64,000 nt of DNA from Castellaniella caeni NBRC 101664 (lineage in GTDB: Bacteria; Pseudomonadota; Gammaproteobacteria; Burkholderiales; Burkholderiaceae_B), in NCBI RefSeq assembly GCF_001592225.1, contig NZ_BCWN01000002.1, forward strand, positions 62,001 through 126,000, in the 5' to 3' direction. Positions 1 through 64,000 of the stretch are shown piece by piece. Position 1 is the first letter of the stretch. Every line of letters begins with the position of its first letter. The notes under the pieces are model-generated. The model searched no databases, was not told the origin of the DNA, and saw only the letters and a program-made list of their open reading frames with translations. The translations under genes and the position numbers were made by a program.

Positions 1-84
1 TGCCCGCGCACCGGGAGCCTGTGACAGGCGCCGTCTTGACGATGCAGCGGAAAGTGAGCTACTCCCCTTGATCGGCTGATTATA
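1..84 (-). promoter_or_regulatory. yybP-ykoY-type (Mn2+) riboswitch, partial, with its promoter
   Basis: Read on the minus strand, a TATAAT box (84-79) is followed after about 12 nt by AAGGGGAGTAGC, the conserved 5' signature of yybP-ykoY leaders, then CATCGTCAAGACG and a GC-rich paired region that runs off the window. The same layout occurs at 54564-54750 in front of a TerC-family gene. The family senses Mn2+ and usually controls Mn2+ exporters. The regulated gene lies outside the window to the left and cannot be named. Confidence 0.75.
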
Positions 85-149
85 GACGACTTGCGGGCAG
101 GCCCCCACCCAGCGGGAAAAATGCCCACCGCGGCGCTGGCTTCTCTGTC

Positions 150-1343
150 TCAGCCAGCCTTTGGCGGCCCGGGGATGAAACGCCAGGCGATCAGCCAGCC
201 CAAGGCTTGGGCCAGCGCCAAGGCCAGTACCGTGCCCGGCCAGGCGCCCCAGGTGTAGGCCAGGCCGCACACCCAGGCGCCGGTGAAGCCGCCGCAGTAA
301 TACGCCGAGTAATACAGGCCGCTGGCGAGGGATCGCCCTTCGGTGATGCGGTAGGCGATGAAGCTCATCACCGCCGACTGGATGATGAAGACCCCGCAGG
401 CGGCAATGGCCAGGGCAATGACGATGACCCAGGACGGCTGCAGCAGGGTGAGCAGCACCCCCAGGGCCGAAAGCACCAGCGCCGACAGGATCGTGCGCCG
501 CACACCGATGCGGGGGATGATGCGCCCCGCAAGCGGGGTGACGACCACGCCCAGCAGATAGACGGCAAAGATATTGGCGAGCTGGCCGGGGCTGAAGTGA
601 TAGGGTGCCGCCGCCAGATGCAGGTTGACGAAGGTGAACAGGCCGATGAGGGCGAACAGCACGGTGAAGCCCAACGCGCAGGCCGCCTGCAGATAGGGGT
701 TGCACACCAGCAGGCGCAAGGTGGCCAGACCCGAGGTGAAGCGGGCATTGGCGACGAAGCGGCGCGAGGCGGGCAGACCGCGCCAGACCACGAAGGCGCC
801 GACGAGATTGAGCACCGCCATGACCCCGAAGGCCGCGCGCCAGGGCATGTATTCGGTGAGATGCCCCAGGATAAAGCGCCCGGAAAAGCCGCCCAGCACG
901 CTGCCGGTGACATACAGGGTGACGACCCGGATCATGGCCGCGCCGCGAAATTCTTCGCCGATGTAGGCGATGGCCACCACCGACACCCCCGGCACGGCCA
1001 GCCCCTGCAAAAAGCGCAGCACCAGCAGGCCATGCACCGTCTGCACCAGCGGGATCAAGGCCGTCGGCAGCGCCAGGGCGAAGACCGAGCCGACGATGAG
1101 CCACTTGCGCCCGAAGGCATCGGAGAGCATGCCGACGAAAGGCGACATGAGCGCCACGGCCAGGACGGTGACCCCCACCGAATTGCCGATCTGGACGATG
1201 GAGGCGTTCAGATCGTGCTGCAGCTGCGGCAGGATGGACTGCACCGAATACACCTGGATGAAGGCAAACACCCCCACCAAAGCCATGGTGAGTCTCAGCA
1301 GGCGGCTGGGATGATCGCGCTCGTCGGGAGAAGAATCGGACAC
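150..1343 (-). CDS. MFS transporter (12-TM efflux type)
   Basis: Inner-membrane major facilitator protein of about 397 residues with around twelve hydrophobic segments. The loop between TM2 and TM3 carries the MFS signature (GMLSDAFGRKW), and the fold resembles YnfM/arabinose-efflux-like drug or metabolite exporters. I chose the GTG at 1343 because the upstream reading frame is arginine-rich and non-membrane-like; an internal ATG nearer TM1 is possible and no strong ribosome site decides. The substrate cannot be inferred. The gene stands apart from the Lrp-type regulator upstream (about 190 bp gap) and may be monocistronic. Confidence 0.8.
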   Translation of the reverse strand: MSDSSPDERDHPSRLLRLTMALVGVFAFIQVYSVQSILPQLQHDLNASIVQIGNSVGVTVLAVALMSPFVGMLSDAFGRKWLIVGSVFALALPTALIPLVQTVHGLLVLRFLQGLAVPGVSVVAIAYIGEEFRGAAMIRVVTLYVTGSVLGGFSGRFILGHLTEYMPWRAAFGVMAVLNLVGAFVVWRGLPASRRFVANARFTSGLATLRLLVCNPYLQAACALGFTVLFALIGLFTFVNLHLAAAPYHFSPGQLANIFAVYLLGVVVTPLAGRIIPRIGVRRTILSALVLSALGVLLTLLQPSWVIVIALAIAACGVFIIQSAVMSFIAYRITEGRSLASGLYYSAYYCGGFTGAWVCGLAYTWGAWPGTVLALALAQALGWLIAWRFIPGPPKAG

Positions 1344-1535
1344 GGAAGCAGACTGGGAGAGACGACAGCGCAGACGCCGACGCAAGAGGCTGCAGAGCAA
1401 GCCGGGGGATCGCTCTACAGGGCATTCCGCATTATAGGCCCGCGTGCCGACGGCTTTCGCGCCCACCGCCTGGCCCACCCGCTGGCCACCACGGCTTGGC
1501 CGCCCGCGGGTGTCTCGACCATCCCGGCGCCTGGC

Positions 1536-2024
1536 CTACCCCTTGGCGCCCCCTTTGACAGGCTTGTAGATCTGTTCGAGCGGCAGGGCCGTGGTGTGGC
1601 GCACGACCTCCATGACGAAGCCGGAGCTGACGTCCACCAACTCGGCCACCTTGATGAGCCGCTTGTATACGCGGTCGTACCCGGCGATGTCGGCCACGAC
1701 CACCTTGAGCAGGTAATCGACCTCGCCCGCCATGCGGTAGACCTCGAGGATTTCGGGAATGCCCGCCACGCCGTCGAGAAAGCGGGTCGTCCAGCCGTCG
1801 TCGTGGCGGGCCGCCTTGACCGTGACGAAGGCCGTCAGCCCCAGGCCCAGGCTGACCGGGTCGCACAGGGCGACCTGCGCCTGGATGACACCGTCTTCTT
1901 TCAGGCGCTGGATGCGGCGCCAGCAAGGCGTGGTGGACAGACCCACCCGGGCGGCCAGGTCAGCCAAGCTGGCTGATGCATCATTTTGCAGGATTTCAAG
2001 GATGCGGCAATCAAATTTATCCAT
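1536..2024 (-). CDS. decR: DecR-like Lrp/AsnC-family transcriptional regulator
   Basis: 162-residue Lrp/AsnC protein. The N-terminal helix-turn-helix covers about residues 1-60 (SLADLAARVGLSTTPCWRR) and a RAM ligand-sensing domain follows. The TTPCW core, LGLGLTAFV and RMAGEVDYLLKV blocks match what I recall of E. coli DecR (YbaO), the cysteine-responsive activator. It is divergent from a metC-type lyase and a cystine-type ABC transporter across a 120-bp gap, the usual arrangement for an Lrp-type regulator controlling its neighbour. Control of these genes by cysteine is inference; family membership is clear. Confidence 0.75.
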   Translation of the reverse strand: MDKFDCRILEILQNDASASLADLAARVGLSTTPCWRRIQRLKEDGVIQAQVALCDPVSLGLGLTAFVTVKAARHDDGWTTRFLDGVAGIPEILEVYRMAGEVDYLLKVVVADIAGYDRVYKRLIKVAELVDVSSGFVMEVVRHTTALPLEQIYKPVKGGAKG

Positions 2025-2144
2025 ACAAACCCTTGGTTTTAGAAAATCATTCTAATTGATCCGCCAAGGGATAGAAAGAATGGAAGCATTTTTCGGTCTG
2101 GAAAATCTAGACTGTCTCCCATCATCCACCCAGGAAATCCAAAC
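2025..2144. promoter_or_regulatory. divergent decR-like / metC-like promoter region
   Basis: AT-rich 120-bp gap between divergent genes, with elements such as AGAAAATCATTCTAATTGAT and AAAATCTAGACT near both starts. It must hold both promoters and probably the Lrp-type operator. I could not define an operator sequence by eye. Confidence 0.45.
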
Positions 2145-3377
2145 ATGAACGCCCCCCTGACACGCGATATGCTCCACTCACTGGAAAAGGCGCCGGCGCA
2201 CGCCGACCAGGCCGTCGAAACCTTTCTGTCGCACGGCACCCGCTCGCCCAAGGAATACGGCGGCACGGTGAACCCCCCGGTGTGCCGCGCCTCGACCATC
2301 GTCTTCGACAACATGCAGGACATGGACGCGCGCCAGGAAGCCATCGACCACGATGAGACCGGCGTGATGTGGTACGGCCGCAAGGGCACGCCCACCACGT
2401 TCGCCCTGCAGGAATCGATCGCCTACCTGGAAGGCGGCTACCGCACACTGCTCGCATCATCGGGGCTGGGCGCCTGCATCGCGGCGCTGTCGGCCTTCGT
2501 GAAGGCGGGCGACCACGTGCTGATGAGCGACAGCGTCTATGGCCCTACGCGCCACTACGCCACCGCCATTTTGTCGCGCTACGGCATCACGACCACGTTC
2601 TATGACCCGCAGATCGGCGCTGGCATCGAAGCCCTGATCCAGCCCAACACACGCGTCGTCTACGTCGAATCGCCGGGCTCGCAAACCTTCGAAATGCAGG
2701 ACATCCCCGCCATCGCCGAGTGCGCCCACCGGCACGGCGCCCGTGTAGTGCTTGACAACACCTGGGCCTCGCCGCTGTACTTCAAGCCCTTCGAGCACGG
2801 CGTGGACGTCTCGGTGCAGGCCTGCACCAAGTACATCACCGGCCATTCGGATGCGCTGCTGGGCTCGATCACCACGACCCAGGACACCTGGCAAGAAGTG
2901 CGCAACCACGTCTACGCCCACGGCCTGAACGCCGGCCCGGACGACATCTATCTCGCGCTGCGCGGCCTGCGCACGCTGTCGGTGCGCCTCGAACGCCACC
3001 AGCGCAACGCGCTTGAAGTGGCCCAGTGGCTGGCCGCGCAGCCCGAAGTCGAGCAGGTGCTCTACCCCGCCCTGCCGGGGGCGCCGGGCCACGAAATCTG
3101 GAAGCGCGATTTCACCGGCGCCTCGGGCCTGATGGGGCTGGTGCTCAAGCCCTGCGCACCGCAGGCCCTGCGCGACTTCGTCGACAGCCTGGCACTCTTT
3201 CATCTGGGCTTTTCCTGGGGCGGCTTCGAAAGCATGATCATGCCGCAAGTGGACATGCCCACGCGCAACGCCTCGCAGTGGCCCTACCAAGGCCCGCTCG
3301 TGCGCCTGCACATCGGTCTGGAATCGCCCGACGACCTGATCGCCGATCTGAAAACGGGCTTCGCCCGCCTGGCCTGA
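2145..3377 (+). CDS. metC: cystathionine beta-lyase / cysteine desulfhydrase family (PLP)
   Basis: 410-residue Cys/Met-metabolism PLP enzyme. The Schiff-base lysine is Lys229 in CTKYITGHSDALLG, and the cofactor region includes SSGLGACIAAL and the VYVESPGS and VVLDNTWASP blocks. MetC-type enzymes split C-S bonds of cystathionine, cystine or cysteine to pyruvate, ammonia and a thiol or sulfide. The start ATG follows the divergent regulatory gap. Downstream cystine-type transporter genes and the DecR-like regulator suggest that cysteine/cystine cleavage, rather than only methionine synthesis, is the local role. Length is close to the family norm of about 395. Confidence 0.85.
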   Translation: MNAPLTRDMLHSLEKAPAHADQAVETFLSHGTRSPKEYGGTVNPPVCRASTIVFDNMQDMDARQEAIDHDETGVMWYGRKGTPTTFALQESIAYLEGGYRTLLASSGLGACIAALSAFVKAGDHVLMSDSVYGPTRHYATAILSRYGITTTFYDPQIGAGIEALIQPNTRVVYVESPGSQTFEMQDIPAIAECAHRHGARVVLDNTWASPLYFKPFEHGVDVSVQACTKYITGHSDALLGSITTTQDTWQEVRNHVYAHGLNAGPDDIYLALRGLRTLSVRLERHQRNALEVAQWLAAQPEVEQVLYPALPGAPGHEIWKRDFTGASGLMGLVLKPCAPQALRDFVDSLALFHLGFSWGGFESMIMPQVDMPTRNASQWPYQGPLVRLHIGLESPDDLIADLKTGFARLA

Positions 3378-3437
3378 TTCTCACCCAGCCGCCACACCGC
3401 CGGGGCGCGCCCCGGCCCCTTTTGCAGGAAGCCGTTC

Positions 3438-3803
3438 ATGAAGCCACACACCTACACCAGCCTGATCCAGGACGTGCGCAGCCACCTGGCCCCCTTGCGG
3501 CAAAGCCAGCCCGAGCTGATGCAGCACTTCGGCGCCCTGGGCAAGGCCGCCCTCGCCCCCGGCGCGCTCGACGCCCGCTTCAAAGAGCTGATCGCCCTGG
3601 CCATCGCCGTGGCCACGCGCTGCGACGACTGCATCGGCTTTCACACCCAGACGCTGGCCAAAATGGGCGTGGACGAGCAGGAAATCCTGGAAGTGCTGGG
3701 CGTCAACGTCTACATGGGCGGCGGCCCGTCGCTGATGTATGCCTCTCATGCCGTCTCGGCCTTCCGCGAGTTTCTGCCCGCACGGGAAACCGCCCCGGCC
3801 TGA
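3438..3803 (+). CDS. AhpD-like carboxymuconolactone decarboxylase family protein
   Basis: 121-residue small helical protein of the CMD/AhpD superfamily. The redox motif C62-D-D-C65 followed by His69 (CDDCIGFH) is the AhpD-type peroxidase or disulfide-reductase centre, and LKxLIALAIAVATRC-like context is typical. It lies 60 bp after the metC-type gene with a plausible GGAA ribosome site, likely in the same operon. A role in handling peroxide or thiol stress during cystine metabolism is inference. The exact substrate is unknown. Confidence 0.8.
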   Translation: MKPHTYTSLIQDVRSHLAPLRQSQPELMQHFGALGKAALAPGALDARFKELIALAIAVATRCDDCIGFHTQTLAKMGVDEQEILEVLGVNVYMGGGPSLMYASHAVSAFREFLPARETAPA

Positions 3804-3850
3804 CGCCCCCCTTTTTGCACGACACACACAAAAACCCTCGGAGACAAACC

Positions 3851-4651
3851 ATGAAACTGCATTCACTGATTCTGAACGGTGCGCTGCTGGCCGCCGCGCT
3901 GAGCGTCACGGCCCCCGCCGTCCAGGCCCAGGATCTGCTCGACAAGGTCAAGGCCAGCGGCACCTTGGTCGTGGGCCTGGAAGGCACCTACCCGCCCTTT
4001 GGCTACCGCGACAGCGCGGGCAAGCTCACGGGCTTCGACGTGGACGTGATCACGGCGGTGGCCCACCAGCTGGGCGCCAAGCCCCAGTTCGTCACGACCG
4101 AATGGAGCGGCATCATCGCCGGCCTGCAGGCGGGCAAGTTCGACGTCATCGCCAACCAGGTGTCCATCACGCCCGACCGCGAAAAGGCGCTGGACTTCAG
4201 CGTCCCCTACATCTATTCCGCCGCCCAGGTGATCCAGCGCAAGGACGACCAGACGGACTACAGCTCGCCCGCCGCCTTCAAGGACAAGAAAGTGGCCGTC
4301 GTGCTGGGCAGCAACTACGTGCCCATGGTGAAAGCCATCCCGGGAGCCATCGTCAAGACCTACCCCGGCGCCGTCGAGTTTCTCAGCGATCTGGCGGGCG
4401 GACGCCTGGACGCGGGGGTAAACGACCGCCTGCTGCTGCCCTACCTCATCCGGCAATCCAACCTGCCGCTGCGCCAGGGCGCCCTGCTGCCGGGCGAATC
4501 GACCAAGATGGGCATCCCTTTCCGCAAGGGCAACCCCGCGTTCGCCAAGGCCATCGACGCCGCCTTCCAGACGATGCGCAGCGACGGCACCCTGAAGACG
4601 CTGTCGAAGAAATGGTTCGGCGCCGACGTGACCGAAGCGCCGCAACCCTGA
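3851..4651 (+). CDS. ABC transporter substrate-binding protein, cystine/polar amino acid type (family 3)
   Basis: 266-residue periplasmic binding protein. Residues 1-27 form a Sec signal ending AVQAQ, followed by the family-3 signature around GTYPPFGYRDSAGKLTGFDV. GGAGAC precedes the ATG by about eight bases. Similar proteins bind cystine, glutamine or histidine; the neighbouring metC-type lyase and DecR-like regulator favour cystine. The permease and ATPase genes follow after a gap with a stem-loop, an arrangement that commonly gives excess binding protein over permease. Confidence 0.85.
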   Translation: MKLHSLILNGALLAAALSVTAPAVQAQDLLDKVKASGTLVVGLEGTYPPFGYRDSAGKLTGFDVDVITAVAHQLGAKPQFVTTEWSGIIAGLQAGKFDVIANQVSITPDREKALDFSVPYIYSAAQVIQRKDDQTDYSSPAAFKDKKVAVVLGSNYVPMVKAIPGAIVKTYPGAVEFLSDLAGGRLDAGVNDRLLLPYLIRQSNLPLRQGALLPGESTKMGIPFRKGNPAFAKAIDAAFQTMRSDGTLKTLSKKWFGADVTEAPQP

Positions 4652-4696
4652 TCGCGGGCCACCGCGCCACCGCACATTCTCCGCCACTCCCGAAGC

Positions 4697-4726
4697 GGGC
4701 AGGGGTTCCATCGCCGAACCCCGCCC
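4697..4726 (+). terminator. stem-loop between binding-protein and permease genes
   Basis: GGGC-A-GGGGTTC pairs with GAACCCC-GCCC (one bulged A) 45 bases after the binding-protein stop. There is no T-run, so it is more likely an mRNA 3'-end stabiliser or partial attenuator than a full terminator. Confidence 0.5.
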
Positions 4727-4759
4727 CCTTCACCGCCCGATCTACCTAGGGAGCCGACC

Positions 4760-5419
4760 ATGCAAGCCGTCGATCTCATCATGCACGCCTCACCCCTCTT
4801 GCTTCAGGGGGTCGTCCTGACCATTCAATTCGCCCTCGCGTCCATGGTGCTGGGCCTGATGCTCGGCATCGTGGTCGCCATCATGGGCATCAGCAGCAAC
4901 CCCGTGCTCAACCGCACGGCGCGCGGCTACGTCAGCCTGATGCGCGGCACGCCGCTGCTGGTGCAGATTTTCCTGATCTACTACGGGCTGCCGGGCATCG
5001 GCATCTCGCTGGATCCGACCACCGCCGGCATTCTGGCGCTGACCGCCAACGCGGGCGCCTACCTGGCTGAAAGCATGCGCGGGGCGATCATGGGCATCAA
5101 CCGCGGCCAGTGGGCCGCCGCCCACAGCCTGGGTCTGAGCTACCTGGAAACCCTGCGCTTCGTTGTCTGCCCGCAGGCGCTGCGCTTGGCGGTGCCCAGC
5201 CTGGGCAACACCCTCATCAGCCTCATCAAGGACACCTCGCTGGTGTCCGTCATCACCGTCACCGAACTGCTGCGCTCAGCGCAGGAAGTTATCGCCACCA
5301 CGTTCCAGCCGCTGCCGCTGTACATCGCCGTGGCCCTCATCTACTGGGTGCTGAGCACGGCGCTGTCCTGGGGCCAGCGCCGCGTCGAAACCCGCCTGGC
5401 GCAGCCGCTGACGCGCTGA
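4760..5419 (+). CDS. amino acid ABC transporter permease (HisM/TcyB type)
   Basis: 219-residue inner-membrane permease with about five membrane segments. The EAA loop that docks with the ATPase is visible near residues 110-140 (INRGQWAAAHSLGLSYLETLRFVVCPQALR). It belongs to the His/Glu/Gln/Arg/cystine permease family. A GGGAG ribosome site stands eight bases before the ATG. It forms one transporter with the binding protein upstream and the ATPase 40 bp downstream. A single permease gene implies a homodimeric channel. Confidence 0.88.
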   Translation: MQAVDLIMHASPLLLQGVVLTIQFALASMVLGLMLGIVVAIMGISSNPVLNRTARGYVSLMRGTPLLVQIFLIYYGLPGIGISLDPTTAGILALTANAGAYLAESMRGAIMGINRGQWAAAHSLGLSYLETLRFVVCPQALRLAVPSLGNTLISLIKDTSLVSVITVTELLRSAQEVIATTFQPLPLYIAVALIYWVLSTALSWGQRRVETRLAQPLTR

Positions 5420-5459
5420 CACCCGGTCATTCTTCACTGATTATGGATAGGAGTGCATC

Positions 5460-6185
<726 letters not shown>

Positions 6186-6220
6186 TTTTCCCTTCCCTCA
6201 CCTCCTTTCCGGAGACCAGC

Positions 6221-6868
6221 ATGTCGAACACAGCAGTTCTGTATACGGATCACGGTTTTGGCAGCCCCTATGCCATGTCGGCCTATGTGGCCCTGGCCGA
6301 AAAAGGCGTGGATGTCGAGCTGATCAAGGTTGACCTGGATCACGGTGCCCAGCACCGGCCCGACTACCTGGGCCTGTCCATGACCGGCAAGGTGCCCACC
6401 CTGGTGCACGACGGCTTTGCCTTGTCGGAATCGTCGGCCATCGCCGAATACATCGACGACACCTTCCAGGGGACGGCCCTCTATCCCAAGGATCGCCTGC
6501 AACGCGCCCGTGCCCGGCAGGTGCAGGCCTGGCTGCGCACCGACCTGGGCGCCATCCGCGAAGAACGCTCGTCGGGCAATCTCTTTGCCAAGCCCGCGCA
6601 CGCCCTGCCCGCGCTCAGCGCCCCCGCGCGCCAGGCCGCCGACAAGCTGATCGCGGCGGCCGAACAGCTGCTGCCCGCCGGCAGCGTCAACCTCTTCGAG
6701 CACTGGAGCATCGCCGACCTGGATCTGTCGCTGATGCTCAACCGCATGGTGGCCGTGGGCGACCCGATGCCCGCCCGCCTGGTGGAATACGTGCGCCACC
6801 AATGGAGCCGCCCCTCGGTGCAACGCTGGGTGGCGCTGGATCGCACGCCCGCCACCGCCGCCGCATAA
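6221..6868 (+). CDS. yfcF: YfcF-like glutathione S-transferase
   Basis: 215-residue glutathione transferase. A thioredoxin-like N-terminal domain contains the glutathione-contact block VPTLVHDGFALSESSAIAEY, followed by the all-helical C-terminal domain. The stretches RARARQVQAWLRTDL, IREERS and SIADLDLSLMLNRMV agree with E. coli YfcF, which has glutathione-dependent peroxidase activity. GGAGACC precedes the ATG. It follows the ABC ATPase by 35 bp and may share its transcript, fitting a thiol/peroxide theme. Confidence 0.8.
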   Translation: MSNTAVLYTDHGFGSPYAMSAYVALAEKGVDVELIKVDLDHGAQHRPDYLGLSMTGKVPTLVHDGFALSESSAIAEYIDDTFQGTALYPKDRLQRARARQVQAWLRTDLGAIREERSSGNLFAKPAHALPALSAPARQAADKLIAAAEQLLPAGSVNLFEHWSIADLDLSLMLNRMVAVGDPMPARLVEYVRHQWSRPSVQRWVALDRTPATAAA

Positions 6869-6948
6869 GCGGCCCGGGGGGATCGCCGCCGACAGGGGGT
6901 CGGCATGGGCATGGGTTTCGAGAATACACTGCAACTTGAGAAATGCAC

Positions 6949-7533
6949 ATGAACACCCTCCCGACACGCCCGGCGGCACAACGGCTCGCCACGCCACAGA
7001 CGCGCCGCCTCTTCTTTGCCCTATGGCCGGATGCCGACATCGTGGCAGCCCTGGGCCCCTGGGCTCGCCACGCGCACGACGCCTGCGGCGGGCGCATCAT
7101 GCGCCCCGACACCCTGCACCTGACCCTGGCCTTCCTGGGTTCGGTCGATGCGCAGCGCATCCCCGAGCTGGCCGAACTGGTGCGTACCTGCCCGGCGCCG
7201 GGGGGCACGGTCACGCTGGATCGGTTCGGGCGTTTTCGCGGGCCGCGCATCGTCTGGGCCGGGCCGTCGGCCACCCTGCCCTGGCTCGACACCTTGCACC
7301 GCACGCTCTGGCAAGGGCTGGCGCGGCACGGCTTTCCGGCGCCCGACGAAACCTTCCGACCTCACGTATCCCTGCTGCGCAAGGCGGACACCACCGACCT
7401 CGGCCCGCTGCCAACACCATGCCCTATCGTCTGGCACGCCAGGCGGCTGGTGCTGGTGGCCTCCACCCCGCGCGAGACGGGGTCGTACTATGAGGTGCTG
7501 GCTGAGGCACGCCTCGGCCAAAAAGGGCTGTGA
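6949..7533 (+). CDS. thpR: RNA 2',3'-cyclic phosphodiesterase ThpR (LigT)
   Basis: About 194 residues of the 2H phosphoesterase superfamily with both catalytic motifs, HLTL and HVSL, about 90 residues apart. It opens with RRLFFALWP, typical of ThpR. The enzyme hydrolyses 2',3'-cyclic phosphates on RNA ends. Two in-frame ATGs lie six bases apart; the second (6949) is preferred because GAGA is at proper spacing from it. Confidence 0.85.
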   Translation: MNTLPTRPAAQRLATPQTRRLFFALWPDADIVAALGPWARHAHDACGGRIMRPDTLHLTLAFLGSVDAQRIPELAELVRTCPAPGGTVTLDRFGRFRGPRIVWAGPSATLPWLDTLHRTLWQGLARHGFPAPDETFRPHVSLLRKADTTDLGPLPTPCPIVWHARRLVLVASTPRETGSYYEVLAEARLGQKGL

Positions 7534-7662
7534 TCGGTGTTGCCCCGCACACTACGGCACAGTATGATTCACGTGTAGGTTCGGCGGTGGGGTTCGCCAA
7601 AGACCGCTTCTCAGGTACGAAGCCAATGACTCCTGGATGATCCGCTTACGGAGCCAGAAGCC

Positions 7663-9159
7663 ATGAACCACACTCTCGGCATCACCACTGCCACCGCCTT
7701 GCGCGCCGCAGACACCGCCAGCGCCGGCCACGACGGCACCAGCACGGCATATGTCAGCCTGCTTTTCCCCGCCATACCAGATGGGGGGCCGCACGAGCAA
7801 AAGCCCCCCGCCTATTTTGTCGACCTGAATCTCGATCAGCTGGCCAAGACGCTGGCCGGAGACGATGACGCCTACGACCTGCTGCCGCTGCTTTATACGG
7901 CCGCACCGCGCGTCGAGACCATCACACATCGGCACGCCATCTTCCGCGATCTCGAAAAACCGCCCATACAGCAGGCGGTGGAGTCCTTTCTGCAAGGGCT
8001 TGAACAAGCCGCCGAGCAGCGCGGGCGCATGGGCAAGGCGCACCACCCGCACGAGGCCAGCCGTCGGCTGCTTGACGCGCAAAAGATCTACTGCGAAGCC
8101 GTGCGGGCGTTCGCCGGGGCGCTGCGGGCCGCGCAACCCGCGTCCGTCGGCTTCCGGAGCCTGGCCGACTATCTGGACACCTACATCCGCGGCGATGCGC
8201 TGCTGGCCCTAGAAGCTGAAACGACGGCCCTGCTCGAAGCACTGGGAACCGTCCGCTACGATGTGCTGATCCAGAGCCTGCACGTGGAAGTGAGCCGCCA
8301 CCAAGACGAACCCGATTACGGCGCGGAAATCGCCCGGATGTTCGAACGGTTTCAGAGCGGGCGCGTGGCGCAGGCCACAGCGGCACCGTCGAAACCCGTG
8401 GGGCGCTGGAGGCTGGCGGAAGAACCCTGGCTCAACGCCGTGGAAGAACGCATCCTCACGCAACTTGCCATGCTCTTCCCGGCACTGTTCACACGCATCG
8501 ACAGCTACGTGCGGCGCTACGCGGAGTATGCCGACGAAGTCGTCGTGCGCGTGGCGCGCGAGCTTCACTTCTTCCTGGCATACCGGCACTACATCGCACC
8601 GCTGCAGGTTGCGGGCCAACCCTTTTGCTATCCCTCCTTCGCACAGCCCGGCGAGCCGATCGCCGCCAGCGAGGCCTGCGACCTGGTGCTGGCCCATCAC
8701 CTGGCAGCCAACGCAAAGCGCACCGTCAGCAACGACTTCAGACTCGACCCACCCGAGCGCCTGCTGCTGATCTCGGGGCCAAACCAAGGCGGCAAGACCA
8801 CGCTGGCGCGCACCTTCGGTCAACTGCACCACTTGGCGCGCCTGGGGGTGCCGGTGTCGGCACGCTCGGCCGTGCTGCTCTGGTGGAACACCCTCTACAC
8901 ACATTTCGAACGGGCCGAGGACATCCACAACCTGCACGGCAAGCTCGAAGACGACCTGGTGCGCATGCACGCCATCATCACGCACTCGGATGTGCACAGC
9001 GTCGTCATCATGAACGAGGTCTTCAGCTCCACCACGACCGACGACGCGCGTTACCTGGGCGAATGCGTCCTGCGCCAGCCGCCGGACGGCAAGGCATACG
9101 CACACGCCCTTGCGGCCAAGCACCATCTCACACGCAAAGATCTGGAGGCACGGATATGA
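7663..9159 (+). CDS. MutS-like ATPase, first of a coupled pair, apparently internally shortened
   Basis: 498-residue protein with a helical N-terminal region (residues about 1-340, no MutS mismatch-reading domain) and a MutS-type ATPase domain. Walker A is GPNQGGKTT (residues 372-380) and Walker B is SVVIMNEVFSSTTTDDA. Relatives that I recall continue after Walker B with a hydrophobic strand and a VTFIDEL-like switch before the RPADGLAYA block. Here LGECVLRQ runs directly into PPDGKAYAHALA, so about 50 residues seem to be lost in frame. The next gene overlaps by ATGA, so the two are translated together. The function of these MutS-related proteins is unknown; absence of the lever, clamp and mismatch domains argues against classic mismatch repair. 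Confidence 0.75.
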   Translation: MNHTLGITTATALRAADTASAGHDGTSTAYVSLLFPAIPDGGPHEQKPPAYFVDLNLDQLAKTLAGDDDAYDLLPLLYTAAPRVETITHRHAIFRDLEKPPIQQAVESFLQGLEQAAEQRGRMGKAHHPHEASRRLLDAQKIYCEAVRAFAGALRAAQPASVGFRSLADYLDTYIRGDALLALEAETTALLEALGTVRYDVLIQSLHVEVSRHQDEPDYGAEIARMFERFQSGRVAQATAAPSKPVGRWRLAEEPWLNAVEERILTQLAMLFPALFTRIDSYVRRYAEYADEVVVRVARELHFFLAYRHYIAPLQVAGQPFCYPSFAQPGEPIAASEACDLVLAHHLAANAKRTVSNDFRLDPPERLLLISGPNQGGKTTLARTFGQLHHLARLGVPVSARSAVLLWWNTLYTHFERAEDIHNLHGKLEDDLVRMHAIITHSDVHSVVIMNEVFSSTTTDDARYLGECVLRQPPDGKAYAHALAAKHHLTRKDLEARI

Positions 9160-10703
9160 AAGTCTTGCTCATGCACGAAGACCGGGACTTCGACCCGCAG
9201 GCCACGCTGCCGGCGCAAGCCGACACCCTGACCCAGGATCTGGAACTTGACACGCTCTTCGACGCCATGGCGGACGGCGACGAATTCCTGCGCGACGTGG
9301 CCCGCTCCGCCATCCTGCAAAGCCTGGCCAGTGCCAAGGAAATCGTCCGGCGCCAGCAAGCGCTGCGCGATTGCGAGCAGCACCGGCCCGCGATCGATAT
9401 GCTCTACAAGCTCGCCGTCGATACGCTGGAGGAAGAGCGCAAGCAGATGCACTTCTGGTTCCACAACAGCGCATCCGGCACGCTGTCGGAAGGCATCGGG
9501 GTTCTGACCCGCTGCCACGAACGGCTGCGGGCGCTGCGCCAGATTGCCGACGCGCAGCGGCAGGCGGGTTTCCAGTCGCTTGCGTTCGTCGAGCTTTTCG
9601 AAGCACTGCACACACAACTGGACGACGCCTACCTGGCCGAAATCGCCCGGCACCTGGAGGAACTGCGCTTCAAATACGGCACGTATGCAAGCGCCCAGTT
9701 GGGAGACGGCAACAAGAGCTTTGACTGGGTGCTGCACAGGGTGCCCCAGGAGCGGCGCGGTTTCTGGAACCACTGGCTCATGCACCAGCCGGAAATCCAC
9801 GCGTTTGACATCGCCCCGCGCGACGAGGCCGGCGGCAACGCCCTGGAAGCGGTGCGCAACCGGGCGCTGGACGTCGCCGCCCAGGCAGTTGGCCAGGCGG
9901 CCCGGCAGGTGCTCGCATTCTTCAGCCAGCTGCGCATCGAGCTCGCGTTCTACCAAGGAGCGCTCAACCTCAAGGACGCGCTGCAAGCGCACGGCATGAC
10001 CATGTGCTACCCCGAGCCTTCCGCCAGCGCGGGGCATTCCTACGAAGCAGAGGATCTCTACGACCCCTGCCTGTGCCTGACCAAGCAGGCCGCCGTCTCG
10101 GGCAATGACGTGGCGGCGCGCGGCATCGATCTCATTTTCGTCACGGGTGCCAACCAGGGCGGCAAATCGACCTTTCTGCGCAGCATGGGAGTCGCGCAGC
10201 TCCTGCTGCAGGCAGGGTTGTACGCACCCGCGAAAACCCTCGCGGCAGACCCCTGCAGCGGCCTGTTCACGCACTACAAGCGCGAAGAGGACACTCACAT
10301 GGAAAGCGGCAAATTCGACGAAGAGCTCGTACGCATGGACGCCATCGTGGATCACATCACGCCCGGCGGGATGATGCTGTTCAACGAATCATTTGCCGCC
10401 ACCAACGAGCACGAAGGCGCCGACATCGCCGCCGAGATCATCGAAGTCCTGCTCGAAAAGCGCGTCAAGGTGGTATTCGTGACCCACTTCTACGAGCTGC
10501 CGCTGCACTTTGCGACCCCCGCGCACGACAACATCCTGTTTCTTGCGGCCGAACGCGCCGAAGACGGTACGCGCAGCCACCGCATCCGCCCCGGCGAACC
10601 GCCCAGGACGGCATACGGACGGGATCTTTATGCGCGCATCTTCGAAAAATCGGCTACCCCCACGGTCTATCGACCACATGGGCCGACGCGTCCTGCGTCC
10701 TGA
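9156..10703 (+). CDS. MutS-like ATPase, second of a coupled pair
   Basis: 515-residue protein with the same overall design as the gene before it: a helical N-terminal region and a C-terminal MutS-type ATPase domain. Walker A is GANQGGKST (331-339), Walker B is GGMMLFNESFAATNEHEGA, and the switch VVFVTHFYELP is intact, unlike in its partner. The ATG overlaps the upstream stop as ATGA. MutS ATPases work as dimers, so the two products plausibly form a heterodimer in which only one subunit has a complete site; this is inference. The role is unknown. Confidence 0.8.
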   Translation: MKVLLMHEDRDFDPQATLPAQADTLTQDLELDTLFDAMADGDEFLRDVARSAILQSLASAKEIVRRQQALRDCEQHRPAIDMLYKLAVDTLEEERKQMHFWFHNSASGTLSEGIGVLTRCHERLRALRQIADAQRQAGFQSLAFVELFEALHTQLDDAYLAEIARHLEELRFKYGTYASAQLGDGNKSFDWVLHRVPQERRGFWNHWLMHQPEIHAFDIAPRDEAGGNALEAVRNRALDVAAQAVGQAARQVLAFFSQLRIELAFYQGALNLKDALQAHGMTMCYPEPSASAGHSYEAEDLYDPCLCLTKQAAVSGNDVAARGIDLIFVTGANQGGKSTFLRSMGVAQLLLQAGLYAPAKTLAADPCSGLFTHYKREEDTHMESGKFDEELVRMDAIVDHITPGGMMLFNESFAATNEHEGADIAAEIIEVLLEKRVKVVFVTHFYELPLHFATPAHDNILFLAAERAEDGTRSHRIRPGEPPRTAYGRDLYARIFEKSATPTVYRPHGPTRPAS

Positions 10704-10745
10704 AACAACTGGCTGCAATCCCGTTTTTTCATCAGTTCCATCCCG

Positions 10746-10771
10746 GCAGGTGGCACAATGGCGCCACCTGC
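10746..10771. repeat. 9-bp inverted repeat after the MutS-like pair
   Basis: GCAGGTGGC and GCCACCTGC are separated by eight bases, 43 bp after the second MutS-like gene. There is no T-run. It could be a Rho-independent-like stop, an mRNA stabiliser or an operator for the next gene. Confidence 0.4.
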
Positions 10772-10881
10772 ACCGGAATCACGACACAGCACGCGAGGAT
10801 TAAAAGATGGCCCAGACGTCATCCCCACGATGTTCGTGGCACCTGCCCAGGCCGGAGCACGGGCGCCCGCAGTGAGCGATC

Positions 10882-11334
10882 ATGCACAAAGAAATCGAAC
10901 GTAAATTCCTGGTATCGGACGCCAGTTTCCTGTCCGGACACGATGTCCGCCACACCCATTTCGCACAGGCTTATCTCGCGCCGGAAGCGCTGCGCTACGC
11001 GTTCAAGCCCGATGGCGGAAACTACGAGTTTCGTGTCTGCTTCAGCGAGGGCTCCCTCGGCACATTGTTGACGACACAGGTGCCCGCGGAGGACTACGCC
11101 ACGCTACAGGAAATCCTGTACACCAGGGACGGCGGGCCGAAAGTCATGCCGCGCGTGCGCATCCTCGACGACGAGGGCCAACTGAAGGGCCTGATCACCG
11201 CGGAAGTGGAATTCTCGGCAAACGAGGATCCCGGAAAGCTGGAACTTCCCGACTGGGTGGGGCCCGACGTAAGCGAGGACATCACCTATTCCAACGCCTG
11301 GCTGGCGGAATTCGGGCTCAAAGGCTCGAGATGA
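10882..11334 (+). CDS. CYTH-like domain protein
   Basis: 150-residue protein opening with HKEIERKFLV, the ExExK entry motif of CYTH/triphosphate tunnel enzymes. It ends with LITAEVEFSANEDPGKLELPDWVGPDVSEDITYSN-like features typical of the family C-terminus. The central strands are divergent: the expected basic RxRxxxx..LTIK block is hard to recognise, so the substrate (inorganic triphosphate or a nucleotide triphosphate) is uncertain. It follows the MutS-like pair by 178 bp. The family call is fair; catalytic competence is uncertain. Confidence 0.65.
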   Translation: MHKEIERKFLVSDASFLSGHDVRHTHFAQAYLAPEALRYAFKPDGGNYEFRVCFSEGSLGTLLTTQVPAEDYATLQEILYTRDGGPKVMPRVRILDDEGQLKGLITAEVEFSANEDPGKLELPDWVGPDVSEDITYSNAWLAEFGLKGSR

Positions 11335-11817
11335 CTCTCTGGAGAGACTGCCCGGACGCCCCCAGGGCAAGCCCCAGGCTTCTTCAGGCGGCAAACACGA
11401 ACGGCACTTGTCACCGATATCCGCGTCGTGTATTCTGCGGCTGCAGCACCCGGAGATGACATCCTCCTGAACCGCCGTCATACGGCTGATGATGTCTGGC
11501 AATACCCAAGACCTGTTTCGCCTGTACGGGCCGGTTTCGGGTATGGTGGCCACCGGGGGCATCACTGCGTCACACAAGCTCTCTGGTGGTTCTTCGGCAC
11601 GAAACGCTCAAGGATCGTCATGGGCTCCAGACAGCCTCTCACGGCAACGCTCAGTTGCCCTCAATCCGTATCAGACGGCGGCTTTGCCCGCCTGCCGGGG
11701 CGCACCCGGCTTGGACGTCATCCATATTCGAAAACCGTACGATCCGCTATTCAAGCCGGCCTTCGTCGCCTGAGACCATGCGCATTCCAAGTTTCGCTCA
11801 CCACTTAGGAAACGAAA
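11335..11817. other. 483-bp stretch with no convincing gene
   Basis: Open frames here (for example 11489-11773 on the plus strand) have proline- and serine-rich translations with no recognisable domain and no good ribosome site. I see no RNA gene, terminator or repeat that I would defend. It probably contains the promoter of the DUF190-like gene near 11800. Confidence 0.4.
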
Positions 11818-12159
11818 ATGAAAAAAGGCTATGAAATCCTCTTTATGGCGCCACGCTCGCAGCGCCACAAAGGCAAACCCACACTCGACGCAGTCATCGA
11901 AATCGCCAGGCAGCACAATATCCACCGATACACGCGCCGGGTCGACACCGAGAGCATCGGCCGGGATGGGCGGGCGCACGCGGCGCACTTCTTCGAGTTG
12001 GTCGACGAGCCCGAAGAACTGCTGTTCGTGCTGGGTGCCCACCGGGCCAACGAGCTGCTCCAGGCCCTGGAGGCCGAACGGATGCACGTATTCTGCGTGC
12101 GCCGCACCATCGACTTCGGCCACCTCGACGAATCCGGGCCCGACGAGCAGCACCCCTGA
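11818..12159 (+). CDS. DUF190-like (P-II-like fold) protein
   Basis: 113 residues. The order of elements (short strand, HKGKPTLDAVIEIARQHNIH helix, then HAAHFFELVDEPEELLFVLGAHRANELLQALEAE and a final strand VFCVRRTIDFG) is that of the DUF190 family, which adopts a P-II-like ferredoxin fold. The characteristic HGKPLY is present as HKGKPT. DUF190 proteins are often near fluoride exporters (CrcB), but no such gene is here. GGAAACG precedes the ATG. The function is not known. Confidence 0.6.
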   Translation: MKKGYEILFMAPRSQRHKGKPTLDAVIEIARQHNIHRYTRRVDTESIGRDGRAHAAHFFELVDEPEELLFVLGAHRANELLQALEAERMHVFCVRRTIDFGHLDESGPDEQHP

Positions 12160-12229
12160 GCACCCGGCCAGCGAGGCGCCACGCGACCAATCGGGCAACG
12201 CATATCTACAGGAGATCCAGAGCTAAACA

Positions 12230-12739
12230 CTAAGCGAATGGGCGGCAGGGCTTGTTGCCGTCGCTATGGCCAATGAGCTTGTAGGCTTTTCCGTTCCAGC
12301 GCACGAGCGGAAAGCACATGCCTGGCCCGCCAATGAGGATGTCGGGCCAGCCATCGACACCCTTGGTCTTGCGCAAGTCGGGGATGCCGATCGCGTTGAT
12401 CATCTGCTTCCAGCTGCCATCCGGTTTCTGCGTCACGATCCAGAACGCCTGCCCGGTATTGCCATAACAGAACACCCCGCCCTCGGTGATGATGACGTCC
12501 GGGCGGCCATCGCCGTTGATGTCTTTGCGGTCGGTGATCGTGGCTGGATCGTAAATGCCTTTCGGGTCGTCATTACCGTCATTGCAGCCGCTTTCCCAGT
12601 GGCCTTTGACCTGCTTCAGGCCGGCCGCCTGGAAAATCGCGGCGTCCTGCGCCGATGCATCCGCTGCGACAGCCGCGGACACAGCCCCCACGAGGCCAGC
12701 GACCGCCACCCAGAGGGCGGCTGTTCCATGTTTACCCAT
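12230..12739 (-). CDS. secreted FG-GAP/VCBS-like repeat protein
   Basis: 169 residues. An N-terminal Sec signal of about 28 residues ends near AVAADA. The mature part contains DINGDGRPDVIITEGG, a calcium-binding FG-GAP-like repeat, and a second weaker unit around VDGWPDILIGGPG. Two cysteine pairs (CND, CYG, CFP, CRP) may form disulfides in the periplasm. GGAGAGCAAC precedes the ATG. The specific role is unknown. Confidence 0.65.
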   Translation of the reverse strand: MGKHGTAALWVAVAGLVGAVSAAVAADASAQDAAIFQAAGLKQVKGHWESGCNDGNDDPKGIYDPATITDRKDINGDGRPDVIITEGGVFCYGNTGQAFWIVTQKPDGSWKQMINAIGIPDLRKTKGVDGWPDILIGGPGMCFPLVRWNGKAYKLIGHSDGNKPCRPFA

Positions 12740-12862
12740 GTTGCTCTCCTGGTTATTCCAGCGGTTTCGATGCTAGCACCGCGAGCAGCCTGTGGCGAGC
12801 AGCAGCAAACCACCGGTTTTCAGCAAGGGGCGCCAGCCCTGCGTACTGGCGCGAATCTGGAT

Positions 12863-13684
12863 TCAGGCCGCCTTCGTGGTGACGACGACTTCCAGGTATT
12901 CTCCGGGCACGACGAGCGAAGCATCGCCGCTTTGATTGGCGCCACGCAGCAACTCGAGAATCTCTTGTGCCAGCGCCTGCTGCCGCTCGGGGGCGAGCGA
13001 GGCAAGCACTTTGTGGGTCGGGCCATAGCAGGCCTCGAAGACCTCCAGCCAGTGCTCTGGCGAGCGGTAGCGAAACATGAAATTGCGCGCTTGAAGCTGT
13101 AGCGCGTGACCAGCGAACAGCGCCTGCAGGCCTTCGGCCGTACCCCAGCGGGTGGATGGCTTGAGCCCCGGCACAGGGGTCGCATACTGGGCGACGAGCT
13201 TGAGCAGCCTGCCGATGAATCCGCCGGGCGTCCAGTTTGCCAGGCCGATGCGCCCACCAGGCACCACCACGCGGGCCAGTTCGGCGGCGGCCTGTTCCTG
13301 ATTGGGAGCGAACATGACGCCAAACGTGGAGAGCACGACGTCGTAGCTGCCATCGGCAAAAGGCAGCGCCTCGACATCCGCCTCTTGAAACGCGACGGGC
13401 AGGCGCTCTGCCGCGGCCCGCAGCCTGCCCTGCTCCAGCCACTCGGACACATAGTCGGTCGAGGTGACGTCGGCAAAGCGTCGCGCAGCGGCCAGCGTGG
13501 CATTGCCATTGCCGGCGGCCACGTCGAGCACGCGGCTGCCCGCGCGCAAATCCACGGCCTCGCACAGGTTTTCACCCACGATTTGCAGCGTGGTGCCAAT
13601 GACCGCATAGTCGCCTGAAGCCCACACGGCGTGCTGGCGCTGCTTGATGGCCTGGTAATCCAGGCCGGAGGTTCCGGTCAGCAT
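12863..13684 (-). CDS. class I SAM-dependent methyltransferase (UbiE-like)
   Basis: 273-residue methyltransferase with motif I VLDVAAGNGNATLAAA, motif post-I STDYVSEWLEQ, and the DVEALPFADGSYDVVLSTFGVMFAP block common to UbiE/Methyltransf_11 proteins. The start at 13684 is chosen because GGAGACAACC stands immediately upstream; the longer frame adds 26 unlikely residues. The substrate is unknown. The gene is close to the left edge of the toxin-antitoxin-rich boundary and may be the last chromosomal-type gene. Confidence 0.8.
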   Translation of the reverse strand: MLTGTSGLDYQAIKQRQHAVWASGDYAVIGTTLQIVGENLCEAVDLRAGSRVLDVAAGNGNATLAAARRFADVTSTDYVSEWLEQGRLRAAAERLPVAFQEADVEALPFADGSYDVVLSTFGVMFAPNQEQAAAELARVVVPGGRIGLANWTPGGFIGRLLKLVAQYATPVPGLKPSTRWGTAEGLQALFAGHALQLQARNFMFRYRSPEHWLEVFEACYGPTHKVLASLAPERQQALAQEILELLRGANQSGDASLVVPGEYLEVVVTTKAA

Positions 13685-13948
13685 GGTTGTCTCCTTCGAT
13701 GGATTGCGCGGCGGGCCTGTCCATCGCCCGGTCGCACCCGGATCCATACTCCGTACGTTCAATCATGCGCCTGGCATACCAGCCCCGCCAGCGGTTTTTT
13801 GGGGGGTATCGGGCGCGAGTGCCCCCACCCCATCGGACGCGTGCCCGCCGCGTTATCATCAAATTGGCCGGGTACGGCCCACCGTTGCCCCCCTGCGCCA
13901 GGGCGCGGGTGCCCTCGTCCATGAGCACGGATTGCAACCCTGGAATAT

Positions 13949-14155
13949 ATGAACGAGCCCGATGCAGAATGGCAAATCCATGGGTATCCAAATACTGCCT
14001 ATCAAGCCGTCGAGCAGGCCTTGCGCGATCAGCGGTTGATCCTGGTATCAGGAAGCCAGTACCAGGCGATTCTGGACATACTGGATCGGCCAGAGTCTGA
14101 CAACCCGGGTTTGCCTGATCTGTTTTCTCGCCACCCCGTCTGGGCCAATCCATGA
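13949..14155 (+). pseudogene. C-terminal fragment of a DUF1778/TacA-like antitoxin
   Basis: The 68-residue translation (TAYQAVEQALRDQRLILVS followed by QAILDILDRPESDNPGL and RHPVW) matches the C-terminal half of DUF1778 antitoxins, which neutralise GNAT toxins. The N-terminal ribbon-helix-helix DNA-binding part is missing and no GNAT toxin follows. The ATG at 13949 has no good ribosome site. I take it as a remnant. Confidence 0.5.
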
Positions 14156-14212
14156 ACTTGTCCGCACCGCAACCGCTACCAGTAGCGGTGCGGCAAAAAA
14201 ACACCTCTATCA

Positions 14213-14227
14213 CCGCATAATATGCGG
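14213..14227. promoter_or_regulatory. palindrome upstream of fic
   Basis: CCGCATAATATGCGG is a dyad with 7-bp arms just upstream of the fic -35 box. A related half (AATGCGGCCCATAATC) overlaps the -10. It is a likely repressor site, but the repressor is unknown. Confidence 0.45.
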
Positions 14228-14235
14228 CGGATAAC

Positions 14236-14270
14236 TTGTACTTACGGAGAATGCGGCCCATAATCTCCGC
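14236..14270 (+). promoter_or_regulatory. fic promoter, probably giving a leaderless mRNA
   Basis: TTGTAC (14236-14241) and CATAAT (14259-14264) are 17 bp apart. The ATG at 14271 begins six bases after the -10, so transcription should start at or next to the A of ATG. No Shine-Dalgarno is present. An inverted repeat CGGAGA/TCTCCG brackets the -10. Confidence 0.6.
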
Positions 14271-15395
14271 ATGAAAAGCGGTAATTACACCTATATCTGG
14301 CAGGCCAGCGACTGGCCAAGTTGGCGCTATGGCCTGGCTGCCCTGGCCCAGTCGTTGACCGACGTCAGCCGCGCCCAGGGTCTGCTGATGGGACGACTGG
14401 CCGATGTCGGAATGGCTCTGCGCGACCAAGCCAGCCTGTCGGTGCTGACCGAGGACGTCATCAAGACCAGCGAGATCGAGGGCGAACAGCTCAACATCGA
14501 GTCTGTGCGCTCCTCCGTCGCCCGTCGCCTCGGCGTCGACATCGGTGCACTGGCCCCGGTAGACCGTCACGTCGAGGGCGTGGTCGACATGGTGCTCGAC
14601 GCTACTGCCAACTGCAATGCTCCGGTCACCCGGGATCGCTTGTTCGGGTGGCACGCAGCACTCTTCCCCACTGGCTACTCGGGCCTTGTCCGGATCAATG
14701 TGGGCGGCTGGCGTGACGATGCCACAGGCCCCATGCAGGTGGTCTCTGGCCCGATGGGGCGCCAACACGTGCATTTCGAAGCGCCGCCGGCCGATCGACT
14801 TCAATTCGAGACCGACCGCTTCATCAACTGGGCCAATAGCGCGTCGAGCGCGCCGCCGCTGATCAAGGCCGGGCTTGCGCACTTGTGGTTCGTCACGTTG
14901 CACCCATTCGATGACGGCAACGGCCGTATCGCACGCGCCGTCGGCGACCTGTTCCTGGCCCGCGCCGATGGCAGCCCCCAGCGTTTCTACAGCCTGTCGG
15001 CGCAGATCCAGCGAGAGCGCAAGGCCTACTATGACGTCCTGGAGCGCACCCAGAAGCAATCACTCGATGTCACCGAGTGGCTCGCCTGGTTTTTAGAAAC
15101 CCTGCATCGCGCCGTCCATCAGGCGCAGCACACGGCCGACGCCGTGCTGGCCAAGACGCGGTTCTGGCAGCACTGGGCGACAACACCGCTGAACGAGCGG
15201 CAGGTGAAGCTGGTCAACCGGCTACTTGATGGCTTCGAGGGCAAGCTTACCAGCAGCAAATGGGCGGCGATCGCCAAGTGTTCGCCGGACACCGCGCTAC
15301 GAGACATCACTGAACTGCTGGCCCGTGGCGTCCTGCGGAAATCAGACGCAAGGGGCCGCAGCACCAGCTACGAGCTGAAAGACCCGCCAGGGTAG
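14271..15395 (+). CDS. Fic family protein with N-terminal inhibitory motif (class II)
   Basis: 374 residues. The catalytic Fic motif HPFDDGNGRIAR starts at His211. An N-terminal inhibitory motif T66-S-E-I-E70-G71 supplies the glutamate that blocks ATP, so this is a self-inhibited class II Fic protein. A winged-helix-like C-terminal region (about 300-370) is typical of this subfamily, often named Fic/DOC family N-terminal (DUF4172-like). Fic proteins transfer AMP to target hydroxyls. No separate antitoxin gene is adjacent. Targets are unknown. Confidence 0.85.
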   Translation: MKSGNYTYIWQASDWPSWRYGLAALAQSLTDVSRAQGLLMGRLADVGMALRDQASLSVLTEDVIKTSEIEGEQLNIESVRSSVARRLGVDIGALAPVDRHVEGVVDMVLDATANCNAPVTRDRLFGWHAALFPTGYSGLVRINVGGWRDDATGPMQVVSGPMGRQHVHFEAPPADRLQFETDRFINWANSASSAPPLIKAGLAHLWFVTLHPFDDGNGRIARAVGDLFLARADGSPQRFYSLSAQIQRERKAYYDVLERTQKQSLDVTEWLAWFLETLHRAVHQAQHTADAVLAKTRFWQHWATTPLNERQVKLVNRLLDGFEGKLTSSKWAAIAKCSPDTALRDITELLARGVLRKSDARGRSTSYELKDPPG

Positions 15396-15464
15396 GCCGA
15401 CCATGTCATCTGCCATTTCTTGCGCACCATTAAAAAGGCCCGCCGAAGCGAGCCTTGATATCGG

Positions 15465-15519
15465 TTGATTGTATTAACAATCAATTCTTGCTTTCTCAAT
15501 TTATCGTTAGTACAATCAA
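15465..15519. promoter_or_regulatory. antitoxin-type operator: palindrome plus extra half-site
   Basis: TTGATTGT-ATTA-ACAATCAA (15465-15484) is a perfect dyad, and a third ACAATCAA half-site lies at 15512-15519 next to the toxin start. This fits autoregulation by the ribbon-helix-helix antitoxin encoded downstream. Confidence 0.6.
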
Positions 15520-15522
15520 TTC

Positions 15523-15830
15523 ATGCTTACCGTCATCGAAACCCCGATGTTCCGGCGATACGCAGCCTCGGTCTGGGGTGACGACGAGCGCGAGGCATTC
15601 ATCGACTGGATTGCGCAGAACCCGGAAGCCGGAGACGTTATCCCTGGCGCTACGCCACTGCGCAAGGTTCGATGGGCCGTGCCAGTAGTGGTAAGCGCGG
15701 CGGCGTGCGAGTCATCTACTACACGACGCTGGCCGATGGAACGATCAGCCTGCTGATCGTGTATCCCAAGTCAACCACCGACAATCTTTCTCAAGCGTTC
15801 CTGAAGGAACTGCGAAAACTCGTGGAGTGA
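15523..15830 (+). pseudogene. RelE/HigB-like toxin, broken by a one-base frameshift
   Basis: The first frame encodes MLTVIETPMFRRYAASVWGD and continues to LRKVRWAVP. The family then expects a GSGKRGG..RVIYY block, and this appears in another frame (SSGKRGGVRVIYYTTLADG, SLLIVYPKS, ending LKELRKLVE) up to TGA at 15828. CCAGTAGTGG near 15684 appears to lack one G relative to the expected CCAGGTAGTGG. RelE-type toxins cleave mRNA in the ribosome. The antitoxin gene follows after four bases and is intact. Unless the base is a read error, the toxin is inactive. Confidence 0.75.
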
Positions 15831-15834
15831 CACC

Positions 15835-16131
15835 ATGCCCAAGACCAACGAACTGAGCCAATTTGAGCGTGACCTGCTGGAGTCCGTCCGGCAGGCAAAG
15901 GCCGGCGAGCATGCCCGCGTACACTCACCTGAGGAAATTCAGGCCCGGCGCCGTGGTCGGCCCGCCGGCTCCACTGCTGCCGTCCATAAGGTTCCCACCA
16001 CCATCCGGTTTGATCCGGACGTCCTGGAAGGGCTACGCGCCACCGGCCGAGGGTGGCAAACCCGCGCCAATGACGCGCTGCGAGAGTGGCTGCGTGTCCA
16101 CCACGTGATGAATGTAAGGCACTCAGGCTAG
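15835..16131 (+). CDS. BrnA-like ribbon-helix-helix antitoxin
   Basis: 98 residues. The C-terminal part (PTTIRFDPDVLEGLRATGRGWQTRANDALREWL) is a BrnA/CopG-type ribbon-helix-helix DNA-binding domain. The N-terminal part (LSQFERDLLESVRQAKAGEHARVHSPEEI) is the likely toxin-binding region. It is paired with the RelE-like toxin pseudogene just upstream rather than with a BrnT toxin. The tail after WLRVHH may have changed. It probably still represses its operator at 15465-15519. Confidence 0.75.
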   Translation: MPKTNELSQFERDLLESVRQAKAGEHARVHSPEEIQARRRGRPAGSTAAVHKVPTTIRFDPDVLEGLRATGRGWQTRANDALREWLRVHHVMNVRHSG

Positions 16132-16179
16132 CACAAGGCCGATGTGCTGAACAAGGCCGTAGGGTCTTGGGTGCTCGGG

Positions 16180-16812
16180 TCAGTACTCGACGCCTTGCGA
16201 GACGGCATACCGGCCCGATAGGGCACCTTGCGCCCCTGTTCGTTGCGCCACAAAAGCTAGCGGTCGCGGGCGATCAGCTCGGACGGCATCGCCTCTAATA
16301 TCAGTTGCCCCGGTTTTATCGGGCTGGATAAAAGTTTCCCGCCATCGCTCACCCCTTTCATCCAGCACCGTGGCGAGACGGCGCAGATAATCCCGCTCGG
16401 ATGCCTCAGCCACCTTTGCCACCTCCAGGGCACCGGCAGGCAACAGGCCCTCGATAGCACCGCACAACAGGGTGCGCAAGACGTGCGCGGGCATGGCCTC
16501 AGCCTCCACCGTGCGCTTTACCTGCAGGGATCGCTTGTCGCCCGCCTTGCGCGGTTTCTCGGGAAGGTCGTAGGTTTCAATCTGGTCGGGATTGATGCCG
16601 ATGCGCGTGAATTTCAGCTCAATATCGCCACGCAGACGGCGGCGTAGCTCACGCTCCAGCGACACGTCGATCAGGACGCCTGCCGGGTCATAGTCACCGA
16701 TGTACAGGATTTGCAGCGGCCTGGCATCATCCTCAGCATTGCGCTGTTCAGCCGCAGAGTGCGCGAAGGACAAGGATGAAAACCCGCCGCAGGGAAAGAG
16801 ACTGACGGCCAA
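16180..16812 (-). pseudogene. TOPRIM-like nuclease/primase-type gene remnant
   Basis: The frame contains LQILYIGDYDPAGVLID, a TOPRIM-like strand-DxD pattern, then FTRIGINPDQIETYDLPEKPRKAGDKR and VEAEAMPAHVLRTLL. I associate these with uncharacterised phage or island proteins of the TOPRIM superfamily. The first about 25 residues (MAVSLFPCGGFSSLSF) do not look like a proper start, and the frame upstream (16813-17000) encodes an unrelated-looking segment. The 5' end appears lost through recombination. Function unknown. Confidence 0.45.
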
Positions 16813-16999
16813 TTCACGGCAATCCGCCTGCCTTCAAACGTGGCATTTGCCATCAGGTGCATAGTCAGCTTGTCAACCTGCTTTTTCGCATCAAGGTCTA
16901 CGCCTTCCAGCAGGCCATCTTGCGCCGCCTGTGCCATCCGCCTGGCCTTGGCGAGCTTCACCCTCGGGTTGGGGCAGCGCACAGGCCCGAAGCGGGGTA
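16813..16999 (-). pseudogene. short coding remnant joined to the TOPRIM-like fragment
   Basis: In a different minus frame, the segment reads RVKLAKARRMAQAAQDGLLEG then VDLDAKKQVDKLTMHLMANA and ATFEGRRIAVNW, which looks like real protein sequence. It then degrades into the shadow of the TOPRIM-like frame at 16800. I cannot name the family. It is probably the end of another broken gene, cut near the stbD promoter. Confidence 0.3.
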
Positions 17000-17025
17000 A
17001 AATAGGTCTAAATTTAGCCCTATTT
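17000..17025. promoter_or_regulatory. 26-bp palindromic operator of the StbD/StbE pair
   Basis: AAATAGGTCTAAATTTAG followed by CCCTATTT is an almost perfect 26-bp dyad 12 bases before the antitoxin start, with AAATAG/CTATTT outer and CTAAATTTAG inner arms. It overlaps the likely -10, which fits autorepression by the antitoxin. Confidence 0.65.
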
Positions 17026-17036
17026 GGAGGGTCGAT

Positions 17037-17288
17037 ATGGAAAATATCCATAGTTTGCTGACGGTCAGCATCTCGGAGTTCAAGCAAAACCCCGGGAAGG
17101 TGGTTGAAGAAGCGCAGGGCCAGCCGGTCGCGGTGCTAAATCATAACCGTCCCGCGTTCTACACAGTCTCGCCGGAACTGATGGCTCAGATGGCCGAGCT
17201 GTACGACGAGCACCAGCTGTCAACGCTGGTGGAGTCTCGCCTGAAGTCGGTAGACCGTTCGGTCAAAGTCAACCTTGATGACCTGTGA
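17037..17288 (+). CDS. stbD: StbD/RelB-type antitoxin (Phd/YefM fold)
   Basis: 83-residue antitoxin opening with the YefM/Phd DNA-binding part (LLTVSISEFKQNPGKVVEEAQGQPVAVLNHNRPAFYTVSPELM) and ending in a flexible toxin-wrapping tail. GGAGG stands six bases before the ATG. The stop codon overlaps the toxin start (TGATG). It resembles replicon-stabilisation antitoxin StbD/RelB proteins. Confidence 0.85.
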   Translation: MENIHSLLTVSISEFKQNPGKVVEEAQGQPVAVLNHNRPAFYTVSPELMAQMAELYDEHQLSTLVESRLKSVDRSVKVNLDDL

Positions 17289-17599
17289 TGGCGCACGACC
17301 TGCGGTTCGTGCCCGAGGCACTTGAGGACTGGGCAGACCTCGACGGTTCAATCAAGGCGCATTTCAAGACGGCGCTGAAAAAGCGATTGGAGACGCCACG
17401 GGTGCCGGGCGCTGAACTGCGCGCGCCGCTCGTCGATTGCTACAAAATCAAGCTGCGTGGTGTCGGTTACCGGCTGGTCTATCTGGTCCGTGATGGCGAG
17501 AGCCCGCCAGACATAGTCGTACTTGCGGTTGGCCGCCGAGACGGCGGCATCTATGAAGCGGCGGCTGCAGCTTGGGAGGAAGGTCGGCACCTTTCCTAA
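17288..17599 (+). CDS. stbE: StbE/RelE-type mRNA interferase toxin
   Basis: 103-residue RelE/ParE superfamily toxin. The sequence HDLRFVPEALEDWADLD, LRAPLVDCYKIKLRGVGYRLVYLV and a C-terminal VVLAVGRRDGGIYEAA block are typical for StbE/RelE. ATG overlaps the antitoxin stop, so translation is coupled. RelE toxins cut mRNA in the ribosomal A site. The pair appears intact. Confidence 0.85.
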   Translation: MAHDLRFVPEALEDWADLDGSIKAHFKTALKKRLETPRVPGAELRAPLVDCYKIKLRGVGYRLVYLVRDGESPPDIVVLAVGRRDGGIYEAAAAAWEEGRHLS

Positions 17600-17724
17600 A
17601 AAGCCGGGGTGCGGATAAACTCCGGTTGGCTACATTGGATATTTCCGATGAACAAAAGGCCGGATCGTGAACCAAATCCACGCAGCGACCGGTTTTGCGC
17701 CCGACATGGGCCCTCACACCCACG

Positions 17725-17732
17725 CAAAAAAA
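17725..17732 (+). repeat. left copy of the ISL3 target-site duplication
   Basis: CAAAAAAA, repeated exactly at 19110-19117 on the other side of the element. Eight base pairs is the usual ISL3-family target duplication. Confidence 0.85.
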
Positions 17733-19109
17733 GGCTCTCTTCCGTTTCGTGTGGAAAGGTCTGTACCTGATGGGAGCTTTGGCAGGAGAATGTGCTGCAA
17801 CGCAAAAGAGAAGGAGCAGCCATGTCTGGAGCCGAAGCCGTCTTCACGCAAGCCCTGGGTCTTACGCCACCGTGGGAAGTCGAACGGGTGGAGCTCAAGC
17901 CCGAGCAAAGCCGTATCGACATGTTCATCATCTACAGCAGCAATGTGGGGCAGTGTCCAGTATGTGGCGCCAAGGACCAACCCGTGCATGACCACCGCGC
18001 ACGCACCTGGCAGCACTTGCACTTCTTTCAGTTCGAGGCCTTCGTGCATTGTGATGCACCACGGATAGCCTGCACGAACTGCAGCAAGACCACGCAGGTC
18101 GGCGTTCCCTGGGCGCGGCCTGGCAGCCACTTCACGCTGATGTTTGAAGCCTTGGCGCTGGCGCTTGCGCGTGAGATGCCGGTGGCGGTCTGCGCGAAGA
18201 CCTTGGGATGTTCTCAGAACGCGCTGTGGCGCCTGATCGACGCCCATACCACCCGCGCTCGTGCGCGGGAATCCCACGCTGGGGTCCGCGAGCTTGGCAT
18301 CGATGAGACGGCCTGTCGCAGAGGCCATGACTATGTGACGCTGGTGCATGATCTGGCCGAACGCAGGCTGCTCTTTGCAACGCCCGGCCGTGGTGCACAG
18401 ACGCTGGCCCGCGCGGCCAGCGACCTTCGAGCACATGGCGGGGATCCGGATGCTATCGAACTCATCTGCATGGATATGTCGGGGGGCTTCAAGAAAGGTG
18501 CCGCCCTGTATCTGCCAAACGCTGCGATTGCATTTGATCGCTTCCATGTGATCCAGCTCGCCAATGCTGCAGTCGATGAGGTGCGCCGGGAGGAAGCCAC
18601 CTATGAGCCGCATCTGCGCCGTACGCGCTGGATCTGGCTCAAGGACACGCGGCACTGGAATCAGGATCAGGGTGCTCAGGCCCGAAGGCTCAACGCCATG
18701 CGACTGCAGACCGCCAGGGCCTGGCGGGTCAAGGAGGCCTTGCGTGACATCTACCGTCGCAGACCTGCCACCGATCAGGCGGCCAGCGAGCTGAGCCGCT
18801 GGATGAGTTGGGCCAGGCGCTGCAGGCTTGAACCTATGAAGCGTCTGGCTGCCACGATCAAGGCGCACTGGGCGGGTGTTCTGCACGCCTTTGGTGCCGC
18901 CCACCGACACACGGGCTATGTGGAGGCCGTCAACAGCCTGGTACAGGCAGCCAAGGCTCGGGCCCGTGGCTACGCCACCACCAGCCACTTTATTGCCATG
19001 TGCTATCTGATCGCTGGCAAGCTCAGGCATCTTCCTTCAAACCCCTACACCGCTGCACTGCAGCATACTGGTTGATGGGCATCTTTTCCACACAGAACGT
19101 GAGAGAGCC
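17733..19109 (+). mobile_element. ISL3-family insertion sequence, complete (1377 bp)
   Basis: The left end GGCTCTCTTCCGTTTCGTGT and right end (read inwards) GGCTCTCTCACGTTCTGTGT form imperfect inverted repeats of about 28 bp that continue into GGAAA. An exact 8-bp duplication CAAAAAAA flanks the ends. One transposase gene fills the element. The target is the A/T tract of a terminator hairpin, whose stem lies just right of the element. Confidence 0.92.
17822..19075 (+). CDS. ISL3-family transposase
   Basis: About 417 residues. An N-terminal zinc-finger region (CPVCGAKDQPVHDHRARTW, then CDAPRIACTNCS) binds DNA. The DDE catalytic core includes LGIDETACRRGHDYVTLVHDL, ICMDMSGGFKKG and AFDRFHVIQ. 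The ATG at 17822 (GAAGGAGCAGCC upstream) is preferred to the frame start at 17792. The gene is intact and lies inside matching terminal repeats, so the element may still be active. Confidence 0.88.
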   Translation: MSGAEAVFTQALGLTPPWEVERVELKPEQSRIDMFIIYSSNVGQCPVCGAKDQPVHDHRARTWQHLHFFQFEAFVHCDAPRIACTNCSKTTQVGVPWARPGSHFTLMFEALALALAREMPVAVCAKTLGCSQNALWRLIDAHTTRARARESHAGVRELGIDETACRRGHDYVTLVHDLAERRLLFATPGRGAQTLARAASDLRAHGGDPDAIELICMDMSGGFKKGAALYLPNAAIAFDRFHVIQLANAAVDEVRREEATYEPHLRRTRWIWLKDTRHWNQDQGAQARRLNAMRLQTARAWRVKEALRDIYRRRPATDQAASELSRWMSWARRCRLEPMKRLAATIKAHWAGVLHAFGAAHRHTGYVEAVNSLVQAAKARARGYATTSHFIAMCYLIAGKLRHLPSNPYTAALQHTG

Positions 19110-19117
19110 CAAAAAAA
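19110..19117 (+). repeat. right copy of the ISL3 target-site duplication
   Basis: CAAAAAAA, identical to 17725-17732, directly adjoining the right inverted repeat and forming the A/T tract of the terminator. Confidence 0.85.
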
Positions 19118-19147
19118 GGGGTGCTTCTTTCGGGAAGCACCCCTTTT
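19111..19147 (-). terminator. Rho-independent terminator downstream of the tmRNA-like 3' end
   Basis: AAAAGGGGTGCTTC (19114-19127) pairs perfectly with GAAGCACCCCTTTT (19134-19147) around TTTCGG. On the minus strand the stem is followed by TTTTTTTG. It points away from the tmRNA-like 3' end 140 bp upstream on the same strand. The ISL3 element inserted in its T-tract and duplicated it, so the terminator remains intact. Confidence 0.8.
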
Positions 19148-19286
19148 GCATGAAACCCAACTCTGGTTTCCTACCACACTTTTGCGATAAAGCATAATGC
19201 GGCACTTCGTGAAATAAAGCATAAGCTGGCAATAGTGCCAACTTATGCTCAACTCCACACCCGGAGATCTTCCGGGCCTTGAAAGC

Positions 19287-19315
19287 TGGTGGAGTCGGGG
19301 GAATTGAACCCCCGT
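19287..19315 (-). other. tmRNA/tRNA 3'-end fragment, likely attachment site
   Basis: On the minus strand the sequence CGGGGGTTCAATTCCCCC then GACTCCACCA is a complete T-arm, acceptor strand and CCA end, of the type seen in tmRNA (ssrA). No matching 5' acceptor strand, anticodon arm or tmRNA tag-coding part is present to the right, where an RHH gene starts at 19452. Integrases of islands commonly use this 3' end, so the short copy fits an attL/attR of an integrated element. No integrase gene is seen in the window. Confidence 0.65.
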
Positions 19316-19451
19316 TCTTTACTGTATTTATGCGGCTTTTCAGGCACAGCGTGGCGTAATCGTGTCATTCTGGCCGAAACACTACGCTGACGCCGTACAT
19401 TCACGACCACATTCTTTAGTCGCTGGATAGCCGCTCTCGCAAGGAATCCTC

Positions 19452-19749
19452 ATGAACGAACCCCTCTCCGAGGTCATCCGCATCCGGGTGACTCCGTCGC
19501 ATGCTGCGCGCCTGGGCGAAGCAGCAGCCCTGTCCGGGCTGTCGCTGTCCAACTATGTCCGTCGCCGCCTGGAGGCTGACGACACCCTCCCTGCAGGAGG
19601 AACTGACGCTGTTGCGCCAGATCGTGGCCGACCTGGGCCAGTTGCGGGATACGCGCATGGCTGCTGTCGAGACGGTTCACCTGGTGCGGGCCATGGCCAA
19701 GCCTGAACAAATAGCAATCGCCGAGAAACGCCTGATCGGGCCATCCTGA
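19452..19749 (+). pseudogene. ribbon-helix-helix accessory protein, frameshifted
   Basis: The first frame gives MNEPLSEVIRIRVTPSHAAR and LSLSNYVRRRLEADD, a MobC/CopG-like ribbon-helix-helix start, and then turns into proline/glycine-rich nonsense. A +1 frame continues with LQEELTLLRQIVADLGQLRD, TRMAAVETVHLVRAMAKPEQ and AEKRLIGPS to a stop at 19749, a credible coiled-coil tail. One base is shifted at about 19580-19600. Such proteins help relaxases or regulate plasmid genes. AAGGAATCCTC precedes the ATG. Confidence 0.55.
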
Positions 19750-19829
19750 CAAGGCCGACATCGGTGGCCCCATCATCTGCTCCCACTCCCTCCTTCCTCA
19801 CTATACAAAGCAAGCTTGAGTCGATAAAA

Positions 19830-19839
19830 TGTGTACACA
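19830..19839. promoter_or_regulatory. operator candidate upstream of the Phd/VapC pair
   Basis: TGTGTACACA is a perfect 10-bp palindrome 33 bases before the antitoxin start, between GATAAAAT and the ribosome site AGGAGGA. It fits autoregulation by the Phd-like antitoxin. Confidence 0.45.
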
Positions 19840-19871
19840 CAGATTCACAAATGATGTAGGAGGACTCCATC

Positions 19872-20129
19872 ATGGAAGCGACCAAGGTAGGCATTAGGGA
19901 ATTCCGGACGGACTTGGCTGAACTCATTTCATCAGGCAACCCCATCGCCGTCACCCGCCATGGGCAAACGGTCGGTTACTTCATCCCGACACGCAGCCAG
20001 GATGCTGCGGAGTTAGAAGCATTGAGGCAAGCCAGCGAGGCCCTGGAGACCATGCTGGCCGAGCACAAAGTGGCCGCCGACGACATCATCGCCGACTACA
20101 AAAAGGCACGCCGAAAAGGATCGCGATGA
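19872..20129 (+). CDS. Phd/YefM-type antitoxin (VapB partner)
   Basis: 85 residues with a Phd/YefM N-terminal domain (KVGIREFRTDLAELISSGNPIAVTRHGQTVGYFIP) and a charged helical tail that likely wraps the toxin. AGGAGGA lies at good spacing. The stop overlaps the toxin start as ATGA. The pair sits at the entrance of the transfer region and probably serves plasmid or island maintenance. Confidence 0.85.
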   Translation: MEATKVGIREFRTDLAELISSGNPIAVTRHGQTVGYFIPTRSQDAAELEALRQASEALETMLAEHKVAADDIIADYKKARRKGSR

Positions 20130-20548
20130 TGCAGGCAAGAACGATTGTTCTGGACGCCAATATTCTGATTCGCGCCATCCTGGGCACACGGGTGCGCCAA
20201 TTGATTCTGGATCACGCCACGGCCGCCCAATTCTTTGCGCCCGATGTGGCATACGCGGATGCAAGAACCTACCTGCCTGCACTGCTTCAAAAGCGCGGGA
20301 TGCCAGACGGGCCATTGATGGAAGTCCTGGATAGGCTTGAAGCCGTCGTCCGTCCGCTGACAGCAGAAATTTATGCACCTTACAGGGACCAGGCACTTGA
20401 CCGCATCGCCACGCGGGATGCCAACGACTGGCCTATCCTGGCATGCGCCATGGCCCTGAACTGCCCAATATGGACTGAAGATGCTGATTTCTTCGGTGCT
20501 GGCGTCGCAACCTGGACCAGCGACAGGGTTGCAATTTACCTGTCCTGA
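20126..20548 (+). CDS. vapC: PIN-domain toxin (VapC-like)
   Basis: 140-residue PIN-domain ribonuclease. Acidic catalytic residues appear in IVLDANILIRAIL (first Asp), in ATRDANDWPILACA (Asp pair) and in IWTEDADFFG. VapC toxins cut tRNA or rRNA. Translation is coupled to the antitoxin by ATGA. The gene is complete. Confidence 0.85.
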   Translation: MMQARTIVLDANILIRAILGTRVRQLILDHATAAQFFAPDVAYADARTYLPALLQKRGMPDGPLMEVLDRLEAVVRPLTAEIYAPYRDQALDRIATRDANDWPILACAMALNCPIWTEDADFFGAGVATWTSDRVAIYLS

Positions 20549-20620
20549 CCCTCTCTTTCTGTCCTGACCCATCTGTGGTCTGACCTCTTCCCTCTTCCCC
20601 CTTTCCCGGAGACATCCCCC

Positions 20621-21298
20621 ATGCAAACCCTTCCCGCCCTGCGGGCTGGGGCGCTGGCGTTCGCCTACGCTCTGGCTCCTATTGCCCATGCTGCCGACTC
20701 TACCGATCTGTTGACCGGCATCCCGCGCCTGGCCTGCGAAGCCACGCTGTGCCTGTCTTCCAGCCTGCGGCCTGGTGAATGCAGCCCATCGCTGGAGCAC
20801 TATTTCGGCATCAAGCGATTCAACCGCCATGGCCTGGACTGGGGTGCCACCGTTGCTGCCCGCCGGTCCTTTCTGGGCCAGTGCCCAGCCGCAGCCGATC
20901 CTGGCATGCCGGAACGGGTGGAGGCCATCTCGCACGGCGCTGGCAAATGCGATGCCGACTACTTGAACCGCAGTTATGCGGACACCGCCTACAAATGGCG
21001 CAAGCGCGGCTATCGCTACGATGCGGCGACCGGCAATCAGGAGCCCGTCTACGAAGTCCACACGCTGAAGACGGTGACACTGACCCAGCTGCCGACCTGG
21101 TGCGTGGCCTACAACGATCACGATTGGACCTATGAGCTGTCCGTGCGCTACGTGGGCCGACCCACGATGGGCGGGCACTGGGTCAAGGCCGAGGACTACG
21201 AGGCCGCCCAGGCCCGCTGGGATGCAGAGCACGGCGGACAGTGGGCCCAGGGCTGGAACTTCTCGATGTCTGACCCCAGGCAGCGGGCTGGTCTCTGA
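20621..21298 (+). CDS. trbM: TrbM/KikA-type conjugal transfer protein
   Basis: 225 residues with a Sec signal of about 24 residues (ending AHAAD). The mature part begins LACEATLCLSSSLRPGECSPSLEHYFGIKRF, the hallmark of TrbM/KikA family proteins found in IncP, IncN and IncW-like transfer regions. Paired cysteines suggest periplasmic disulfides. It precedes virB1-like and virB2-like genes. CCGGAGACATCCCCC precedes the ATG. The exact role in pilus assembly or recipient killing is not settled in the family. Confidence 0.8.
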   Translation: MQTLPALRAGALAFAYALAPIAHAADSTDLLTGIPRLACEATLCLSSSLRPGECSPSLEHYFGIKRFNRHGLDWGATVAARRSFLGQCPAAADPGMPERVEAISHGAGKCDADYLNRSYADTAYKWRKRGYRYDAATGNQEPVYEVHTLKTVTLTQLPTWCVAYNDHDWTYELSVRYVGRPTMGGHWVKAEDYEAAQARWDAEHGGQWAQGWNFSMSDPRQRAGL

Positions 21299-21328
21299 GC
21301 GGAGGATCCCAAAAATCTCCCCCCTGCC

Positions 21329-21643
21329 CTACTTCACACCTTTATCTTTACCAATGTATTTCGGGTAATAGGCCTGATCAGGATCATCAACCAGCGGCAC
21401 GCTATCTATCCATTCAGGCCTCTCGATCTCCTTGCGCCTTTTTTTGTCTGCCTCCGCCAGCTCTGGCAAACCTACAGTAGTGATCAATGCAATAGGTCCA
21501 AACAGAGCCCCCCAGACAAACCAGCAGAAACCACAGCGATTTTTTTCACTGGCGACATACCCGGAAAAAATGGCACATGCCAGCCAGGCGACGATGACCC
21601 AAATTCCCATCACCCCAGTAAATAACCACACCATAGATTTCAT
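21329..21643 (-). CDS. small membrane protein of unknown function
   Basis: 104 residues starting MKSMVWLFTGVMGIWVIV, with two hydrophobic segments (about residues 3-27 and 40-62) and a charged, lysine-rich tail. The frame could open further upstream, but that part overlaps the divergent transglycosylase gene. It has no recognisable family and lies on the strand opposite to the transfer genes, with lower GC than they have. It may be a late insertion or an entry-exclusion-like protein; both are guesses. Confidence 0.5.
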   Translation of the reverse strand: MKSMVWLFTGVMGIWVIVAWLACAIFSGYVASEKNRCGFCWFVWGALFGPIALITTVGLPELAEADKKRRKEIERPEWIDSVPLVDDPDQAYYPKYIGKDKGVK

Positions 21644-21673
21644 CGCCTTTTCACAAAAGAAACTGATTATGTC

Positions 21674-22372
21674 ATGAGTATAAGTTTTGTCACTCTTGCC
21701 CTGGCCTGTGCCCCTAATATCCACCCTGTCACCCTGGAAGCCCTGATCCGACATGAATCTGGTGCGCGGCAATACGCCATTGGCGTGAACCGCAAGGGCA
21801 AGGCTCTGCCCCAGCAACCGCACGATCTGGAAGCGGCCAGCCGGGCCGCTGAAAAGCTGATCGCCCAGGGCATCGACTTTGATGCGGGCCTGGGCCAGAT
21901 CAATGTGCGCAACTGGGACTGGCTGGGGCTCACCAGTACCACGGTCTTCGATCCCTGCCGGAATCTGGCGGCCGCCCAGACGGTGCTATCCGATTGCTAT
22001 GCCAGGGCGCTCAACAGCCATCGGGATCAGCAGCAAGCCCTGCGGGCGGCGCTGTCCTGCTACAACACGGGCAATTTTCACCGGGGTTTTGCCAATGGCT
22101 ATGTGGGCAAGGTGCTGGCACAGGCCGGGATCCAGGTTCCGGCCCTTAAGCCTGTGACTCACCCCGGCAGCCCATCAGTGGATCCAGCAGCCGCTGCAGA
22201 AACGGGCACCGCCGCATCACATCCAGCCGCTAAGACGGCGGGCAACGATCCGGAAATTCCGGATCGTTCACCCAAGCCGCAAGACAGATCCCCTGACGCA
22301 GGCCAGCAGGGCACGCCAGACGGTTTCACAGCCCATCCCGCAGCCGACGGCTTCACGCAGCCTGCCCGCTGA
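21674..22372 (+). CDS. virB1: VirB1-like lytic transglycosylase
   Basis: 232 residues. The SLT domain is in the first about 160 residues: the catalytic glutamate is in LEALIRHESGARQYAIGVN, and GLGQINVRNW plus ALSCYNTGNF are the usual following motifs. A proline/alanine-rich tail follows. It opens peptidoglycan locally for the type IV secretion channel. No clear signal peptide is seen beyond the hydrophobic SISFVTLALACA start, which may serve. Confidence 0.85.
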   Translation: MSISFVTLALACAPNIHPVTLEALIRHESGARQYAIGVNRKGKALPQQPHDLEAASRAAEKLIAQGIDFDAGLGQINVRNWDWLGLTSTTVFDPCRNLAAAQTVLSDCYARALNSHRDQQQALRAALSCYNTGNFHRGFANGYVGKVLAQAGIQVPALKPVTHPGSPSVDPAAAAETGTAASHPAAKTAGNDPEIPDRSPKPQDRSPDAGQQGTPDGFTAHPAADGFTQPAR

Positions 22373-22495
22373 TTCAGCCCCAGCCCCAAACCGCTGACCA
22401 GGCCATCAAGCCCGCGTCAGACCTGACCCGGTCACTTCCCATTTCCTTTTCTCATCACCCCAGCGCACCACCGCGCCTGGGGCAGGAGCCATACC

Positions 22496-22816
22496 ATGCA
22501 GATACTGAACCACATCAAGATCAAGACACTTCAAGGACGATTCGCCCGCACCCTGGCGACATTCTGGATACTGGCTGGGGTCCATCAGGGTGCATTGGCT
22601 CAGTCCATGGGCGGCCTTTCACGCGCCCAGACGACGCTGCAGACCTTGAAGGACAATCTGGACGTGATCCTGCCGATTGCCGCCGTCATCATTGGCGTCA
22701 TTATCTTCGTGCTGTATTCCGCCGAAGTCATGAGGAAGGACGACGCCATCCGCTGGGGCATCGGCGTGCTGCTCGCGGGCTCCGCTGCGGAACTGGTCGT
22801 GCTGCTCTGGAAGTAA
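22496..22816 (+). CDS. virB2: VirB2-like pilin (TrbC family)
   Basis: 106 residues with a long signal (ending ALAQS), then two membrane helices (about 58-78 and 84-104) separated by a short loop (EVMRKDDAIRWG). This is the standard architecture of VirB2/TrbC pilins that form the conjugative pilus. GCAGGAGCC precedes the ATG. It is followed by virB3 after three bases. Confidence 0.85.
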   Translation: MQILNHIKIKTLQGRFARTLATFWILAGVHQGALAQSMGGLSRAQTTLQTLKDNLDVILPIAAVIIGVIIFVLYSAEVMRKDDAIRWGIGVLLAGSAAELVVLLWK

Positions 22817-22819
22817 GCC

Positions 22820-23224
22820 ATGGCGGCACACACCAACAGCACACGACCGGGCCACCAGGATGCCACCGCTCAGACACCGGCCACCCACCAGAATCCCAAC
22901 ACCTACCCCGTGTTCAAGGGCCTGGGGCGCAAGGCGACCTTCATGGGCATTCCCACGACGCTCATGCTCGGGGCCTTTGTCTGCATCGCGGTCATAGCCA
23001 TGACGGCAGGTCTCGCCTGGTAGGGGTTGCTCTTTGTGGTGATGCCCGCTCTGACCATTCTCACCCGCGACGACGACAAGGCACTCGACGTTCTGTGGCT
23101 GGAGTTCAAGACCCGGCGCATGAACCGCAACCAGCGCTTCTGGCGCGGATCCAGCTACGCCACCCAGGGCTATCACCGACAACGCCCCTGGCGCAGCCTC
23201 ATTCACCGAAGGAATCACCCATGA
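22820..23224 (+). pseudogene. virB3: VirB3-like protein interrupted by an in-frame amber codon
   Basis: The frame encodes YPVFKGLGRKATFMGIPTTL, a membrane helix ending AMTAGLAW, then TAG (23021-23023), and continues in the same frame with GLLFVVMPALTILTRDDDKA, LDVLWLEFKTRRM and RFWRGSSYATQGY to a TGA that overlaps virB4 (ATGA). Both halves fit one VirB3. TGG to TAG would explain the stop. VirB3 is an inner-membrane component needed for pilus assembly. A TTG at 23027 could allow re-initiation, but the hydrophobic segment would be split. Confidence 0.8.
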
Positions 23225-25650
23225 CAGCAGCTGCAGCTCTCGCCGTCGATGAACGGCTGGTTTCCCGCTACCTGCCCTATTCCCACCACGTCACAGACCA
23301 CATCATCGCGTGCGACAACCATGAATACCTGGCAGTCATCAAAGTGGCAGGCCGTGCCCCAGACGCCTACGCGCAAGGCGAACTGAAGGATTGGATCGAA
23401 GCCCTGCACAACGTGCTGCGCGGCCTGCCCATGGGTTCGCTGGGTCTGTATTCGCACATCATCCGCAGGCGCGTGACGGAATACCCGGAGAGCACCTTTG
23501 CGCAGCCCTTTGCCACCCGGTTCGATGCGGCCTATCGGGCCACGTTCGATACCTCGGGCCTCATGGTGAACGACCTGTACCTGACCGTGCTCATCCATCC
23601 GGTCGAAGACCCGGTGCTGGGCACTTTTGCGAGCCTGGAGAAGGCCGACCGGCAGCGCCTGGCGCACTGGCAGGCGGAATCCATCGAACGGCTGACCAGC
23701 ACCTTGCGGGCGCTCACGGCGGGCCTGTACCGCTACGACCCCCAGGTGCTGTGCATCGTGGACCGCAATGGCTTGGCCTTTAGCGAAACGGCTGAATTCC
23801 TGGGCTTCCTGCTCTCAGGACTGCATCGGCCTATAGCGATCAGCCGGGAGCGCCTGCGCGAGACCCTGCCTCATGCACGGCCGATTTTCGGGCGGCACGG
23901 GGAGCTCGGCGAACTGCGCACAGTCGCGGGCTCGCGGATCTTTGGCATGATGGAATTGCGCGACTATCCCGAAGCCACCAAACCCGGCCATCTGGACCGC
24001 TTGCTTGGCTTGCCCCATGAATTCGTGCTGACCCAGTCCTGGGGCAGCCACACGGGGGCTGCAGCCAAAAAGCTTGTGAAGAAGCACCATAAGCTGCTGG
24101 TCGATTCGGGTGACGATTCGGCCAGCCAAGTGGCACAGCTCTTGGACGTGATGGATGACCTGACCTCCGCGCGGCTCGGGCTGGGGGATCACCACGCCAC
24201 GATCCTGATCTACGGCGACACGGCCGAAGGCGTGCGCCAGGCGCTCGCCCAGACGGCTACAGCGCTGGCCGAAGACGCGGTCGGTTTCCGACCACTGGAT
24301 CGGGCTCTGGAAGCGGGGTTCTGGGCGCAGCTGCCGGGTAACTGGCACTGGCGACCCCGGCCAGTGCCGGTCACCTCGCTCAACTTCCTGTGCTTTTCCA
24401 GTCTGCACAACCAGCTCACCGGCAAGCCTGCGGGCAACCCCTGGGGGCCCGCAGTCACGATGCTCAAGACCCAGACCGGATCGCCCTTTTTCTTCAACTT
24501 TCACGCTTCCACCGAAGACCTGGACGAGACGGGCAAGCGGCGGCCTGGCAACACCATGATCATCGGCATGACCGGCACCGGCAAAACCGTGCTGCAAGGC
24601 ATGCTCCTCACGCAAGCCCAGAAGTTTGGCGCGACTTGCGTGGTCTGGGACAAGGACCAGGGCATGCAGGTGCTCATCATGGCGCTGGGCGGGCGCTACT
24701 TCAACATCCGCCTGGGCGAAGCCACCGGCTGGAACCCGTTTCAGATGGAGCCCACCAAGGGCAATGTCGCCTTCATGGTGCGCCTGGTCGTGTATCTGGC
24801 CGAACGCCGGGGCGAAGCAGTCAGCACCCGTCAGCGGGCCGACATCACCCAGGCCGTGCAGCAGCTGGTGACGCTCATCGACCGGCCAGCCCGCACGCTT
24901 TCAACCCTGAACACGCTGCTACCCAACCCCTACAGCGAGGACGAGTCGCACAGCACTATCCATGCGCGGCTCGCGCCCTGGTGCCAGGGCGGGGAATATG
25001 GCTGGGTGTTCGACAATCCCGGTGATCACCTGGATCTGGAGGCCGCGAGCGGCAAGCCTGCGATCTTTGGCTTTGATCTGACGGAACTCTTGGACGATGA
25101 TGACGTGCGCGGGGCCGCCACCCTGTATCTGAAGCATCGAATCGACGCCCTGCACGACGGTCGGCGCATCATCAATCTGTATGACGAGTGCCAGCATCCC
25201 TTGAAGGACGCGCATTTTCAGGAGTCCATGCAGGACGCGAGCCGCACGATTCGCAAAAAGAACGGTGTGCTGGCCTTTGCCACCCAGGAACCGGGGGCCA
25301 TCACTGGAAACCCCGTAGGGCCGTCACTCGTGCAGCAGACCGCAACGCTCATCCTCTTGCCCAACCCCAAGGCCCGCGCCCGCGATTACATCGAAGGCTT
25401 CGGGCTCACACCTGCGGAATTCGCCCTGCTGCAAAGCCTGGGCGAAGCCAGCCGCAAATTCCTGGTCAAGCAAGGGGCGAGTGTCACCGTGGCGCAGCTG
25501 GACTTATCCGGTTGCGAAGACGAGCTGCTGGTCTTCTCCGGCAGCCCCGACATGGCCGAGATTGCAGAACAGGCGGTGGTCCAGGCGGGGCCGGATCCCG
25601 CCGCCTGGCTGCCAGTCTATCTTGCGGCCGTTCGACGGACTCACCGTTAG
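23221..25650 (+). CDS. virB4: VirB4-like conjugation ATPase
   Basis: 809 residues, the normal size for VirB4/TrbE. Walker A is GMTGTGKT (449-456), Walker B is RRIINLYDECQHPL, and the C-terminal RecA-like domain contains FATQEPGAITGNPVG. It powers pilus biogenesis at the inner membrane. The chosen ATG overlaps the virB3 stop; the longer upstream frame is only a shadow of virB3. Confidence 0.92.
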   Translation: MTAAAALAVDERLVSRYLPYSHHVTDHIIACDNHEYLAVIKVAGRAPDAYAQGELKDWIEALHNVLRGLPMGSLGLYSHIIRRRVTEYPESTFAQPFATRFDAAYRATFDTSGLMVNDLYLTVLIHPVEDPVLGTFASLEKADRQRLAHWQAESIERLTSTLRALTAGLYRYDPQVLCIVDRNGLAFSETAEFLGFLLSGLHRPIAISRERLRETLPHARPIFGRHGELGELRTVAGSRIFGMMELRDYPEATKPGHLDRLLGLPHEFVLTQSWGSHTGAAAKKLVKKHHKLLVDSGDDSASQVAQLLDVMDDLTSARLGLGDHHATILIYGDTAEGVRQALAQTATALAEDAVGFRPLDRALEAGFWAQLPGNWHWRPRPVPVTSLNFLCFSSLHNQLTGKPAGNPWGPAVTMLKTQTGSPFFFNFHASTEDLDETGKRRPGNTMIIGMTGTGKTVLQGMLLTQAQKFGATCVVWDKDQGMQVLIMALGGRYFNIRLGEATGWNPFQMEPTKGNVAFMVRLVVYLAERRGEAVSTRQRADITQAVQQLVTLIDRPARTLSTLNTLLPNPYSEDESHSTIHARLAPWCQGGEYGWVFDNPGDHLDLEAASGKPAIFGFDLTELLDDDDVRGAATLYLKHRIDALHDGRRIINLYDECQHPLKDAHFQESMQDASRTIRKKNGVLAFATQEPGAITGNPVGPSLVQQTATLILLPNPKARARDYIEGFGLTPAEFALLQSLGEASRKFLVKQGASVTVAQLDLSGCEDELLVFSGSPDMAEIAEQAVVQAGPDPAAWLPVYLAAVRRTHR

Positions 25651-25754
25651 GCAATCCAGGCCCAAGTCAGGCCGCCATCACAAAACCGCCCGGGCCATTT
25701 TCGTGACGCCACGAGGATGACAGCACCGCGGGTCCCACACAAGGAAACCACACC

Positions 25755-26306
25755 ATGCAGCATGAATCCCATGCTCTGGAGCGGCTGCGCGCGGACGAAA
25801 CGCGCCGCCAAGACCTGGAGCAAGCCCGGCAGGATCATCACCACGACCCCGCCTTTTACGACCGCCTGGGCCTGGTCGGCCCTGAATCGGAACTCGATCC
25901 TCCCGAAGAACGCTTCCTGATTTCGATCTATGTCGAACGCTGGACGCCTGAAGACCGGGAGGCAGGCCAATTCAGCGAAGGCACCGCTGAAATCGAGCGC
26001 GAAGCCGTCGATGCGAACGGGCTGCAGCGCATCGGCCAGGACTACGGCCTGGACCTGCCTTCGGCCTCCGATCCCCGCCACACGCCCTATCTTTGGTTTT
26101 CGTCCAGCACCCCGCGCGAGGACCAGGAGTATTTCGAGCAAGGTGTACACAAGTATTACAGCCTGCACATCCACGAAGTGAATGGCCATCGGCCAGAACC
26201 GGCCGACATCCAGCGGATTGCTGATCTCATCGGTGTGCGCTTCGATCACCCTCTGCAGCTGCAGGCACCGACGCATGAACAGGAGGGCCCCGACCTATGT
26301 CTGTGA
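25755..26306 (+). CDS. hypothetical protein between virB4 and virB5
   Basis: 183-residue acidic, soluble-looking protein without signal or membrane segment. Its middle (ERFLISIYVERWTPEDREAG and WFSSSTPREDQEYFEQGVHK) suggests a mixed alpha/beta domain. I do not recognise the family. The spacing and direction put it in the virB operon. The next small gene overlaps by ten bases. Confidence 0.6.
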   Translation: MQHESHALERLRADETRRQDLEQARQDHHHDPAFYDRLGLVGPESELDPPEERFLISIYVERWTPEDREAGQFSEGTAEIEREAVDANGLQRIGQDYGLDLPSASDPRHTPYLWFSSSTPREDQEYFEQGVHKYYSLHIHEVNGHRPEPADIQRIADLIGVRFDHPLQLQAPTHEQEGPDLCL

Positions 26307-26500
26307 CCCCTGCAAACCTTGACCGGCCACCCACCGCAGACGAAGCCATGGGCATGGCCTGGTGGAACATCCTGAAACCGACGGAGCGCGCGACCTGGCT
26401 TACAAAAGCTGGGCCCGCCTGCAGCGTGGCTGATACTTGGGCCGCCTTCAAACGGCACCAGGCGACCCCCAACAACCCATCACCACAGGACACCCCATGA
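26297..26500 (+). CDS. small hypothetical protein
   Basis: 67 residues. PTADEAMGMAWWNILKPTERATWLTKAG is a compact helical segment rich in Trp; no family is recognised. It overlaps the genes on both sides (stop overlaps the next ATG as ATGA), which supports real translation. Confidence 0.5.
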   Translation: MSVTPANLDRPPTADEAMGMAWWNILKPTERATWLTKAGPACSVADTWAAFKRHQATPNNPSPQDTP

Positions 26501-26871
26501 ACCGACGACATTTCATTGCCGCTACCGGCGCCACCCTGCTGACTCTCCTGGCCGGCTGCAAGACGGAGCCGGATGGAGAGAAGTTCATCGGGTATTGGAA
26601 ATCAGACAAAGGCAATCACCCTGCACTTATTCACATCACACGCAACGGCGACAGCTTTCTCTTCAAGGAGACGGCATGGAGCATCGTCGGAAACGTGGGA
26701 TACCGAACCCGCACGGTTCCTGCTGTCATCAAAGACTCTGAAAACGTGCTGGTCGTAGCCGACACGCTTCACCTGGCCTACGACGAAAAGGAAGACGCCA
26801 TCGTGTCGGGCCGCACCAAGGCCCACCGCATTACCGAAGCGCAATACCAAAGCGTCATCAACAAAAGCTGA
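26497..26871 (+). CDS. predicted lipoprotein
   Basis: 124 residues. Residues 1-21 form a lipoprotein signal with lipobox LLAGC, and RRHF at the N-terminus is also weakly Tat-like. The mature domain (EKFIGYWKSDKGNHPALIHI, then TAWSIVGNVGYRTRT) looks like a small beta-rich fold seen in plasmid-borne lipoproteins. It lies in the virB operon before virB5. A role in surface or entry exclusion is a guess from position only. Confidence 0.6.
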   Translation: MNRRHFIAATGATLLTLLAGCKTEPDGEKFIGYWKSDKGNHPALIHITRNGDSFLFKETAWSIVGNVGYRTRTVPAVIKDSENVLVVADTLHLAYDEKEDAIVSGRTKAHRITEAQYQSVINKS

Positions 26872-26949
26872 TTCACCCGCGCAGCTTTATTTCGCGCACC
26901 CTGCAGGCCGACTGTAATCGGCCCTGCGCACCTTTTTCCGGAGTCCTCC

Positions 26950-27654
26950 ATGACACGCTGCAAGTTGCTTGCGGCGGGCATCGCCCTGTCCGCTGCTTTT
27001 ATGACCCCTGTCCACGCCAGTGGCATCCCCACCATCGACGCGGCCACCATCGCTCAGCTGCAGGAACAGCTGCTCACCGCACGAGACCAACTGAAGAACC
27101 TGACCGAACAGCTGGCCACCGCCAAAAGCCAGCTGGCCGCCTTCACCCAATCGAGCGGCTATGGCGACGTGGTCGGCAACCCCGACATCCGCCATCAACT
27201 GCGTGCGGCCCTGCCCGCCAATGCCCAGGATCTGCTGGATCGCTCTGGCGGCTCCAGCCTGGACGGAGATGTAAACCGCATCACGGACCAAGTAATGGGC
27301 CCAGTGAATTTTCAGGAGGATCGCCAGGCACTGTCCAAACGGGCGCTGAACATCGAGGCCACGTCCAAGGCCATGAGCCAACGTGCCTACGATTCGATGA
27401 CCCGACGCTTGGCCAATGTGGATGCCCTGCAGGACAAGATCAATCAGACCACCAACCCCAAGGAAATTGCAGAACTGCAGGCGCGCATCCAGATCGAACA
27501 GGCCAACATCCAGGCCGAGCAAACCCGGATCCAGCTTGCCTCCCAGCAGCTGGAAGCCGAACGCAATCTGCTGCAGGCTCGTGCCGAACACGTCTACGGT
27601 GGCTGGTTCGGAAATGCCAACAAAGCTGGTGATGCCACTGGCGCAACCGAGTAA
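26950..27654 (+). CDS. virB5: VirB5-like minor pilin
   Basis: 234 residues with a Sec signal of about 24 residues (ending VHASG) and long coiled-coil helices (residues 35-70 and 150-215), as in VirB5/TraC proteins that cap the T-pilus. CCGGAGTCCTCC precedes the ATG. It stands in the usual order before virB6. Confidence 0.85.
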   Translation: MTRCKLLAAGIALSAAFMTPVHASGIPTIDAATIAQLQEQLLTARDQLKNLTEQLATAKSQLAAFTQSSGYGDVVGNPDIRHQLRAALPANAQDLLDRSGGSSLDGDVNRITDQVMGPVNFQEDRQALSKRALNIEATSKAMSQRAYDSMTRRLANVDALQDKINQTTNPKEIAELQARIQIEQANIQAEQTRIQLASQQLEAERNLLQARAEHVYGGWFGNANKAGDATGATE

Positions 27655-27663
27655 GGCAACATC

Positions 27664-28617
27664 ATGTCTGGCCTGACTCCCCCTATCAGCCCACCCACGG
27701 CACCCAGCGAAATTGCGCAATGGGTCATGACCCAGACCGAGAATGTTCTGAGTGATGCGGTCAACAGTCCCATGCAAGCTTTATTCGAGGCCTTGATGCC
27801 GGTCATTGTCGTGGGCCTCACGCTGCAGTTCGTGGTCTACGCTTTCGCCCTGATGCACGGCCAGGGCGGCATGACCGTCACGGAGTTCTTTCGCAAAGCC
27901 ATCCTGGTCGTCATCATTTCCTTGTTCTTTGGTGCCGGTGGGCTGTACCAGAACGACATTGCCAAAGCCATGATCGCCCTGCCAGACGACGTGACCGAGC
28001 TGGCGATGGGCACAGACAATGTGGCTCAGGAAGTGGACAAGCTCCAGAACGAAAGCAGCAAGACCTCGAACATCATGCTGGGTGCCGATGAAGATGGAGC
28101 GGTGCTGGGCTTTCTTCCTTCCACATGGAAGATACTTGTCAGCATTCTGGCCACTCTGGTACGCATTAACGCCGCAGTCCTGGGTAGCATCGTGATGGTC
28201 ATCATTGTGGTCTGCAAGGTGGGCATGGCGCTCGTCGTGGCTGCAGGGCCCATCTTCATTGCGGCGACCTTGTTCGAGCCCACCAAGCCGCTTTTCAACA
28301 GCTGGGTCTCCCAGGCTCTGAACTTCGTGTTCCTGGCCTTGCTGGCAGGCCTCATCTTTGGCCTGATGCTGCAAATGAACATTCAGCTGATTCGCATGAT
28401 TGCAAGCCAGATCAATGCCGGTGATCAGGACATCTTGTCGCTCTTTGGGGCCCAGATGCTGGTCGGCATCGCCAGCCTGGTCATCATGATCATGCTGCCC
28501 GGCCTGGCTGCAGGGCTGTCCAACGGCTTCGGTGCCCGTCTGGGCATCGGCGCAGCCGCCCACGGAGCCTTCTCGGTGCTGCGCCTGCGCAGCATGTTGC
28601 GCCCCCGCGCCAAGTAA
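27664..28617 (+). CDS. virB6: VirB6-like inner-membrane channel protein
   Basis: 317 residues with five to six membrane segments: around residues 39-62, 78-97, 155-182, 188-206, 222-245 and 268-292. The conserved VAAGPIFIAATLFEPTKPLFNSWV block is typical of VirB6/TrbL proteins that form the polytopic part of the translocation path. Confidence 0.88.
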   Translation: MSGLTPPISPPTAPSEIAQWVMTQTENVLSDAVNSPMQALFEALMPVIVVGLTLQFVVYAFALMHGQGGMTVTEFFRKAILVVIISLFFGAGGLYQNDIAKAMIALPDDVTELAMGTDNVAQEVDKLQNESSKTSNIMLGADEDGAVLGFLPSTWKILVSILATLVRINAAVLGSIVMVIIVVCKVGMALVVAAGPIFIAATLFEPTKPLFNSWVSQALNFVFLALLAGLIFGLMLQMNIQLIRMIASQINAGDQDILSLFGAQMLVGIASLVIMIMLPGLAAGLSNGFGARLGIGAAAHGAFSVLRLRSMLRPRAK

Positions 28618-28722
28618 TCCATCTGCCGACCCTCTGGCCTTCTCAGACCCAGCAGTCGGCATTCCCCTTCTCTCATCTGCCTGCCCGACACGCTCGTCCG
28701 GCAGGCCAGGAGCCCATTTCCC

Positions 28723-28860
28723 ATGAAATCCCTCATCGCCGCCCTGGCACTCACAGGGCTGCTGGCTGGCTGCGCCTTTCACGCGCCCCAGCCCCCGCAG
28801 CCCGCCGATTCTCCCCGCGTGCCGGTGAACGCCACGCCACCCTCGTTTGACGGAGCCTGA
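28723..28860 (+). CDS. virB7: VirB7-like small lipoprotein
   Basis: 45 residues: MKSLIAALALTGLLAGCAFH is a lipoprotein signal with lipobox LAGC, followed by a short proline-rich tail. Size, lipobox and the place between virB6 and virB8 identify VirB7, which anchors VirB9 in the outer-membrane core complex. The stop is three bases before virB8. Confidence 0.8.
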   Translation: MKSLIAALALTGLLAGCAFHAPQPPQPADSPRVPVNATPPSFDGA

Positions 28861-28863
28861 GCC

Positions 28864-29550
28864 ATGGCCGACACCCTCAAATCCGAAGACATCGCCGCCT
28901 ACCTGGAGCGCTCCCGAGGCCTAGAGCGCGACCATCTGGGCGAACTGGTGACCAGTCGCAAACGGGCCTGGCAGGTGGCACTCGCCGCGGGCATCCTGGC
29001 CTTGGTGGCCGTCGGCGCGGTGCTGGGCCTCACGCCCCTGAAGCAGCCACCCGAAATGTATGTGGTGCGCGTGGACGACGCCACCGGCAGCATCGAGCAC
29101 GTCAGCCGCCTGGGCCAGCCGCTGGAGGACTACGGCCAGCGCATCGCCAAGTATTTCCTGAACAGCTATGTGCTGAGCTGCGAAGGCTACAGCTGGCAGA
29201 CCATTCAGGAGCAATTCGATACCTGCGCCCTGCTCTCGTCGCCGCCCATCCAGACGGCCTACGGCAAGCGCTTCGAGGGCCCGGAGGCCGTCACCACCCG
29301 CCTGGGCACCCAAGGCACGGTGGATGTGCAGGTGCATTCCATCACGCTCGGGGCCAACCAGGCCGCCATCGTGCGCTTTTCCAAGACAGAACGCGACGTG
29401 ACTACCGGCGACACCACCAAGGTGCGGCACCTGATTGCCACCATGGCCTACCAGTACGTCGATGTCCCGCTCACCGAAGCCGTGGCGCGGCGCAATCCGC
29501 TGGGCTTTCAGGTGACGCGCTACGACCTGGCCGCCGATCTCTCGCGTTGA
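28864..29550 (+). CDS. virB8: VirB8-like assembly factor
   Basis: 228 residues. A cytoplasmic N-terminus of about 40 residues, one membrane helix (VALAAGILALVAVGAVLGL) and a periplasmic NTF2-like domain with PPEMYVVRVDDATG and YVDVPLTEAVARRNPLGFQV fit VirB8, which links inner-membrane and core complexes. Confidence 0.9.
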   Translation: MADTLKSEDIAAYLERSRGLERDHLGELVTSRKRAWQVALAAGILALVAVGAVLGLTPLKQPPEMYVVRVDDATGSIEHVSRLGQPLEDYGQRIAKYFLNSYVLSCEGYSWQTIQEQFDTCALLSSPPIQTAYGKRFEGPEAVTTRLGTQGTVDVQVHSITLGANQAAIVRFSKTERDVTTGDTTKVRHLIATMAYQYVDVPLTEAVARRNPLGFQVTRYDLAADLSR

Positions 29551-29577
29551 TGCCCCACTGCATCAGAAGGAAATCCC

Positions 29578-30405
29578 ATGTTTGACCACCTACCCAGCCG
29601 TCAGGCGCTGGCCCTGATGCTGTGCCTGACGTTTTCAGCGCCCGCCCTGGCCCTGGAAACCCCCAGATCCTCGCGTCTGGATCATCGCGTGCGCTATGTG
29701 AACTACAACGCGGCCGACGTGATCCAGCTTGATGCCGTGATCGGTGTGGCCACCCACATCGTGCTGGCCCCAGACGAACGCTACATCTATCACGTCTTTG
29801 GCGACAGCAGCGCCTATGCCTTCACCTACAAGGACAATCACCTGTTCTTCAAGCCCACGGCCGAGGATGCCAATACCAATCTCATCGTGGTGACCAACCA
29901 GCGCGATTACAGCTTCCGGCTGTCGTACAGCGATAGCCGCAGTGCTCCGGCCCTCTACAAGCTGGTCATCCAGTATCCAGAAGTCGAGTCTCGAAAACGT
30001 GATGAGGCCGCCCAACAAGCCGCCATCGAGCGATCCCTGCAGGCGGCCCTCACTCGCGTGAACTGGCTGGCCTACACCCGCAGTGGCGATGCCACGATTG
30101 CCCCAGTCCATGCCTGGGACGATGGCCGCCAGACCTGGCTGCAGTTCGCGCCTGGTGCGGACATCCCGGCGGTCTACCGCGTGACACCCGACGGTCAGGA
30201 AGTCATCACCAACTTCCATATGGCCGACGACCGCACCCTGGTGCTGCACCGGACATCTGCCCTGTGGCATCTGCGCCTGGGCGATCTGGTGTTGGCCATC
30301 CACAACGAGACCTATGGCGCAACGCCGCCACCGGCCCATACCGGGACGACATCGCCTGTTGTGCAGCGTCGGGTGAAGCAAGCCCCAGCAAGGAATATCC
30401 CATGA
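29578..30405 (+). CDS. virB9: VirB9-like core complex protein
   Basis: 275 residues with a Sec signal (ending ALALE). The N-terminal domain shows VRYVNYNAADVIQLDAVIG, and the C-terminal domain includes AWDDGRQTWLQFAPGADIPAVY and HLRLGDLVLAIHN, typical for VirB9/TrbG. It joins VirB7 and VirB10 in the outer-membrane core. Its stop overlaps virB10 (ATGA). Confidence 0.9.
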   Translation: MFDHLPSRQALALMLCLTFSAPALALETPRSSRLDHRVRYVNYNAADVIQLDAVIGVATHIVLAPDERYIYHVFGDSSAYAFTYKDNHLFFKPTAEDANTNLIVVTNQRDYSFRLSYSDSRSAPALYKLVIQYPEVESRKRDEAAQQAAIERSLQAALTRVNWLAYTRSGDATIAPVHAWDDGRQTWLQFAPGADIPAVYRVTPDGQEVITNFHMADDRTLVLHRTSALWHLRLGDLVLAIHNETYGATPPPAHTGTTSPVVQRRVKQAPARNIP

Positions 30406-31559
30406 ATCATGAACCATACGGCGGGCCGCTGAACGATGCGGCCACCCACCCTGACAAAGCAGGCAAACAGGACAATCCTGGCCGCGATCACTCGAAGCTG
30501 GGTCGCGAGCCTCTCGACCTGGGCACGACCGGCCGCAGCACCCCGCGCGGTGCCCGGGCTTTTCTGTGGCTCACCATCCTCGTGGCCTTTGCGGTTGCCG
30601 CTGGCGTACTGGTGAAGGCCTGGAGCCGCGATACGGAGAAGACCAGCGCCACCGGCCTGGAGGCTGATCAAAGCGGCATCACCAACCGCCTGACGGCTCC
30701 CAAGGTCGAACGCCCGGCCCCTGCAATCAAGCCAGAAGCACCACCACCAGCCGCAGAGCCAAGCCACACCTACTATGTGCCGCCACCCATGCCTGCCGCA
30801 CCACCGCCTGTGGATGAAGTGGCCCAGCGCAGGCTCGCCAGCCCCCTGAATGCCGGCGCTGCCGATGGCGGCGCTGCAGCCAACCACCCCACGGGGCCCA
30901 GTGGGCCATTGGCCGATGCCGGGCCGCTGGCAGACAAGCTGCGGCCGCTGGAGCTCGCTCCTTCAGTCGCGGGGCAACTGGGCAACCGCAATTTCCTGCT
31001 CACCCAGGGCACCATGATCGACTGCACGCTGCAAACCAAACTCGTGAGCACCCAGGCAGGGCTTTTGACGTGTCTGGCCACACACGACGTGATGAGCGCC
31101 AACGGCAAGGTGAAGCTGATCGATGCCGGAACCAAGTTCACGGGCCATCAGTCCGGCGGCATCGTACAGGGCCAGGCCCGCGCCTTTGTCACCTGGAACC
31201 GGCTGGAGACGCCTGCAGGCGTGATTGTGAACCTCGGGTCACCCGGCACCGGCCCCCTGGGCGAAGCGGGGCTGGATGGCCATATCGACAACCACTTCTG
31301 GCAGCGTTTTGGCAACGCCATTCTGCTGTCGCTCATCGGTGACTTCGGCAGCTGGGCGGCCAACCAGGGGCAGTCCGGCAGCAACAACATCCGCTTTGAC
31401 AACACCCGTGAAGGCGGTCAGGAAGTCGTCGCAAAGATCCTGGAAAAGTCGCTCGATATTCCACCAACCCTCTACAAGAACCAGGGCACGCGCATCGGCA
31501 TCATGGTCGCGCGTGACCTGGACTTCAGCCAAGTCTATGACCTTGAACCCATCCCCTGA
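30402..31559 (+). CDS. virB10: VirB10-like core complex protein
   Basis: 385 residues. A cytoplasmic N-terminus, one membrane helix (LWLTILVAFAVAAGVLV), a proline-rich periplasmic stretch and the TrbI/VirB10 beta-barrel domain (FLLTQGTMIDCTLQTKLVST, GSPGTGPLGEAGLDGHIDNH, GIMVARDLDFSQVY) are in the usual order. It spans both membranes and senses ATP-driven gating. The virB11 start lies inside its last codons. Confidence 0.92.
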   Translation: MNHEPYGGPLNDAATHPDKAGKQDNPGRDHSKLGREPLDLGTTGRSTPRGARAFLWLTILVAFAVAAGVLVKAWSRDTEKTSATGLEADQSGITNRLTAPKVERPAPAIKPEAPPPAAEPSHTYYVPPPMPAAPPPVDEVAQRRLASPLNAGAADGGAAANHPTGPSGPLADAGPLADKLRPLELAPSVAGQLGNRNFLLTQGTMIDCTLQTKLVSTQAGLLTCLATHDVMSANGKVKLIDAGTKFTGHQSGGIVQGQARAFVTWNRLETPAGVIVNLGSPGTGPLGEAGLDGHIDNHFWQRFGNAILLSLIGDFGSWAANQGQSGSNNIRFDNTREGGQEVVAKILEKSLDIPPTLYKNQGTRIGIMVARDLDFSQVYDLEPIP

Positions 31560-32556
31560 GCCGCTGCCCTTTGACCGGGCGATTGCGGTCAAGACCTTTT
31601 TGCGGCCATTGGCCGCCCACCTGGCCGATACCGCAGCCACCGAGATTGCCATCGTGCGGGCGGGCGAGATCTACACCCGCATCCGTGGTGCCTGGGTGCT
31701 GCATGACTGCGAGATGCTGACCTACCCGCACCTGGAAGCCCTGGCCACGGCCCTCGCGGCCTACAACCACATGGCCAAGGGCCCCATCCTGTCGGTACTG
31801 CTACCGGGTGGCGAGCGCGGCCAGATCGTGCAGCCCCCAGCCTGCCTGGATGGGACGATGGCCATCAACATCCGCAAGCACACTCAGGCGGCCTTCACAC
31901 TGGATGAACTGCAGGCGCAGGGGGCATTCGATGCGGTCGAGGATACCGCGGCGCAACGCGAAGCGGGTGGCCTGTCTGCGACGGACCAGCAGCTCATGGC
32001 GCTCAAATCCGCTGGCGACATCCCCGCCTTCCTGCACGCGGCCATTCTGGCGCGCAAGAACCTGGTCGTGGCCGGGGCCACGGGGTCGGGCAAGACCACC
32101 TTTGCCCGCTCGCTCATCGACCGCGTACCCGTCGATGAACGGCTCATCACCATCGAGGACGTGCATGAGCTCATCCTGCCTCGCCACCGAAACCGTATCC
32201 ATCTCATGTATGGCGGCACGCGGGGCCGGGTCTCGGCCACCGACAGCCTGGCTGCCTGCATGCGCCTGTCGCCGGACCGGATCTTTCTGGCCGAGCTGCG
32301 CGGCCCCGAGACCTGGGATTACCTGGCGGCGCTGAATACTGGCCATCCGGGGTCGGTCACGACCACCCACGCCAACGGCGCCGCCGATACCTTCGACCGC
32401 CTGGCCGTGCTCATCAAGCAATCGCCCACGGGTGGCAATCTGGACTTGGCCACCATCCAGGCCTTCCTGCGCCAGACCGTGGACATCGTGCTGTATTTCG
32501 AGCGGTTCCGGCTGAAGGAACTGTGGTTCGAGCCGCGACGGCTTGGGCCTGGGTAG
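31537..32556 (+). CDS. virB11: VirB11-like traffic ATPase
   Basis: 339 residues. Walker A is GATGSGKTT (180-188), with Asp box LITIEDVHEL, Walker B IFLAELRGPE and His box GSVTTTHANGA. The ATG at 31537 overlaps the virB10 end by 23 bases, which fits coupled translation. It is the hexameric ATPase that switches the apparatus between pilus assembly and DNA transfer. Confidence 0.92.
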   Translation: MTLNPSPEPLPFDRAIAVKTFLRPLAAHLADTAATEIAIVRAGEIYTRIRGAWVLHDCEMLTYPHLEALATALAAYNHMAKGPILSVLLPGGERGQIVQPPACLDGTMAINIRKHTQAAFTLDELQAQGAFDAVEDTAAQREAGGLSATDQQLMALKSAGDIPAFLHAAILARKNLVVAGATGSGKTTFARSLIDRVPVDERLITIEDVHELILPRHRNRIHLMYGGTRGRVSATDSLAACMRLSPDRIFLAELRGPETWDYLAALNTGHPGSVTTTHANGAADTFDRLAVLIKQSPTGGNLDLATIQAFLRQTVDIVLYFERFRLKELWFEPRRLGPG

Positions 32557-32681
32557 GCCAACCCGTCCCTCTCATCCATCCACGGCCTGCAGCTCCGTCT
32601 GCTGGCCATACCCCCCTGTACCCGTGTGAGGCGCTGCACACGACCAGGCAGGCCTTGTTCGGGCCTGTCTGGAGTATTTTT

Positions 32682-33599
32682 ATGACCACATCCACGCGCC
32701 TGCCCTTTCACAACGACAGCAATCTGCTGCGTCTGTCGGCCGCCATGCAACGCGCCCAGCAAAAGGCCCAACAAGCCCTGGCCGCCGCTGCTGAAAAGGA
32801 GGCCCACACCCCGGCCCCCTTCATCGTGCCTGGCATCAATGAGACGGCCCGCGCCATTCCGAACTACATCGCCCGCAGCGCCATCTTCGCGCCCGTGCGC
32901 CGGGGCTGGCGAGCACTGCACGATGACACCGTCTTTCTGCAGGGCACGAACATTCTGCTCAAGGGGTCGGGCAAGCAACTGACCGAGGATCACGCCGACA
33001 TCTGGATGCACGCCATGTACCTGCAGACCACCGCCTTGCTGAGTGAGGCCCCCACCATTAACCGCGCGGATTTCCTGCGCGGCATGGGCAGACCCACCGG
33101 GGGCAGCGCCTATGAATGGCTGCACGAAGGCATGAAGGATCTGGCGCGTTTTACCCTGTGCATCGAGGCTCGGCGCAAGAACGGCACGGTCAAGTACAGC
33201 TACGGCAACCACCCATCGGCCCGCGTACTGGCCATGATCGGCGGTTTCGATTACGACGAACGCAGCGGCAGCTACACCATCTATGCCGATCCCCGCTGGG
33301 CGCAGATCTTCAGCAATCGGGAATACGCCCTGGTGGACTGGCCCAAGCGCCTGCAGATGCGCCACGACCTGTCCAAAAGCCTGCAGCGCCTGATCGGCAC
33401 ATCGGCCGATACGCAGCAAAAATACAGCCTAGAGATCCTGAAGGAACGCGCCCAGTACACCGGCCGCCTGCGGGATTTTCGCACCACATTGGAGCGCAGC
33501 CTGGCTGAACTGGCGGCCCTGGAAGTGATCGCAGAGCCCCGAATCGAGGCCGCTACCCGAGGCCATGAGCAAGCGGTCTGGACCCGTCTGGATCGCTGA
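32682..33599 (+). CDS. trfA: TrfA-like plasmid replication initiator
   Basis: 305 residues. The stretch ARSAIFAPVRRGWRALHDDTVFLQGTNILLKGSGKQLTED and later RADFLRGMGRPTGGSAYEWL with AQIFSNREYALVDWPKRLQM match TrfA-family winged-helix initiators. Such proteins bind iterons and load the host helicase. An iteron cluster with DnaA boxes lies directly downstream (33606-33885). The presence of its own initiator shows that the transfer region derives from a self-replicating plasmid. Confidence 0.85.
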   Translation: MTTSTRLPFHNDSNLLRLSAAMQRAQQKAQQALAAAAEKEAHTPAPFIVPGINETARAIPNYIARSAIFAPVRRGWRALHDDTVFLQGTNILLKGSGKQLTEDHADIWMHAMYLQTTALLSEAPTINRADFLRGMGRPTGGSAYEWLHEGMKDLARFTLCIEARRKNGTVKYSYGNHPSARVLAMIGGFDYDERSGSYTIYADPRWAQIFSNREYALVDWPKRLQMRHDLSKSLQRLIGTSADTQQKYSLEILKERAQYTGRLRDFRTTLERSLAELAALEVIAEPRIEAATRGHEQAVWTRLDR

Positions 33600-33605
33600 A
33601 AATCC

Positions 33606-33885
33606 ATCGTCATAACATCGCGCCTGACGATTCAGACGAGGCCGAACAGGTCAAAAATTGATCAATAAACGACCGATTTTCGCTTGTGGATAAGTGTCTT
33701 TGAGCATCGGCATAAGATCGCGCCTGCATCGGCATAACATCGCGGCTTATCGGCATAGCATCGCGCCTTATCGGCATAACATCGCGCCGAGATTTTGGAA
33801 ACCCGCATGGATAGGGGCTTTCCAGCCATCGAAACGCCTTCTACCTTTCTTCTACCTTATTTCTACCAGCAAGACCTGTGGATAA
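33606..33885 (+). other. oriV: oriV: iterons, DnaA boxes and AT-rich 11-mer repeats
   Basis: Five 19-bp iterons with consensus ATCGGCATAACATCGCGCC begin at 33606 (single), then 33706, 33728, 33749 and 33770 (tandem, spacing 22, 21 and 21 bp). Two perfect DnaA boxes (TGTGGATAA) are at 33685-33693 and 33877-33885. Between iterons and the second box, TTCTACC occurs three times at exact 11-bp spacing (33839, 33850, 33861) in a T-rich strand, a likely unwinding element. The trfA-like gene ends seven bases before this region. Confidence 0.85.
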
Positions 33886-34058
33886 ATCCGTCTGCCATCC
33901 AGCCTGATCGCCTCATCCCCAGATCCTCTCAGCCTGCCACGCAGCGCAGCCGTTTGCACGGCTGCATCGGTCAGCAAGGGATCGACACCTGCCCGCTCGG
34001 GCCACACCCCATCCATTCCCCCATCACCGCCCTGAACCCGCAGGGCCAAGGAGTTCTC

Positions 34059-34529
34059 ATGTCCCAGAACCCACATGCAAATCTCGATACCCGGATGCTC
34101 GCCATTGCCCGCCGCGCTGCCCGTGAAGGCATCGGCGCACTGAGCCTGGGCGAAGCACTGACCGCCGCCCTGGTGCTGGATCGCGGCGACTGGCTGCAGG
34201 AACGCGGCTACAACATCGCCGATGCCCTGGACCGGATCGGCGGCGACTGGGCCGCCCGCATCCCGACGGTTGCACGGCAGTTCCAGATGGAGCTGGCCCA
34301 GGCCCGGCTGCGCTTTTCGTTCGAGATCGTGCCGCGCGAAGGCGACGGCGAAGGCTACCTGCTGCGCCTGCTCGATCACAACCAGGAAGTCGGCTGCGGG
34401 CACTTTCCCGCCCGTGGCCAGTCCGTGCGCTTTGCCGACGACCAATGCGCCTACGACGAAGCTCACGCCGCAGGCCTGGCCTGGCTGGACGGCAAGCAAG
34501 CCGCCGTGCTGCCGGCCCTGCATCACTGA
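34059..34529 (+). CDS. hypothetical plasmid protein
   Basis: 156 residues without signal or membrane segment. The N-terminal half (LAIARRAAREGIGALSLGEALTAALVLDRGDWL) is helical; the C-terminal half includes FARGQSVRFADDQ-like acidic strands. I recognise no family. AAGGAGTTCTC precedes the ATG. Its place between oriV and the Stb-like operon suggests a maintenance role, but that is inference. Confidence 0.55.
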   Translation: MSQNPHANLDTRMLAIARRAAREGIGALSLGEALTAALVLDRGDWLQERGYNIADALDRIGGDWAARIPTVARQFQMELAQARLRFSFEIVPREGDGEGYLLRLLDHNQEVGCGHFPARGQSVRFADDQCAYDEAHAAGLAWLDGKQAAVLPALHH

Positions 34530-34549
34530 ATCCTCACCCAAGGCATTTC

Positions 34550-35029
34550 ATGACTGACACCCCGCTCAAACCCGATCCCATCGCCCGTTATCGTGCCGTG
34601 CTGGAAAGCCTGGATCCGCGCCTGCGCCAGGCCGCGAAACTGCGGGCGCTCTACCCGCTTATCGAGCCCCAGGTGGCTGCAGGCGTGCCACACGCCGCCA
34701 TCATGGAGGATCTGGCCGCAGCAGGCCTACCGGTGCGGCACAACACCTACATCACCACACTGCGCCGCTGGCGCAAAGCCAGGCGGCTGGCTGCTGAAGA
34801 GACAAGCCAGGCAACCATCACGCTGGCAGTCGAGCCCGACACGACACCCGCCGCCAAACCCACCCCACCGCTGGACGCCATCCAGGGGCGACCCAGCCGC
34901 ATCCAGACCCCGGGGGATCTACGCAAGATCCGCGACATGCGCATCGACCTCGATGCCCTGCGCCGCGAAGGCCTGGCCAACCGCGCCAAGGCATCGCAAG
35001 ACACCGAAACCCAACACGACAAGGAATGA
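34550..35029 (+). CDS. StbA-like position: helix-turn-helix-type plasmid protein
   Basis: 159 residues. The first 90 residues (LRALYPLIEPQVAAGVPHAA, IMEDLAAAGLPVRHNTYITT, LRRWRKARR) resemble a helix-turn-helix of plasmid TraK/KfrB-like or StbA-like proteins; the tail is proline-rich and then charged. It sits four bases before the StbB-like ATPase gene. In IncW plasmids StbA binds DNA next to the origin of transfer and directs plasmid placement. The match here rests on position and shape. Confidence 0.55.
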   Translation: MTDTPLKPDPIARYRAVLESLDPRLRQAAKLRALYPLIEPQVAAGVPHAAIMEDLAAAGLPVRHNTYITTLRRWRKARRLAAEETSQATITLAVEPDTTPAAKPTPPLDAIQGRPSRIQTPGDLRKIRDMRIDLDALRREGLANRAKASQDTETQHDKE

Positions 35030-35033
35030 AGCC

Positions 35034-35630
35034 ATGAAAGTCGCAGTCCTGAACTACACCGGATCGGTCGGCAAGACCGTTGTCGCCTCGCACCTGCTCG
35101 CGCCCCGCATGAACGGCGCCCAGATCTTTGCCGTGGAGTCCACCAACGAAACCGGCGCGGACCTGGGCCTGGAAGTCGATCAACTGCGCGGCGAACACTT
35201 CGGCAGGCTCTTTCGAGAACTGCTGACCCGTGACGATGCCATCGTGGACGTGGGGGCCAGCAACATCGAGGATTTTCTGAACCACATGATGCGCTACGAA
35301 GGGGCCCACGAGGAAATGAGCTGCTTTGTGCTGCCCGTCATCAACACCGGCAAGGCCCAGCGCGAAACCATCAAGACCGTGGCCGCCCTGGCCGAGCTGG
35401 GTGTGGATCCTGAGCGCGTGCGCATCCTGTTCAACCGGGTGGAATCCAGCGTCGAGGATGAGTTCCCCTCGATCCTGGCCTATGCCGCGAAGACTGGCGA
35501 AGTGCTGGCCAACCCCAAGGCCGCCATCTACGAAAACGAAGTCTTCGAGCTGCTGGCCGATCTGCGCACCACGCTGGCTGACGTGCTGGCCGACCAGACA
35601 GACTACCGGGCACTCTTGAAGGCCACGACA
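35034..35630 (+). pseudogene. stbB: StbB-like (ParA-type) ATPase, 5' part of a gene split by a 10.7-kb insertion
   Basis: About 199 codons of a ParA/StbB-type ATPase: MKVAVLNYTGSVGKTVVASH is the deviant P-loop, DAIVDVGASNIEDFLNHM the following acidic strand, then VRILFNRVESSVEDEF. After DYRALLKAT the frame enters unrelated DNA. A matching C-terminal end (HARISQLSNRHALRALAQ..., stop at 46484) occurs 10.75 kb away. Partition or transfer placement by this ATPase is therefore expected to be lost. Confidence 0.75.
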
Positions 35631-35644
35631 TCCGCGGCACAGGG

Positions 35645-36247
35645 ATGCGCATATCCTGGAAACCCGCAGGGGCCACCGAAAACCCCAGCGGCACGACACA
35701 TATCTCCGTGGTCGACAAGGACGGGATGTGCGCTTCCCTGACCCATACCGCGGCCAACCATTGCGGCGCGAAAGTGGTGTGCCCGCGGACGGGATTCCTG
35801 CTGGATGCCGCGATGGGATGGTTCAACGCGGTGCCGGGCGCGGCCAACAGCATCGCCGGCGGCAAACGGCCGCTGGCCAACATGGGGCCGGTGCTGATGA
35901 CCCGCGACGGCAAGCCCTACGCGGCCCTGGGCGCACCGGGCGGCAGGCGCATCATCGACGCGGTCGTCCAGGTCATCATCAATCTCGTCGAGCGCGACAT
36001 GTCCCCCGCCGAAGCGCTCCAGGCGCCCCGCATCGATGCCAGCGGCAGTACCCTGCTCATCTCTGAAAGGCTGCGGGACCTGATGCCCGGCCTGGAAAAG
36101 GGCCTGGGACCCATCGCCACGGTCGGCGAACAGCATCAGGGCTACGGATACGAGCTTGCCCGTCCGAATCTGGCCCTGAACCGGGAAGGGCAATCGCATG
36201 CTGCGGCGGACCCGTTCAGCGAAGCCTACGCGTGGGCAGTGAAATGA
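35645..36247 (+). pseudogene. ggt: gamma-glutamyltransferase, C-terminal (small-subunit) fragment
   Basis: 200 codons. The catalytic N-terminal nucleophile block TTHISVVDKDGMCASLTHTA is present near residue 18, followed by GFLLDAAMGWFNAVPG, GKRPLANMGPVLM and APGGRRIIDAVVQ, all typical of the GGT small subunit. The large subunit (about 370 residues) is missing because the insertion boundary lies just upstream. GGT enzymes break gamma-glutamyl bonds after self-cleavage at this threonine. It overlaps the next gene by ATGA. Confidence 0.8.
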
Positions 36248-37533
36248 GCGATCCTTACACCGAAAAGCCATGGCCACCTTCCCTGTGGAAGGCCACATCG
36301 ACGGAAAATTTCACCAGCGCAACACTCGATGGGCCCTGCGATGCGGAGGTCGTCATCGTCGGCGCAGGCTATACGGGCTTGTCGACCGCCCTGCATCTTG
36401 CCGAAAAGGGAATCAGCACCGTCGTGCTCGAAGCCGAACAGCCCGGCTGGGGCGCTTCCGGCAGGAATGGCGGGCAAGTGATCCCTGGGCTGAAGCACGA
36501 TCCCGGTGAATTGATCCGGAGGCTGGGCGCGCTCGGCGAAGAAGTCGCCCGTTTCGCCGGGGAAGCCGCCGATGTCGTGTTCGACCTGATTCAAAAATAC
36601 GACATCCAGTGCGATCCGGTTCGCCAGGGGTGGATACAGAGCGCCCCCTCGGAAAGCGTCTTGCGGCTGGTCCGCAAGCGCTGTGAGGAGTGGGCGCAAC
36701 GGGGGGCCGACGTCGCCTTGCTCAGCAAGGCCGAAGTCGAGCAGAGGATCGGCTCCGGGCCCTCTGCCGGCGGATGGATCGATCGTCGAGCGGGAAGTGT
36801 CCAGCCGCTGGCCTACGCATTTGGGCTTGCACGGGCCGCGCGATCCAAAGGCGCCCGGATTTTCGGCCAGGCCCGGGTGGAGCGGCTGGAAAAACGGGAC
36901 GGGCAATGGTATGCGCATACCTGCAACGGGCCTACGGTAAAGGCCCCGAAGGTGCTGATTGCAACCAATGCCTACACTGACGACATATGGCCGGGCCTGC
37001 ACAAAACCATACTGGGCGCGCAGAGCTTCCTGGTCGCCACGCCCCCTTTGCGGGGGGATGCGCGCAGGATACTCCAGGGCGGTGAGGTGACTTCGGATTC
37101 ACGCAGGCTGCTGATCTACTGCCGGCGAGACCGCGACGGCCGCTTGGTGCTGGGCGGCCGGGGTCCGACCCGCACGCCCACCGACACGTCTCAATGGGCC
37201 CACGTGGAAAAAGCCCTGGAACTGATGTTCCCGGGCCTGAAGGGGACTGATTATGAATACCGATGGCAGGGGCGCATCGCGATCACGGCGGACTTCATGC
37301 CTCATGTGCACGTACCGGAACCCGGACTGGTCATCGCGCTTGGCTACAACGGAAGGGGCGTCGCGATGGCCACGGCCATGGGGAAATTGATCGCTTCATT
37401 CCTGGCGACCGAGGGAAACGCACAGATCGCGTTTCCTGTGACGCCGATCAAGACCATCCCCTTTCACGAGCTCCAGCATTTCTACATGATGGCCGGGATC
37501 ATGTGGTACCGCCTGCTGGACGCCATTTCCTGA
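36244..37533 (+). CDS. FAD-dependent amine/amino acid oxidoreductase (PuuB/DAO-like)
   Basis: 429 residues. The dinucleotide fold VVIVGAGYTGLSTALHLAEKG starts near residue 34, then GWGASGRNGGQVIPGLKHDP, typical of PuuB-like gamma-glutamylputrescine oxidases and related DAO-family enzymes. The C-terminal RWQGRIAITADFMPHV and GYNGRGVAMATAMGKL blocks complete the FAD site. ATG overlaps the GGT stop. With GGT and an agmatinase-family gene it suggests polyamine or guanidino-compound use via gamma-glutamyl intermediates; the substrate is inference. Confidence 0.82.
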   Translation: MSDPYTEKPWPPSLWKATSTENFTSATLDGPCDAEVVIVGAGYTGLSTALHLAEKGISTVVLEAEQPGWGASGRNGGQVIPGLKHDPGELIRRLGALGEEVARFAGEAADVVFDLIQKYDIQCDPVRQGWIQSAPSESVLRLVRKRCEEWAQRGADVALLSKAEVEQRIGSGPSAGGWIDRRAGSVQPLAYAFGLARAARSKGARIFGQARVERLEKRDGQWYAHTCNGPTVKAPKVLIATNAYTDDIWPGLHKTILGAQSFLVATPPLRGDARRILQGGEVTSDSRRLLIYCRRDRDGRLVLGGRGPTRTPTDTSQWAHVEKALELMFPGLKGTDYEYRWQGRIAITADFMPHVHVPEPGLVIALGYNGRGVAMATAMGKLIASFLATEGNAQIAFPVTPIKTIPFHELQHFYMMAGIMWYRLLDAIS

Positions 37534-37574
37534 AGCTTCCCGAAAGCCGCCTTCCTGTCGGATCCACCGGGGCG

Positions 37575-38474
37575 TCACCCGGCATCAGCGAGGCAGCCCA
37601 GCACGTCCTGGACGAAAACCGACAGGACGCGCGAATGCGCATCGCCGGTGCGGCTGATCAGATAGAAGGGGACATCGTATTTCAATTCCCCGGGCAGGAT
37701 GTGCCGCAGTTCCCCTGCCTGCACCCACGCCTGTGCAAAATGGCAGGGAAGGAAACCAATGTATTCCCCGGTCAGGAGCAGCATCAGCCGGGCCTCGGCA
37801 TTGTCCGCCACCGCCGCGGCCGCGCTGGCCCCGGTCAGCTTCAGATCCTGGCCATGCAGGTATCTGCGCGAAATGACGCGGTATTCCTGCAGCTGTTCCG
37901 CCCGTATTTCATCCACGCTGAACAGCGGATGATTCATGCCGCAGTACAGCCCCTGTTCTTCGCGCATGAGCGGCTCGTAGCCCAGCCCCCGGATGCGTTG
38001 CGATGAAGGCGCCACCGCCAGGTGCAGCCGCCCTTCCAGCACACCCTGTTCCAGGGCATAGGGCAGGTCGATGTCGATATGGATGCGCAGCTGGTCGGAT
38101 CGACAGCAGAAGTTCCGCAGCGCGCGGGTAAGCGGCGACACGGGATTCGACAGCATGTTGTCGATCAGCCCCAGCCGCAGTTCGCCCTTCAGGATCTGCG
38201 TCAGCGAAGACACGTCCAGGCGAAATTCCTCCACGCTGGAGAGCAGGCGCTGTGTGGCCGCAAACACGGCCTTTCCGTCTTCCGTCAGCCGGAACCCGGC
38301 CCTGCCCCGGTCGCACAGGCGCACCCCCAGGCGCGCTTCGAGACTGCTCATGGATTCGCTGATCGCCGACACGCCAAGGCCCAGGACCGATTGCGCCGCC
38401 GTGAAGCCGCCGCTTTTGACGACCGTGATGAAGGTGCGCAGGGTCTTGAGATCCGTATCCTGAACCTGGCGCAT
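37575..38474 (-). CDS. LysR-family transcriptional regulator
   Basis: 299 residues. The N-terminal winged helix-turn-helix (DLKTLRTFITVVKSGGFTAAQSVLGLGVSAISESMSSLEARLG) and the effector-binding domain fit LysR. GGAGTAATCG precedes the ATG. It is divergent from the TRAP transporter genes across 147 bp and convergent with the FAD oxidase, so it probably controls the transporter and the catabolic genes in response to their substrate. Confidence 0.88.
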   Translation of the reverse strand: MRQVQDTDLKTLRTFITVVKSGGFTAAQSVLGLGVSAISESMSSLEARLGVRLCDRGRAGFRLTEDGKAVFAATQRLLSSVEEFRLDVSSLTQILKGELRLGLIDNMLSNPVSPLTRALRNFCCRSDQLRIHIDIDLPYALEQGVLEGRLHLAVAPSSQRIRGLGYEPLMREEQGLYCGMNHPLFSVDEIRAEQLQEYRVISRRYLHGQDLKLTGASAAAAVADNAEARLMLLLTGEYIGFLPCHFAQAWVQAGELRHILPGELKYDVPFYLISRTGDAHSRVLSVFVQDVLGCLADAG

Positions 38475-38621
38475 CGATTACTCCGGAAAACATGGAAGTT
38501 AACTTCATGAACTCAAGATAGAACAAAAGTCATACGCTGTCTAGCATTGACTGCAAAAGGCTTCATCCAAACAAGCAGCCAAATCATCTGGCAAACAGCC
38601 AGAAACTCAGGAGACAACACC

Positions 38622-39632
38622 ATGAACACTTCGATCTTCAAGAAGGCCCTGCTCGCGGGGTTCGCCAGCCTGCTGCTGTCGGGCACCGCGCTCGCCGAAA
38701 ACTGGAAGTTCGCAATCGAGGAAATCCCCGGCTCCATCATGGATTCCTATGCGCAGGCCTTCAAGAAACACGTCGAATCCAAGACCAACGGGGAAGTCAC
38801 CGTCAGCGTCTATCCGCTCGGTGCGCTTGGCACTCCGACGGAAGTGGCCGAACAGACCGCCGATGGCGTGATCCAGTTTTCGAACCTGTCGGTGGGCAAC
38901 CTGGGCACCCTGGTCCCGGAAAGCCAGATCCTGCTGCTGCCCTACGTCATGCCTTCGGACAGCCAGCAGGCCGACAGGATCCTCGCCGACAGCCCCACGC
39001 TGAACCAGGGCCTCGCCAAGTTCTTTGCCGCAAAAGGCCTGAAGCTGGGCGCCCTCTACAGTGAAGGCCCCATGTACTGGACGACGCGCAAGATCGTGCG
39101 CACCCCCGCGGACCTGTCCAACCTGAAGGTTCGCGTGATGGTTTCACCCCTGCTCCTGAAAGCCTACGAAGACCTGGGCGCCAGCCCGACGCCGATCTCC
39201 TTTGGTGAAGTCTATGGTGCATTGCAGCTGGGCCAGATCGATGCGCAGGTCAACCCGATCCCGGCCATCGAGGAAATGAAGTTCTACGAAGTGACGGACT
39301 ACCTGATCAATTTTGGCGAACTGAATCTGGTCACGGCCGTCATGGCCAGCGAAGACTGGTACCAGGCGCTGCCGGCCAATCGCAAGCAGCTGGTGGACGA
39401 AACGCTCGCGGAAGTGAAGGCCGAAATGCCCGCCATCGTCAAGCGGTTCAACGAAGAACGCTGGGCAGCGATCCAGAAGGCCAAGCCGCAGGTCAAGATG
39501 ATCGAACTCACCGCCGACGAACGTGCCGTCTTCCGCCAGCGATCGGCGAAGACCCAGGCGGCGGTGTCCGGCCTCGTCGGGAAACAGGGTTCCGAGCTGC
39601 TGCAATCGCTGGTGGCCGAGATCGGCAACTGA
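38622..39632 (+). CDS. dctP: TRAP transporter solute-binding protein (DctP)
   Basis: 336 residues with a Sec signal (ending TALAEN). The DctP fold shows SYAQAFKKHVESKTNGEVTV and the conserved PLLLKAYEDLGASPTPISFGEVYGALQLGQIDAQVNP helix that contains the ligand arginine region (VRVMVSP). CAGGAGACAACACC precedes the ATG; the longer frame is discarded. TRAP binding proteins carry organic acids or amino-acid-like solutes. The ligand is unknown. Confidence 0.9.
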   Translation: MNTSIFKKALLAGFASLLLSGTALAENWKFAIEEIPGSIMDSYAQAFKKHVESKTNGEVTVSVYPLGALGTPTEVAEQTADGVIQFSNLSVGNLGTLVPESQILLLPYVMPSDSQQADRILADSPTLNQGLAKFFAAKGLKLGALYSEGPMYWTTRKIVRTPADLSNLKVRVMVSPLLLKAYEDLGASPTPISFGEVYGALQLGQIDAQVNPIPAIEEMKFYEVTDYLINFGELNLVTAVMASEDWYQALPANRKQLVDETLAEVKAEMPAIVKRFNEERWAAIQKAKPQVKMIELTADERAVFRQRSAKTQAAVSGLVGKQGSELLQSLVAEIGN

Positions 39633-39638
39633 GGAAAT

Positions 39639-39666
39639 GCCCGCGGCGCGTCCCTGCGCCGCGGGC
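39639..39666 (+). terminator. stem-loop between dctP and dctQ
   Basis: GCCCGCGGCGC and GCGCCGCGGGC form an 11-bp perfect stem seven bases after the dctP stop. There is no T-run, so it likely lowers downstream expression or protects the dctP mRNA, giving excess binding protein. Confidence 0.6.
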
Positions 39667-39698
39667 GATCCATCTGATTCAGGCAGGAGCCGACATTC

Positions 39699-40322
39699 AT
39701 GCAGACATCCTCCCCGTCGCAGCAGCCCATGCTGCTGCGGCTCGACCAGGCCATCAACTGGATCGAAGCGGCGATCATCGGACTATCCATGATGATCATG
39801 GCCGCCAACACGGTGGCGAACGTCCTGGGCCGCTACGTGTTTTCCCACAGCCTTTATTTTTCAGAGGAACTGAACGAAATCCTGATGGTGACGGTCACCT
39901 TCATGGGTCTCGGATACATCACGCGCAACGGCCGCCACATCCGCATGTCCGCGCTCTACGACATGGTCGCGGAACGCCCGCGGCGCTGGCTGATGGTGTT
40001 CATCGCGCTGACGACCGCAGCCGCCATGTTCTTCCTCGCCTGGCAGGCGTGGGACTATGTCGCCAAGGTCGCCGCGCGCGGCCGAATGACGCCCGCCATG
40101 CAGCTGCCCCTGTGGACCACCTATGTCAGCGTGGTGATCGGGCTCACGCTCACCGGACTGCAGTACCTGTATGCCGCCTGGGCCAATCTCACGCGCAGAA
40201 GCGGGGTATGGATTTCCTACTGCGAAACGGATGAGTACGAAGATCCGGAACTCACCGAACTGCTCAACCAGCAGGGTACGGCGCACGCGGCCCGTCCGGA
40301 CGAACTGCAGGCGGAGGGCTGA
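39699..40322 (+). CDS. dctQ: TRAP transporter small permease (DctQ)
   Basis: 207 residues with four membrane helices in the first 155 residues and the DctQ pattern NVLGRYVFSHSLYFSEELNEILMVTVTFMGLGYITRNGRHIRM. The acidic C-terminal tail (about 170-207) is longer than usual. CAGGAGCC precedes the ATG. It pairs with the large permease whose start is two bases after its stop. Confidence 0.88.
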   Translation: MQTSSPSQQPMLLRLDQAINWIEAAIIGLSMMIMAANTVANVLGRYVFSHSLYFSEELNEILMVTVTFMGLGYITRNGRHIRMSALYDMVAERPRRWLMVFIALTTAAAMFFLAWQAWDYVAKVAARGRMTPAMQLPLWTTYVSVVIGLTLTGLQYLYAAWANLTRRSGVWISYCETDEYEDPELTELLNQQGTAHAARPDELQAEG

Positions 40323-40324
40323 CC

Positions 40325-41605
40325 ATGTCGATGATGATGCTCATCGTGATGTGCGTGCTGCTGCTCGCCGGCTACCCGATGATGATGCCGCTTCTGGGTG
40401 CCACGCTGCTCGCCTTCTTCATCTACCTGCCCGACCTCAGCCTGCAGCAAGTCGTGCAGCAGATGATCGGCGGCGTCAAGCCCTCGGCCCTGGTGGCCGT
40501 CCCCATGTTCATCTTCGCGGCCGACATCATCACCAAAGGCCGTTCGGCAGATCGCCTGATCGACCTGGTGATGCGCTTCATGGGCCACCTGCGCGGCGGC
40601 CTGGCCATATCGGTGACTTCGGCCTGTGCCCTGTTTGGCGCCGTGTGCGGTTCCACCCAGGCCACCGTCGTGGCCATCGGCGGCCCCATGCGGCCCCGCA
40701 TGCTCAAGGCCGGCTACCGGGACGACTTCACGATGGGCCTGATCGTGAATGCCGCGGATCTGGCCTACCTCATCCCGCCCTCCATCGGCATGATCGTCTA
40801 TGGCGTGCTCTCGGGAACGTCCATTTCCGAACTGTTCATCGCCGGGATCGGGCCGGGCCTGGTGATCGTCGCGTTGTTTTCCGCGTGGTGCTGGCATATC
40901 GCACGCAGGCAGAACATTCCGGTCCTGCCGCGCGCCACCTGGGCCGAACGGGGGCAGGCGCTGTACCGCGCGCTGTGGCCGCTGGGGTTCCCGGCGATCA
41001 TCGTGGGCGGCATCTACGGCGGAGTCTTCAGCCCCACCGAAGCCGCCGCCATCTGCGTGCTCTACGCCACCATCCTGGAACTGCTGATCTTCCGGTCCAT
41101 CCACGTCAGGGATCTATGGATGGTCGCCCTGTCGACCGGCGTCATGACTTCGATCGTCTTCATCCTGATCGCCGCCGGCGCCGCCTTCTCCTGGACGATT
41201 TCCTATGCCCAGGTGCCCCAGGCGATCATCGCCGCCGTTGGACTGGACGGTGCCGGGCCGGTCAAGGTCCTGGTTGCGATCAACGTCGCCTTTTTCATCG
41301 GCTGCATGTTCGTCGATTCCATCGTCGTCATGCTGATCCTGGTGCCGATCTTTGCCCCCCTGATTGCAGCCGCCAGGCTCGACCCCGTCCTGGTGGGCGT
41401 CATCGTGACCATGCAGGTCGCCATCGGCGCCGCCACGCCGCCCTTCGGCGCCAACCTGTTCACGGCGGTCGCCGTCTTCCGCCGCCCCTTCCTAGCGGTG
41501 GCGCGCGGCGTGCCGATCTTCATCCTGATCCTTTTGTTCGTCACCGTCCTGACGATGGTGTTCCCGCCCATTGCGCTCGGGTTGCGGGACCTGGCATTCC
41601 ACTGA
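40325..41605 (+). CDS. dctM: TRAP transporter large permease (DctM)
   Basis: 426 residues with about a dozen hydrophobic segments. SALVAVPMFIFAADIITKGRSADRLIDLVM, ACALFGAVCGSTQATVVAIGG and the ISELFIAGIGPGLVI block are standard DctM signatures. It forms the sodium-coupled channel with DctQ and receives ligand from DctP. Confidence 0.92.
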   Translation: MSMMMLIVMCVLLLAGYPMMMPLLGATLLAFFIYLPDLSLQQVVQQMIGGVKPSALVAVPMFIFAADIITKGRSADRLIDLVMRFMGHLRGGLAISVTSACALFGAVCGSTQATVVAIGGPMRPRMLKAGYRDDFTMGLIVNAADLAYLIPPSIGMIVYGVLSGTSISELFIAGIGPGLVIVALFSAWCWHIARRQNIPVLPRATWAERGQALYRALWPLGFPAIIVGGIYGGVFSPTEAAAICVLYATILELLIFRSIHVRDLWMVALSTGVMTSIVFILIAAGAAFSWTISYAQVPQAIIAAVGLDGAGPVKVLVAINVAFFIGCMFVDSIVVMLILVPIFAPLIAAARLDPVLVGVIVTMQVAIGAATPPFGANLFTAVAVFRRPFLAVARGVPIFILILLFVTVLTMVFPPIALGLRDLAFH

Positions 41606-41665
41606 CACACAACGCCCCCGATGGCCGAAGCCATCCACCCACCCATTTCCTACAGGAGTTGAACC

Positions 41666-42637
41666 ATGGTTGCACACACCCCGATCGGCCCCGTCGAAGC
41701 GACGAAAGTGCCCCGTTATGCCGGCCTGGGCACCTTCGTCAGGCTGCCCCAGATCGAATCGGTGCCCGATTATGACGTCGCGATCGTCGGCGTCCCCTTC
41801 GACGGCGGCACCTCGTACCGGCCCGGCGCGCGCTTCGGGCCCTCTTCGATCCGCGAAGCCTCGCGCCTGCTGCGTCCCGGCTATCACACCGAACTCGACT
41901 GCACGCCCGTCAAGGAACTGCAGTTCGTGGATGCCGGCGACATCGCCTGCACACCCTACAACAACCAGCAGGCCGTCGAGCAGATCGAAGCGGGCGCCAG
42001 CAAGCTGGTCGGCAAGGACAAGGCGGTGATCGCAATCGGCGGGGATCACACGATCGCCCTGCCGATGCTGCGCGCCACGACCAAAGTCCACGGCCCCGTT
42101 GCCCTGCTGCACTTCGACGCCCACCTGGATACCTGGGGTTCGTACTTCGGCGAACCGCTGAACCACGGCAGCCCCTTCCGGCGCGCCTTCGAAGACGGGC
42201 TGCTGATCGAAAACAAGTCCATGCACATCGGCATCCGCGGCCCCGTCTACGATCAGGACGATTTCCTGCGGGATCACGAATTCGGCTTCCAGATCATCCG
42301 CTGCACCGATCTGGACCGGGAAGGCGTGCCTGCGGCGATCCAGCGCGTGCGCGACCGCCTCGGCGACACCCCGGTCTACCTGTCGATCGACATCGATGTG
42401 CTGGACCCGGCCTATGCGCCCGGCACCGGAACGCCGGAATGCGGCGGCATGCATTCGCGCGAAATCCTGCAGCTGCTGCGCGGCCTGGCGGGCCTGAATT
42501 TCGTCGGCGCCGACGTGGTCGAAGTGGCTCCGGCCTATGACAATGCGGAAGTCACGTCGCTGGCAGCGGCGACGCTCGTCTTCGACATCATGGGCCTGAT
42601 CGCGCACAACCTGAACCGGAACCAGGCTGCGAAATAA
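41666..42637 (+). CDS. speB: agmatinase / ureohydrolase family enzyme
   Basis: 323 residues of the arginase/agmatinase superfamily. All manganese-ligand motifs are present: GGDHT (125-129), DAHLD (151-155) and SIDIDVLDPAYAPGTGTPE near residue 245. These enzymes release urea from agmatine, guanidinobutyrate or similar guanidino compounds. CAGGAG lies upstream. It follows the TRAP genes in one operon, so the transported solute may be a guanidino acid such as guanidinobutyrate or guanidinopropionate; the exact substrate cannot be read from motifs. Confidence 0.85.
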   Translation: MVAHTPIGPVEATKVPRYAGLGTFVRLPQIESVPDYDVAIVGVPFDGGTSYRPGARFGPSSIREASRLLRPGYHTELDCTPVKELQFVDAGDIACTPYNNQQAVEQIEAGASKLVGKDKAVIAIGGDHTIALPMLRATTKVHGPVALLHFDAHLDTWGSYFGEPLNHGSPFRRAFEDGLLIENKSMHIGIRGPVYDQDDFLRDHEFGFQIIRCTDLDREGVPAAIQRVRDRLGDTPVYLSIDIDVLDPAYAPGTGTPECGGMHSREILQLLRGLAGLNFVGADVVEVAPAYDNAEVTSLAAATLVFDIMGLIAHNLNRNQAAK

Positions 42638-42647
42638 GCATCCGGAT

Positions 42648-42682
42648 GGCACACCCGGGCGGCGCAGCCGGCCGGGTGTGCC
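42648..42682. terminator. bidirectional hairpin between convergent genes
   Basis: GGCACACCCGG (42648-42658) pairs with CCGGGTGTGCC (42672-42682), 11 bp, between the agmatinase gene and the convergent GntR gene. No T-run is seen on either side, but position and stability suit a shared 3' end. Confidence 0.55.
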
Positions 42683-42700
42683 CCGGGATCCCGGATTTCG

Positions 42701-43447
42701 TCAGAGCAGCCCGAGCACCATGGTCTCAGTCGAGGCCGAGTGGCTTTCCAGCAGCTTCTTCAGCTTCTGCGCATCGCGATCCCGCAAGGCTTTGAAAATG
42801 GCCTCGTGTTCCAGGTACCTGTCGTTCATGGCGCTGTTCGTCGAACTCGAGCCCATGCGATACAGGTAGGCGATGATCTGGGCCTGCAACTGCACCTGGG
42901 CGTACAGCCGATCCAGCGTCGGATTGCGCGCGCAGGCCACGATGGCCGCATGAAACCGGACATTGCTGCGCACGTAGCGCGCCAGGTCGCGGCGCAGGCT
43001 GCCCGATTCCTGTCCGGACCATTTCAGCTCGGCGAGCAGGCCTTCGATGTGGCGCAGATCCTCGTCCGTCACGTTGCGCACCGCTTCATCGACGGCAAAG
43101 TCCTCGAGCGTGCGGCGCAGGGCAAACAGCTGCCTGGCCGTCCGGGCGTCGATGTCGTTGACGGTGGTGCCGCTGCGCCCGGCCACGGACAACAGGCCTT
43201 CCGATTCCAGCCGGGCAATGGCTTCCTTGACCGGGGTTCGTCCCAGCGAAAGCCTTTCCGCCAATAACGAGACCGACGTCCGCTCGCCCAGGCGCAACTG
43301 ATACGAAAGGATCAGATCGATGATCGCATCGTAGGCCTGATCCGCCAGCGATGCCCGATCTTTCTGAAATGAATCGAAGGCACTCGTGCCCGTCGGTTCC
43401 TCGTCGCCCTTCGAACGCATGATGGTATCCAGCTGATTCATGGTCAT
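42701..43447 (-). CDS. GntR-family regulator (FadR/FCD type)
   Basis: About 248 residues. The winged helix covers roughly residues 32-98 (LADQAYDAIIDLILSYQLRLGERTSVSLLAERLSLGRTPVKEAIARLESEGLL) and the FCD all-helical effector domain follows, with metal-ligand-type residues in RSNVRFHAAIVACARNP and EHEAIFKALRDRD. The start is uncertain: ATGs at 43483, 43447 and 43441 are in frame; 43447 has a GGAG at long spacing. It is divergent from the ketopantoate-reductase-like gene and probably represses it. Confidence 0.82.
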   Translation of the reverse strand: MTMNQLDTIMRSKGDEEPTGTSAFDSFQKDRASLADQAYDAIIDLILSYQLRLGERTSVSLLAERLSLGRTPVKEAIARLESEGLLSVAGRSGTTVNDIDARTARQLFALRRTLEDFAVDEAVRNVTDEDLRHIEGLLAELKWSGQESGSLRRDLARYVRSNVRFHAAIVACARNPTLDRLYAQVQLQAQIIAYLYRMGSSSTNSAMNDRYLEHEAIFKALRDRDAQKLKKLLESHSASTETMVLGLL

Positions 43448-43813
43448 GTTGTGTCGCCGCTCCGTGCTCTGCCAGCCGGCCACCCAGCGTGATCGCCTTC
43501 CGAGGCCGCATCATATAACGAAATCCGGTTCGTACAAACCTGGGCGGCCCCGCCTGCGGACGGCTCGGCGCCTTCCATCATACCGGATCGGATCCGCTTA
43601 CATAACGAAATGAAATTCTTTGTTGACATGTCAGTGCGATATGGCAAAAATAAACATCAAGGCGATTGTATCGCTCACCCGGTCAAAGCCGCAACGGATA
43701 CGAGCCACATCGGATACGAGCCGCAACGAATACGCCAAGGGCTGACGGCGCAGCCACCACGAACGCGCGCTGCCAGGCCGGCAAGATTTTTTCTCATTTC
43801 ATCAGGAGCAGTC
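43448..43813. promoter_or_regulatory. divergent promoter region of the GntR and reductase genes
   Basis: TTGACA (43623-43628) with AAAAAT 17 bases on is a plausible plus-strand promoter. The perfect palindrome TGACATGTCA (43624-43633) overlaps its -35 and may be the GntR operator. ATAACGAAAT occurs twice (near 43515 and 43603). CGGATACGAGCC is repeated in tandem near 43695 and 43710. No gene is seen in the 366 bp. Confidence 0.5.
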
Positions 43814-44746
43814 ATGAAGATTCTGGTTCTCGGCGCAGGGGGCCTGGGTGGGTACTTCGGCGGACGCCTCGCGCAGGCTGGAGCCGATGTCACTTTTCTC
43901 GTGCGCAAGCACCGCCAGGAACTGCTGGCGGCCCACGGCTTGCGCATCCGAAGCAAGTTCGGCGATTACAGCGGCCCGGTGAAGACAGCCCTGGAACACG
44001 AGGTGGCCGGCACCCCATGGGATGTCATCATCCTCAGCTGCAAGGCCTACGACCTGGATTCCGCCATCGAGACCATCCGGCCGGCAGTGGGCGCCAAGAC
44101 CGCCGTGCTGCCGCTGCTGAATGGCGTGCGCCACCTGCAGCACCTCAATGACGTCTTCGGCAAGACCCATGTTCTGGGAGGCCTCGCGAAGATCGTCTCC
44201 ATGGTGGATGCGGAAGGCATCGTGCATCACCTGAACGACTGGTGCGCCATCACCTTTGGCGAACAGGACGGCCGCATCAGCGAACGCGTCACCCGGCTGC
44301 AGGCGCTCTTCCCCGCCGATTCCGTCAAGGCATCGGCCGTGCCCGACATCCAGCAGAAGATGTGGGAAAAGTTCGTGCACCTGGCCACCGTGGCGGGCAT
44401 CGCCAGCCTGATGCGCGCCAGTGTCGGGGAAATCGCCCGCGTGCCCGGCGGCACGGAACTGCTCATCCACTTTCTCGAAAGCAACGCGGCCGTCGCCAAG
44501 GCCGAAGGCCACCCCATCCCGGAAAGCTTCCTGAAGGAATACCGGGACCTGTTCCACGACCAGCAATTGCCGTACGTGCCCTCGCTGCTGCGCGACGTCG
44601 AGCGGCACAACCGCTGCGAGGGGGACCACATCCTCGGGCACATGCTTGCCCTGGTGAACAAGCACCACATGGAGCCCACGCTCCATGAACTCATCCACAT
44701 GAACCTGCAGACCTACGAAGTGCGCCGGCAGGCGGGACGGTTCTGA
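43814..44746 (+). CDS. 2-dehydropantoate 2-reductase family protein
   Basis: 310 residues. The NADP-binding start MKILVLGAGGLGGYFGGRLA and the KPR C-terminal helices (VPDIQQKMWEKFVHLATVAGIASLMRA, with the catalytic lysine in QQKMWEKF) are clear. PanE makes pantoate in coenzyme A synthesis, but in catabolic clusters such paralogues reduce other 2-keto acids. The GntR gene next to it and the dehydrogenase after it favour a catabolic role. CAGGAGCAGTC precedes the ATG; the longer frame is rejected. Confidence 0.82.
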   Translation: MKILVLGAGGLGGYFGGRLAQAGADVTFLVRKHRQELLAAHGLRIRSKFGDYSGPVKTALEHEVAGTPWDVIILSCKAYDLDSAIETIRPAVGAKTAVLPLLNGVRHLQHLNDVFGKTHVLGGLAKIVSMVDAEGIVHHLNDWCAITFGEQDGRISERVTRLQALFPADSVKASAVPDIQQKMWEKFVHLATVAGIASLMRASVGEIARVPGGTELLIHFLESNAAVAKAEGHPIPESFLKEYRDLFHDQQLPYVPSLLRDVERHNRCEGDHILGHMLALVNKHHMEPTLHELIHMNLQTYEVRRQAGRF

Positions 44747-44803
44747 GACTGGCGGTTGGCCGATGCGATACTTTGCAAGAGTAGGTGCCTTTAAGGGTAA
44801 GTC

Positions 44804-45868
44804 ATGAATGAAAAACGCTATAGCATCGCCTTGATCGCCGGTGACGGCATTGGTCGCGAGGTCGTTCCGGAAGGCGTGCGGGTCCTGGAGGCCGTCGGCC
44901 GGAAATACGGCTTCTCGTTCGATTGGACCGAACTGCCGTGGTCCTGCGAATACTATCGCCAGCACGGCCACATGATGCCCAAGGACGGGCTGGACCGCCT
45001 GCGCGCCATGGATGCGATCTACCTGGGCGCCGTGGGCTACCCGGGCGTGCCCGACCACGTGTCGCTGTGGGGGCTGCTCATCCCGATCCGCCAGCAGTTC
45101 CAGCAATACGTCAACCTGCGCCCGGTCCAGCTGCTGCCCGGCGTCCAGTCCCCCTTGCGCAACGCGCAGCCCGGGGACATCGACATGCTGATCGTGCGCG
45201 AAAACACCGAAGGGGAATATTCCAGCATCGGTGAGCGGGTGGGCATGGGCTCGCCCGAAGAACGGGTGACCCAGCAAAGCGTCTTCACGCGCAAGGGCGT
45301 CGACCGCATCCTCCACTACGCGTTCCAGCGCGCGCGCGAACGGCGCAAGCACGTCACGAGCGCCACGAAATCCAACGGCATTGCCTTTGCCATGCCCTAT
45401 TGGGACGAACGCTTCCGCGACATCGCCGCCCAGTACCCCGACGTCAAAGCCGACCAATACCACATCGACAACCTGTGCGCGCAATTCGTGCGCGACCCGG
45501 GGCGGTTCGACGTCGTCGTCGCCTCCAACCTGTTCGGCGACATCCTGTCCGACCTGGGCCCGGCGTGCACGGGCACCATTGCCATCGCCCCGGGCGGCAA
45601 CATCAACCCGGAGCGGGCACATCCGTCGATGTTCGAACCCGTGCACGGCTCGGCGCCCGACATCGCCGGCAAGGGCATTGCAAACCCGATCGGGCAGATC
45701 TGGTCCGGCTCGATGATGCTGGCGCATCTGGGCGAGGCACAGGCCTCGGCCGATGTCTTCGACGCCATCCGGGCCGTGGTGCGCAGCGGTCCGAAGACGC
45801 CCGACATGGGCGGCAAGGCGGCCACCACAGAGGTCACGGATTACCTGCTGCAGGCCCTCGCCCCGTAA
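44804..45868 (+). CDS. tartrate/D-malate dehydrogenase family (isocitrate/isopropylmalate fold)
   Basis: 354 residues. IALIAGDGIGREVVPEGVRVL, LLPGVQSPLRNAQPGDIDMLIVRENTEGEYSSIG and NLFGDILSDLGPACTGTIAIAPGGNINP with MFEPVHGSAPDIAGKGIANPIGQIW mark a metal-dependent NAD beta-decarboxylating dehydrogenase close to TtuC/DmlA. These act on tartrate, D-malate or related 2-hydroxy acids. It follows the reductase by 57 bp, likely in the same operon. Confidence 0.85.
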   Translation: MNEKRYSIALIAGDGIGREVVPEGVRVLEAVGRKYGFSFDWTELPWSCEYYRQHGHMMPKDGLDRLRAMDAIYLGAVGYPGVPDHVSLWGLLIPIRQQFQQYVNLRPVQLLPGVQSPLRNAQPGDIDMLIVRENTEGEYSSIGERVGMGSPEERVTQQSVFTRKGVDRILHYAFQRARERRKHVTSATKSNGIAFAMPYWDERFRDIAAQYPDVKADQYHIDNLCAQFVRDPGRFDVVVASNLFGDILSDLGPACTGTIAIAPGGNINPERAHPSMFEPVHGSAPDIAGKGIANPIGQIWSGSMMLAHLGEAQASADVFDAIRAVVRSGPKTPDMGGKAATTEVTDYLLQALAP

Positions 45869-45924
45869 GGGACCCCGCGGGACACCCGCCCACCCACTGC
45901 CAATCGAGTCACCCTGAATCGACC

Positions 45925-46359
45925 ATGCCCCCGGAAACGCTCCATATCCTCTGCGCCGGCGCCTGCCAATCGCTGCTCAACCAGATCCGCCCGCGGCTGG
46001 CGGCCGTCCCCATCCAGGTCGAGTTCGGCCCGGTCGGGCGGCTGTCGGACCTGCTGCGCTCCGGCAGCGCAGCCGACGTGCTGCTGACCTCACGCCGGGC
46101 GCTGGGCGCCCTGGTGGGCGAAGGCTATGTGGACGCGGCGTCCATACAGACCGTGGGGCGGGTACCGACCTCGATCGCGGCGCGCGCGGGCGCCCCCGGC
46201 GCCGCCCTGGTGGCGGCCACCCAGGACCCCGGCCGGTTCGCCGATGCCTTGCTGAGTATTGACCACCTCTATCTGCCCGACACCCGCCGGGCGACGGCGG
46301 GCATCCATATGCGTCAAGTATTCGAGGCCCTGGGCGTGGCCGAGGCGGTCACGCGGTAA
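45925..46359 (+). pseudogene. ModA-like periplasmic binding protein, C-terminally truncated
   Basis: 144 codons. LHILCAGACQSLLNQIRPRL, GPVGRLSDLLRSGSAADVLL and YLPDTRRATAGIHMRQVFEALGVAEAV resemble ModA-like solute-binding proteins that lack a signal peptide and accompany catabolic genes. The family is usually about 230-250 residues, so roughly the last 100 are missing at the insertion boundary. GAATCGACC before ATG gives no strong ribosome site. Confidence 0.7.
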
Positions 46360-46379
46360 TCATCCCTTTAAACCGCAGC

Positions 46380-46484
46380 GACCATGCGCGGATTTCCCAG
46401 CTGAGCAACCGGCACGCCTTGCGCGCCCTGGCCCAGCCTGTGGATCGGCAGATGAATGCAGCCTTTGCGGCGCTCTTTGCCTGA
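46380..46484 (+). pseudogene. stbB: StbB-like ATPase, 3' part
   Basis: The frame DHARISQLSNRHALRALAQP and then VDRQMNAAFAALFA ends with TGA at 46482-46484, eight bases before the next ATG. It looks like the C-terminal helices of plasmid ParA/StbB proteins and completes the gene broken at 35630. Its own start is absent. Confidence 0.65.
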
Positions 46485-46491
46485 TCCCGCC

Positions 46492-46938
46492 ATGGACACG
46501 CTCCAGACCCCAGGCCCGGCCCCGGGCCACGCCCGCACCAAGCTCGACTTGCTGTACCACGAGGTGCTGGGCGAAGTCGCCAGCCTCGTGGATCGGCTGG
46601 AAACCGTCAGCACAAGCCTGGATGCTGCCCAACAGCAGATCCAGACCGTGGTCGACACCCAGCAGGTCCTGCCCCAGCAACTGGCCCGGCATCTCACGAC
46701 CACACTGGAGGCCACCGCCAAGCCCATCCACCAGCAGCACCAACAAGCCATCCAGGCCATGCTGGATGCGACCAGCACCCGATTGGATCACCTGGCCCAG
46801 GAGGCAGCCCGGTGTGCCCGCATCACGCACCGAGCCGCCCGACGCATGGCACTCATCGCCGTGGTCATTGGCGGTGCCTCTGGTGTGCTGGGCGGGCTGC
46901 TGGCTGGCCTGGCGCTGGGCCAGTGGCTGATCCCCTGA
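46492..46938 (+). CDS. StbC-like position: coiled-coil membrane-anchored plasmid protein
   Basis: 148 residues. A coiled-coil region (about 15-110: LLYHEVLGEVASLVDRLETV, LDAAQQQIQTVVDTQQVLPQ, QQHQQAIQAMLDATSTRLDH) is followed by one membrane helix near the C-terminus (MALIAVVIGGASGVLGGLLAGLALG). It is the third gene of the Stb-like operon and directly precedes the coupling protein region. I do not know its function; TraM-like or StbC-like roles fit position only. Confidence 0.6.
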   Translation: MDTLQTPGPAPGHARTKLDLLYHEVLGEVASLVDRLETVSTSLDAAQQQIQTVVDTQQVLPQQLARHLTTTLEATAKPIHQQHQQAIQAMLDATSTRLDHLAQEAARCARITHRAARRMALIAVVIGGASGVLGGLLAGLALGQWLIP

Positions 46939-46954
46939 CTCCACGAAGGCAACC

Positions 46955-46999
46955 ATGTCTACCCTCGCCTCCCAGCGCACCGCCGCATTCTTATCAACT
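46955..46999 (+). other. remnant or duplicate of the traD start codon region
   Basis: ATGTCTACCCTCGCC followed by codons for SQRTAAF resembles the traD start at 47550 (TTGTCTACCCTGATC ... RRIAAF). TGTCTACCCT is an exact 10-bp direct repeat at 46956-46965 and 47551-47560. The frame stops soon after in inserted AT-rich DNA. It marks the left border of a roughly 595-bp insertion that carries the RHH/RAMA-like gene. Confidence 0.55.
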
Positions 47000-47427
47000 T
47001 ACTCAGACGGCTGCCCTTCCGCACGGCAATCATCGGCCAAGCTCCAAGTCGTATCCCCCGGACGCTTGATCCATAAATCTCGCCAGGCATTTCTGCTGGT
47101 CCCAGTAATTTTGTTTGCAAGTGAGCCCGGTGTAGTTGGTTTTCCATCAAACATAACCTGATCGCCATCAACAGCAGCGTAGTGGTACTGCCCCTTGTAT
47201 TGCATGCGGATCTCAGTACCACTAGGCAAAAACAAGCTTTTCCACTGAAACCCATGTGTAGCACTCTGGTGCAGAAGCTCCGGCTTCGAGTCCGCATTTG
47301 CCATCCAGTAATCAATAGCGTCCGAGACCACCTGCACCGGGTCCCGACCGTCCTTCTTTGCCTCTAAGAACTCCGCTAACTCCAGAAACAACGAGGTAGA
47401 AACAGGAATCGAAATTTGCGTATTCAT
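46999..47427 (-). CDS. ribbon-helix-helix protein with RAMA-like C-terminal domain
   Basis: 142 residues. Residues 1-45 (NTQISIPVSTSLFLELAEFLEAKKDG, VSDAIDYWM) look like a ribbon-helix-helix DNA-binding part. The C-terminal part (FLPSGTEIRMQYKGQYHYAAVDGDQVMFDGKPTTPGSLANKITGTSRNAWRDLWIKRPG) has the layout of RAMA domains, which accompany restriction and methylation enzymes. A strong minus promoter (TTGACA, 16 bp, TAGCAT) and AAGGAG precede it. It is AT-rich and opposite to the transfer genes, which indicates recent insertion. Confidence 0.6.
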   Translation of the reverse strand: MNTQISIPVSTSLFLELAEFLEAKKDGRDPVQVVSDAIDYWMANADSKPELLHQSATHGFQWKSLFLPSGTEIRMQYKGQYHYAAVDGDQVMFDGKPTTPGSLANKITGTSRNAWRDLWIKRPGDTTWSLADDCRAEGQPSE

Positions 47428-47455
47428 ACGTTTTACTCCTTTTAATTACTCTTCT

Positions 47456-47483
47456 ATGCTATCAGACCAAAACTTGTTGTCAA
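47456..47483 (-). promoter_or_regulatory. promoter of the RHH/RAMA-like gene
   Basis: On the minus strand TTGACA (47483-47478) and TAGCAT (47461-47456) are 16 bp apart in AT-rich DNA, followed by AAGGAG and the ATG at 47427. AAACTTG/CAAG..GTTT around the -35 may be an autoregulatory dyad. Confidence 0.55.
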
Positions 47484-47549
47484 GCATGTTTACGCATAAA
47501 AAAGTGAAAAAACGCATTCCAACAAACTTCTAAATTAAGGACATGCCTT

Positions 47550-49148
47550 TTGTCTACCCTGATCTCCCCCATCACTCGGCGGCGCATTGCCGCCTTCTCC
47601 CTGGCGCTCTTTCCCATCGGGGCCTGGATGACGGCAGCCACCTATGGCAGCGGCATCGCCTGGCGCGACTGGAATCGCCAGATGGCCTGGCATTTCGTGA
47701 AACTCACCCCCGGCTATCCCCTGCTCTACGGGGCGCTGGGCGTGGGCCTGGTGCTGGCCCTGGCCTTGATCCTCTTTATCGGCCGCACTGCGAAAACGGA
47801 AGGCTTCGAGGGGGCCGCCTACAAGCATTTCGTGCGCGGCACCCGGATGACTACGGCCAAACATCTGGCAAAGCTCTGCACAGAACCTGGCAAACAGCAG
47901 ATCGACGTGGCAGGCATCCCCATGCCTACTGCAAACGAAAACCTGCATCTACTGGTGAGCGGCGCCACGGGGTCCGGCAAATCGGTGCTGCTGCGCAATA
48001 TGGCGGCGTCTGTGCTGGCACGATCCCGCAGTCATCAGCACCACTTGCCCGGCCAACCATCCATGCACAACGACCGCATGATCGTCATCGACCCGAACGG
48101 CGATCTGCTGAGTAAATTCTGGCAACCCGGCGACGTGATCCTCAACCCCTACGATGCCAGAAGTGAGGGCTGGTCCTTCTTCAACGAAGTCCGTGCCGAC
48201 TACGACTGGAAGCGCCTGGCGCATTCTCTAGTGCCCATGAGCCAGGACAAGAACGCCGAGGAATGGAATGATTTCGGGCGGCTGCTGCTGCGCGAAACCG
48301 CAAAGAAGCTGCACCAGCTGCAAGGCCCTGAGGCCAACATCATGGATCTGTTCCGGCTGTGCACCATCGAGGACCCGAAGGTGCTGAAGCAATTCCTGGA
48401 CGGCACCCTGGCAGAATCCCTGTTTGTCGGCTCCAGCGAAGCCAGCAAGGCCCTCTCGTCGGCCCGGTTTGTGCTGTCCAACAAGCTGTCGGAACACACC
48501 AGCATGAAACCTGGCCCCTTCTCCATCCGTGACTGGCTGGACAGGCCGGACGGCGGGAATCTGTACATCAACTGGCGCGAAGACATGATGAGCTCCATGC
48601 GGCCCCTCGTGTCCTCCTGGGCTGATGTCTTCATCACGTCGATTCTGTCTATGCCCGAAGGCACCGACAGGCGCTGGTGGCTTTTCATCGACGAGCTGGC
48701 CAGCCTGGAGGCGCTGCCGTCACTGGAAGCGGGGCTCACCAAAGGCCGCAAAAATGGGCTGCGCATCGTGGCTGGCCTGCAAAGCACATCCCAGCTGGAA
48801 CACCTGTACGGCAGGACGATGGCCACCACCATCCGGGCGAGTTTCCGCAACCTGGTCGTGTTGGGCGGATCCCGTACCGACCCGCAGACCGCCCGCGACA
48901 TGAGCGAAAGCCTTGGCAAACACGAGGTCGAGCGGCCAAAATACAGCGTCAGCCGCAGCGTGGATCATCGGAACACGTCGGATAACATGGATCGGACGGT
49001 TGAGGACGTGGTGACGGCGGCGCAGATCCAGGCACTGCCGGTGCTGGAGGGGTATGTGGCACTGGCTGGGGATTTGTCGGTGGCGAGGGTGAGGATGCCG
49101 ATTCAGCAGTTTGGCGAGGTCGCTATGTCATTCCAGGATGGAAAATGA
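47550..49148 (+). CDS. traD: TraD/TrwB-type (VirD4) coupling protein
   Basis: 532 residues. Two N-terminal membrane helices (about 12-34 and 53-77) anchor it; Walker A is GATGSGKS (138-145), MIVIDPNGDLLSKF and WWLFIDELASLEALP (Walker B) follow, and the C-terminal RecA-like part ends with the IVAGLQSTSQLEHLYG block. It is of TrwB size. The start is TTG with AAGGA upstream; an older ATG version may be the one at 46955. It hands the relaxase-DNA complex to the VirB channel. Confidence 0.9.
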   Translation: MSTLISPITRRRIAAFSLALFPIGAWMTAATYGSGIAWRDWNRQMAWHFVKLTPGYPLLYGALGVGLVLALALILFIGRTAKTEGFEGAAYKHFVRGTRMTTAKHLAKLCTEPGKQQIDVAGIPMPTANENLHLLVSGATGSGKSVLLRNMAASVLARSRSHQHHLPGQPSMHNDRMIVIDPNGDLLSKFWQPGDVILNPYDARSEGWSFFNEVRADYDWKRLAHSLVPMSQDKNAEEWNDFGRLLLRETAKKLHQLQGPEANIMDLFRLCTIEDPKVLKQFLDGTLAESLFVGSSEASKALSSARFVLSNKLSEHTSMKPGPFSIRDWLDRPDGGNLYINWREDMMSSMRPLVSSWADVFITSILSMPEGTDRRWWLFIDELASLEALPSLEAGLTKGRKNGLRIVAGLQSTSQLEHLYGRTMATTIRASFRNLVVLGGSRTDPQTARDMSESLGKHEVERPKYSVSRSVDHRNTSDNMDRTVEDVVTAAQIQALPVLEGYVALAGDLSVARVRMPIQQFGEVAMSFQDGK

Positions 49149-49261
49149 CAGCAATAGGCCAAAAAGGCGATCTGGCCACAGAATCACACAGAGCAGCTAT
49201 CCGCAATCATTGGAGTTACTTGATAACATTCAAGCAACGTGTCCCTACCGCAGAGTGAAAA

Positions 49262-50188
49262 ATGGCTTCGCCAATTGATGAACTTTACCAGGCAGTTTTC
49301 GGATCGGTACCAACAAAAGCGGGGGCTGCTTTTGAACGCCTAGCGGCAATCGCTACTTACGTTACTACAGAGGATGGCAGTATCACACACGATACGTCTC
49401 TCAGGGGTGCGCACTCCGGTAGTCGCTATCAGATAGATGTCCTTCACCAATGCGCAGAGAAAAAAACGATGGGTGAAGCGAAGGACTACTCAGACCGTGG
49501 AGGGAAGGTCGGCCGCCCCGATTTACAAAAGCTTGCAGGCGCGCTCTTAGACCTTCCGAGTGTGGACAAAGGGGTCTTCTGGTCCGCTACAGATTATACG
49601 AAACCTGCGCGACAGTATGCCCAGGCGGCTAAGGCCATGAACGGCAAGGAAATCCTTCTTAGGGGCCTCAGAGAGAGCACGCATCTTGACGAACAAGGCT
49701 TTGTCAAGACTATTCGCGTTACAGGCACATATCACATTGCAGAGCTACACAAAGCAATCTGGACAGTTCATTGGTCAGCACAAGGACGTGCTAGCTTACT
49801 TTCGCTCATTTCGGACGATAAGAAAACGGCTGAAATCTCTGAGGTTCTTGAAGATTTCTTCGACTCAAACGGAGGCAAAATCACCTCGATTTTTGAACTC
49901 ACGTCGGGCGGCTACGGCAACATTGGGGAAGATGAAGTGAGTCGAGGTTGTTACTGGTTGCCCGGCCATTACATCAGGGCCAATGGAATTCTCGCCTCCA
50001 TCTGTGGGCTTGAATATGAAATTCCATATGCAAGCCATACGGAATCGTTCGAAATCACTGACAACAGCACTTATCGGCTTGTAGTGCTTGATGAAACAGG
50101 TGCGCCAGTGAGAATTCTAACTGACGAGAAACTACGGGAGTTCGCCTTCGATACTCAGGGCCAGTTGGTTATCCCTACGCATCGTTGA
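49262..50188 (+). CDS. PD-(D/E)XK (Mrr-like) restriction-type nuclease
   Basis: 308 residues. The N-terminal part carries KAGAAFERLAAIATYV, then SRYQIDVLHQCAEKKTMGEAKDYSDRGGKVGRPDLQKLAGALLDLP and FWSATDYTKPARQYAQ. This is the Mrr-like PD-(D/E)XK order: an initial Glu, then Asp in QID, then E-x-K in GEAKDY. A second domain (about 150-308) is unrecognised. No methyltransferase is nearby. Codon use is more AT-rich than traD and traI on both sides. It is inserted cargo, perhaps a defence or anti-competitor nuclease; targets are unknown. Confidence 0.65.
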   Translation: MASPIDELYQAVFGSVPTKAGAAFERLAAIATYVTTEDGSITHDTSLRGAHSGSRYQIDVLHQCAEKKTMGEAKDYSDRGGKVGRPDLQKLAGALLDLPSVDKGVFWSATDYTKPARQYAQAAKAMNGKEILLRGLRESTHLDEQGFVKTIRVTGTYHIAELHKAIWTVHWSAQGRASLLSLISDDKKTAEISEVLEDFFDSNGGKITSIFELTSGGYGNIGEDEVSRGCYWLPGHYIRANGILASICGLEYEIPYASHTESFEITDNSTYRLVVLDETGAPVRILTDEKLREFAFDTQGQLVIPTHR

Positions 50189-50291
50189 TAACCCAGAATA
50201 GCACTTGAAAAACATCCGCTAAGGGCCGCCATCATCCGTCCACATTTCCTGTGGAAAACCCTGTGTAATCCCCCTGCCATTTTCCCCAACA

Positions 50292-50324
50292 GCCAGCACC
50301 GGCGCGCCTTTCGCGCCTGCTGGC
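50292..50324 (+). terminator. hairpin upstream of traI
   Basis: GCCAGCA-cc-GGCGCG pairs with CGCGCC-TGCTGGC (13 bp with a two-base bulge) and is followed by TGATCTTTT. It may end transcription from the nuclease gene, or be an inverted repeat related to transfer initiation. Confidence 0.5.
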
Positions 50325-50358
50325 TGATCTTTTACCACCCCCACTTCCCGGAGCACCC

Positions 50359-53259
50359 ATGATCTCGCACAGCCAGATCTATCGGGCCCGTGCGGCCCTT
50401 GCGACCCACTACTATGCCGACCAGGCCGACGATTACTACAGCCGCGACGGCAGTGCCGCCACCTGGCAAGGCGATGGTGCCCGGCGCCTGGGCGCAGTCG
50501 GTGCCATCGACCCCGTCCGCTTCAAAGCCATGCTGCAAGGTGATTTTGGCCATGGCATCACAGCCAGTCAATCCGTGCGCAAGGATGCCAAGGCCCGCGC
50601 CGCGCTGGATCTGACCTTTGGTGCGCCCAAAAGCATCACGCTGCAGGCGCTGATCGGCGGCGACGAGCGCCTGATCCAGGCGAACGATGACGCCGTGGCC
50701 ACGGCCCTGGCCTACGTCGAACAGCACTTGGCCATGGGCCGCAGGAAGGAAAGCGGTAAGTCACGGGTGGAGCACACGGGCAATCTCATCATCGCCAAGT
50801 TTCGCCACGAAACAGCCCGGCCTACGGAAGACGCGGCACCGGACCCGCATCTGCACGTCCACGCGTTGCTCATGAACCTGACGCAGCGGGCCGACGGCCA
50901 GTGGGTGGCGTTATCCAATGAACAGATCTTCCAGCTGCTGCGGGTCACCGACTCCATCTATCAGGCGACGCTGGAGCGCAATGTCCGGGCGCTGGGCTAT
51001 GCCGTGCGCCACGAGAAAAACCATATCGAGCTTGCCCATATCAGCCGGGAGCAGATTGAATTCTTCAGCAAGCGCAGCGCAGGGATCACGGCAGAGCTCA
51101 CAGCACGCGGTACCAGCCGCGACCAGGCTCCGCACGCCCTTCGCCAGGGTATCACCCTCGCCCACCGGCAGCAGAAGACCCAGGCCTACAGCCGGGCCGA
51201 GCTGCAACATGAGTGGCAGGCGTCGGCTCAAGCCATCGGCATGCGGTTTGACCAGGCTGGCCTGCAGACAAGCGTGCAGCCACAGCAGGAAGCCAGCAAT
51301 GCCTCCAATCTGGTAGCCCAGGCATCGCTGTCATGGGCAATCCAGCACCTGGCCGAGCGCGAATCCGTCGTGCCCTTGGCCGATCTGCTGCAAAGTGCCG
51401 TGCGCCACGCGGGCGGTCATACGGACGTCACCACCATCCAGTCGGCCATTCAGGCCCGGGTACAGGCAGGGACACTGATCCAGGAAGCCCCACACTATTG
51501 CAGCACCCAGGACATGAAAGCCACACCCATGACCCGCGACGGTTGGGCGGCCGAAGTCGTTCGCCTGCGCGGGGCCTCGCAGGATGCAGCCTTGCAGCTG
51601 GTCGATCAGGCGATCACCCAAGGGCGGCTCTTGATGGAAAGCCCCCGCTACGCCACACGCAAGGCCTATGAGGCAGAATCCCGCATTCTGGCGGCCGAAG
51701 CAAACGGCCGCCGTGCCTGGCAGGCTCCCATCACCAGCGCCATGGCCGAGGCTGGGCTGGATGAGCGCCTGACCCCAGGCCAGCGCGAAGCCGTGATGCT
51801 GATTGCCAGCGACACCGACCAGATCAGCGGCATCCAGGGCTTAGCCGGGACCGGCAAGTCTTTCGCGCTGCAAAACGCCCAGACCATCCTGCAGCAGAAG
51901 GGCCACAGCCTGGTGGCGCTCGCCCCCTATGGCGGCATGGTTCGCAATCTGCGCAAGGATGGCGTGCCCGCCAATACCGTGGCCTCGGTACTGGCCGCCC
52001 GCGACAAGCGGGCCTTCACCAGCCAGCTGGGCCCACAGACCGTGGTGGTAATCGACGAAGCCGGGGTCGTGCCCGTGCGCCAGATGGACAGGCTCCTGGC
52101 GCTCATCCAGCCCACCGGCGCGAAGGTGGTGCTGCTGGGCGACACGGCCCAGACCAAAGCCATCGAGGCGGGCCGCGCCTTTGCCATGCTGCAGGAACAC
52201 GGCATGAAGACCGTACTCATGGGCGACATCCAGCGTCAGCGTTCCGAGCGGCTGCGCCAGGCCGTGCAGCTGGCCGCCAGTGGCCAGGCCAGTCGGTCCC
52301 TGCCCTTGCTGGATCGGGTGCTGACGATCCCGGATCAATTCGCTGTCGATGAACACGGTCAGAAGACCCGCGACAGCTCGGCCCGGTATGAGGCCATCGC
52401 CCAGGCCTATGTGAAGCTGCCTGCCGATCAGCAGGCCAGCACCATCGTCGTGACTGGTACCAACACCTCCCGCCAGGCGATCAATGCCCGCATCCACGCC
52501 CTGCGCGGCCTAGAGGGCCAGGGCCAACGCTGCCAGCTGCTGTCGCGCCACGACACCACACGGGCCGAACGCAGTGTCGCCCGGTATTACACCGTGGGCG
52601 ATATCGTCGTACCGGAACGTGACTACCAATGCGGCCTGAAGCGCGGGGAACTGTATCGGGTGACTGGCATCCCCCACCATGATCGCATCACGGTGCAGGC
52701 GGTGAACACAGGTTCGCCAGGGCCGGTACCCATTGAACTCATCCCCCGCACCATGGGCAAGCTCTCGGTCTATCACCTGAACGAATCCGAGCTATCCGTG
52801 GGCGACCAAGTGCGCATCACCCGCAACGATGCCCAGCATGACCTGGTCAACGGCCAGCTGGCGCGGGTTGTCGGCATCGAGGCCAGCACCGTCACCATCG
52901 AAACTGGCAACAGAAGCATCACCCTGCCGACTGACCAGTCGCTGCACCTGGACTACGCCTACACTACCACGGCGCACAGCGCCCAGGGCCTGACCTGCGA
53001 CCGGGTACTGTACAACGCGGAAAGTTTCAGCCGTACCACGGCCCAGGATACCTACTACGTCAGCATCTCGCGCGAGCGCCATGAGGTCGTGGTGTTCACG
53101 GATGATGCCGACAAGCTGCCGGAACGGGTGGATCGGCTGGGGATCAAGGGGCTGGCGCATGACCTGACCCAGGCGCACGTCGAAAGCCCAGCACCACACC
53201 TGCACCGACCCGATGTGGTACCGGAACGGCGGGCAGAATCCTCAATGGAGATCAGTTGA
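50359..53259 (+). CDS. traI: MobF relaxase-helicase TraI/TrwC
   Basis: 966 residues, the size of TrwC. The N-terminal relaxase has catalytic tyrosines near the start (HYYADQADDYYSRDG, residues 17-18 and 26-27) and the three-histidine metal site PDPHLHVHALL (His164, 166, 168). The C-terminal helicase has Walker A GLAGTGKS (494-501), Walker B VVVIDEAG and late motif TTAHSAQGLTCDRV. It nicks the transfer origin, stays bound to the 5' end and unwinds the strand. GGAGCACCC precedes the ATG. Confidence 0.93.
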   Translation: MISHSQIYRARAALATHYYADQADDYYSRDGSAATWQGDGARRLGAVGAIDPVRFKAMLQGDFGHGITASQSVRKDAKARAALDLTFGAPKSITLQALIGGDERLIQANDDAVATALAYVEQHLAMGRRKESGKSRVEHTGNLIIAKFRHETARPTEDAAPDPHLHVHALLMNLTQRADGQWVALSNEQIFQLLRVTDSIYQATLERNVRALGYAVRHEKNHIELAHISREQIEFFSKRSAGITAELTARGTSRDQAPHALRQGITLAHRQQKTQAYSRAELQHEWQASAQAIGMRFDQAGLQTSVQPQQEASNASNLVAQASLSWAIQHLAERESVVPLADLLQSAVRHAGGHTDVTTIQSAIQARVQAGTLIQEAPHYCSTQDMKATPMTRDGWAAEVVRLRGASQDAALQLVDQAITQGRLLMESPRYATRKAYEAESRILAAEANGRRAWQAPITSAMAEAGLDERLTPGQREAVMLIASDTDQISGIQGLAGTGKSFALQNAQTILQQKGHSLVALAPYGGMVRNLRKDGVPANTVASVLAARDKRAFTSQLGPQTVVVIDEAGVVPVRQMDRLLALIQPTGAKVVLLGDTAQTKAIEAGRAFAMLQEHGMKTVLMGDIQRQRSERLRQAVQLAASGQASRSLPLLDRVLTIPDQFAVDEHGQKTRDSSARYEAIAQAYVKLPADQQASTIVVTGTNTSRQAINARIHALRGLEGQGQRCQLLSRHDTTRAERSVARYYTVGDIVVPERDYQCGLKRGELYRVTGIPHHDRITVQAVNTGSPGPVPIELIPRTMGKLSVYHLNESELSVGDQVRITRNDAQHDLVNGQLARVVGIEASTVTIETGNRSITLPTDQSLHLDYAYTTTAHSAQGLTCDRVLYNAESFSRTTAQDTYYVSISRERHEVVVFTDDADKLPERVDRLGIKGLAHDLTQAHVESPAPHLHRPDVVPERRAESSMEIS

Positions 53260-53292
53260 CGCCCACTCTGCAGTAAAGCTGCAGAGTGGGCG
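53260..53292. terminator. 14-bp perfect hairpin after traI
   Basis: CGCCCACTCTGCAG (53260-53273) and CTGCAGAGTGGGCG (53279-53292) around TAAAG, starting one base after the traI stop. No long T-run follows, but its stability and position suit the 3' end of the transfer operon. Confidence 0.65.
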
Positions 53293-53775
53293 CCTGCTAA
53301 ACGGCTTCAAACTGTATGGGGCACGTCACCGGCTTGCCCTACGCCCGCCACCCCAATGTCTCACGACTGTATCTTGCCTGTATCCGTAGCGCATCCAACG
53401 TGCCTCCAAAATGAAATTGTTTGCCCTTATCGGAATGTCTACGCACCATTCGGCCACAGTCGTGGCCGCCGTTGTCCCCGCTGGATCAATGGCTTGCGCC
53501 ATTCCAGTGCTCTATCTGTCCTACATCACCAAGGCCGGCACGTTTCCAGCAAACCATTGATCCACAAAGCTTTTCCCCACCCCGCAAGGGGTGCGTCGTG
53601 TGTGGGACGTTTAAGGCCACAAAGGAGCGCAGCGACTTTGGGGACGGAACGGCCCAGCCTGACCGGAAACCGGGCAGGCAGCGTCACAGCACAGGGCCCC
53701 AGGCAAAGCCTGGGAACGGGGCCAGGCACCCACATCAGGCAAGCCACGATGCAAGGCCCTGCACACATCAAGGGT
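53293..53775. other. 483-bp stretch without a convincing gene
   Basis: The only small candidate is 53411-53560 (plus; 49 codons, MKLFALIGMSTHHSATVVAA with a hydrophobic middle), which lacks a ribosome site and any family match. The right half is purine/GC-rich 3' flank of the terC-like gene. It probably marks the end of the transfer module. Confidence 0.4.
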
Positions 53776-54480
53776 TCAGCCCTCGATCAAAGTACCCCGG
53801 CGACCCTTCAGGTAGAGGCCGAATCCCACCACCAGCAAAGCGCCCACGACTTCGGCAGCAAGCTTCACGGGCAAGCCGACCTCGCCCAGCCACTTCACGA
53901 CGACCACATCGGTCACCAGCATGCCGCCCGCGATCCAGCCCAGCAGCGCGGCACCGAAGGTGACAACCAGGGGAAAGCGATCGATGAGCCTGAGCACCAG
54001 GGTGCTGCCCCAGACGATGATGGGGACGCTTGCGAGCAGGCCGAAGACTACCAGCCCGATCTGGTGATCCGCATGTGCATTCTGTGCAGCACCTGCAATC
54101 GCAATGACGTTATCCAGGCTCATCACCACGTCGGCAATGAGGATGGTCTTCACAGCGGCCAGGATCGACGCGCCACCTGCGACCTTGCTGTGTTCCTCCG
54201 AGTCGGGAAGCATCAGCTTCACGCCGATCCAGAGCAGCAGCAAAGCACCTGCTACCTTCAGGAAAGGGATGGTGAGGAGCGTCAGCGCAAAAGCAATGAG
54301 CACAACGCGCAGGCCAATCGCGCCCGCCGTCCCCCAGATGATGCCTTGCAGGCGCTGCTTCGGTTGCAGGTTACGGCAGGCCAGCGCGATGACGACGGCG
54401 TTATCGCCCCCGAGCAGGATGTCGATCATGATGATCTGAAAGACGGCGGCCCAGCTGAGCGTTTGAAGGAATTCGAGCAT
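53776..54480 (-). CDS. TerC-family membrane protein (YjbE type)
   Basis: 234 residues with seven membrane helices. The family signatures are IDILLGGDNAVVIALACRNL in TM1 and ADVVMSLDNVIAIAGAAQN in TM4, each with a conserved Asp that may bind metal. Such TerC/Alx-like proteins export Mn2+ or metallate secreted proteins. GGAGAAACGA precedes the ATG. A yybP-ykoY leader with terminator lies directly upstream, so expression should rise with Mn2+. The upstream extension of the frame lies within that leader. Confidence 0.88.
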   Translation of the reverse strand: MLEFLQTLSWAAVFQIIMIDILLGGDNAVVIALACRNLQPKQRLQGIIWGTAGAIGLRVVLIAFALTLLTIPFLKVAGALLLLWIGVKLMLPDSEEHSKVAGGASILAAVKTILIADVVMSLDNVIAIAGAAQNAHADHQIGLVVFGLLASVPIIVWGSTLVLRLIDRFPLVVTFGAALLGWIAGGMLVTDVVVVKWLGEVGLPVKLAAEVVGALLVVGFGLYLKGRRGTLIEG

Positions 54481-54563
54481 TCGTTTCTCCGGATGCAGGT
54501 GGTTCGGAACCTGTCTTCGCCTGGAGCCTCCGGCCAGATGATGCGCTTTTGGCGCCTTGGCGC

Positions 54564-54600
54564 ACAAAAACAAAAGGCCTGAACCCCGTGGGGCCAGGCC
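54564..54600 (-). terminator. riboswitch expression-platform terminator
   Basis: On the minus strand GGCCTGGCCCC-ACG-GGGTTCAGGCC forms a stem followed by TTTTGTTTTT. It lies between the Mn2+-type aptamer and the TerC-family start, so ligand binding probably prevents termination. Confidence 0.75.
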
Positions 54601-54750
54601 AGTCGCAGAAAGTAGACGTGCCTTGCCCTGACAGGCAAGGTCTTGCTTGCAGCACGTTGCTGCCCGGGCGCCGGGTTCCTGCACGCGGCAGGTGACCGTA
54701 CTGACGACGCCACGGAAGTAAGCTACTCCCCTTGTTGCGGCGAAATTATA
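54601..54750 (-). promoter_or_regulatory. yybP-ykoY (Mn2+) riboswitch and promoter of the TerC-family gene
   Basis: TATAAT (54750-54745) precedes AAGGGGAGTAGC (54733-54722), the conserved aptamer start. GTCGTCAG and a second conserved part CCCGGGCAGCAACG follow. The aptamer ends near the terminator at 54600. Its layout matches the leader at the left edge of the window (1-84). Confidence 0.82.
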
Positions 54751-54756
54751 AACGAA

Positions 54757-55014
54757 TCAGTCGAAAATCTCGTGCCAGAATGACTTGTGCTTGCGTCGGC
54801 TATCGTACCGGCGTGAGTCATCATGATGTTGCTGTGGTCGTGACTGAGGTACCGGCGCTTGTGCCTGGGCGGCCTCTTGGGTGCTGCGTTCGATCAATTT
54901 GTCGAGCTCTCCGCGATCCAGCCAGACGCCGCGACACTTTGGGCAGTAGTCGATTTCGATGTTCTGACGCGAGGACATGGCGAGATCCGTGTCCAGACAT
55001 ACAGGGCATTTCAT
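54757..55014 (-). CDS. zf-TFIIB-type zinc-ribbon protein
   Basis: 85 residues. MKCPVCLDTDL and IDYCPKCRGVWLDRGELDKL give CxxC...CxxC with the WLDRGEL signature of the zf-TFIIB family. The rest is a basic and histidine-rich tail ending FWHEIFD. These small proteins often flank TerC or metal genes; the function is unknown. It ends seven bases upstream of the riboswitch promoter. GGAGATTGGCCC precedes the ATG. Confidence 0.8.
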   Translation of the reverse strand: MKCPVCLDTDLAMSSRQNIEIDYCPKCRGVWLDRGELDKLIERSTQEAAQAQAPVPQSRPQQHHDDSRRYDSRRKHKSFWHEIFD

Positions 55015-55020
55015 GGGCCA

Positions 55021-55200
55021 ATCTCCGTGTGGAATGAACTGTTTGTGACCATCAGGCAGCGGCTTAGTTCCATGCCACGCGAGGCGCTAAACGAAATCCT
55101 CGATCACACCGTCGATGCCACAAAGCTTGGCATCGTGACCGGCGTCGATTTGGAGCACGGTCACTGGGATATCAAGCTCTCCGTGCCTGCAACGAAATAA
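55021..55200 (+). CDS. possible small protein
   Basis: An open frame encodes ELFVTIRQRLSSMPREALNE followed by ILDHTVDATKLGIVTGVDLE and HWDIKLSVPATK. It looks protein-like in composition but has no clear ATG start (a GTG near 55031 or the ATG in SSMPRE) and no family. It may be a gene remnant. Confidence 0.3.
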   Translation: MSVWNELFVTIRQRLSSMPREALNEILDHTVDATKLGIVTGVDLEHGHWDIKLSVPATK

Positions 55201-55262
55201 CTGTCAGGGTTCCAAATACAGATGCCCAGGCCGGAGAATCCGACCCAGGGCAGATAAATCGG

Positions 55263-56069
55263 TCAGGCCTGGTTCAGTGCGTCCAGGTGGCGGATCACGT
55301 CCTTGGCGGCCCATTGGGCATTGCCAGTCAGCTGGCGCACCCAGGCGCTGCGTGTCGGGCTCCAGCGAAAGCCACAACGCTTCAGCACGTCGCGGGTGTC
55401 CTTGGCTGGTTTGCCATCAAACAGGAACATGGCGCGGTTTTCCTGTGGATCCTCGCGGTAGGTGTAGCCGTCCCCCGTCTGCTCAGTTTCGGTGCGCTCG
55501 GCGGCACGCTGCAATTCCTTGATGCGGGCCATGATGCGGTGGATATTGGCGTTGTTGTTCTGCAGCTGGAACGGGGCAAAGCCGATGCGGTTCATATAGT
55601 CCGGAGTCACGAGCTCCCGGGCGCGTTCTGCGTAGGTCAGGCCAGATTCCACCAGGGTGGCCACCTGCACATCGGCCCCCGCCTTGGCATGGCGGCGCAA
55701 GATAGCATTGATCGCCTTCATGGTTTCCTGAATGGCCTGCAGGCTGGCCAGCTTTGCCTGCAGTTTCTCGGTGGCGGCCGGGTCGTCGCTGGAAATCCCG
55801 CCTTTGCCCACCGATGCGGCCTTGCTGGCGTAGTGTTCGGCCTTCTTCTGCAGCTCGAAGGACTTTTCAAAGCCTCGGTTGATGCGTTCGCGGTACCGGC
55901 GGCCGGATCGTTCCGAATGGTGCCCCACCAGGATGGGCTGGCCCATGGGGATGACGTCCGCCATGCGGCTGGCCTGGGATGCAACCGCATCGGATTGTGC
56001 ATGTGCCTGCTCGGCGCGTTCTTCATAGCGGGCCTTGCGCGCTGCCTGCTTGGCTTCATAGGTGTTCAT
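55263..56069 (-). CDS. DUF3560 domain protein
   Basis: 268 residues. The N-terminal part is highly charged (EAKQAARKARYEERAEQAHA) and contains IPMGQPILVGHHSERSGRRYRERI, the hallmark of DUF3560 proteins of plasmids and islands. The C-terminal part (FDGKPAKDTRDVLKRCGFRWSPTRSAWVRQL) is a short DNA-mimic-like or winged module often attached. TTTTGGAGATC precedes the ATG. It lies with a RadC-like gene in what looks like a leading region, but its activity is unknown. Confidence 0.78.
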   Translation of the reverse strand: MNTYEAKQAARKARYEERAEQAHAQSDAVASQASRMADVIPMGQPILVGHHSERSGRRYRERINRGFEKSFELQKKAEHYASKAASVGKGGISSDDPAATEKLQAKLASLQAIQETMKAINAILRRHAKAGADVQVATLVESGLTYAERARELVTPDYMNRIGFAPFQLQNNNANIHRIMARIKELQRAAERTETEQTGDGYTYREDPQENRAMFLFDGKPAKDTRDVLKRCGFRWSPTRSAWVRQLTGNAQWAAKDVIRHLDALNQA

Positions 56070-56129
56070 GGTCTGATCTCCAAAACAAGGGTTGAACTGC
56101 TTTTTCAGCTGACCGGACCCGAAGATTCT

Positions 56130-56370
56130 TGAGCCGGAACGTCAATCCGCCGTGTGGGGTTGACGCTGGTTTTCCGGTCTTGCCGCCGTCTTCAGTGAGT
56201 TCCGTCGCCGTGCCGATCTGGACCACGCAGCGCCGAACGGAAAGGGGCAGGCACGCAAGCCGCAGCGCGTAGCCGCAGGCGCAGGGACCGGGTGAGTACC
56301 TGGCAGCGCGCACCCCTTGCAGCGAGAAGCGAAAGTGGTACACGTCGGCGTTTCAGGCGGAGGAAATCAC
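56130..56370 (-). repeat. degenerate ~250-bp repeat, copy A, upstream of the DUF3560 gene
   Basis: Shares with 57265-57530, in the same orientation, GAAAGGGGC.GGCACGCAAG, GGGACCGGGTGAGTACC, GCGCACCCCTTGCAG and GTCGGCGTTT.AGGCGG, plus CCGAAGATTC near the gene-proximal end. It contains CCGGGTGAGTACCTGG, a hairpin with one wobble. Each copy ends 60-90 bp before the start of a minus-strand gene. Confidence 0.75.
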
Positions 56371-56511
56371 GGAAGACGAGATGACGGCCCGATCCAGGCG
56401 ATGACCCCACACGGCAGCTGCGCGGCGAGCGCCCCTAGCCCCGCATCCTCGGGGCTCTGACTGGGCCATGGCCCGCATTCCCGCAGTGGCCCTTGCCAGC
56501 GGCACCAGAGG

Positions 56512-56676
56512 ACAAGGCCGACCGGGGCTCCCTTGGCCCGGTCGGCCTTGTTGCTTGCAGGGTTGCGCTGTTCCTCCGGCCCCTGCCATGCGACCCCAGG
56601 CGCACGGCAGGGGCCGGCCAATCCCGCTTCATGATCGGCCGATCATGCTCACGTCCCCGCCTGCTGCCAGGCGGGG
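56512..56676. repeat. cluster of strong inverted repeats downstream of the RadC-like gene
   Basis: Four elements follow one another. A 15-bp perfect stem ACAAGGCCGACCGGG with its partner (56512-56551); CCGGCCCCTGCC with GGCAGGGGCCGG (56576-56617); the perfect 18-bp palindrome CATGATCGGCCGATCATG (56630-56647); and CCCCGCCTG-CTGC-CAGGCGGGG (56655-56676). The first could be a terminator for radC. Together they form a highly structured block of unknown role. Confidence 0.7.
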
Positions 56677-56704
56677 CGGATCCCCCGCCCTGCCCTGGTT
56701 CCTC

Positions 56705-57235
56705 CTACACTTGCCCGCGTTCGGCCAGCGACGTGGTCTCTGTCGCACTCACCACGATATGGTCCAGTATCCGAACGTCGATCAGGGCCAGCGCCTGTTT
56801 CAGTTGCCGTGTCAGGTGGATGTCGGCAGCGCTGGGTTCTGCGATCCCCGATGGGTGGTTATGTGCCATGAAGAGCGCGGCGGCGTTCAACCGTAGCGAT
56901 GTCTTCACGATCTCGCGCGGGTAGATGTTCGCCTGGCTCAGCGTCCCCATGGCCTGTTCGATGTAGCGGATAGGCCGCAGCTGCGCATCCAGATACAGAA
57001 ACGCGGCGCATTCGTGCCCCAGCCCGGCCAGCTTGGACTGAAAGAATGACCTCACCCGCTGGGGGTTACCCAGTGCATTGTCGATGGAAATCAGGCTGAC
57101 GGCGGCTTCGCGGCCTGCCGCCAGAATCTGGCTGTCGGTGGCAGGCTTATAGCGCCCGCTGGGGCTGCGCACATACAGGGGGTGTGCGTCGTTCATGTTG
57201 TCATAGCTCAGCGCGGCGGTGCTGTTCGTGTTCAT
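56705..57235 (-). CDS. radC: RadC-like JAB domain protein (DUF2466)
   Basis: 176 residues with the JAB metalloprotease-like motif HNHPSGIAEPSAAD (H-x-H-P-S-G...D) and LDAQLRPIRY upstream of it. It is shorter than chromosomal RadC because the N-terminal helix-hairpin-helix is absent, as in plasmid and phage versions. AAAGGAGAAAGCACCC precedes the ATG. Its function is unknown; it is a common leading-region gene. Confidence 0.85.
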   Translation of the reverse strand: MNTNSTAALSYDNMNDAHPLYVRSPSGRYKPATDSQILAAGREAAVSLISIDNALGNPQRVRSFFQSKLAGLGHECAAFLYLDAQLRPIRYIEQAMGTLSQANIYPREIVKTSLRLNAAALFMAHNHPSGIAEPSAADIHLTRQLKQALALIDVRILDHIVVSATETTSLAERGQV

Positions 57236-57264
57236 GGGTGCTTTCTCCTTTCGGGGTTAACCGG

Positions 57265-57530
57265 CTACCGGGGCCGAAGATTCCGAGCCTTTCGTAGGTT
57301 TTGCGGTGTCCGCAGACCTACATCTGGCCCGGAGTGCCACCGTTGCCGTGAGTTCGTCGCCTTGCCGCGCTGGATCACGAAGGGACGACCGGAAAGGGGC
57401 GGGCACGCAAGCCGCAGCCCGAAGGAGAACGAAGAGAAACGAAGGGACCGGGTGAGTACCCGGCGAAGCGCACCCCTTGCAGGAAGGGATGCAGTGATAC
57501 AGTCGGCGTTTTAGGCGGCGAAATCAGGGC
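57265..57530 (-). repeat. degenerate ~250-bp repeat, copy B, upstream of the RadC-like gene
   Basis: Same order of conserved blocks as copy A (56130-56370). It has the perfect hairpin CCGGGT-GAGT-ACCCGG near 57450. The rest of the gap to 57685 shows no gene. Confidence 0.75.
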
Positions 57531-57685
57531 AATGGCTGCCTGCGCCGTGGAGATGGACTTGCGGCTACCGGCCGCGCGGCTGAGCGCCGCCACCGGACAG
57601 AGGACGGTCTGACTTAATGCGCTGTGATCTGGTTCCTGCAGCCCGCCCTGCGTCTCTGTAGGAAGGCCACGGCAGTAGTTCGAAT

Positions 57686-58240
57686 TTAGTATGAGTCATG
57701 ATTTTGCTTTGCGATGCTGGACTCCAGCGCTGCCAGAATGGGACAGTCATCCAACGGCTGGTCCTCGGCCTTACAGACATCAATCAGTTCGCCCAACGCC
57801 TGCGACATCGCTTGCATCGTCCTAATCTTGTGTTCGAGCTGCAATTTCTTTCGGATCGCCAGGCTGCGTACATCGCTGCAGCACGAGCTGTTATCGGCCC
57901 TGAGCTCAAGTAACTGGCGTATTTCCGACAGCGTCATGCCGCAGTGCTGGGCGTGTTTGATGAAGTCCAGCCGGCGCACCGCGTCGTCGCCATACAGTCG
58001 ATAGCCCGCTTCCGTCTTTTTTGCTGGTATCAATAGGCTTTCATCCTCGTAGAAGCGGAGCGTGTCGGTGCTGACCTCTGCAAGTTTCGCGAGCTTCCCG
58101 ATCGTCAACCAGGTACGGTCCCGAGCCACCTCATCGAGCGAGTCGGTCTGGTGCCTACGCCCTGGCGCACGATTTTCGTTTTGAGGTGCCTTGCCGACGC
58201 CAGCGCGGTGTCCTTGGCTTGGCTTGTTTGGTGATTGCAC
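57686..58240 (-). CDS. MerR-family regulator, ZntR/CadR/PbrR type
   Basis: 184 residues starting at GTG with GGAGGA upstream. After a basic 43-residue extension the MerR helix-turn-helix appears ([39 protein letters not shown]). Metal-binding cysteines are in [15 protein letters not shown] and DDCPIL, as in Zn/Cd/Pb sensors. It probably controls the P-type ATPase promoter at 61225-61255. The long N-terminal extension is unusual. Confidence 0.85.
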
Positions 58241-58326
58241 GAACTCTCCTCCGATGAGTGTTTGGCTTAGGGTTCCAGCCGGTTCGCGGCGCTATCCGGC
58301 CCGTCTCAACTGCGCGGACCGGAGGT

Positions 58327-58554
58327 TCAACTGACGATCTTGGTCTCGTAACCGGCTTCACCCAGGCATTCCGCGAGTGCAGCCGGTTCTACCGTTGCCG
58401 TGTCAAACAGCACCTCGATACGTTGGTCGAGCGCCTGTGCGCGGACCTGCCGCACACCCTGCACAGGTGTGAGCAGTCGCGCGACGCGCTGTTCGCATTT
58501 CTCACAGTTGAGGCGTTGATCGCCGATGACTTCGAATGTGACGGACTTGAACAT
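58327..58554 (-). CDS. heavy-metal-associated (HMA) domain protein, CopZ-like
   Basis: 75 residues with the ferredoxin-like HMA fold and a metal site NCEKCEQRV (CxxC). The position between the MerR regulator and the P-type ATPase suggests a metal chaperone. AAAGGTCTTAGCC precedes the ATG. The metal could be Cu, Cd or Pb; the motif does not decide. Confidence 0.82.
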   Translation of the reverse strand: MFKSVTFEVIGDQRLNCEKCEQRVARLLTPVQGVRQVRAQALDQRIEVLFDTATVEPAALAECLGEAGYETKIVS

Positions 58555-58637
58555 GGCTAAGACCTTTCATGAATGACTTGGTTGTTGATCGAGGAGAATC
58601 CTGAACCGGAAACAGGCCAAGAAGGCACGTCTTTCTC

Positions 58638-61095
<2,458 letters not shown>

Positions 61096-61224
61096 GACGG
61101 TACCTCACTGATTGCTGGGCGTCTTCGATAACACCCGAAGCCTGTACGCGACGCAGCCCAACTGCCAATTCTTTTGGCCCAATCGGCAGGCGGGCCGCCG
61201 ACGTTCTAGGCTGTAACGGCTCAA

Positions 61225-61255
61225 TGATGGACCTTTGAGCTAACTCCAAAGTCAA
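61225..61255 (-). promoter_or_regulatory. MerR-type promoter of the P-type ATPase
   Basis: On the minus strand TTGACT (61255-61250) and CCATCA (61230-61225) are separated by 19 bp, the long spacing used by MerR-family activators. The spacer holds the dyad CTTTGGAGTTAGCTCAAAG. It is 130 bp before the ATPase start. Confidence 0.55.
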
Positions 61256-61303
61256 GAGAAGGCGGTGTAACAAGTCCCAAATGAGGTAGTGTGAGACCAG
61301 TGC

Positions 61304-61507
61304 CTACTCTCGGACAGCCTGGATGGACGGACAAGGTACATCCCCCCAAGAGCAAAATACACAGCAGTCGCCCGGCTTGGGCCGCAGCAACGCCTCGCAC
61401 CGACTGCACTGGTAGAAGAAGAGGCATGCATCGGTCGGCATGGTTTCCCGCTGGCGATGGCCGCAATGCGGACAGGTGAGGACAGATTCGAGAATTACTT
61501 CGCTCAT
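61304..61507 (-). CDS. GDCCVxC domain protein
   Basis: 67 residues. Two CxxC knuckles (TCPHCGHRQ and QCSRCEALL) precede the family-defining GDCCVFCSWGDVPCPSIQ. The family is named for this motif and includes selenoprotein versions in other species. It often travels with mercury or other metal resistance genes. Here it is divergent from a MerR regulator and has a MerR-type promoter, which supports metal-controlled expression. Confidence 0.85.
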   Translation of the reverse strand: MSEVILESVLTCPHCGHRQRETMPTDACLFFYQCSRCEALLRPKPGDCCVFCSWGDVPCPSIQAVRE

Positions 61508-61552
61508 GATGAAATCACTTCCTCTGTACTGTGGATGGGTACCTGAGTGCTA

Positions 61553-61583
61553 CTCTAAATCCCGTACCTCGGTACGAGGTCAA
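61553..61583 (-). promoter_or_regulatory. MerR-type promoter/operator of the GDCCVxC gene
   Basis: On the minus strand TTGACC (61583-61578) and TTAGAG (61558-61553) are separated by exactly 19 bp. The spacer holds CGTAC-CGAG-GTACG, matching the mer operator arrangement (GTAC dyad with four-base centre). The MerR gene starts 16 bp to the right on the plus strand. Confidence 0.75.
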
Positions 61584-61598
61584 GCGAGGGAGAAACGG

Positions 61599-61997
61599 AT
61601 GATGGCGGCACTGACAATCGGCAAGCTGGCAAAAGCGGCCGGGGTGAACGTGGAGACGATCCGCTACTACCAGCGGCGCGGCCTGCTGGACGCACCTCCA
61701 AAACCACCCGGCGGCCAGCGGCGTTACCCGGCTGAACAGGCCAGGCGGGTGCGTTTCATCAGACGGGCGCAGGTGCTGGGGTTCACGCTATCGGAGATTG
61801 GCACACTGCTCGCGCTGGACGCAGCCTGCGTTTGCCACGACACGCGCGCACTTGCCGCTCACAAGCTCGCGTCGATCGAGCAAAAGATAGCGGACCTCGC
61901 CGCCATGCGGCGAGTGCTGGGCGACCTGGTACGGCAGTGCGACACCGGAGATGGCGGAGCCAAGTGTCCGATTATCGACGCGCTGACGGAAGAGTGA
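61599..61997 (+). CDS. merR: MerR-family mercury-type regulator
   Basis: 132 residues. The helix-turn-helix is [26 protein letters not shown]. Cysteines in ACVCHDTR, QCDTGDGGAKCPII match the three mercury ligands of MerR in spacing. GAGGGAGAAACGG precedes the first of two ATGs; the long upstream frame crosses the divergent promoter and is rejected. It should regulate the GDCCVxC gene and possibly itself. No merTPA genes are in the window. Confidence 0.82.
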   Translation: MMAALTIGKLAKAAGVNVETIRYYQRRGLLDAPPKPPGGQRRYPAEQARRVRFIRRAQVLGFTLSEIGTLLALDAACVCHDTRALAAHKLASIEQKIADLAAMRRVLGDLVRQCDTGDGGAKCPIIDALTEE

Positions 61998-62083
61998 CAG
62001 CCGCCGGGACGAGCGCAGGACTCGCAGGTGCTTGTTGACCTTTCCACAATGGAAAGGTTTAAAGTAACAGGGTTGGAGTCAGG

Positions 62084-62524
62084 ATGGCTTGCCTGTACGA
62101 ACTCGACTCCAAAGGGCTTGCCTTCATGCTTATGAGAACAATTTTTACGAAACGCCTCCTCGTTGCCTTGGTGGCAATGTTGAGCCTGCTGTTCATGCAG
62201 TTGGCTTCGGCGGCGTACGGGTGTTCGCAGACGCTCATGGGTGACGTTGGGTCCACAACCAGTGTGCAGACGGGGTACGCGGACTGCATGCACATGGATG
62301 CGGCACATCCGAACCTGTGCATAGCACAGGCGTGTGTCAGCAGCAACGTGCCCCTTGTTCACAAACTCAAGGCCTCCCTGCACGCTGCAAGCTCGCAGCG
62401 TACCGACCTTCTTCCCGCTTCTTCTGACACCTTCGCCTCAACGCCATTGATGCGGCCTTCCCCTGGCCTGTTCAGGGCCATCTCGCCGCCGCTGTCTATC
62501 CGCGACTGTCGTTTCCTGATCTGA
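62084..62524 (+). CDS. secreted hypothetical protein of the copper-type block
   Basis: 146 residues. A hydrophobic signal (TKRLLVALVAMLSLLFMQLASA, residues about 22-43) is followed by a mature part with CSQTL, DCMHMDAAHPNLCIAQACV, four to five cysteines and methionines that could bind copper, and a C-terminal serine/proline-rich tail. The ATG at 62084 has GGAG five bases before it; an internal ATG at 62132 would give a tighter signal. It is followed by small membrane genes and a multicopper oxidase, so a copper-related role is likely but unproved. Confidence 0.6.
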   Translation: MACLYELDSKGLAFMLMRTIFTKRLLVALVAMLSLLFMQLASAAYGCSQTLMGDVGSTTSVQTGYADCMHMDAAHPNLCIAQACVSSNVPLVHKLKASLHAASSQRTDLLPASSDTFASTPLMRPSPGLFRAISPPLSIRDCRFLI

Positions 62525-62695
62525 CAATCCGCCGCGACACCTAATCGGCAAGCGGTCACTCATGGTCTACCCCCCTGCCGCACGCGTGCCGCTTAACCGG
62601 CTGCGCCCGTCCACGCGTGGGCTGCAACTAGGGAATTGATCCTGAGGGCTTGTTTCGCCAGCCACTCCTGGATATCCAGATCACAAGAGGAACAC

Positions 62696-63106
62696 ATGAT
62701 GAAAACATCTTCGACAACTATCTTCGACACACCCCAACGATTTGCCTTCAACGATTGGGCAGTTCGCCACAAGTTTTGGCTGGGTGCCGCATCTGGCGCC
62801 CTTGTGGCGGTCGGCCTGACAGCAGGCTGGGACCGACTGGCAACCCTTGGAGCGCTCTCCACACTTCTCGCAGTGCTGCCCTGCGCACTCATGATGGGCC
62901 TGTGCATGAAGATGATGAAGCACACGGACTCGAACGGCGCATCGTGCGCCGGCACTCAGCCGGAGCGGACGGCTGAGCCCGCCAGCCCCGATCAAACTGC
63001 ACTCCAGGCACCGCAAATAGAATTCTCACCGGCGCGAGCTTTGGAGCAGGATCATGCGCCCATGAAAACTCCAACTGCCCTGGCCGAACCCGGAGCGAAT
63101 CGATGA
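62696..63106 (+). CDS. small two-helix membrane protein in the copper block
   Basis: 136 residues. Two membrane helices (about 24-48 and 51-72) end with ALMMGLCMKMMKHTD, a methionine- and cysteine-rich stretch that could touch Cu(I). The C-terminal half is hydrophilic. AAGAGGAACAC precedes the ATG. The stop overlaps the next small gene (ATGA), so they are co-translated. Similar short DUF2933-like membrane proteins occur in copper operons; the match is by shape. Confidence 0.55.
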   Translation: MMKTSSTTIFDTPQRFAFNDWAVRHKFWLGAASGALVAVGLTAGWDRLATLGALSTLLAVLPCALMMGLCMKMMKHTDSNGASCAGTQPERTAEPASPDQTALQAPQIEFSPARALEQDHAPMKTPTALAEPGANR

Positions 63107-63225
63107 TGGGCAGCAGCGTGACGTGCGGAGGCATGATGGGGTTGATGGGTATCGGCGGGTTGCTGGTGCTGGTCCTCCTCGTCCTTTTGATCGCCGTACT
63201 CATCAAATATCTGTTCAAGAAATAG
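63103..63225 (+). CDS. 40-residue membrane protein
   Basis: MMGSSVTCGGMMGLMGIGGL then a long hydrophobic helix ending YLFKK. The N-terminus is Met/Cys/Gly-rich. ATGA overlap with the gene before it and the multicopper oxidase 74 bp after it support real expression. It resembles tiny SHOCT-less membrane peptides found in copper clusters. Function unknown. Confidence 0.55.
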   Translation: MMGSSVTCGGMMGLMGIGGLLVLVLLVLLIAVLIKYLFKK

Positions 63226-63298
63226 GCACTGCAAACGGCCGGTACGCCCGAACTCCCCGTACCGCCCAGCAGCGACAGGCATCGATACAGAGGTCATC

Positions 63299-64000
63299 AT
63301 GGCAACACATCACTTCATCAACCGCCGCACCTTCCTGGGTTATGCCGGCACAAGCGCTGCGGCACTCTTCACCGGCTTGCCGCTGGTCCAAGCCACGTCC
63401 CTCACGAAAGAAGGGGGCAAAGCCTTCGAGCCCGACGTTGCGCTGGAGTTGACGGCCAGCCCTCAAAGCGTTGCACTGCGCTCGGGGCCCGCAACGCCCG
63501 TGTGGACCTACCAGGCGCGCGTGGTAAAAGGCGACCCGGCAAGCGTGCATGCATCCCCCGGCGGGTACCTCGGGCCCACCCTGCGCGTGCGACGCGGCCA
63601 GAAGCTGCGCGTCGACTTCGTGAACCACACCGACCAGCCCAGCATCGTCAACTGGCACGGGCTGCATGTGCCAGCCGACATGATGGGGCTGCCGCGCTAC
63701 GAAGTGAAGCCAAGCGCGCGCTACCGCTATGAATTCGAGGTGCGCGACCGCGCAGGCACCTACTGGTATCACGCGATGGCCGCCGGCCACACGCCCGAGC
63801 AGGTGTACTTCGGACTTGCCGGGCTCCTGCTCGTGACGGACGATGAAGAACAGGCTCTGGCGTTGCCCCGCGGTGAATACGACTTGTCGCTCGTCATCCA
63901 AGACCGCACTTTTGGAGACAACAACCACCTGCACTACCTGCCTGGTACGGGCCCCGAGGCTGCACCCACGCACGACTCCTCACCCCAGGCGTCTGGAATG
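63299..64000 (+). CDS. multicopper oxidase, N-terminal part (runs off the window)
   Basis: 234 residues are visible. A Tat signal (NRRTFLGYAGTSAAALFTGL) directs folded export. The first copper motif NWHGLH (His120, His123) is normal, but the second, where laccase-type enzymes have WYHxH, reads Trp156-Tyr157-His158-Ala159-Met160. The block QVYFGLAGLLLVTDDEE is typical. Such enzymes oxidise Cu(I) or phenols in the periplasm. The remaining copper motifs lie beyond the window. Confidence 0.85.
   Translation, partial: MATHHFINRRTFLGYAGTSAAALFTGLPLVQATSLTKEGGKAFEPDVALELTASPQSVALRSGPATPVWTYQARVVKGDPASVHASPGGYLGPTLRVRRGQKLRVDFVNHTDQPSIVNWHGLHVPADMMGLPRYEVKPSARYRYEFEVRDRAGTYWYHAMAAGHTPEQVYFGLAGLLLVTDDEEQALALPRGEYDLSLVIQDRTFGDNNHLHYLPGTGPEAAPTHDSSPQASGM

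Follow-up and report, generated by a model that had tools for sequence, protein, structure and literature searches.

Expression of genes from the incoming strand is thought to let plasmids disarm restriction and SOS responses before the duplex stage. Single-strand origins (sso/ssi) of small plasmids are hairpins, and the radC RNA motif, an Rfam family, is a structured leader located 5' of radC-like and anti-restriction genes. The leaders analysed here lie in the window, i.e. the whole stretch of 64,000 nucleotides of Castellaniella caeni DNA under study. They resemble the radC RNA motif in being structured and in preceding genes of these types, but no Rfam 15 family matches them and the comparison with curated models thus fails. 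They also resemble single-strand origins, since their core is found on plasmids of 2953 and 3378 bp, where it is predicted to form a hairpin that could prime complementary-strand synthesis; however, the core copies located 5' of leading genes carry additional promoter-like arms.

The likeness to Frpo1 and Frpo2 of plasmid F and to ssi1-3 of plasmid ColIb-P9 concerns both structure and position. As in these elements, a long hairpin is predicted on the transferred strand that would rebuild -35 and -10 boxes; the repeats are located 5' of leading-region genes, in the same orientation, and it is only through folding that their boxes come to face the gene. In contrast to Frpo/ssi, the family of the window repeats has a conserved apical core of about 85 nt, which is also found without promoter-like arms. 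In the Bacillus plasmid pLS20, repeated and highly structured sequences (EGeRS1) also precede establishment genes but, according to PMC8708921, the transferred strand is the non-template one and no promoter is seen in the fold. The window leaders do not share this non-template arrangement: the prediction for them is that the template strand is transferred, and their fold shows boxes.

Two leader copies in front of the RadC and DUF3560 genes

The first-pass annotation had pointed to two repeats in the same orientation, each located 5' of a minus-strand gene. Both are present at that place, and the coordinates of the repeats (from the repeat finder and searches), of their cores (from the covariance model R1 described below) and of the genes are as follows.

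55263 to 56069, minus strand: DUF3560 gene (Pfam DUF3560, E 1.3e-35)
about 56110 to 56400, minus strand: leader copy 1, 5' of the DUF3560 gene
56237 to 56321, minus strand: conserved apical core of copy 1 (R1, 74.2 bits)
56705 to 57235, minus strand: RadC-like JAB gene (Pfam RadC, E 1.1e-37)
about 57267 to 57560, minus strand: leader copy 2, 5' of the RadC gene
57389 to 57481, minus strand: conserved apical core of copy 2 (R1, 76.1 bits)

The two copies are identical at 148 of 184 aligned positions in a pairwise comparison. The repeat finder delimited four blocks of 70, 43, 22 and 17 nt (at 84%, 88%, 86% and 88%, respectively), each with a spacing of 1152-1160, and copy 2 used as query against its own genome matched copy 1 with an E value of 1.1e-33. 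Two further copies are carried by contig C29 of this genome, again 5' of RadC and DUF3560, and R1 detects four places in the genome. The R1 scores of copies 1 and 2 come from sequences whose cores both belong to the 23 used for training. No strict sigma-70 duplex site was found on either strand between 56060 and 57760.

A dispersed family distinct from Frpo/ssi

Judged by sequence similarity, the window repeats are members of a dispersed family with a core of about 85 nt. This core, of about 70-90 nt, was first met on plasmids in DNA searches; a profile and then the covariance model R1 (84 positions, 19 pairs, built from 23 sequences) were derived. R1 has matches in 62 of 268 genomes from the taxonomic family of the host and in 5 of 369 sampled across its class, own genome included. 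As had been suggested for verification, further copies were sought in other plasmids, and they exist on F, ColIb-P9, R388, PromA plasmids and others; the R1-positive plasmids are pSB102 and pK1219-2 (PromA), pDSM1084, pAC53, pAV3334-1, pXAC47, pEC14_114, pW11NP1, F, ColIb-P9 and R388, among which F, ColIb-P9, R388, pEC14_114 and pW11NP1 are outside the R1 training set. The training set of the profile included L022, L025 and L026, which were left out of that of R1; R1 recovers the first two and misses L026 (pECO-109b), whose membership therefore rests only on a weak similarity to another leader (E 6e-4). Furthermore, the elements of genomes G410 and G501 sit on contigs of 3.4 and 3.5 Mb and are therefore chromosomal.

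Homology with Frpo/ssi could not be established, since both the profile and the covariance model miss Frpo1 and Frpo2, and BLAST searches with Frpo matched F and ColIb-P9 at their Frpo/ssi sites only. On F (L027), the long repeats at 13404-14012 and 8016-8622 were identified as Frpo1 and Frpo2, respectively, from the positions described in PMC9849209. The core family occupies other places on this plasmid, at 2696-2788 and 6521-6676, before a DUF1281-like ORF and a klcA-type gene. Likewise, ColIb-P9 carries Frpo homologues at three places and the core family at three others, before DUF1281, klcA-type and ardA genes.

Searches of other collections were negative within their scope: copy 2 as query gave no match at E 0.01 among 50,697 phage records, neither the leaders nor five relatives have an Rfam 15 match at gathering score, and the five Rfam matches listed at E values up to 10 all lie outside both leaders. 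At gathering score, the window has a single Rfam match, a fluoride riboswitch (RF01734, 47.1 bits) at 11443-11505 on the plus strand. The DR1/DR2 repeats of RA3 were considered as possible relatives and set aside because the units described in PMC9455977 differ. No description of the family was found in the open-access literature searched (including PMC10104558, PMC4853378 and PMC7213743); subscription work, such as the classic ssi surveys and the paper on the ColIb-P9 leading region, was outside the scope of this search, and the copies on F and ColIb-P9 may have been described there earlier. According to their methods, two published surveys relied on searches with known Frpo/ssi sequences and on consensus-box candidates (PMC11541004, PMC12826799).

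Fold and covariation

The apical core consists of a stem CAAGGG/CCCTTG, a second stem and a conserved TC(A/G)CCCGGTCCC...GGGCTGCGGC element. Its pairing holds in 93.7% of cells over 94 distinct rows, with 186 two-sided changes against a mean of 58 after shuffling, this 94-row alignment having been fitted to the model. The hairpin CCGGGT-GAGT-ACCCGG previously noticed in the repeats is exact in copy 2, whereas copy 1 has CCGGGT-GAGT-ACCTGG, and it is not the main structure: it is only part of the apical core, and the main structure is a long outer hairpin. In an alignment of 35 leader copies made by MAFFT without structure, 92.9% of the cells of the outer hairpin are paired and 39 cells show two-sided changes, compared with 8.5 in shuffles. 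The 35 rows were picked from 104 entries by a pattern requiring TAC. In the window, fold and covariation place the imperfect hairpins as follows.

56179 to 56369, plus strand (putative transferred strand): imperfect hairpin of copy 1
57331 to 57529, plus strand (putative transferred strand): imperfect hairpin of copy 2

Folding of the single strands, also proposed as a check, gave an unequal outcome. Folded as DNA, positions 57325-57530 of copy 2 reach -44.9 kcal/mol with a z score of -2.33, whereas the z score of positions 56175-56375 of copy 1 is only -1.08 and 27 of 200 shuffles are equally good. In the PromA and F-type leaders, the match between the arms is long and includes a small bubble where the -10 is presumed to lie; in the box-less copies compared with them, the arm match is shorter. 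Counts of wobble pairs by strand (25 cells with sense A.C, 29 with sense G.T) single out neither strand.

That the repeats could be remnants of a coding sequence had been named as a possible refutation, and this origin is rejected: the best frame is open in 16 of 35 aligned relatives and none is open in all of them, 260 of 285 internal gaps measure 1-2 nt, and the base pairs covary.

Promoter-like boxes in the outer hairpin

On the antisense strand, the arm that runs from loop to base carries TTG and then TAnnnT in leaders. Copy 2 has TTG-N18-TAnnnT on the plus strand, i.e. TTGCAG-15-TACAGT with TG before it. The boxes predicted from the sequence of the two copies are the following.

56317 to 56322, plus strand: predicted -35 of copy 1 (TTGCAG)
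56336 to 56344, plus strand: predicted extended -10 of copy 1 (TG G TACACG), which fails strict TAnnnT
57477 to 57482, plus strand: predicted -35 of copy 2 (TTGCAG)
57495 to 57503, plus strand: predicted extended -10 of copy 2 (TG A TACAGT), with the A at -11 facing G in the fold

The direction of these boxes depends on the state of the DNA: away from the gene in the duplex, and into it in the fold only. The rebuilding of boxes by the hairpin is supported by prediction and covariation only. Strict boxes (TTG and TAnnnT with a spacing of 15-17 nt) occur in 7 of 16 leaders, copy 2 included, where 0.13 would be expected from shuffled flanks, and in none of 15 non-leader copies (0.24 expected). 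The motif was first spotted by eye, and both lists were picked by hand and include near relatives. The nine leaders without a strict box are copy 1, R388, L018 35612 (pK1219-2), pXAC47, L023 (ardA), both L007 copies, L008 and L021, and one of the seven with a strict box is the doubtful L026. On ColIb-P9, all three copies have strict boxes, including that of ardA. Under looser box rules, all three box positions are found in 12 of 47 clusters.

In the 35-copy set, the TG before the -10 box is kept at 34/35 and 35/35 and T at -7 at 35/35, and the n between TG and TA belongs to a covarying pair (T-A in 27, C-G in 7). The base facing the A at -11 is non-complementary in all 35 copies (33 T/C and 2 T/T, in sense letters). 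Sigma flips out two bases of the -10 box, the A at -11 and the T at -7. Since TAC was the selection rule, its invariance in this set is circular. Moreover, the spacing of the boxes is 15 nt in 31 of the 35 copies and 16 nt in the other 4; 15 nt is short for sigma-70 and counts against a promoter.

Candidate oriT and predicted transferred strand

A wrong transferred strand had been named as the other observation that would refute single-strand promoters. The features of the window that bear on this point are given below.

47550 to 49148, plus strand: TrwB/TraD-type coupling protein gene (Pfam search)
50359 to 53259, plus strand: TrwC-type relaxase gene (Pfam TrwC, E 1.8e-71)
53354 to 53768, plus strand: conserved noncoding block, candidate oriT, flanked by the leading genes and the 3' end of trwC
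53578 to 53605, plus strand: hairpin CACCCC-GCAA-GGGGTG followed by CGTCGTGTGTGG, candidate nic, where the analogy with F predicts a cut after 53605

A noncoding block of about 300 bp is conserved at this place in all seven elements compared. The nic-like motif that follows the hairpin reads TGCGTCGTGTGTGG on the plus strand of the window, TGCGTGGGGTGTGG in F and TGCGTATTGTCT in R388, the nick positions of F and R388 serving as reference. From the oriT-like block and the analogy with F, the plus strand is predicted to be transferred and to run into DUF3560 and then RadC; it would therefore be the template of both genes. An oriT located 5' of the coupling-protein gene, the arrangement of R388, would have implied transfer of the minus strand; this placement was abandoned in favour of the conserved block on the opposite side of trwC.

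Thus placed, the core is antisense on the transferred strand in both window copies, as expected if that strand serves as template. The same orientation was found for both copies of F (19 kb searched), the three copies of ColIb-P9 (69 kb searched) and the two clear matches of R388. PromA copies were oriented with the MOBP nic consensus: 5 of 12 follow the rule and 7 are inverted (only the first 50 kb of pSB102 were searched). Of the seven inverted copies, six are just behind operons running the other way and the seventh precedes a minus-strand gene. Annotated plus-strand genes follow four of the five non-inverted copies; the fifth (pSB102 36968) precedes an unannotated plus-strand ORF at a place where the record has a minus-strand gene. 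The inverted copies, on the minus strand at 4435, 24892, 35217 and 41442 of L018 and at 6675, 11073 and 42518 of L019, are without promoter-like arms and show TCGCCCGG/GCGGCCT in place of TCACCCGG/GCGGCTT.

In six related elements, the RadC, DUF3560 and SSB genes are co-directional and face the 3' end of trwC, the SSB gene having been assigned by Pfam for one of the six. No match to an SSB gene was found in the window element, in which RadC and DUF3560 are present; the related second element on contig C29 retains ssb. The regions 53776-54684 and 57686-61095 of the window element include a MerR-type regulator (Pfam) and ORFs with an apparent resemblance to TerC and a P-type ATPase.

Genes located behind the leaders

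Family copies have the position expected for elements acting on leading-region (establishment) genes: they are followed by ardA, klcA-type antirestriction, DUF3560, ParB-like, methylase and DUF1281 genes. ArdA, Antirestrict (klcA type) and DUF1281 behind the ColIb-P9 copies were confirmed by Pfam, as were HTH_ParB and N6_Mtase on pDSM1084 and DUF3560 on pK1219-2, where a DNA_methylase match remains below its cut-off; the genes behind the two copies of pAC53 are annotated as ParB-like and DUF932. The ArdC gene of R388 begins about 380 nt beyond a copy, with an apparent strong duplex promoter between core and gene. This promoter is contained in shorter R388 repeats, located between core copies and genes, which were excluded from the core family.

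Among the 35 copies nearest to those of the window, 15 precede DUF3560 and 13 RadC (from the N-terminal sequence), and 7 have another or no clear gene. From the end of the core to the start codon, the distance is 157-168 nt for DUF3560 and 151-177 nt for RadC, 27 of these 28 copies falling within 151-168 nt and the remaining one at 177. On ColIb-P9, ardA begins 78 nt after a copy, and PMC9849209 reports its early expression after entry.

Near the start codons, both window copies share a block CTC.GAATCTTCGG..CCGGT (56140-56165 and about 57290-57320), and a short hairpin that differs in each copy lies between the promoter-like hairpin and the start codon. The CTC.GAATCTTCGG block is also found 5' of a ParB-like gene (L007) and of a DUF932 gene (L026).

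Proposed function and alternative explanations

We consider it probable that the repeats are a second sequence class of single-stranded DNA promoter or initiation hairpin, distinct from Frpo/ssi, although no transcription was measured. The single-stranded promoters proposed by the first-pass annotation are thus supported as a prediction, with the reservations that activity was not measured, that copy 1 lacks a strict box and that no homology to Frpo/ssi was detected. The repeats, the family, the covariation of the hairpin, the box positions, the gene contexts and the strand orientation relative to oriT-like sites are computed, while the binding of RNA polymerase, the pulse of expression and the position of the nick are inferred only. 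During conjugation, the plus strand would enter the recipient first and the repeat would fold on itself, one arm providing the -35 and extended -10 boxes and the other the template, with the maintained mismatch at the -11 A easing opening. Host RNA polymerase would then transcribe out of the base of the hairpin into RadC and DUF3560, and likewise into ssb in the relatives that keep it. Synthesis of the complementary strand would abolish the hairpin and turn the boxes away from the genes; we therefore propose that expression takes the form of a pulse. Priming of DNA synthesis, which has been described for Frpo, may be a further function of the hairpin.

The covariation of the structure would be equally compatible with an RNA acting in the 5' UTR as a riboregulator or antitermination element, with a promoter further upstream. 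We regard such an RNA leader as rather unlikely, without dismissing it. The position of the leaders and their nearly constant distance to the start codon would suit it, as would a further conserved block between core and start codon: the CTC.GAATCTTCGG block is superfluous for a single-strand promoter and might be needed by an RNA leader. However, the -35 and -10 boxes and the -11 mismatch are on the antisense strand, where they would be useless in RNA, and such a leader finds neither a strict sigma-70 site on either strand of 56060-57760 nor any Rfam match. The EGeRS1 leaders of pLS20 are a structured precedent for which single-strand promoters were held to be highly unlikely by the authors, as stated in PMC8708921; however, the transferred strand is non-template there, whereas here it is predicted to be the template. 

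Arm-less copies, many of them inverted, on PromA and small plasmids could instead suggest that the hairpin only primes the complementary strand on incoming DNA, without any role in gene expression, and Frpo is described as serving both purposes in PMC11541004 and PMC7736820. Initiation alone nevertheless appears improbable, as it accounts neither for the near-fixed distance of leader copies from the start codons of establishment genes nor for boxes seen in leaders only. Finally, a regulatory region of the ordinary duplex kind, or a dispersed non-autonomous element lacking any single-strand function, could be multi-copy, dispersed and in both orientations, as observed on PromA plasmids. We give very little credit to either, since the long hairpin covaries, the orientation of the copies follows the transferred strand for the window, F, ColIb-P9 and R388, and no strict duplex promoter was found at the window leaders.

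With the single-stranded promoter as the preferred explanation, a broader proposal, toward which we lean only slightly, is that of an unrecognised second promoter class spread across IncF, IncI1, IncW and PromA plasmids and betaproteobacterial chromosomal transfer elements, from which ardA, klcA-type, DUF3560, radC, ParB-like and methylase genes would be expressed on the strand that has just entered. The apical core would then be a separate single-strand recognition module, also used without promoter for priming or protein loading. The existence of box-less copies, small-plasmid copies and inverted copies indicates that the core has a function of its own; whether complementary-strand priming or protein loading, this role is a guess. 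If the hairpins are active, establishment genes that are not directly behind Frpo, such as ardA of ColIb-P9 and the klcA-type gene of F, would gain a promoter, and it would become possible to read, from sequence, the leading regions found in many plasmids of environmental origin and in many chromosomal transfer elements.

Other occurrences of the core

One of the small plasmids with a core has a 'protein rep' gene. The core at 2453-2537 (minus strand) of L020 belongs to a 2.95-kb plasmid listed from Pseudomonas, Serratia, Klebsiella, Citrobacter, Salmonella and others, and neighbouring accession numbers suggest, without having been checked, that PromA-like plasmids are present in some of the same strains. 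The core is also found in resistance regions: L005 325-409 and L006 2995-3079 are copies of this kind, with floR as a neighbour in the case of a 7.7-kb IncQ1 plasmid and mobV/sul2 in that of a Vibrio plasmid. Moreover, an 87-nt variant of the core lies about 370 nt 5' of a 77-aa ORF in L042, L044, L047, L068 and relatives; this ORF, for which no HMM was run, presumably resembles the VbhA/Fic antitoxin. A 78-nt variant is located 5' of apparently phosphatase-like ORFs in L089 and L083.
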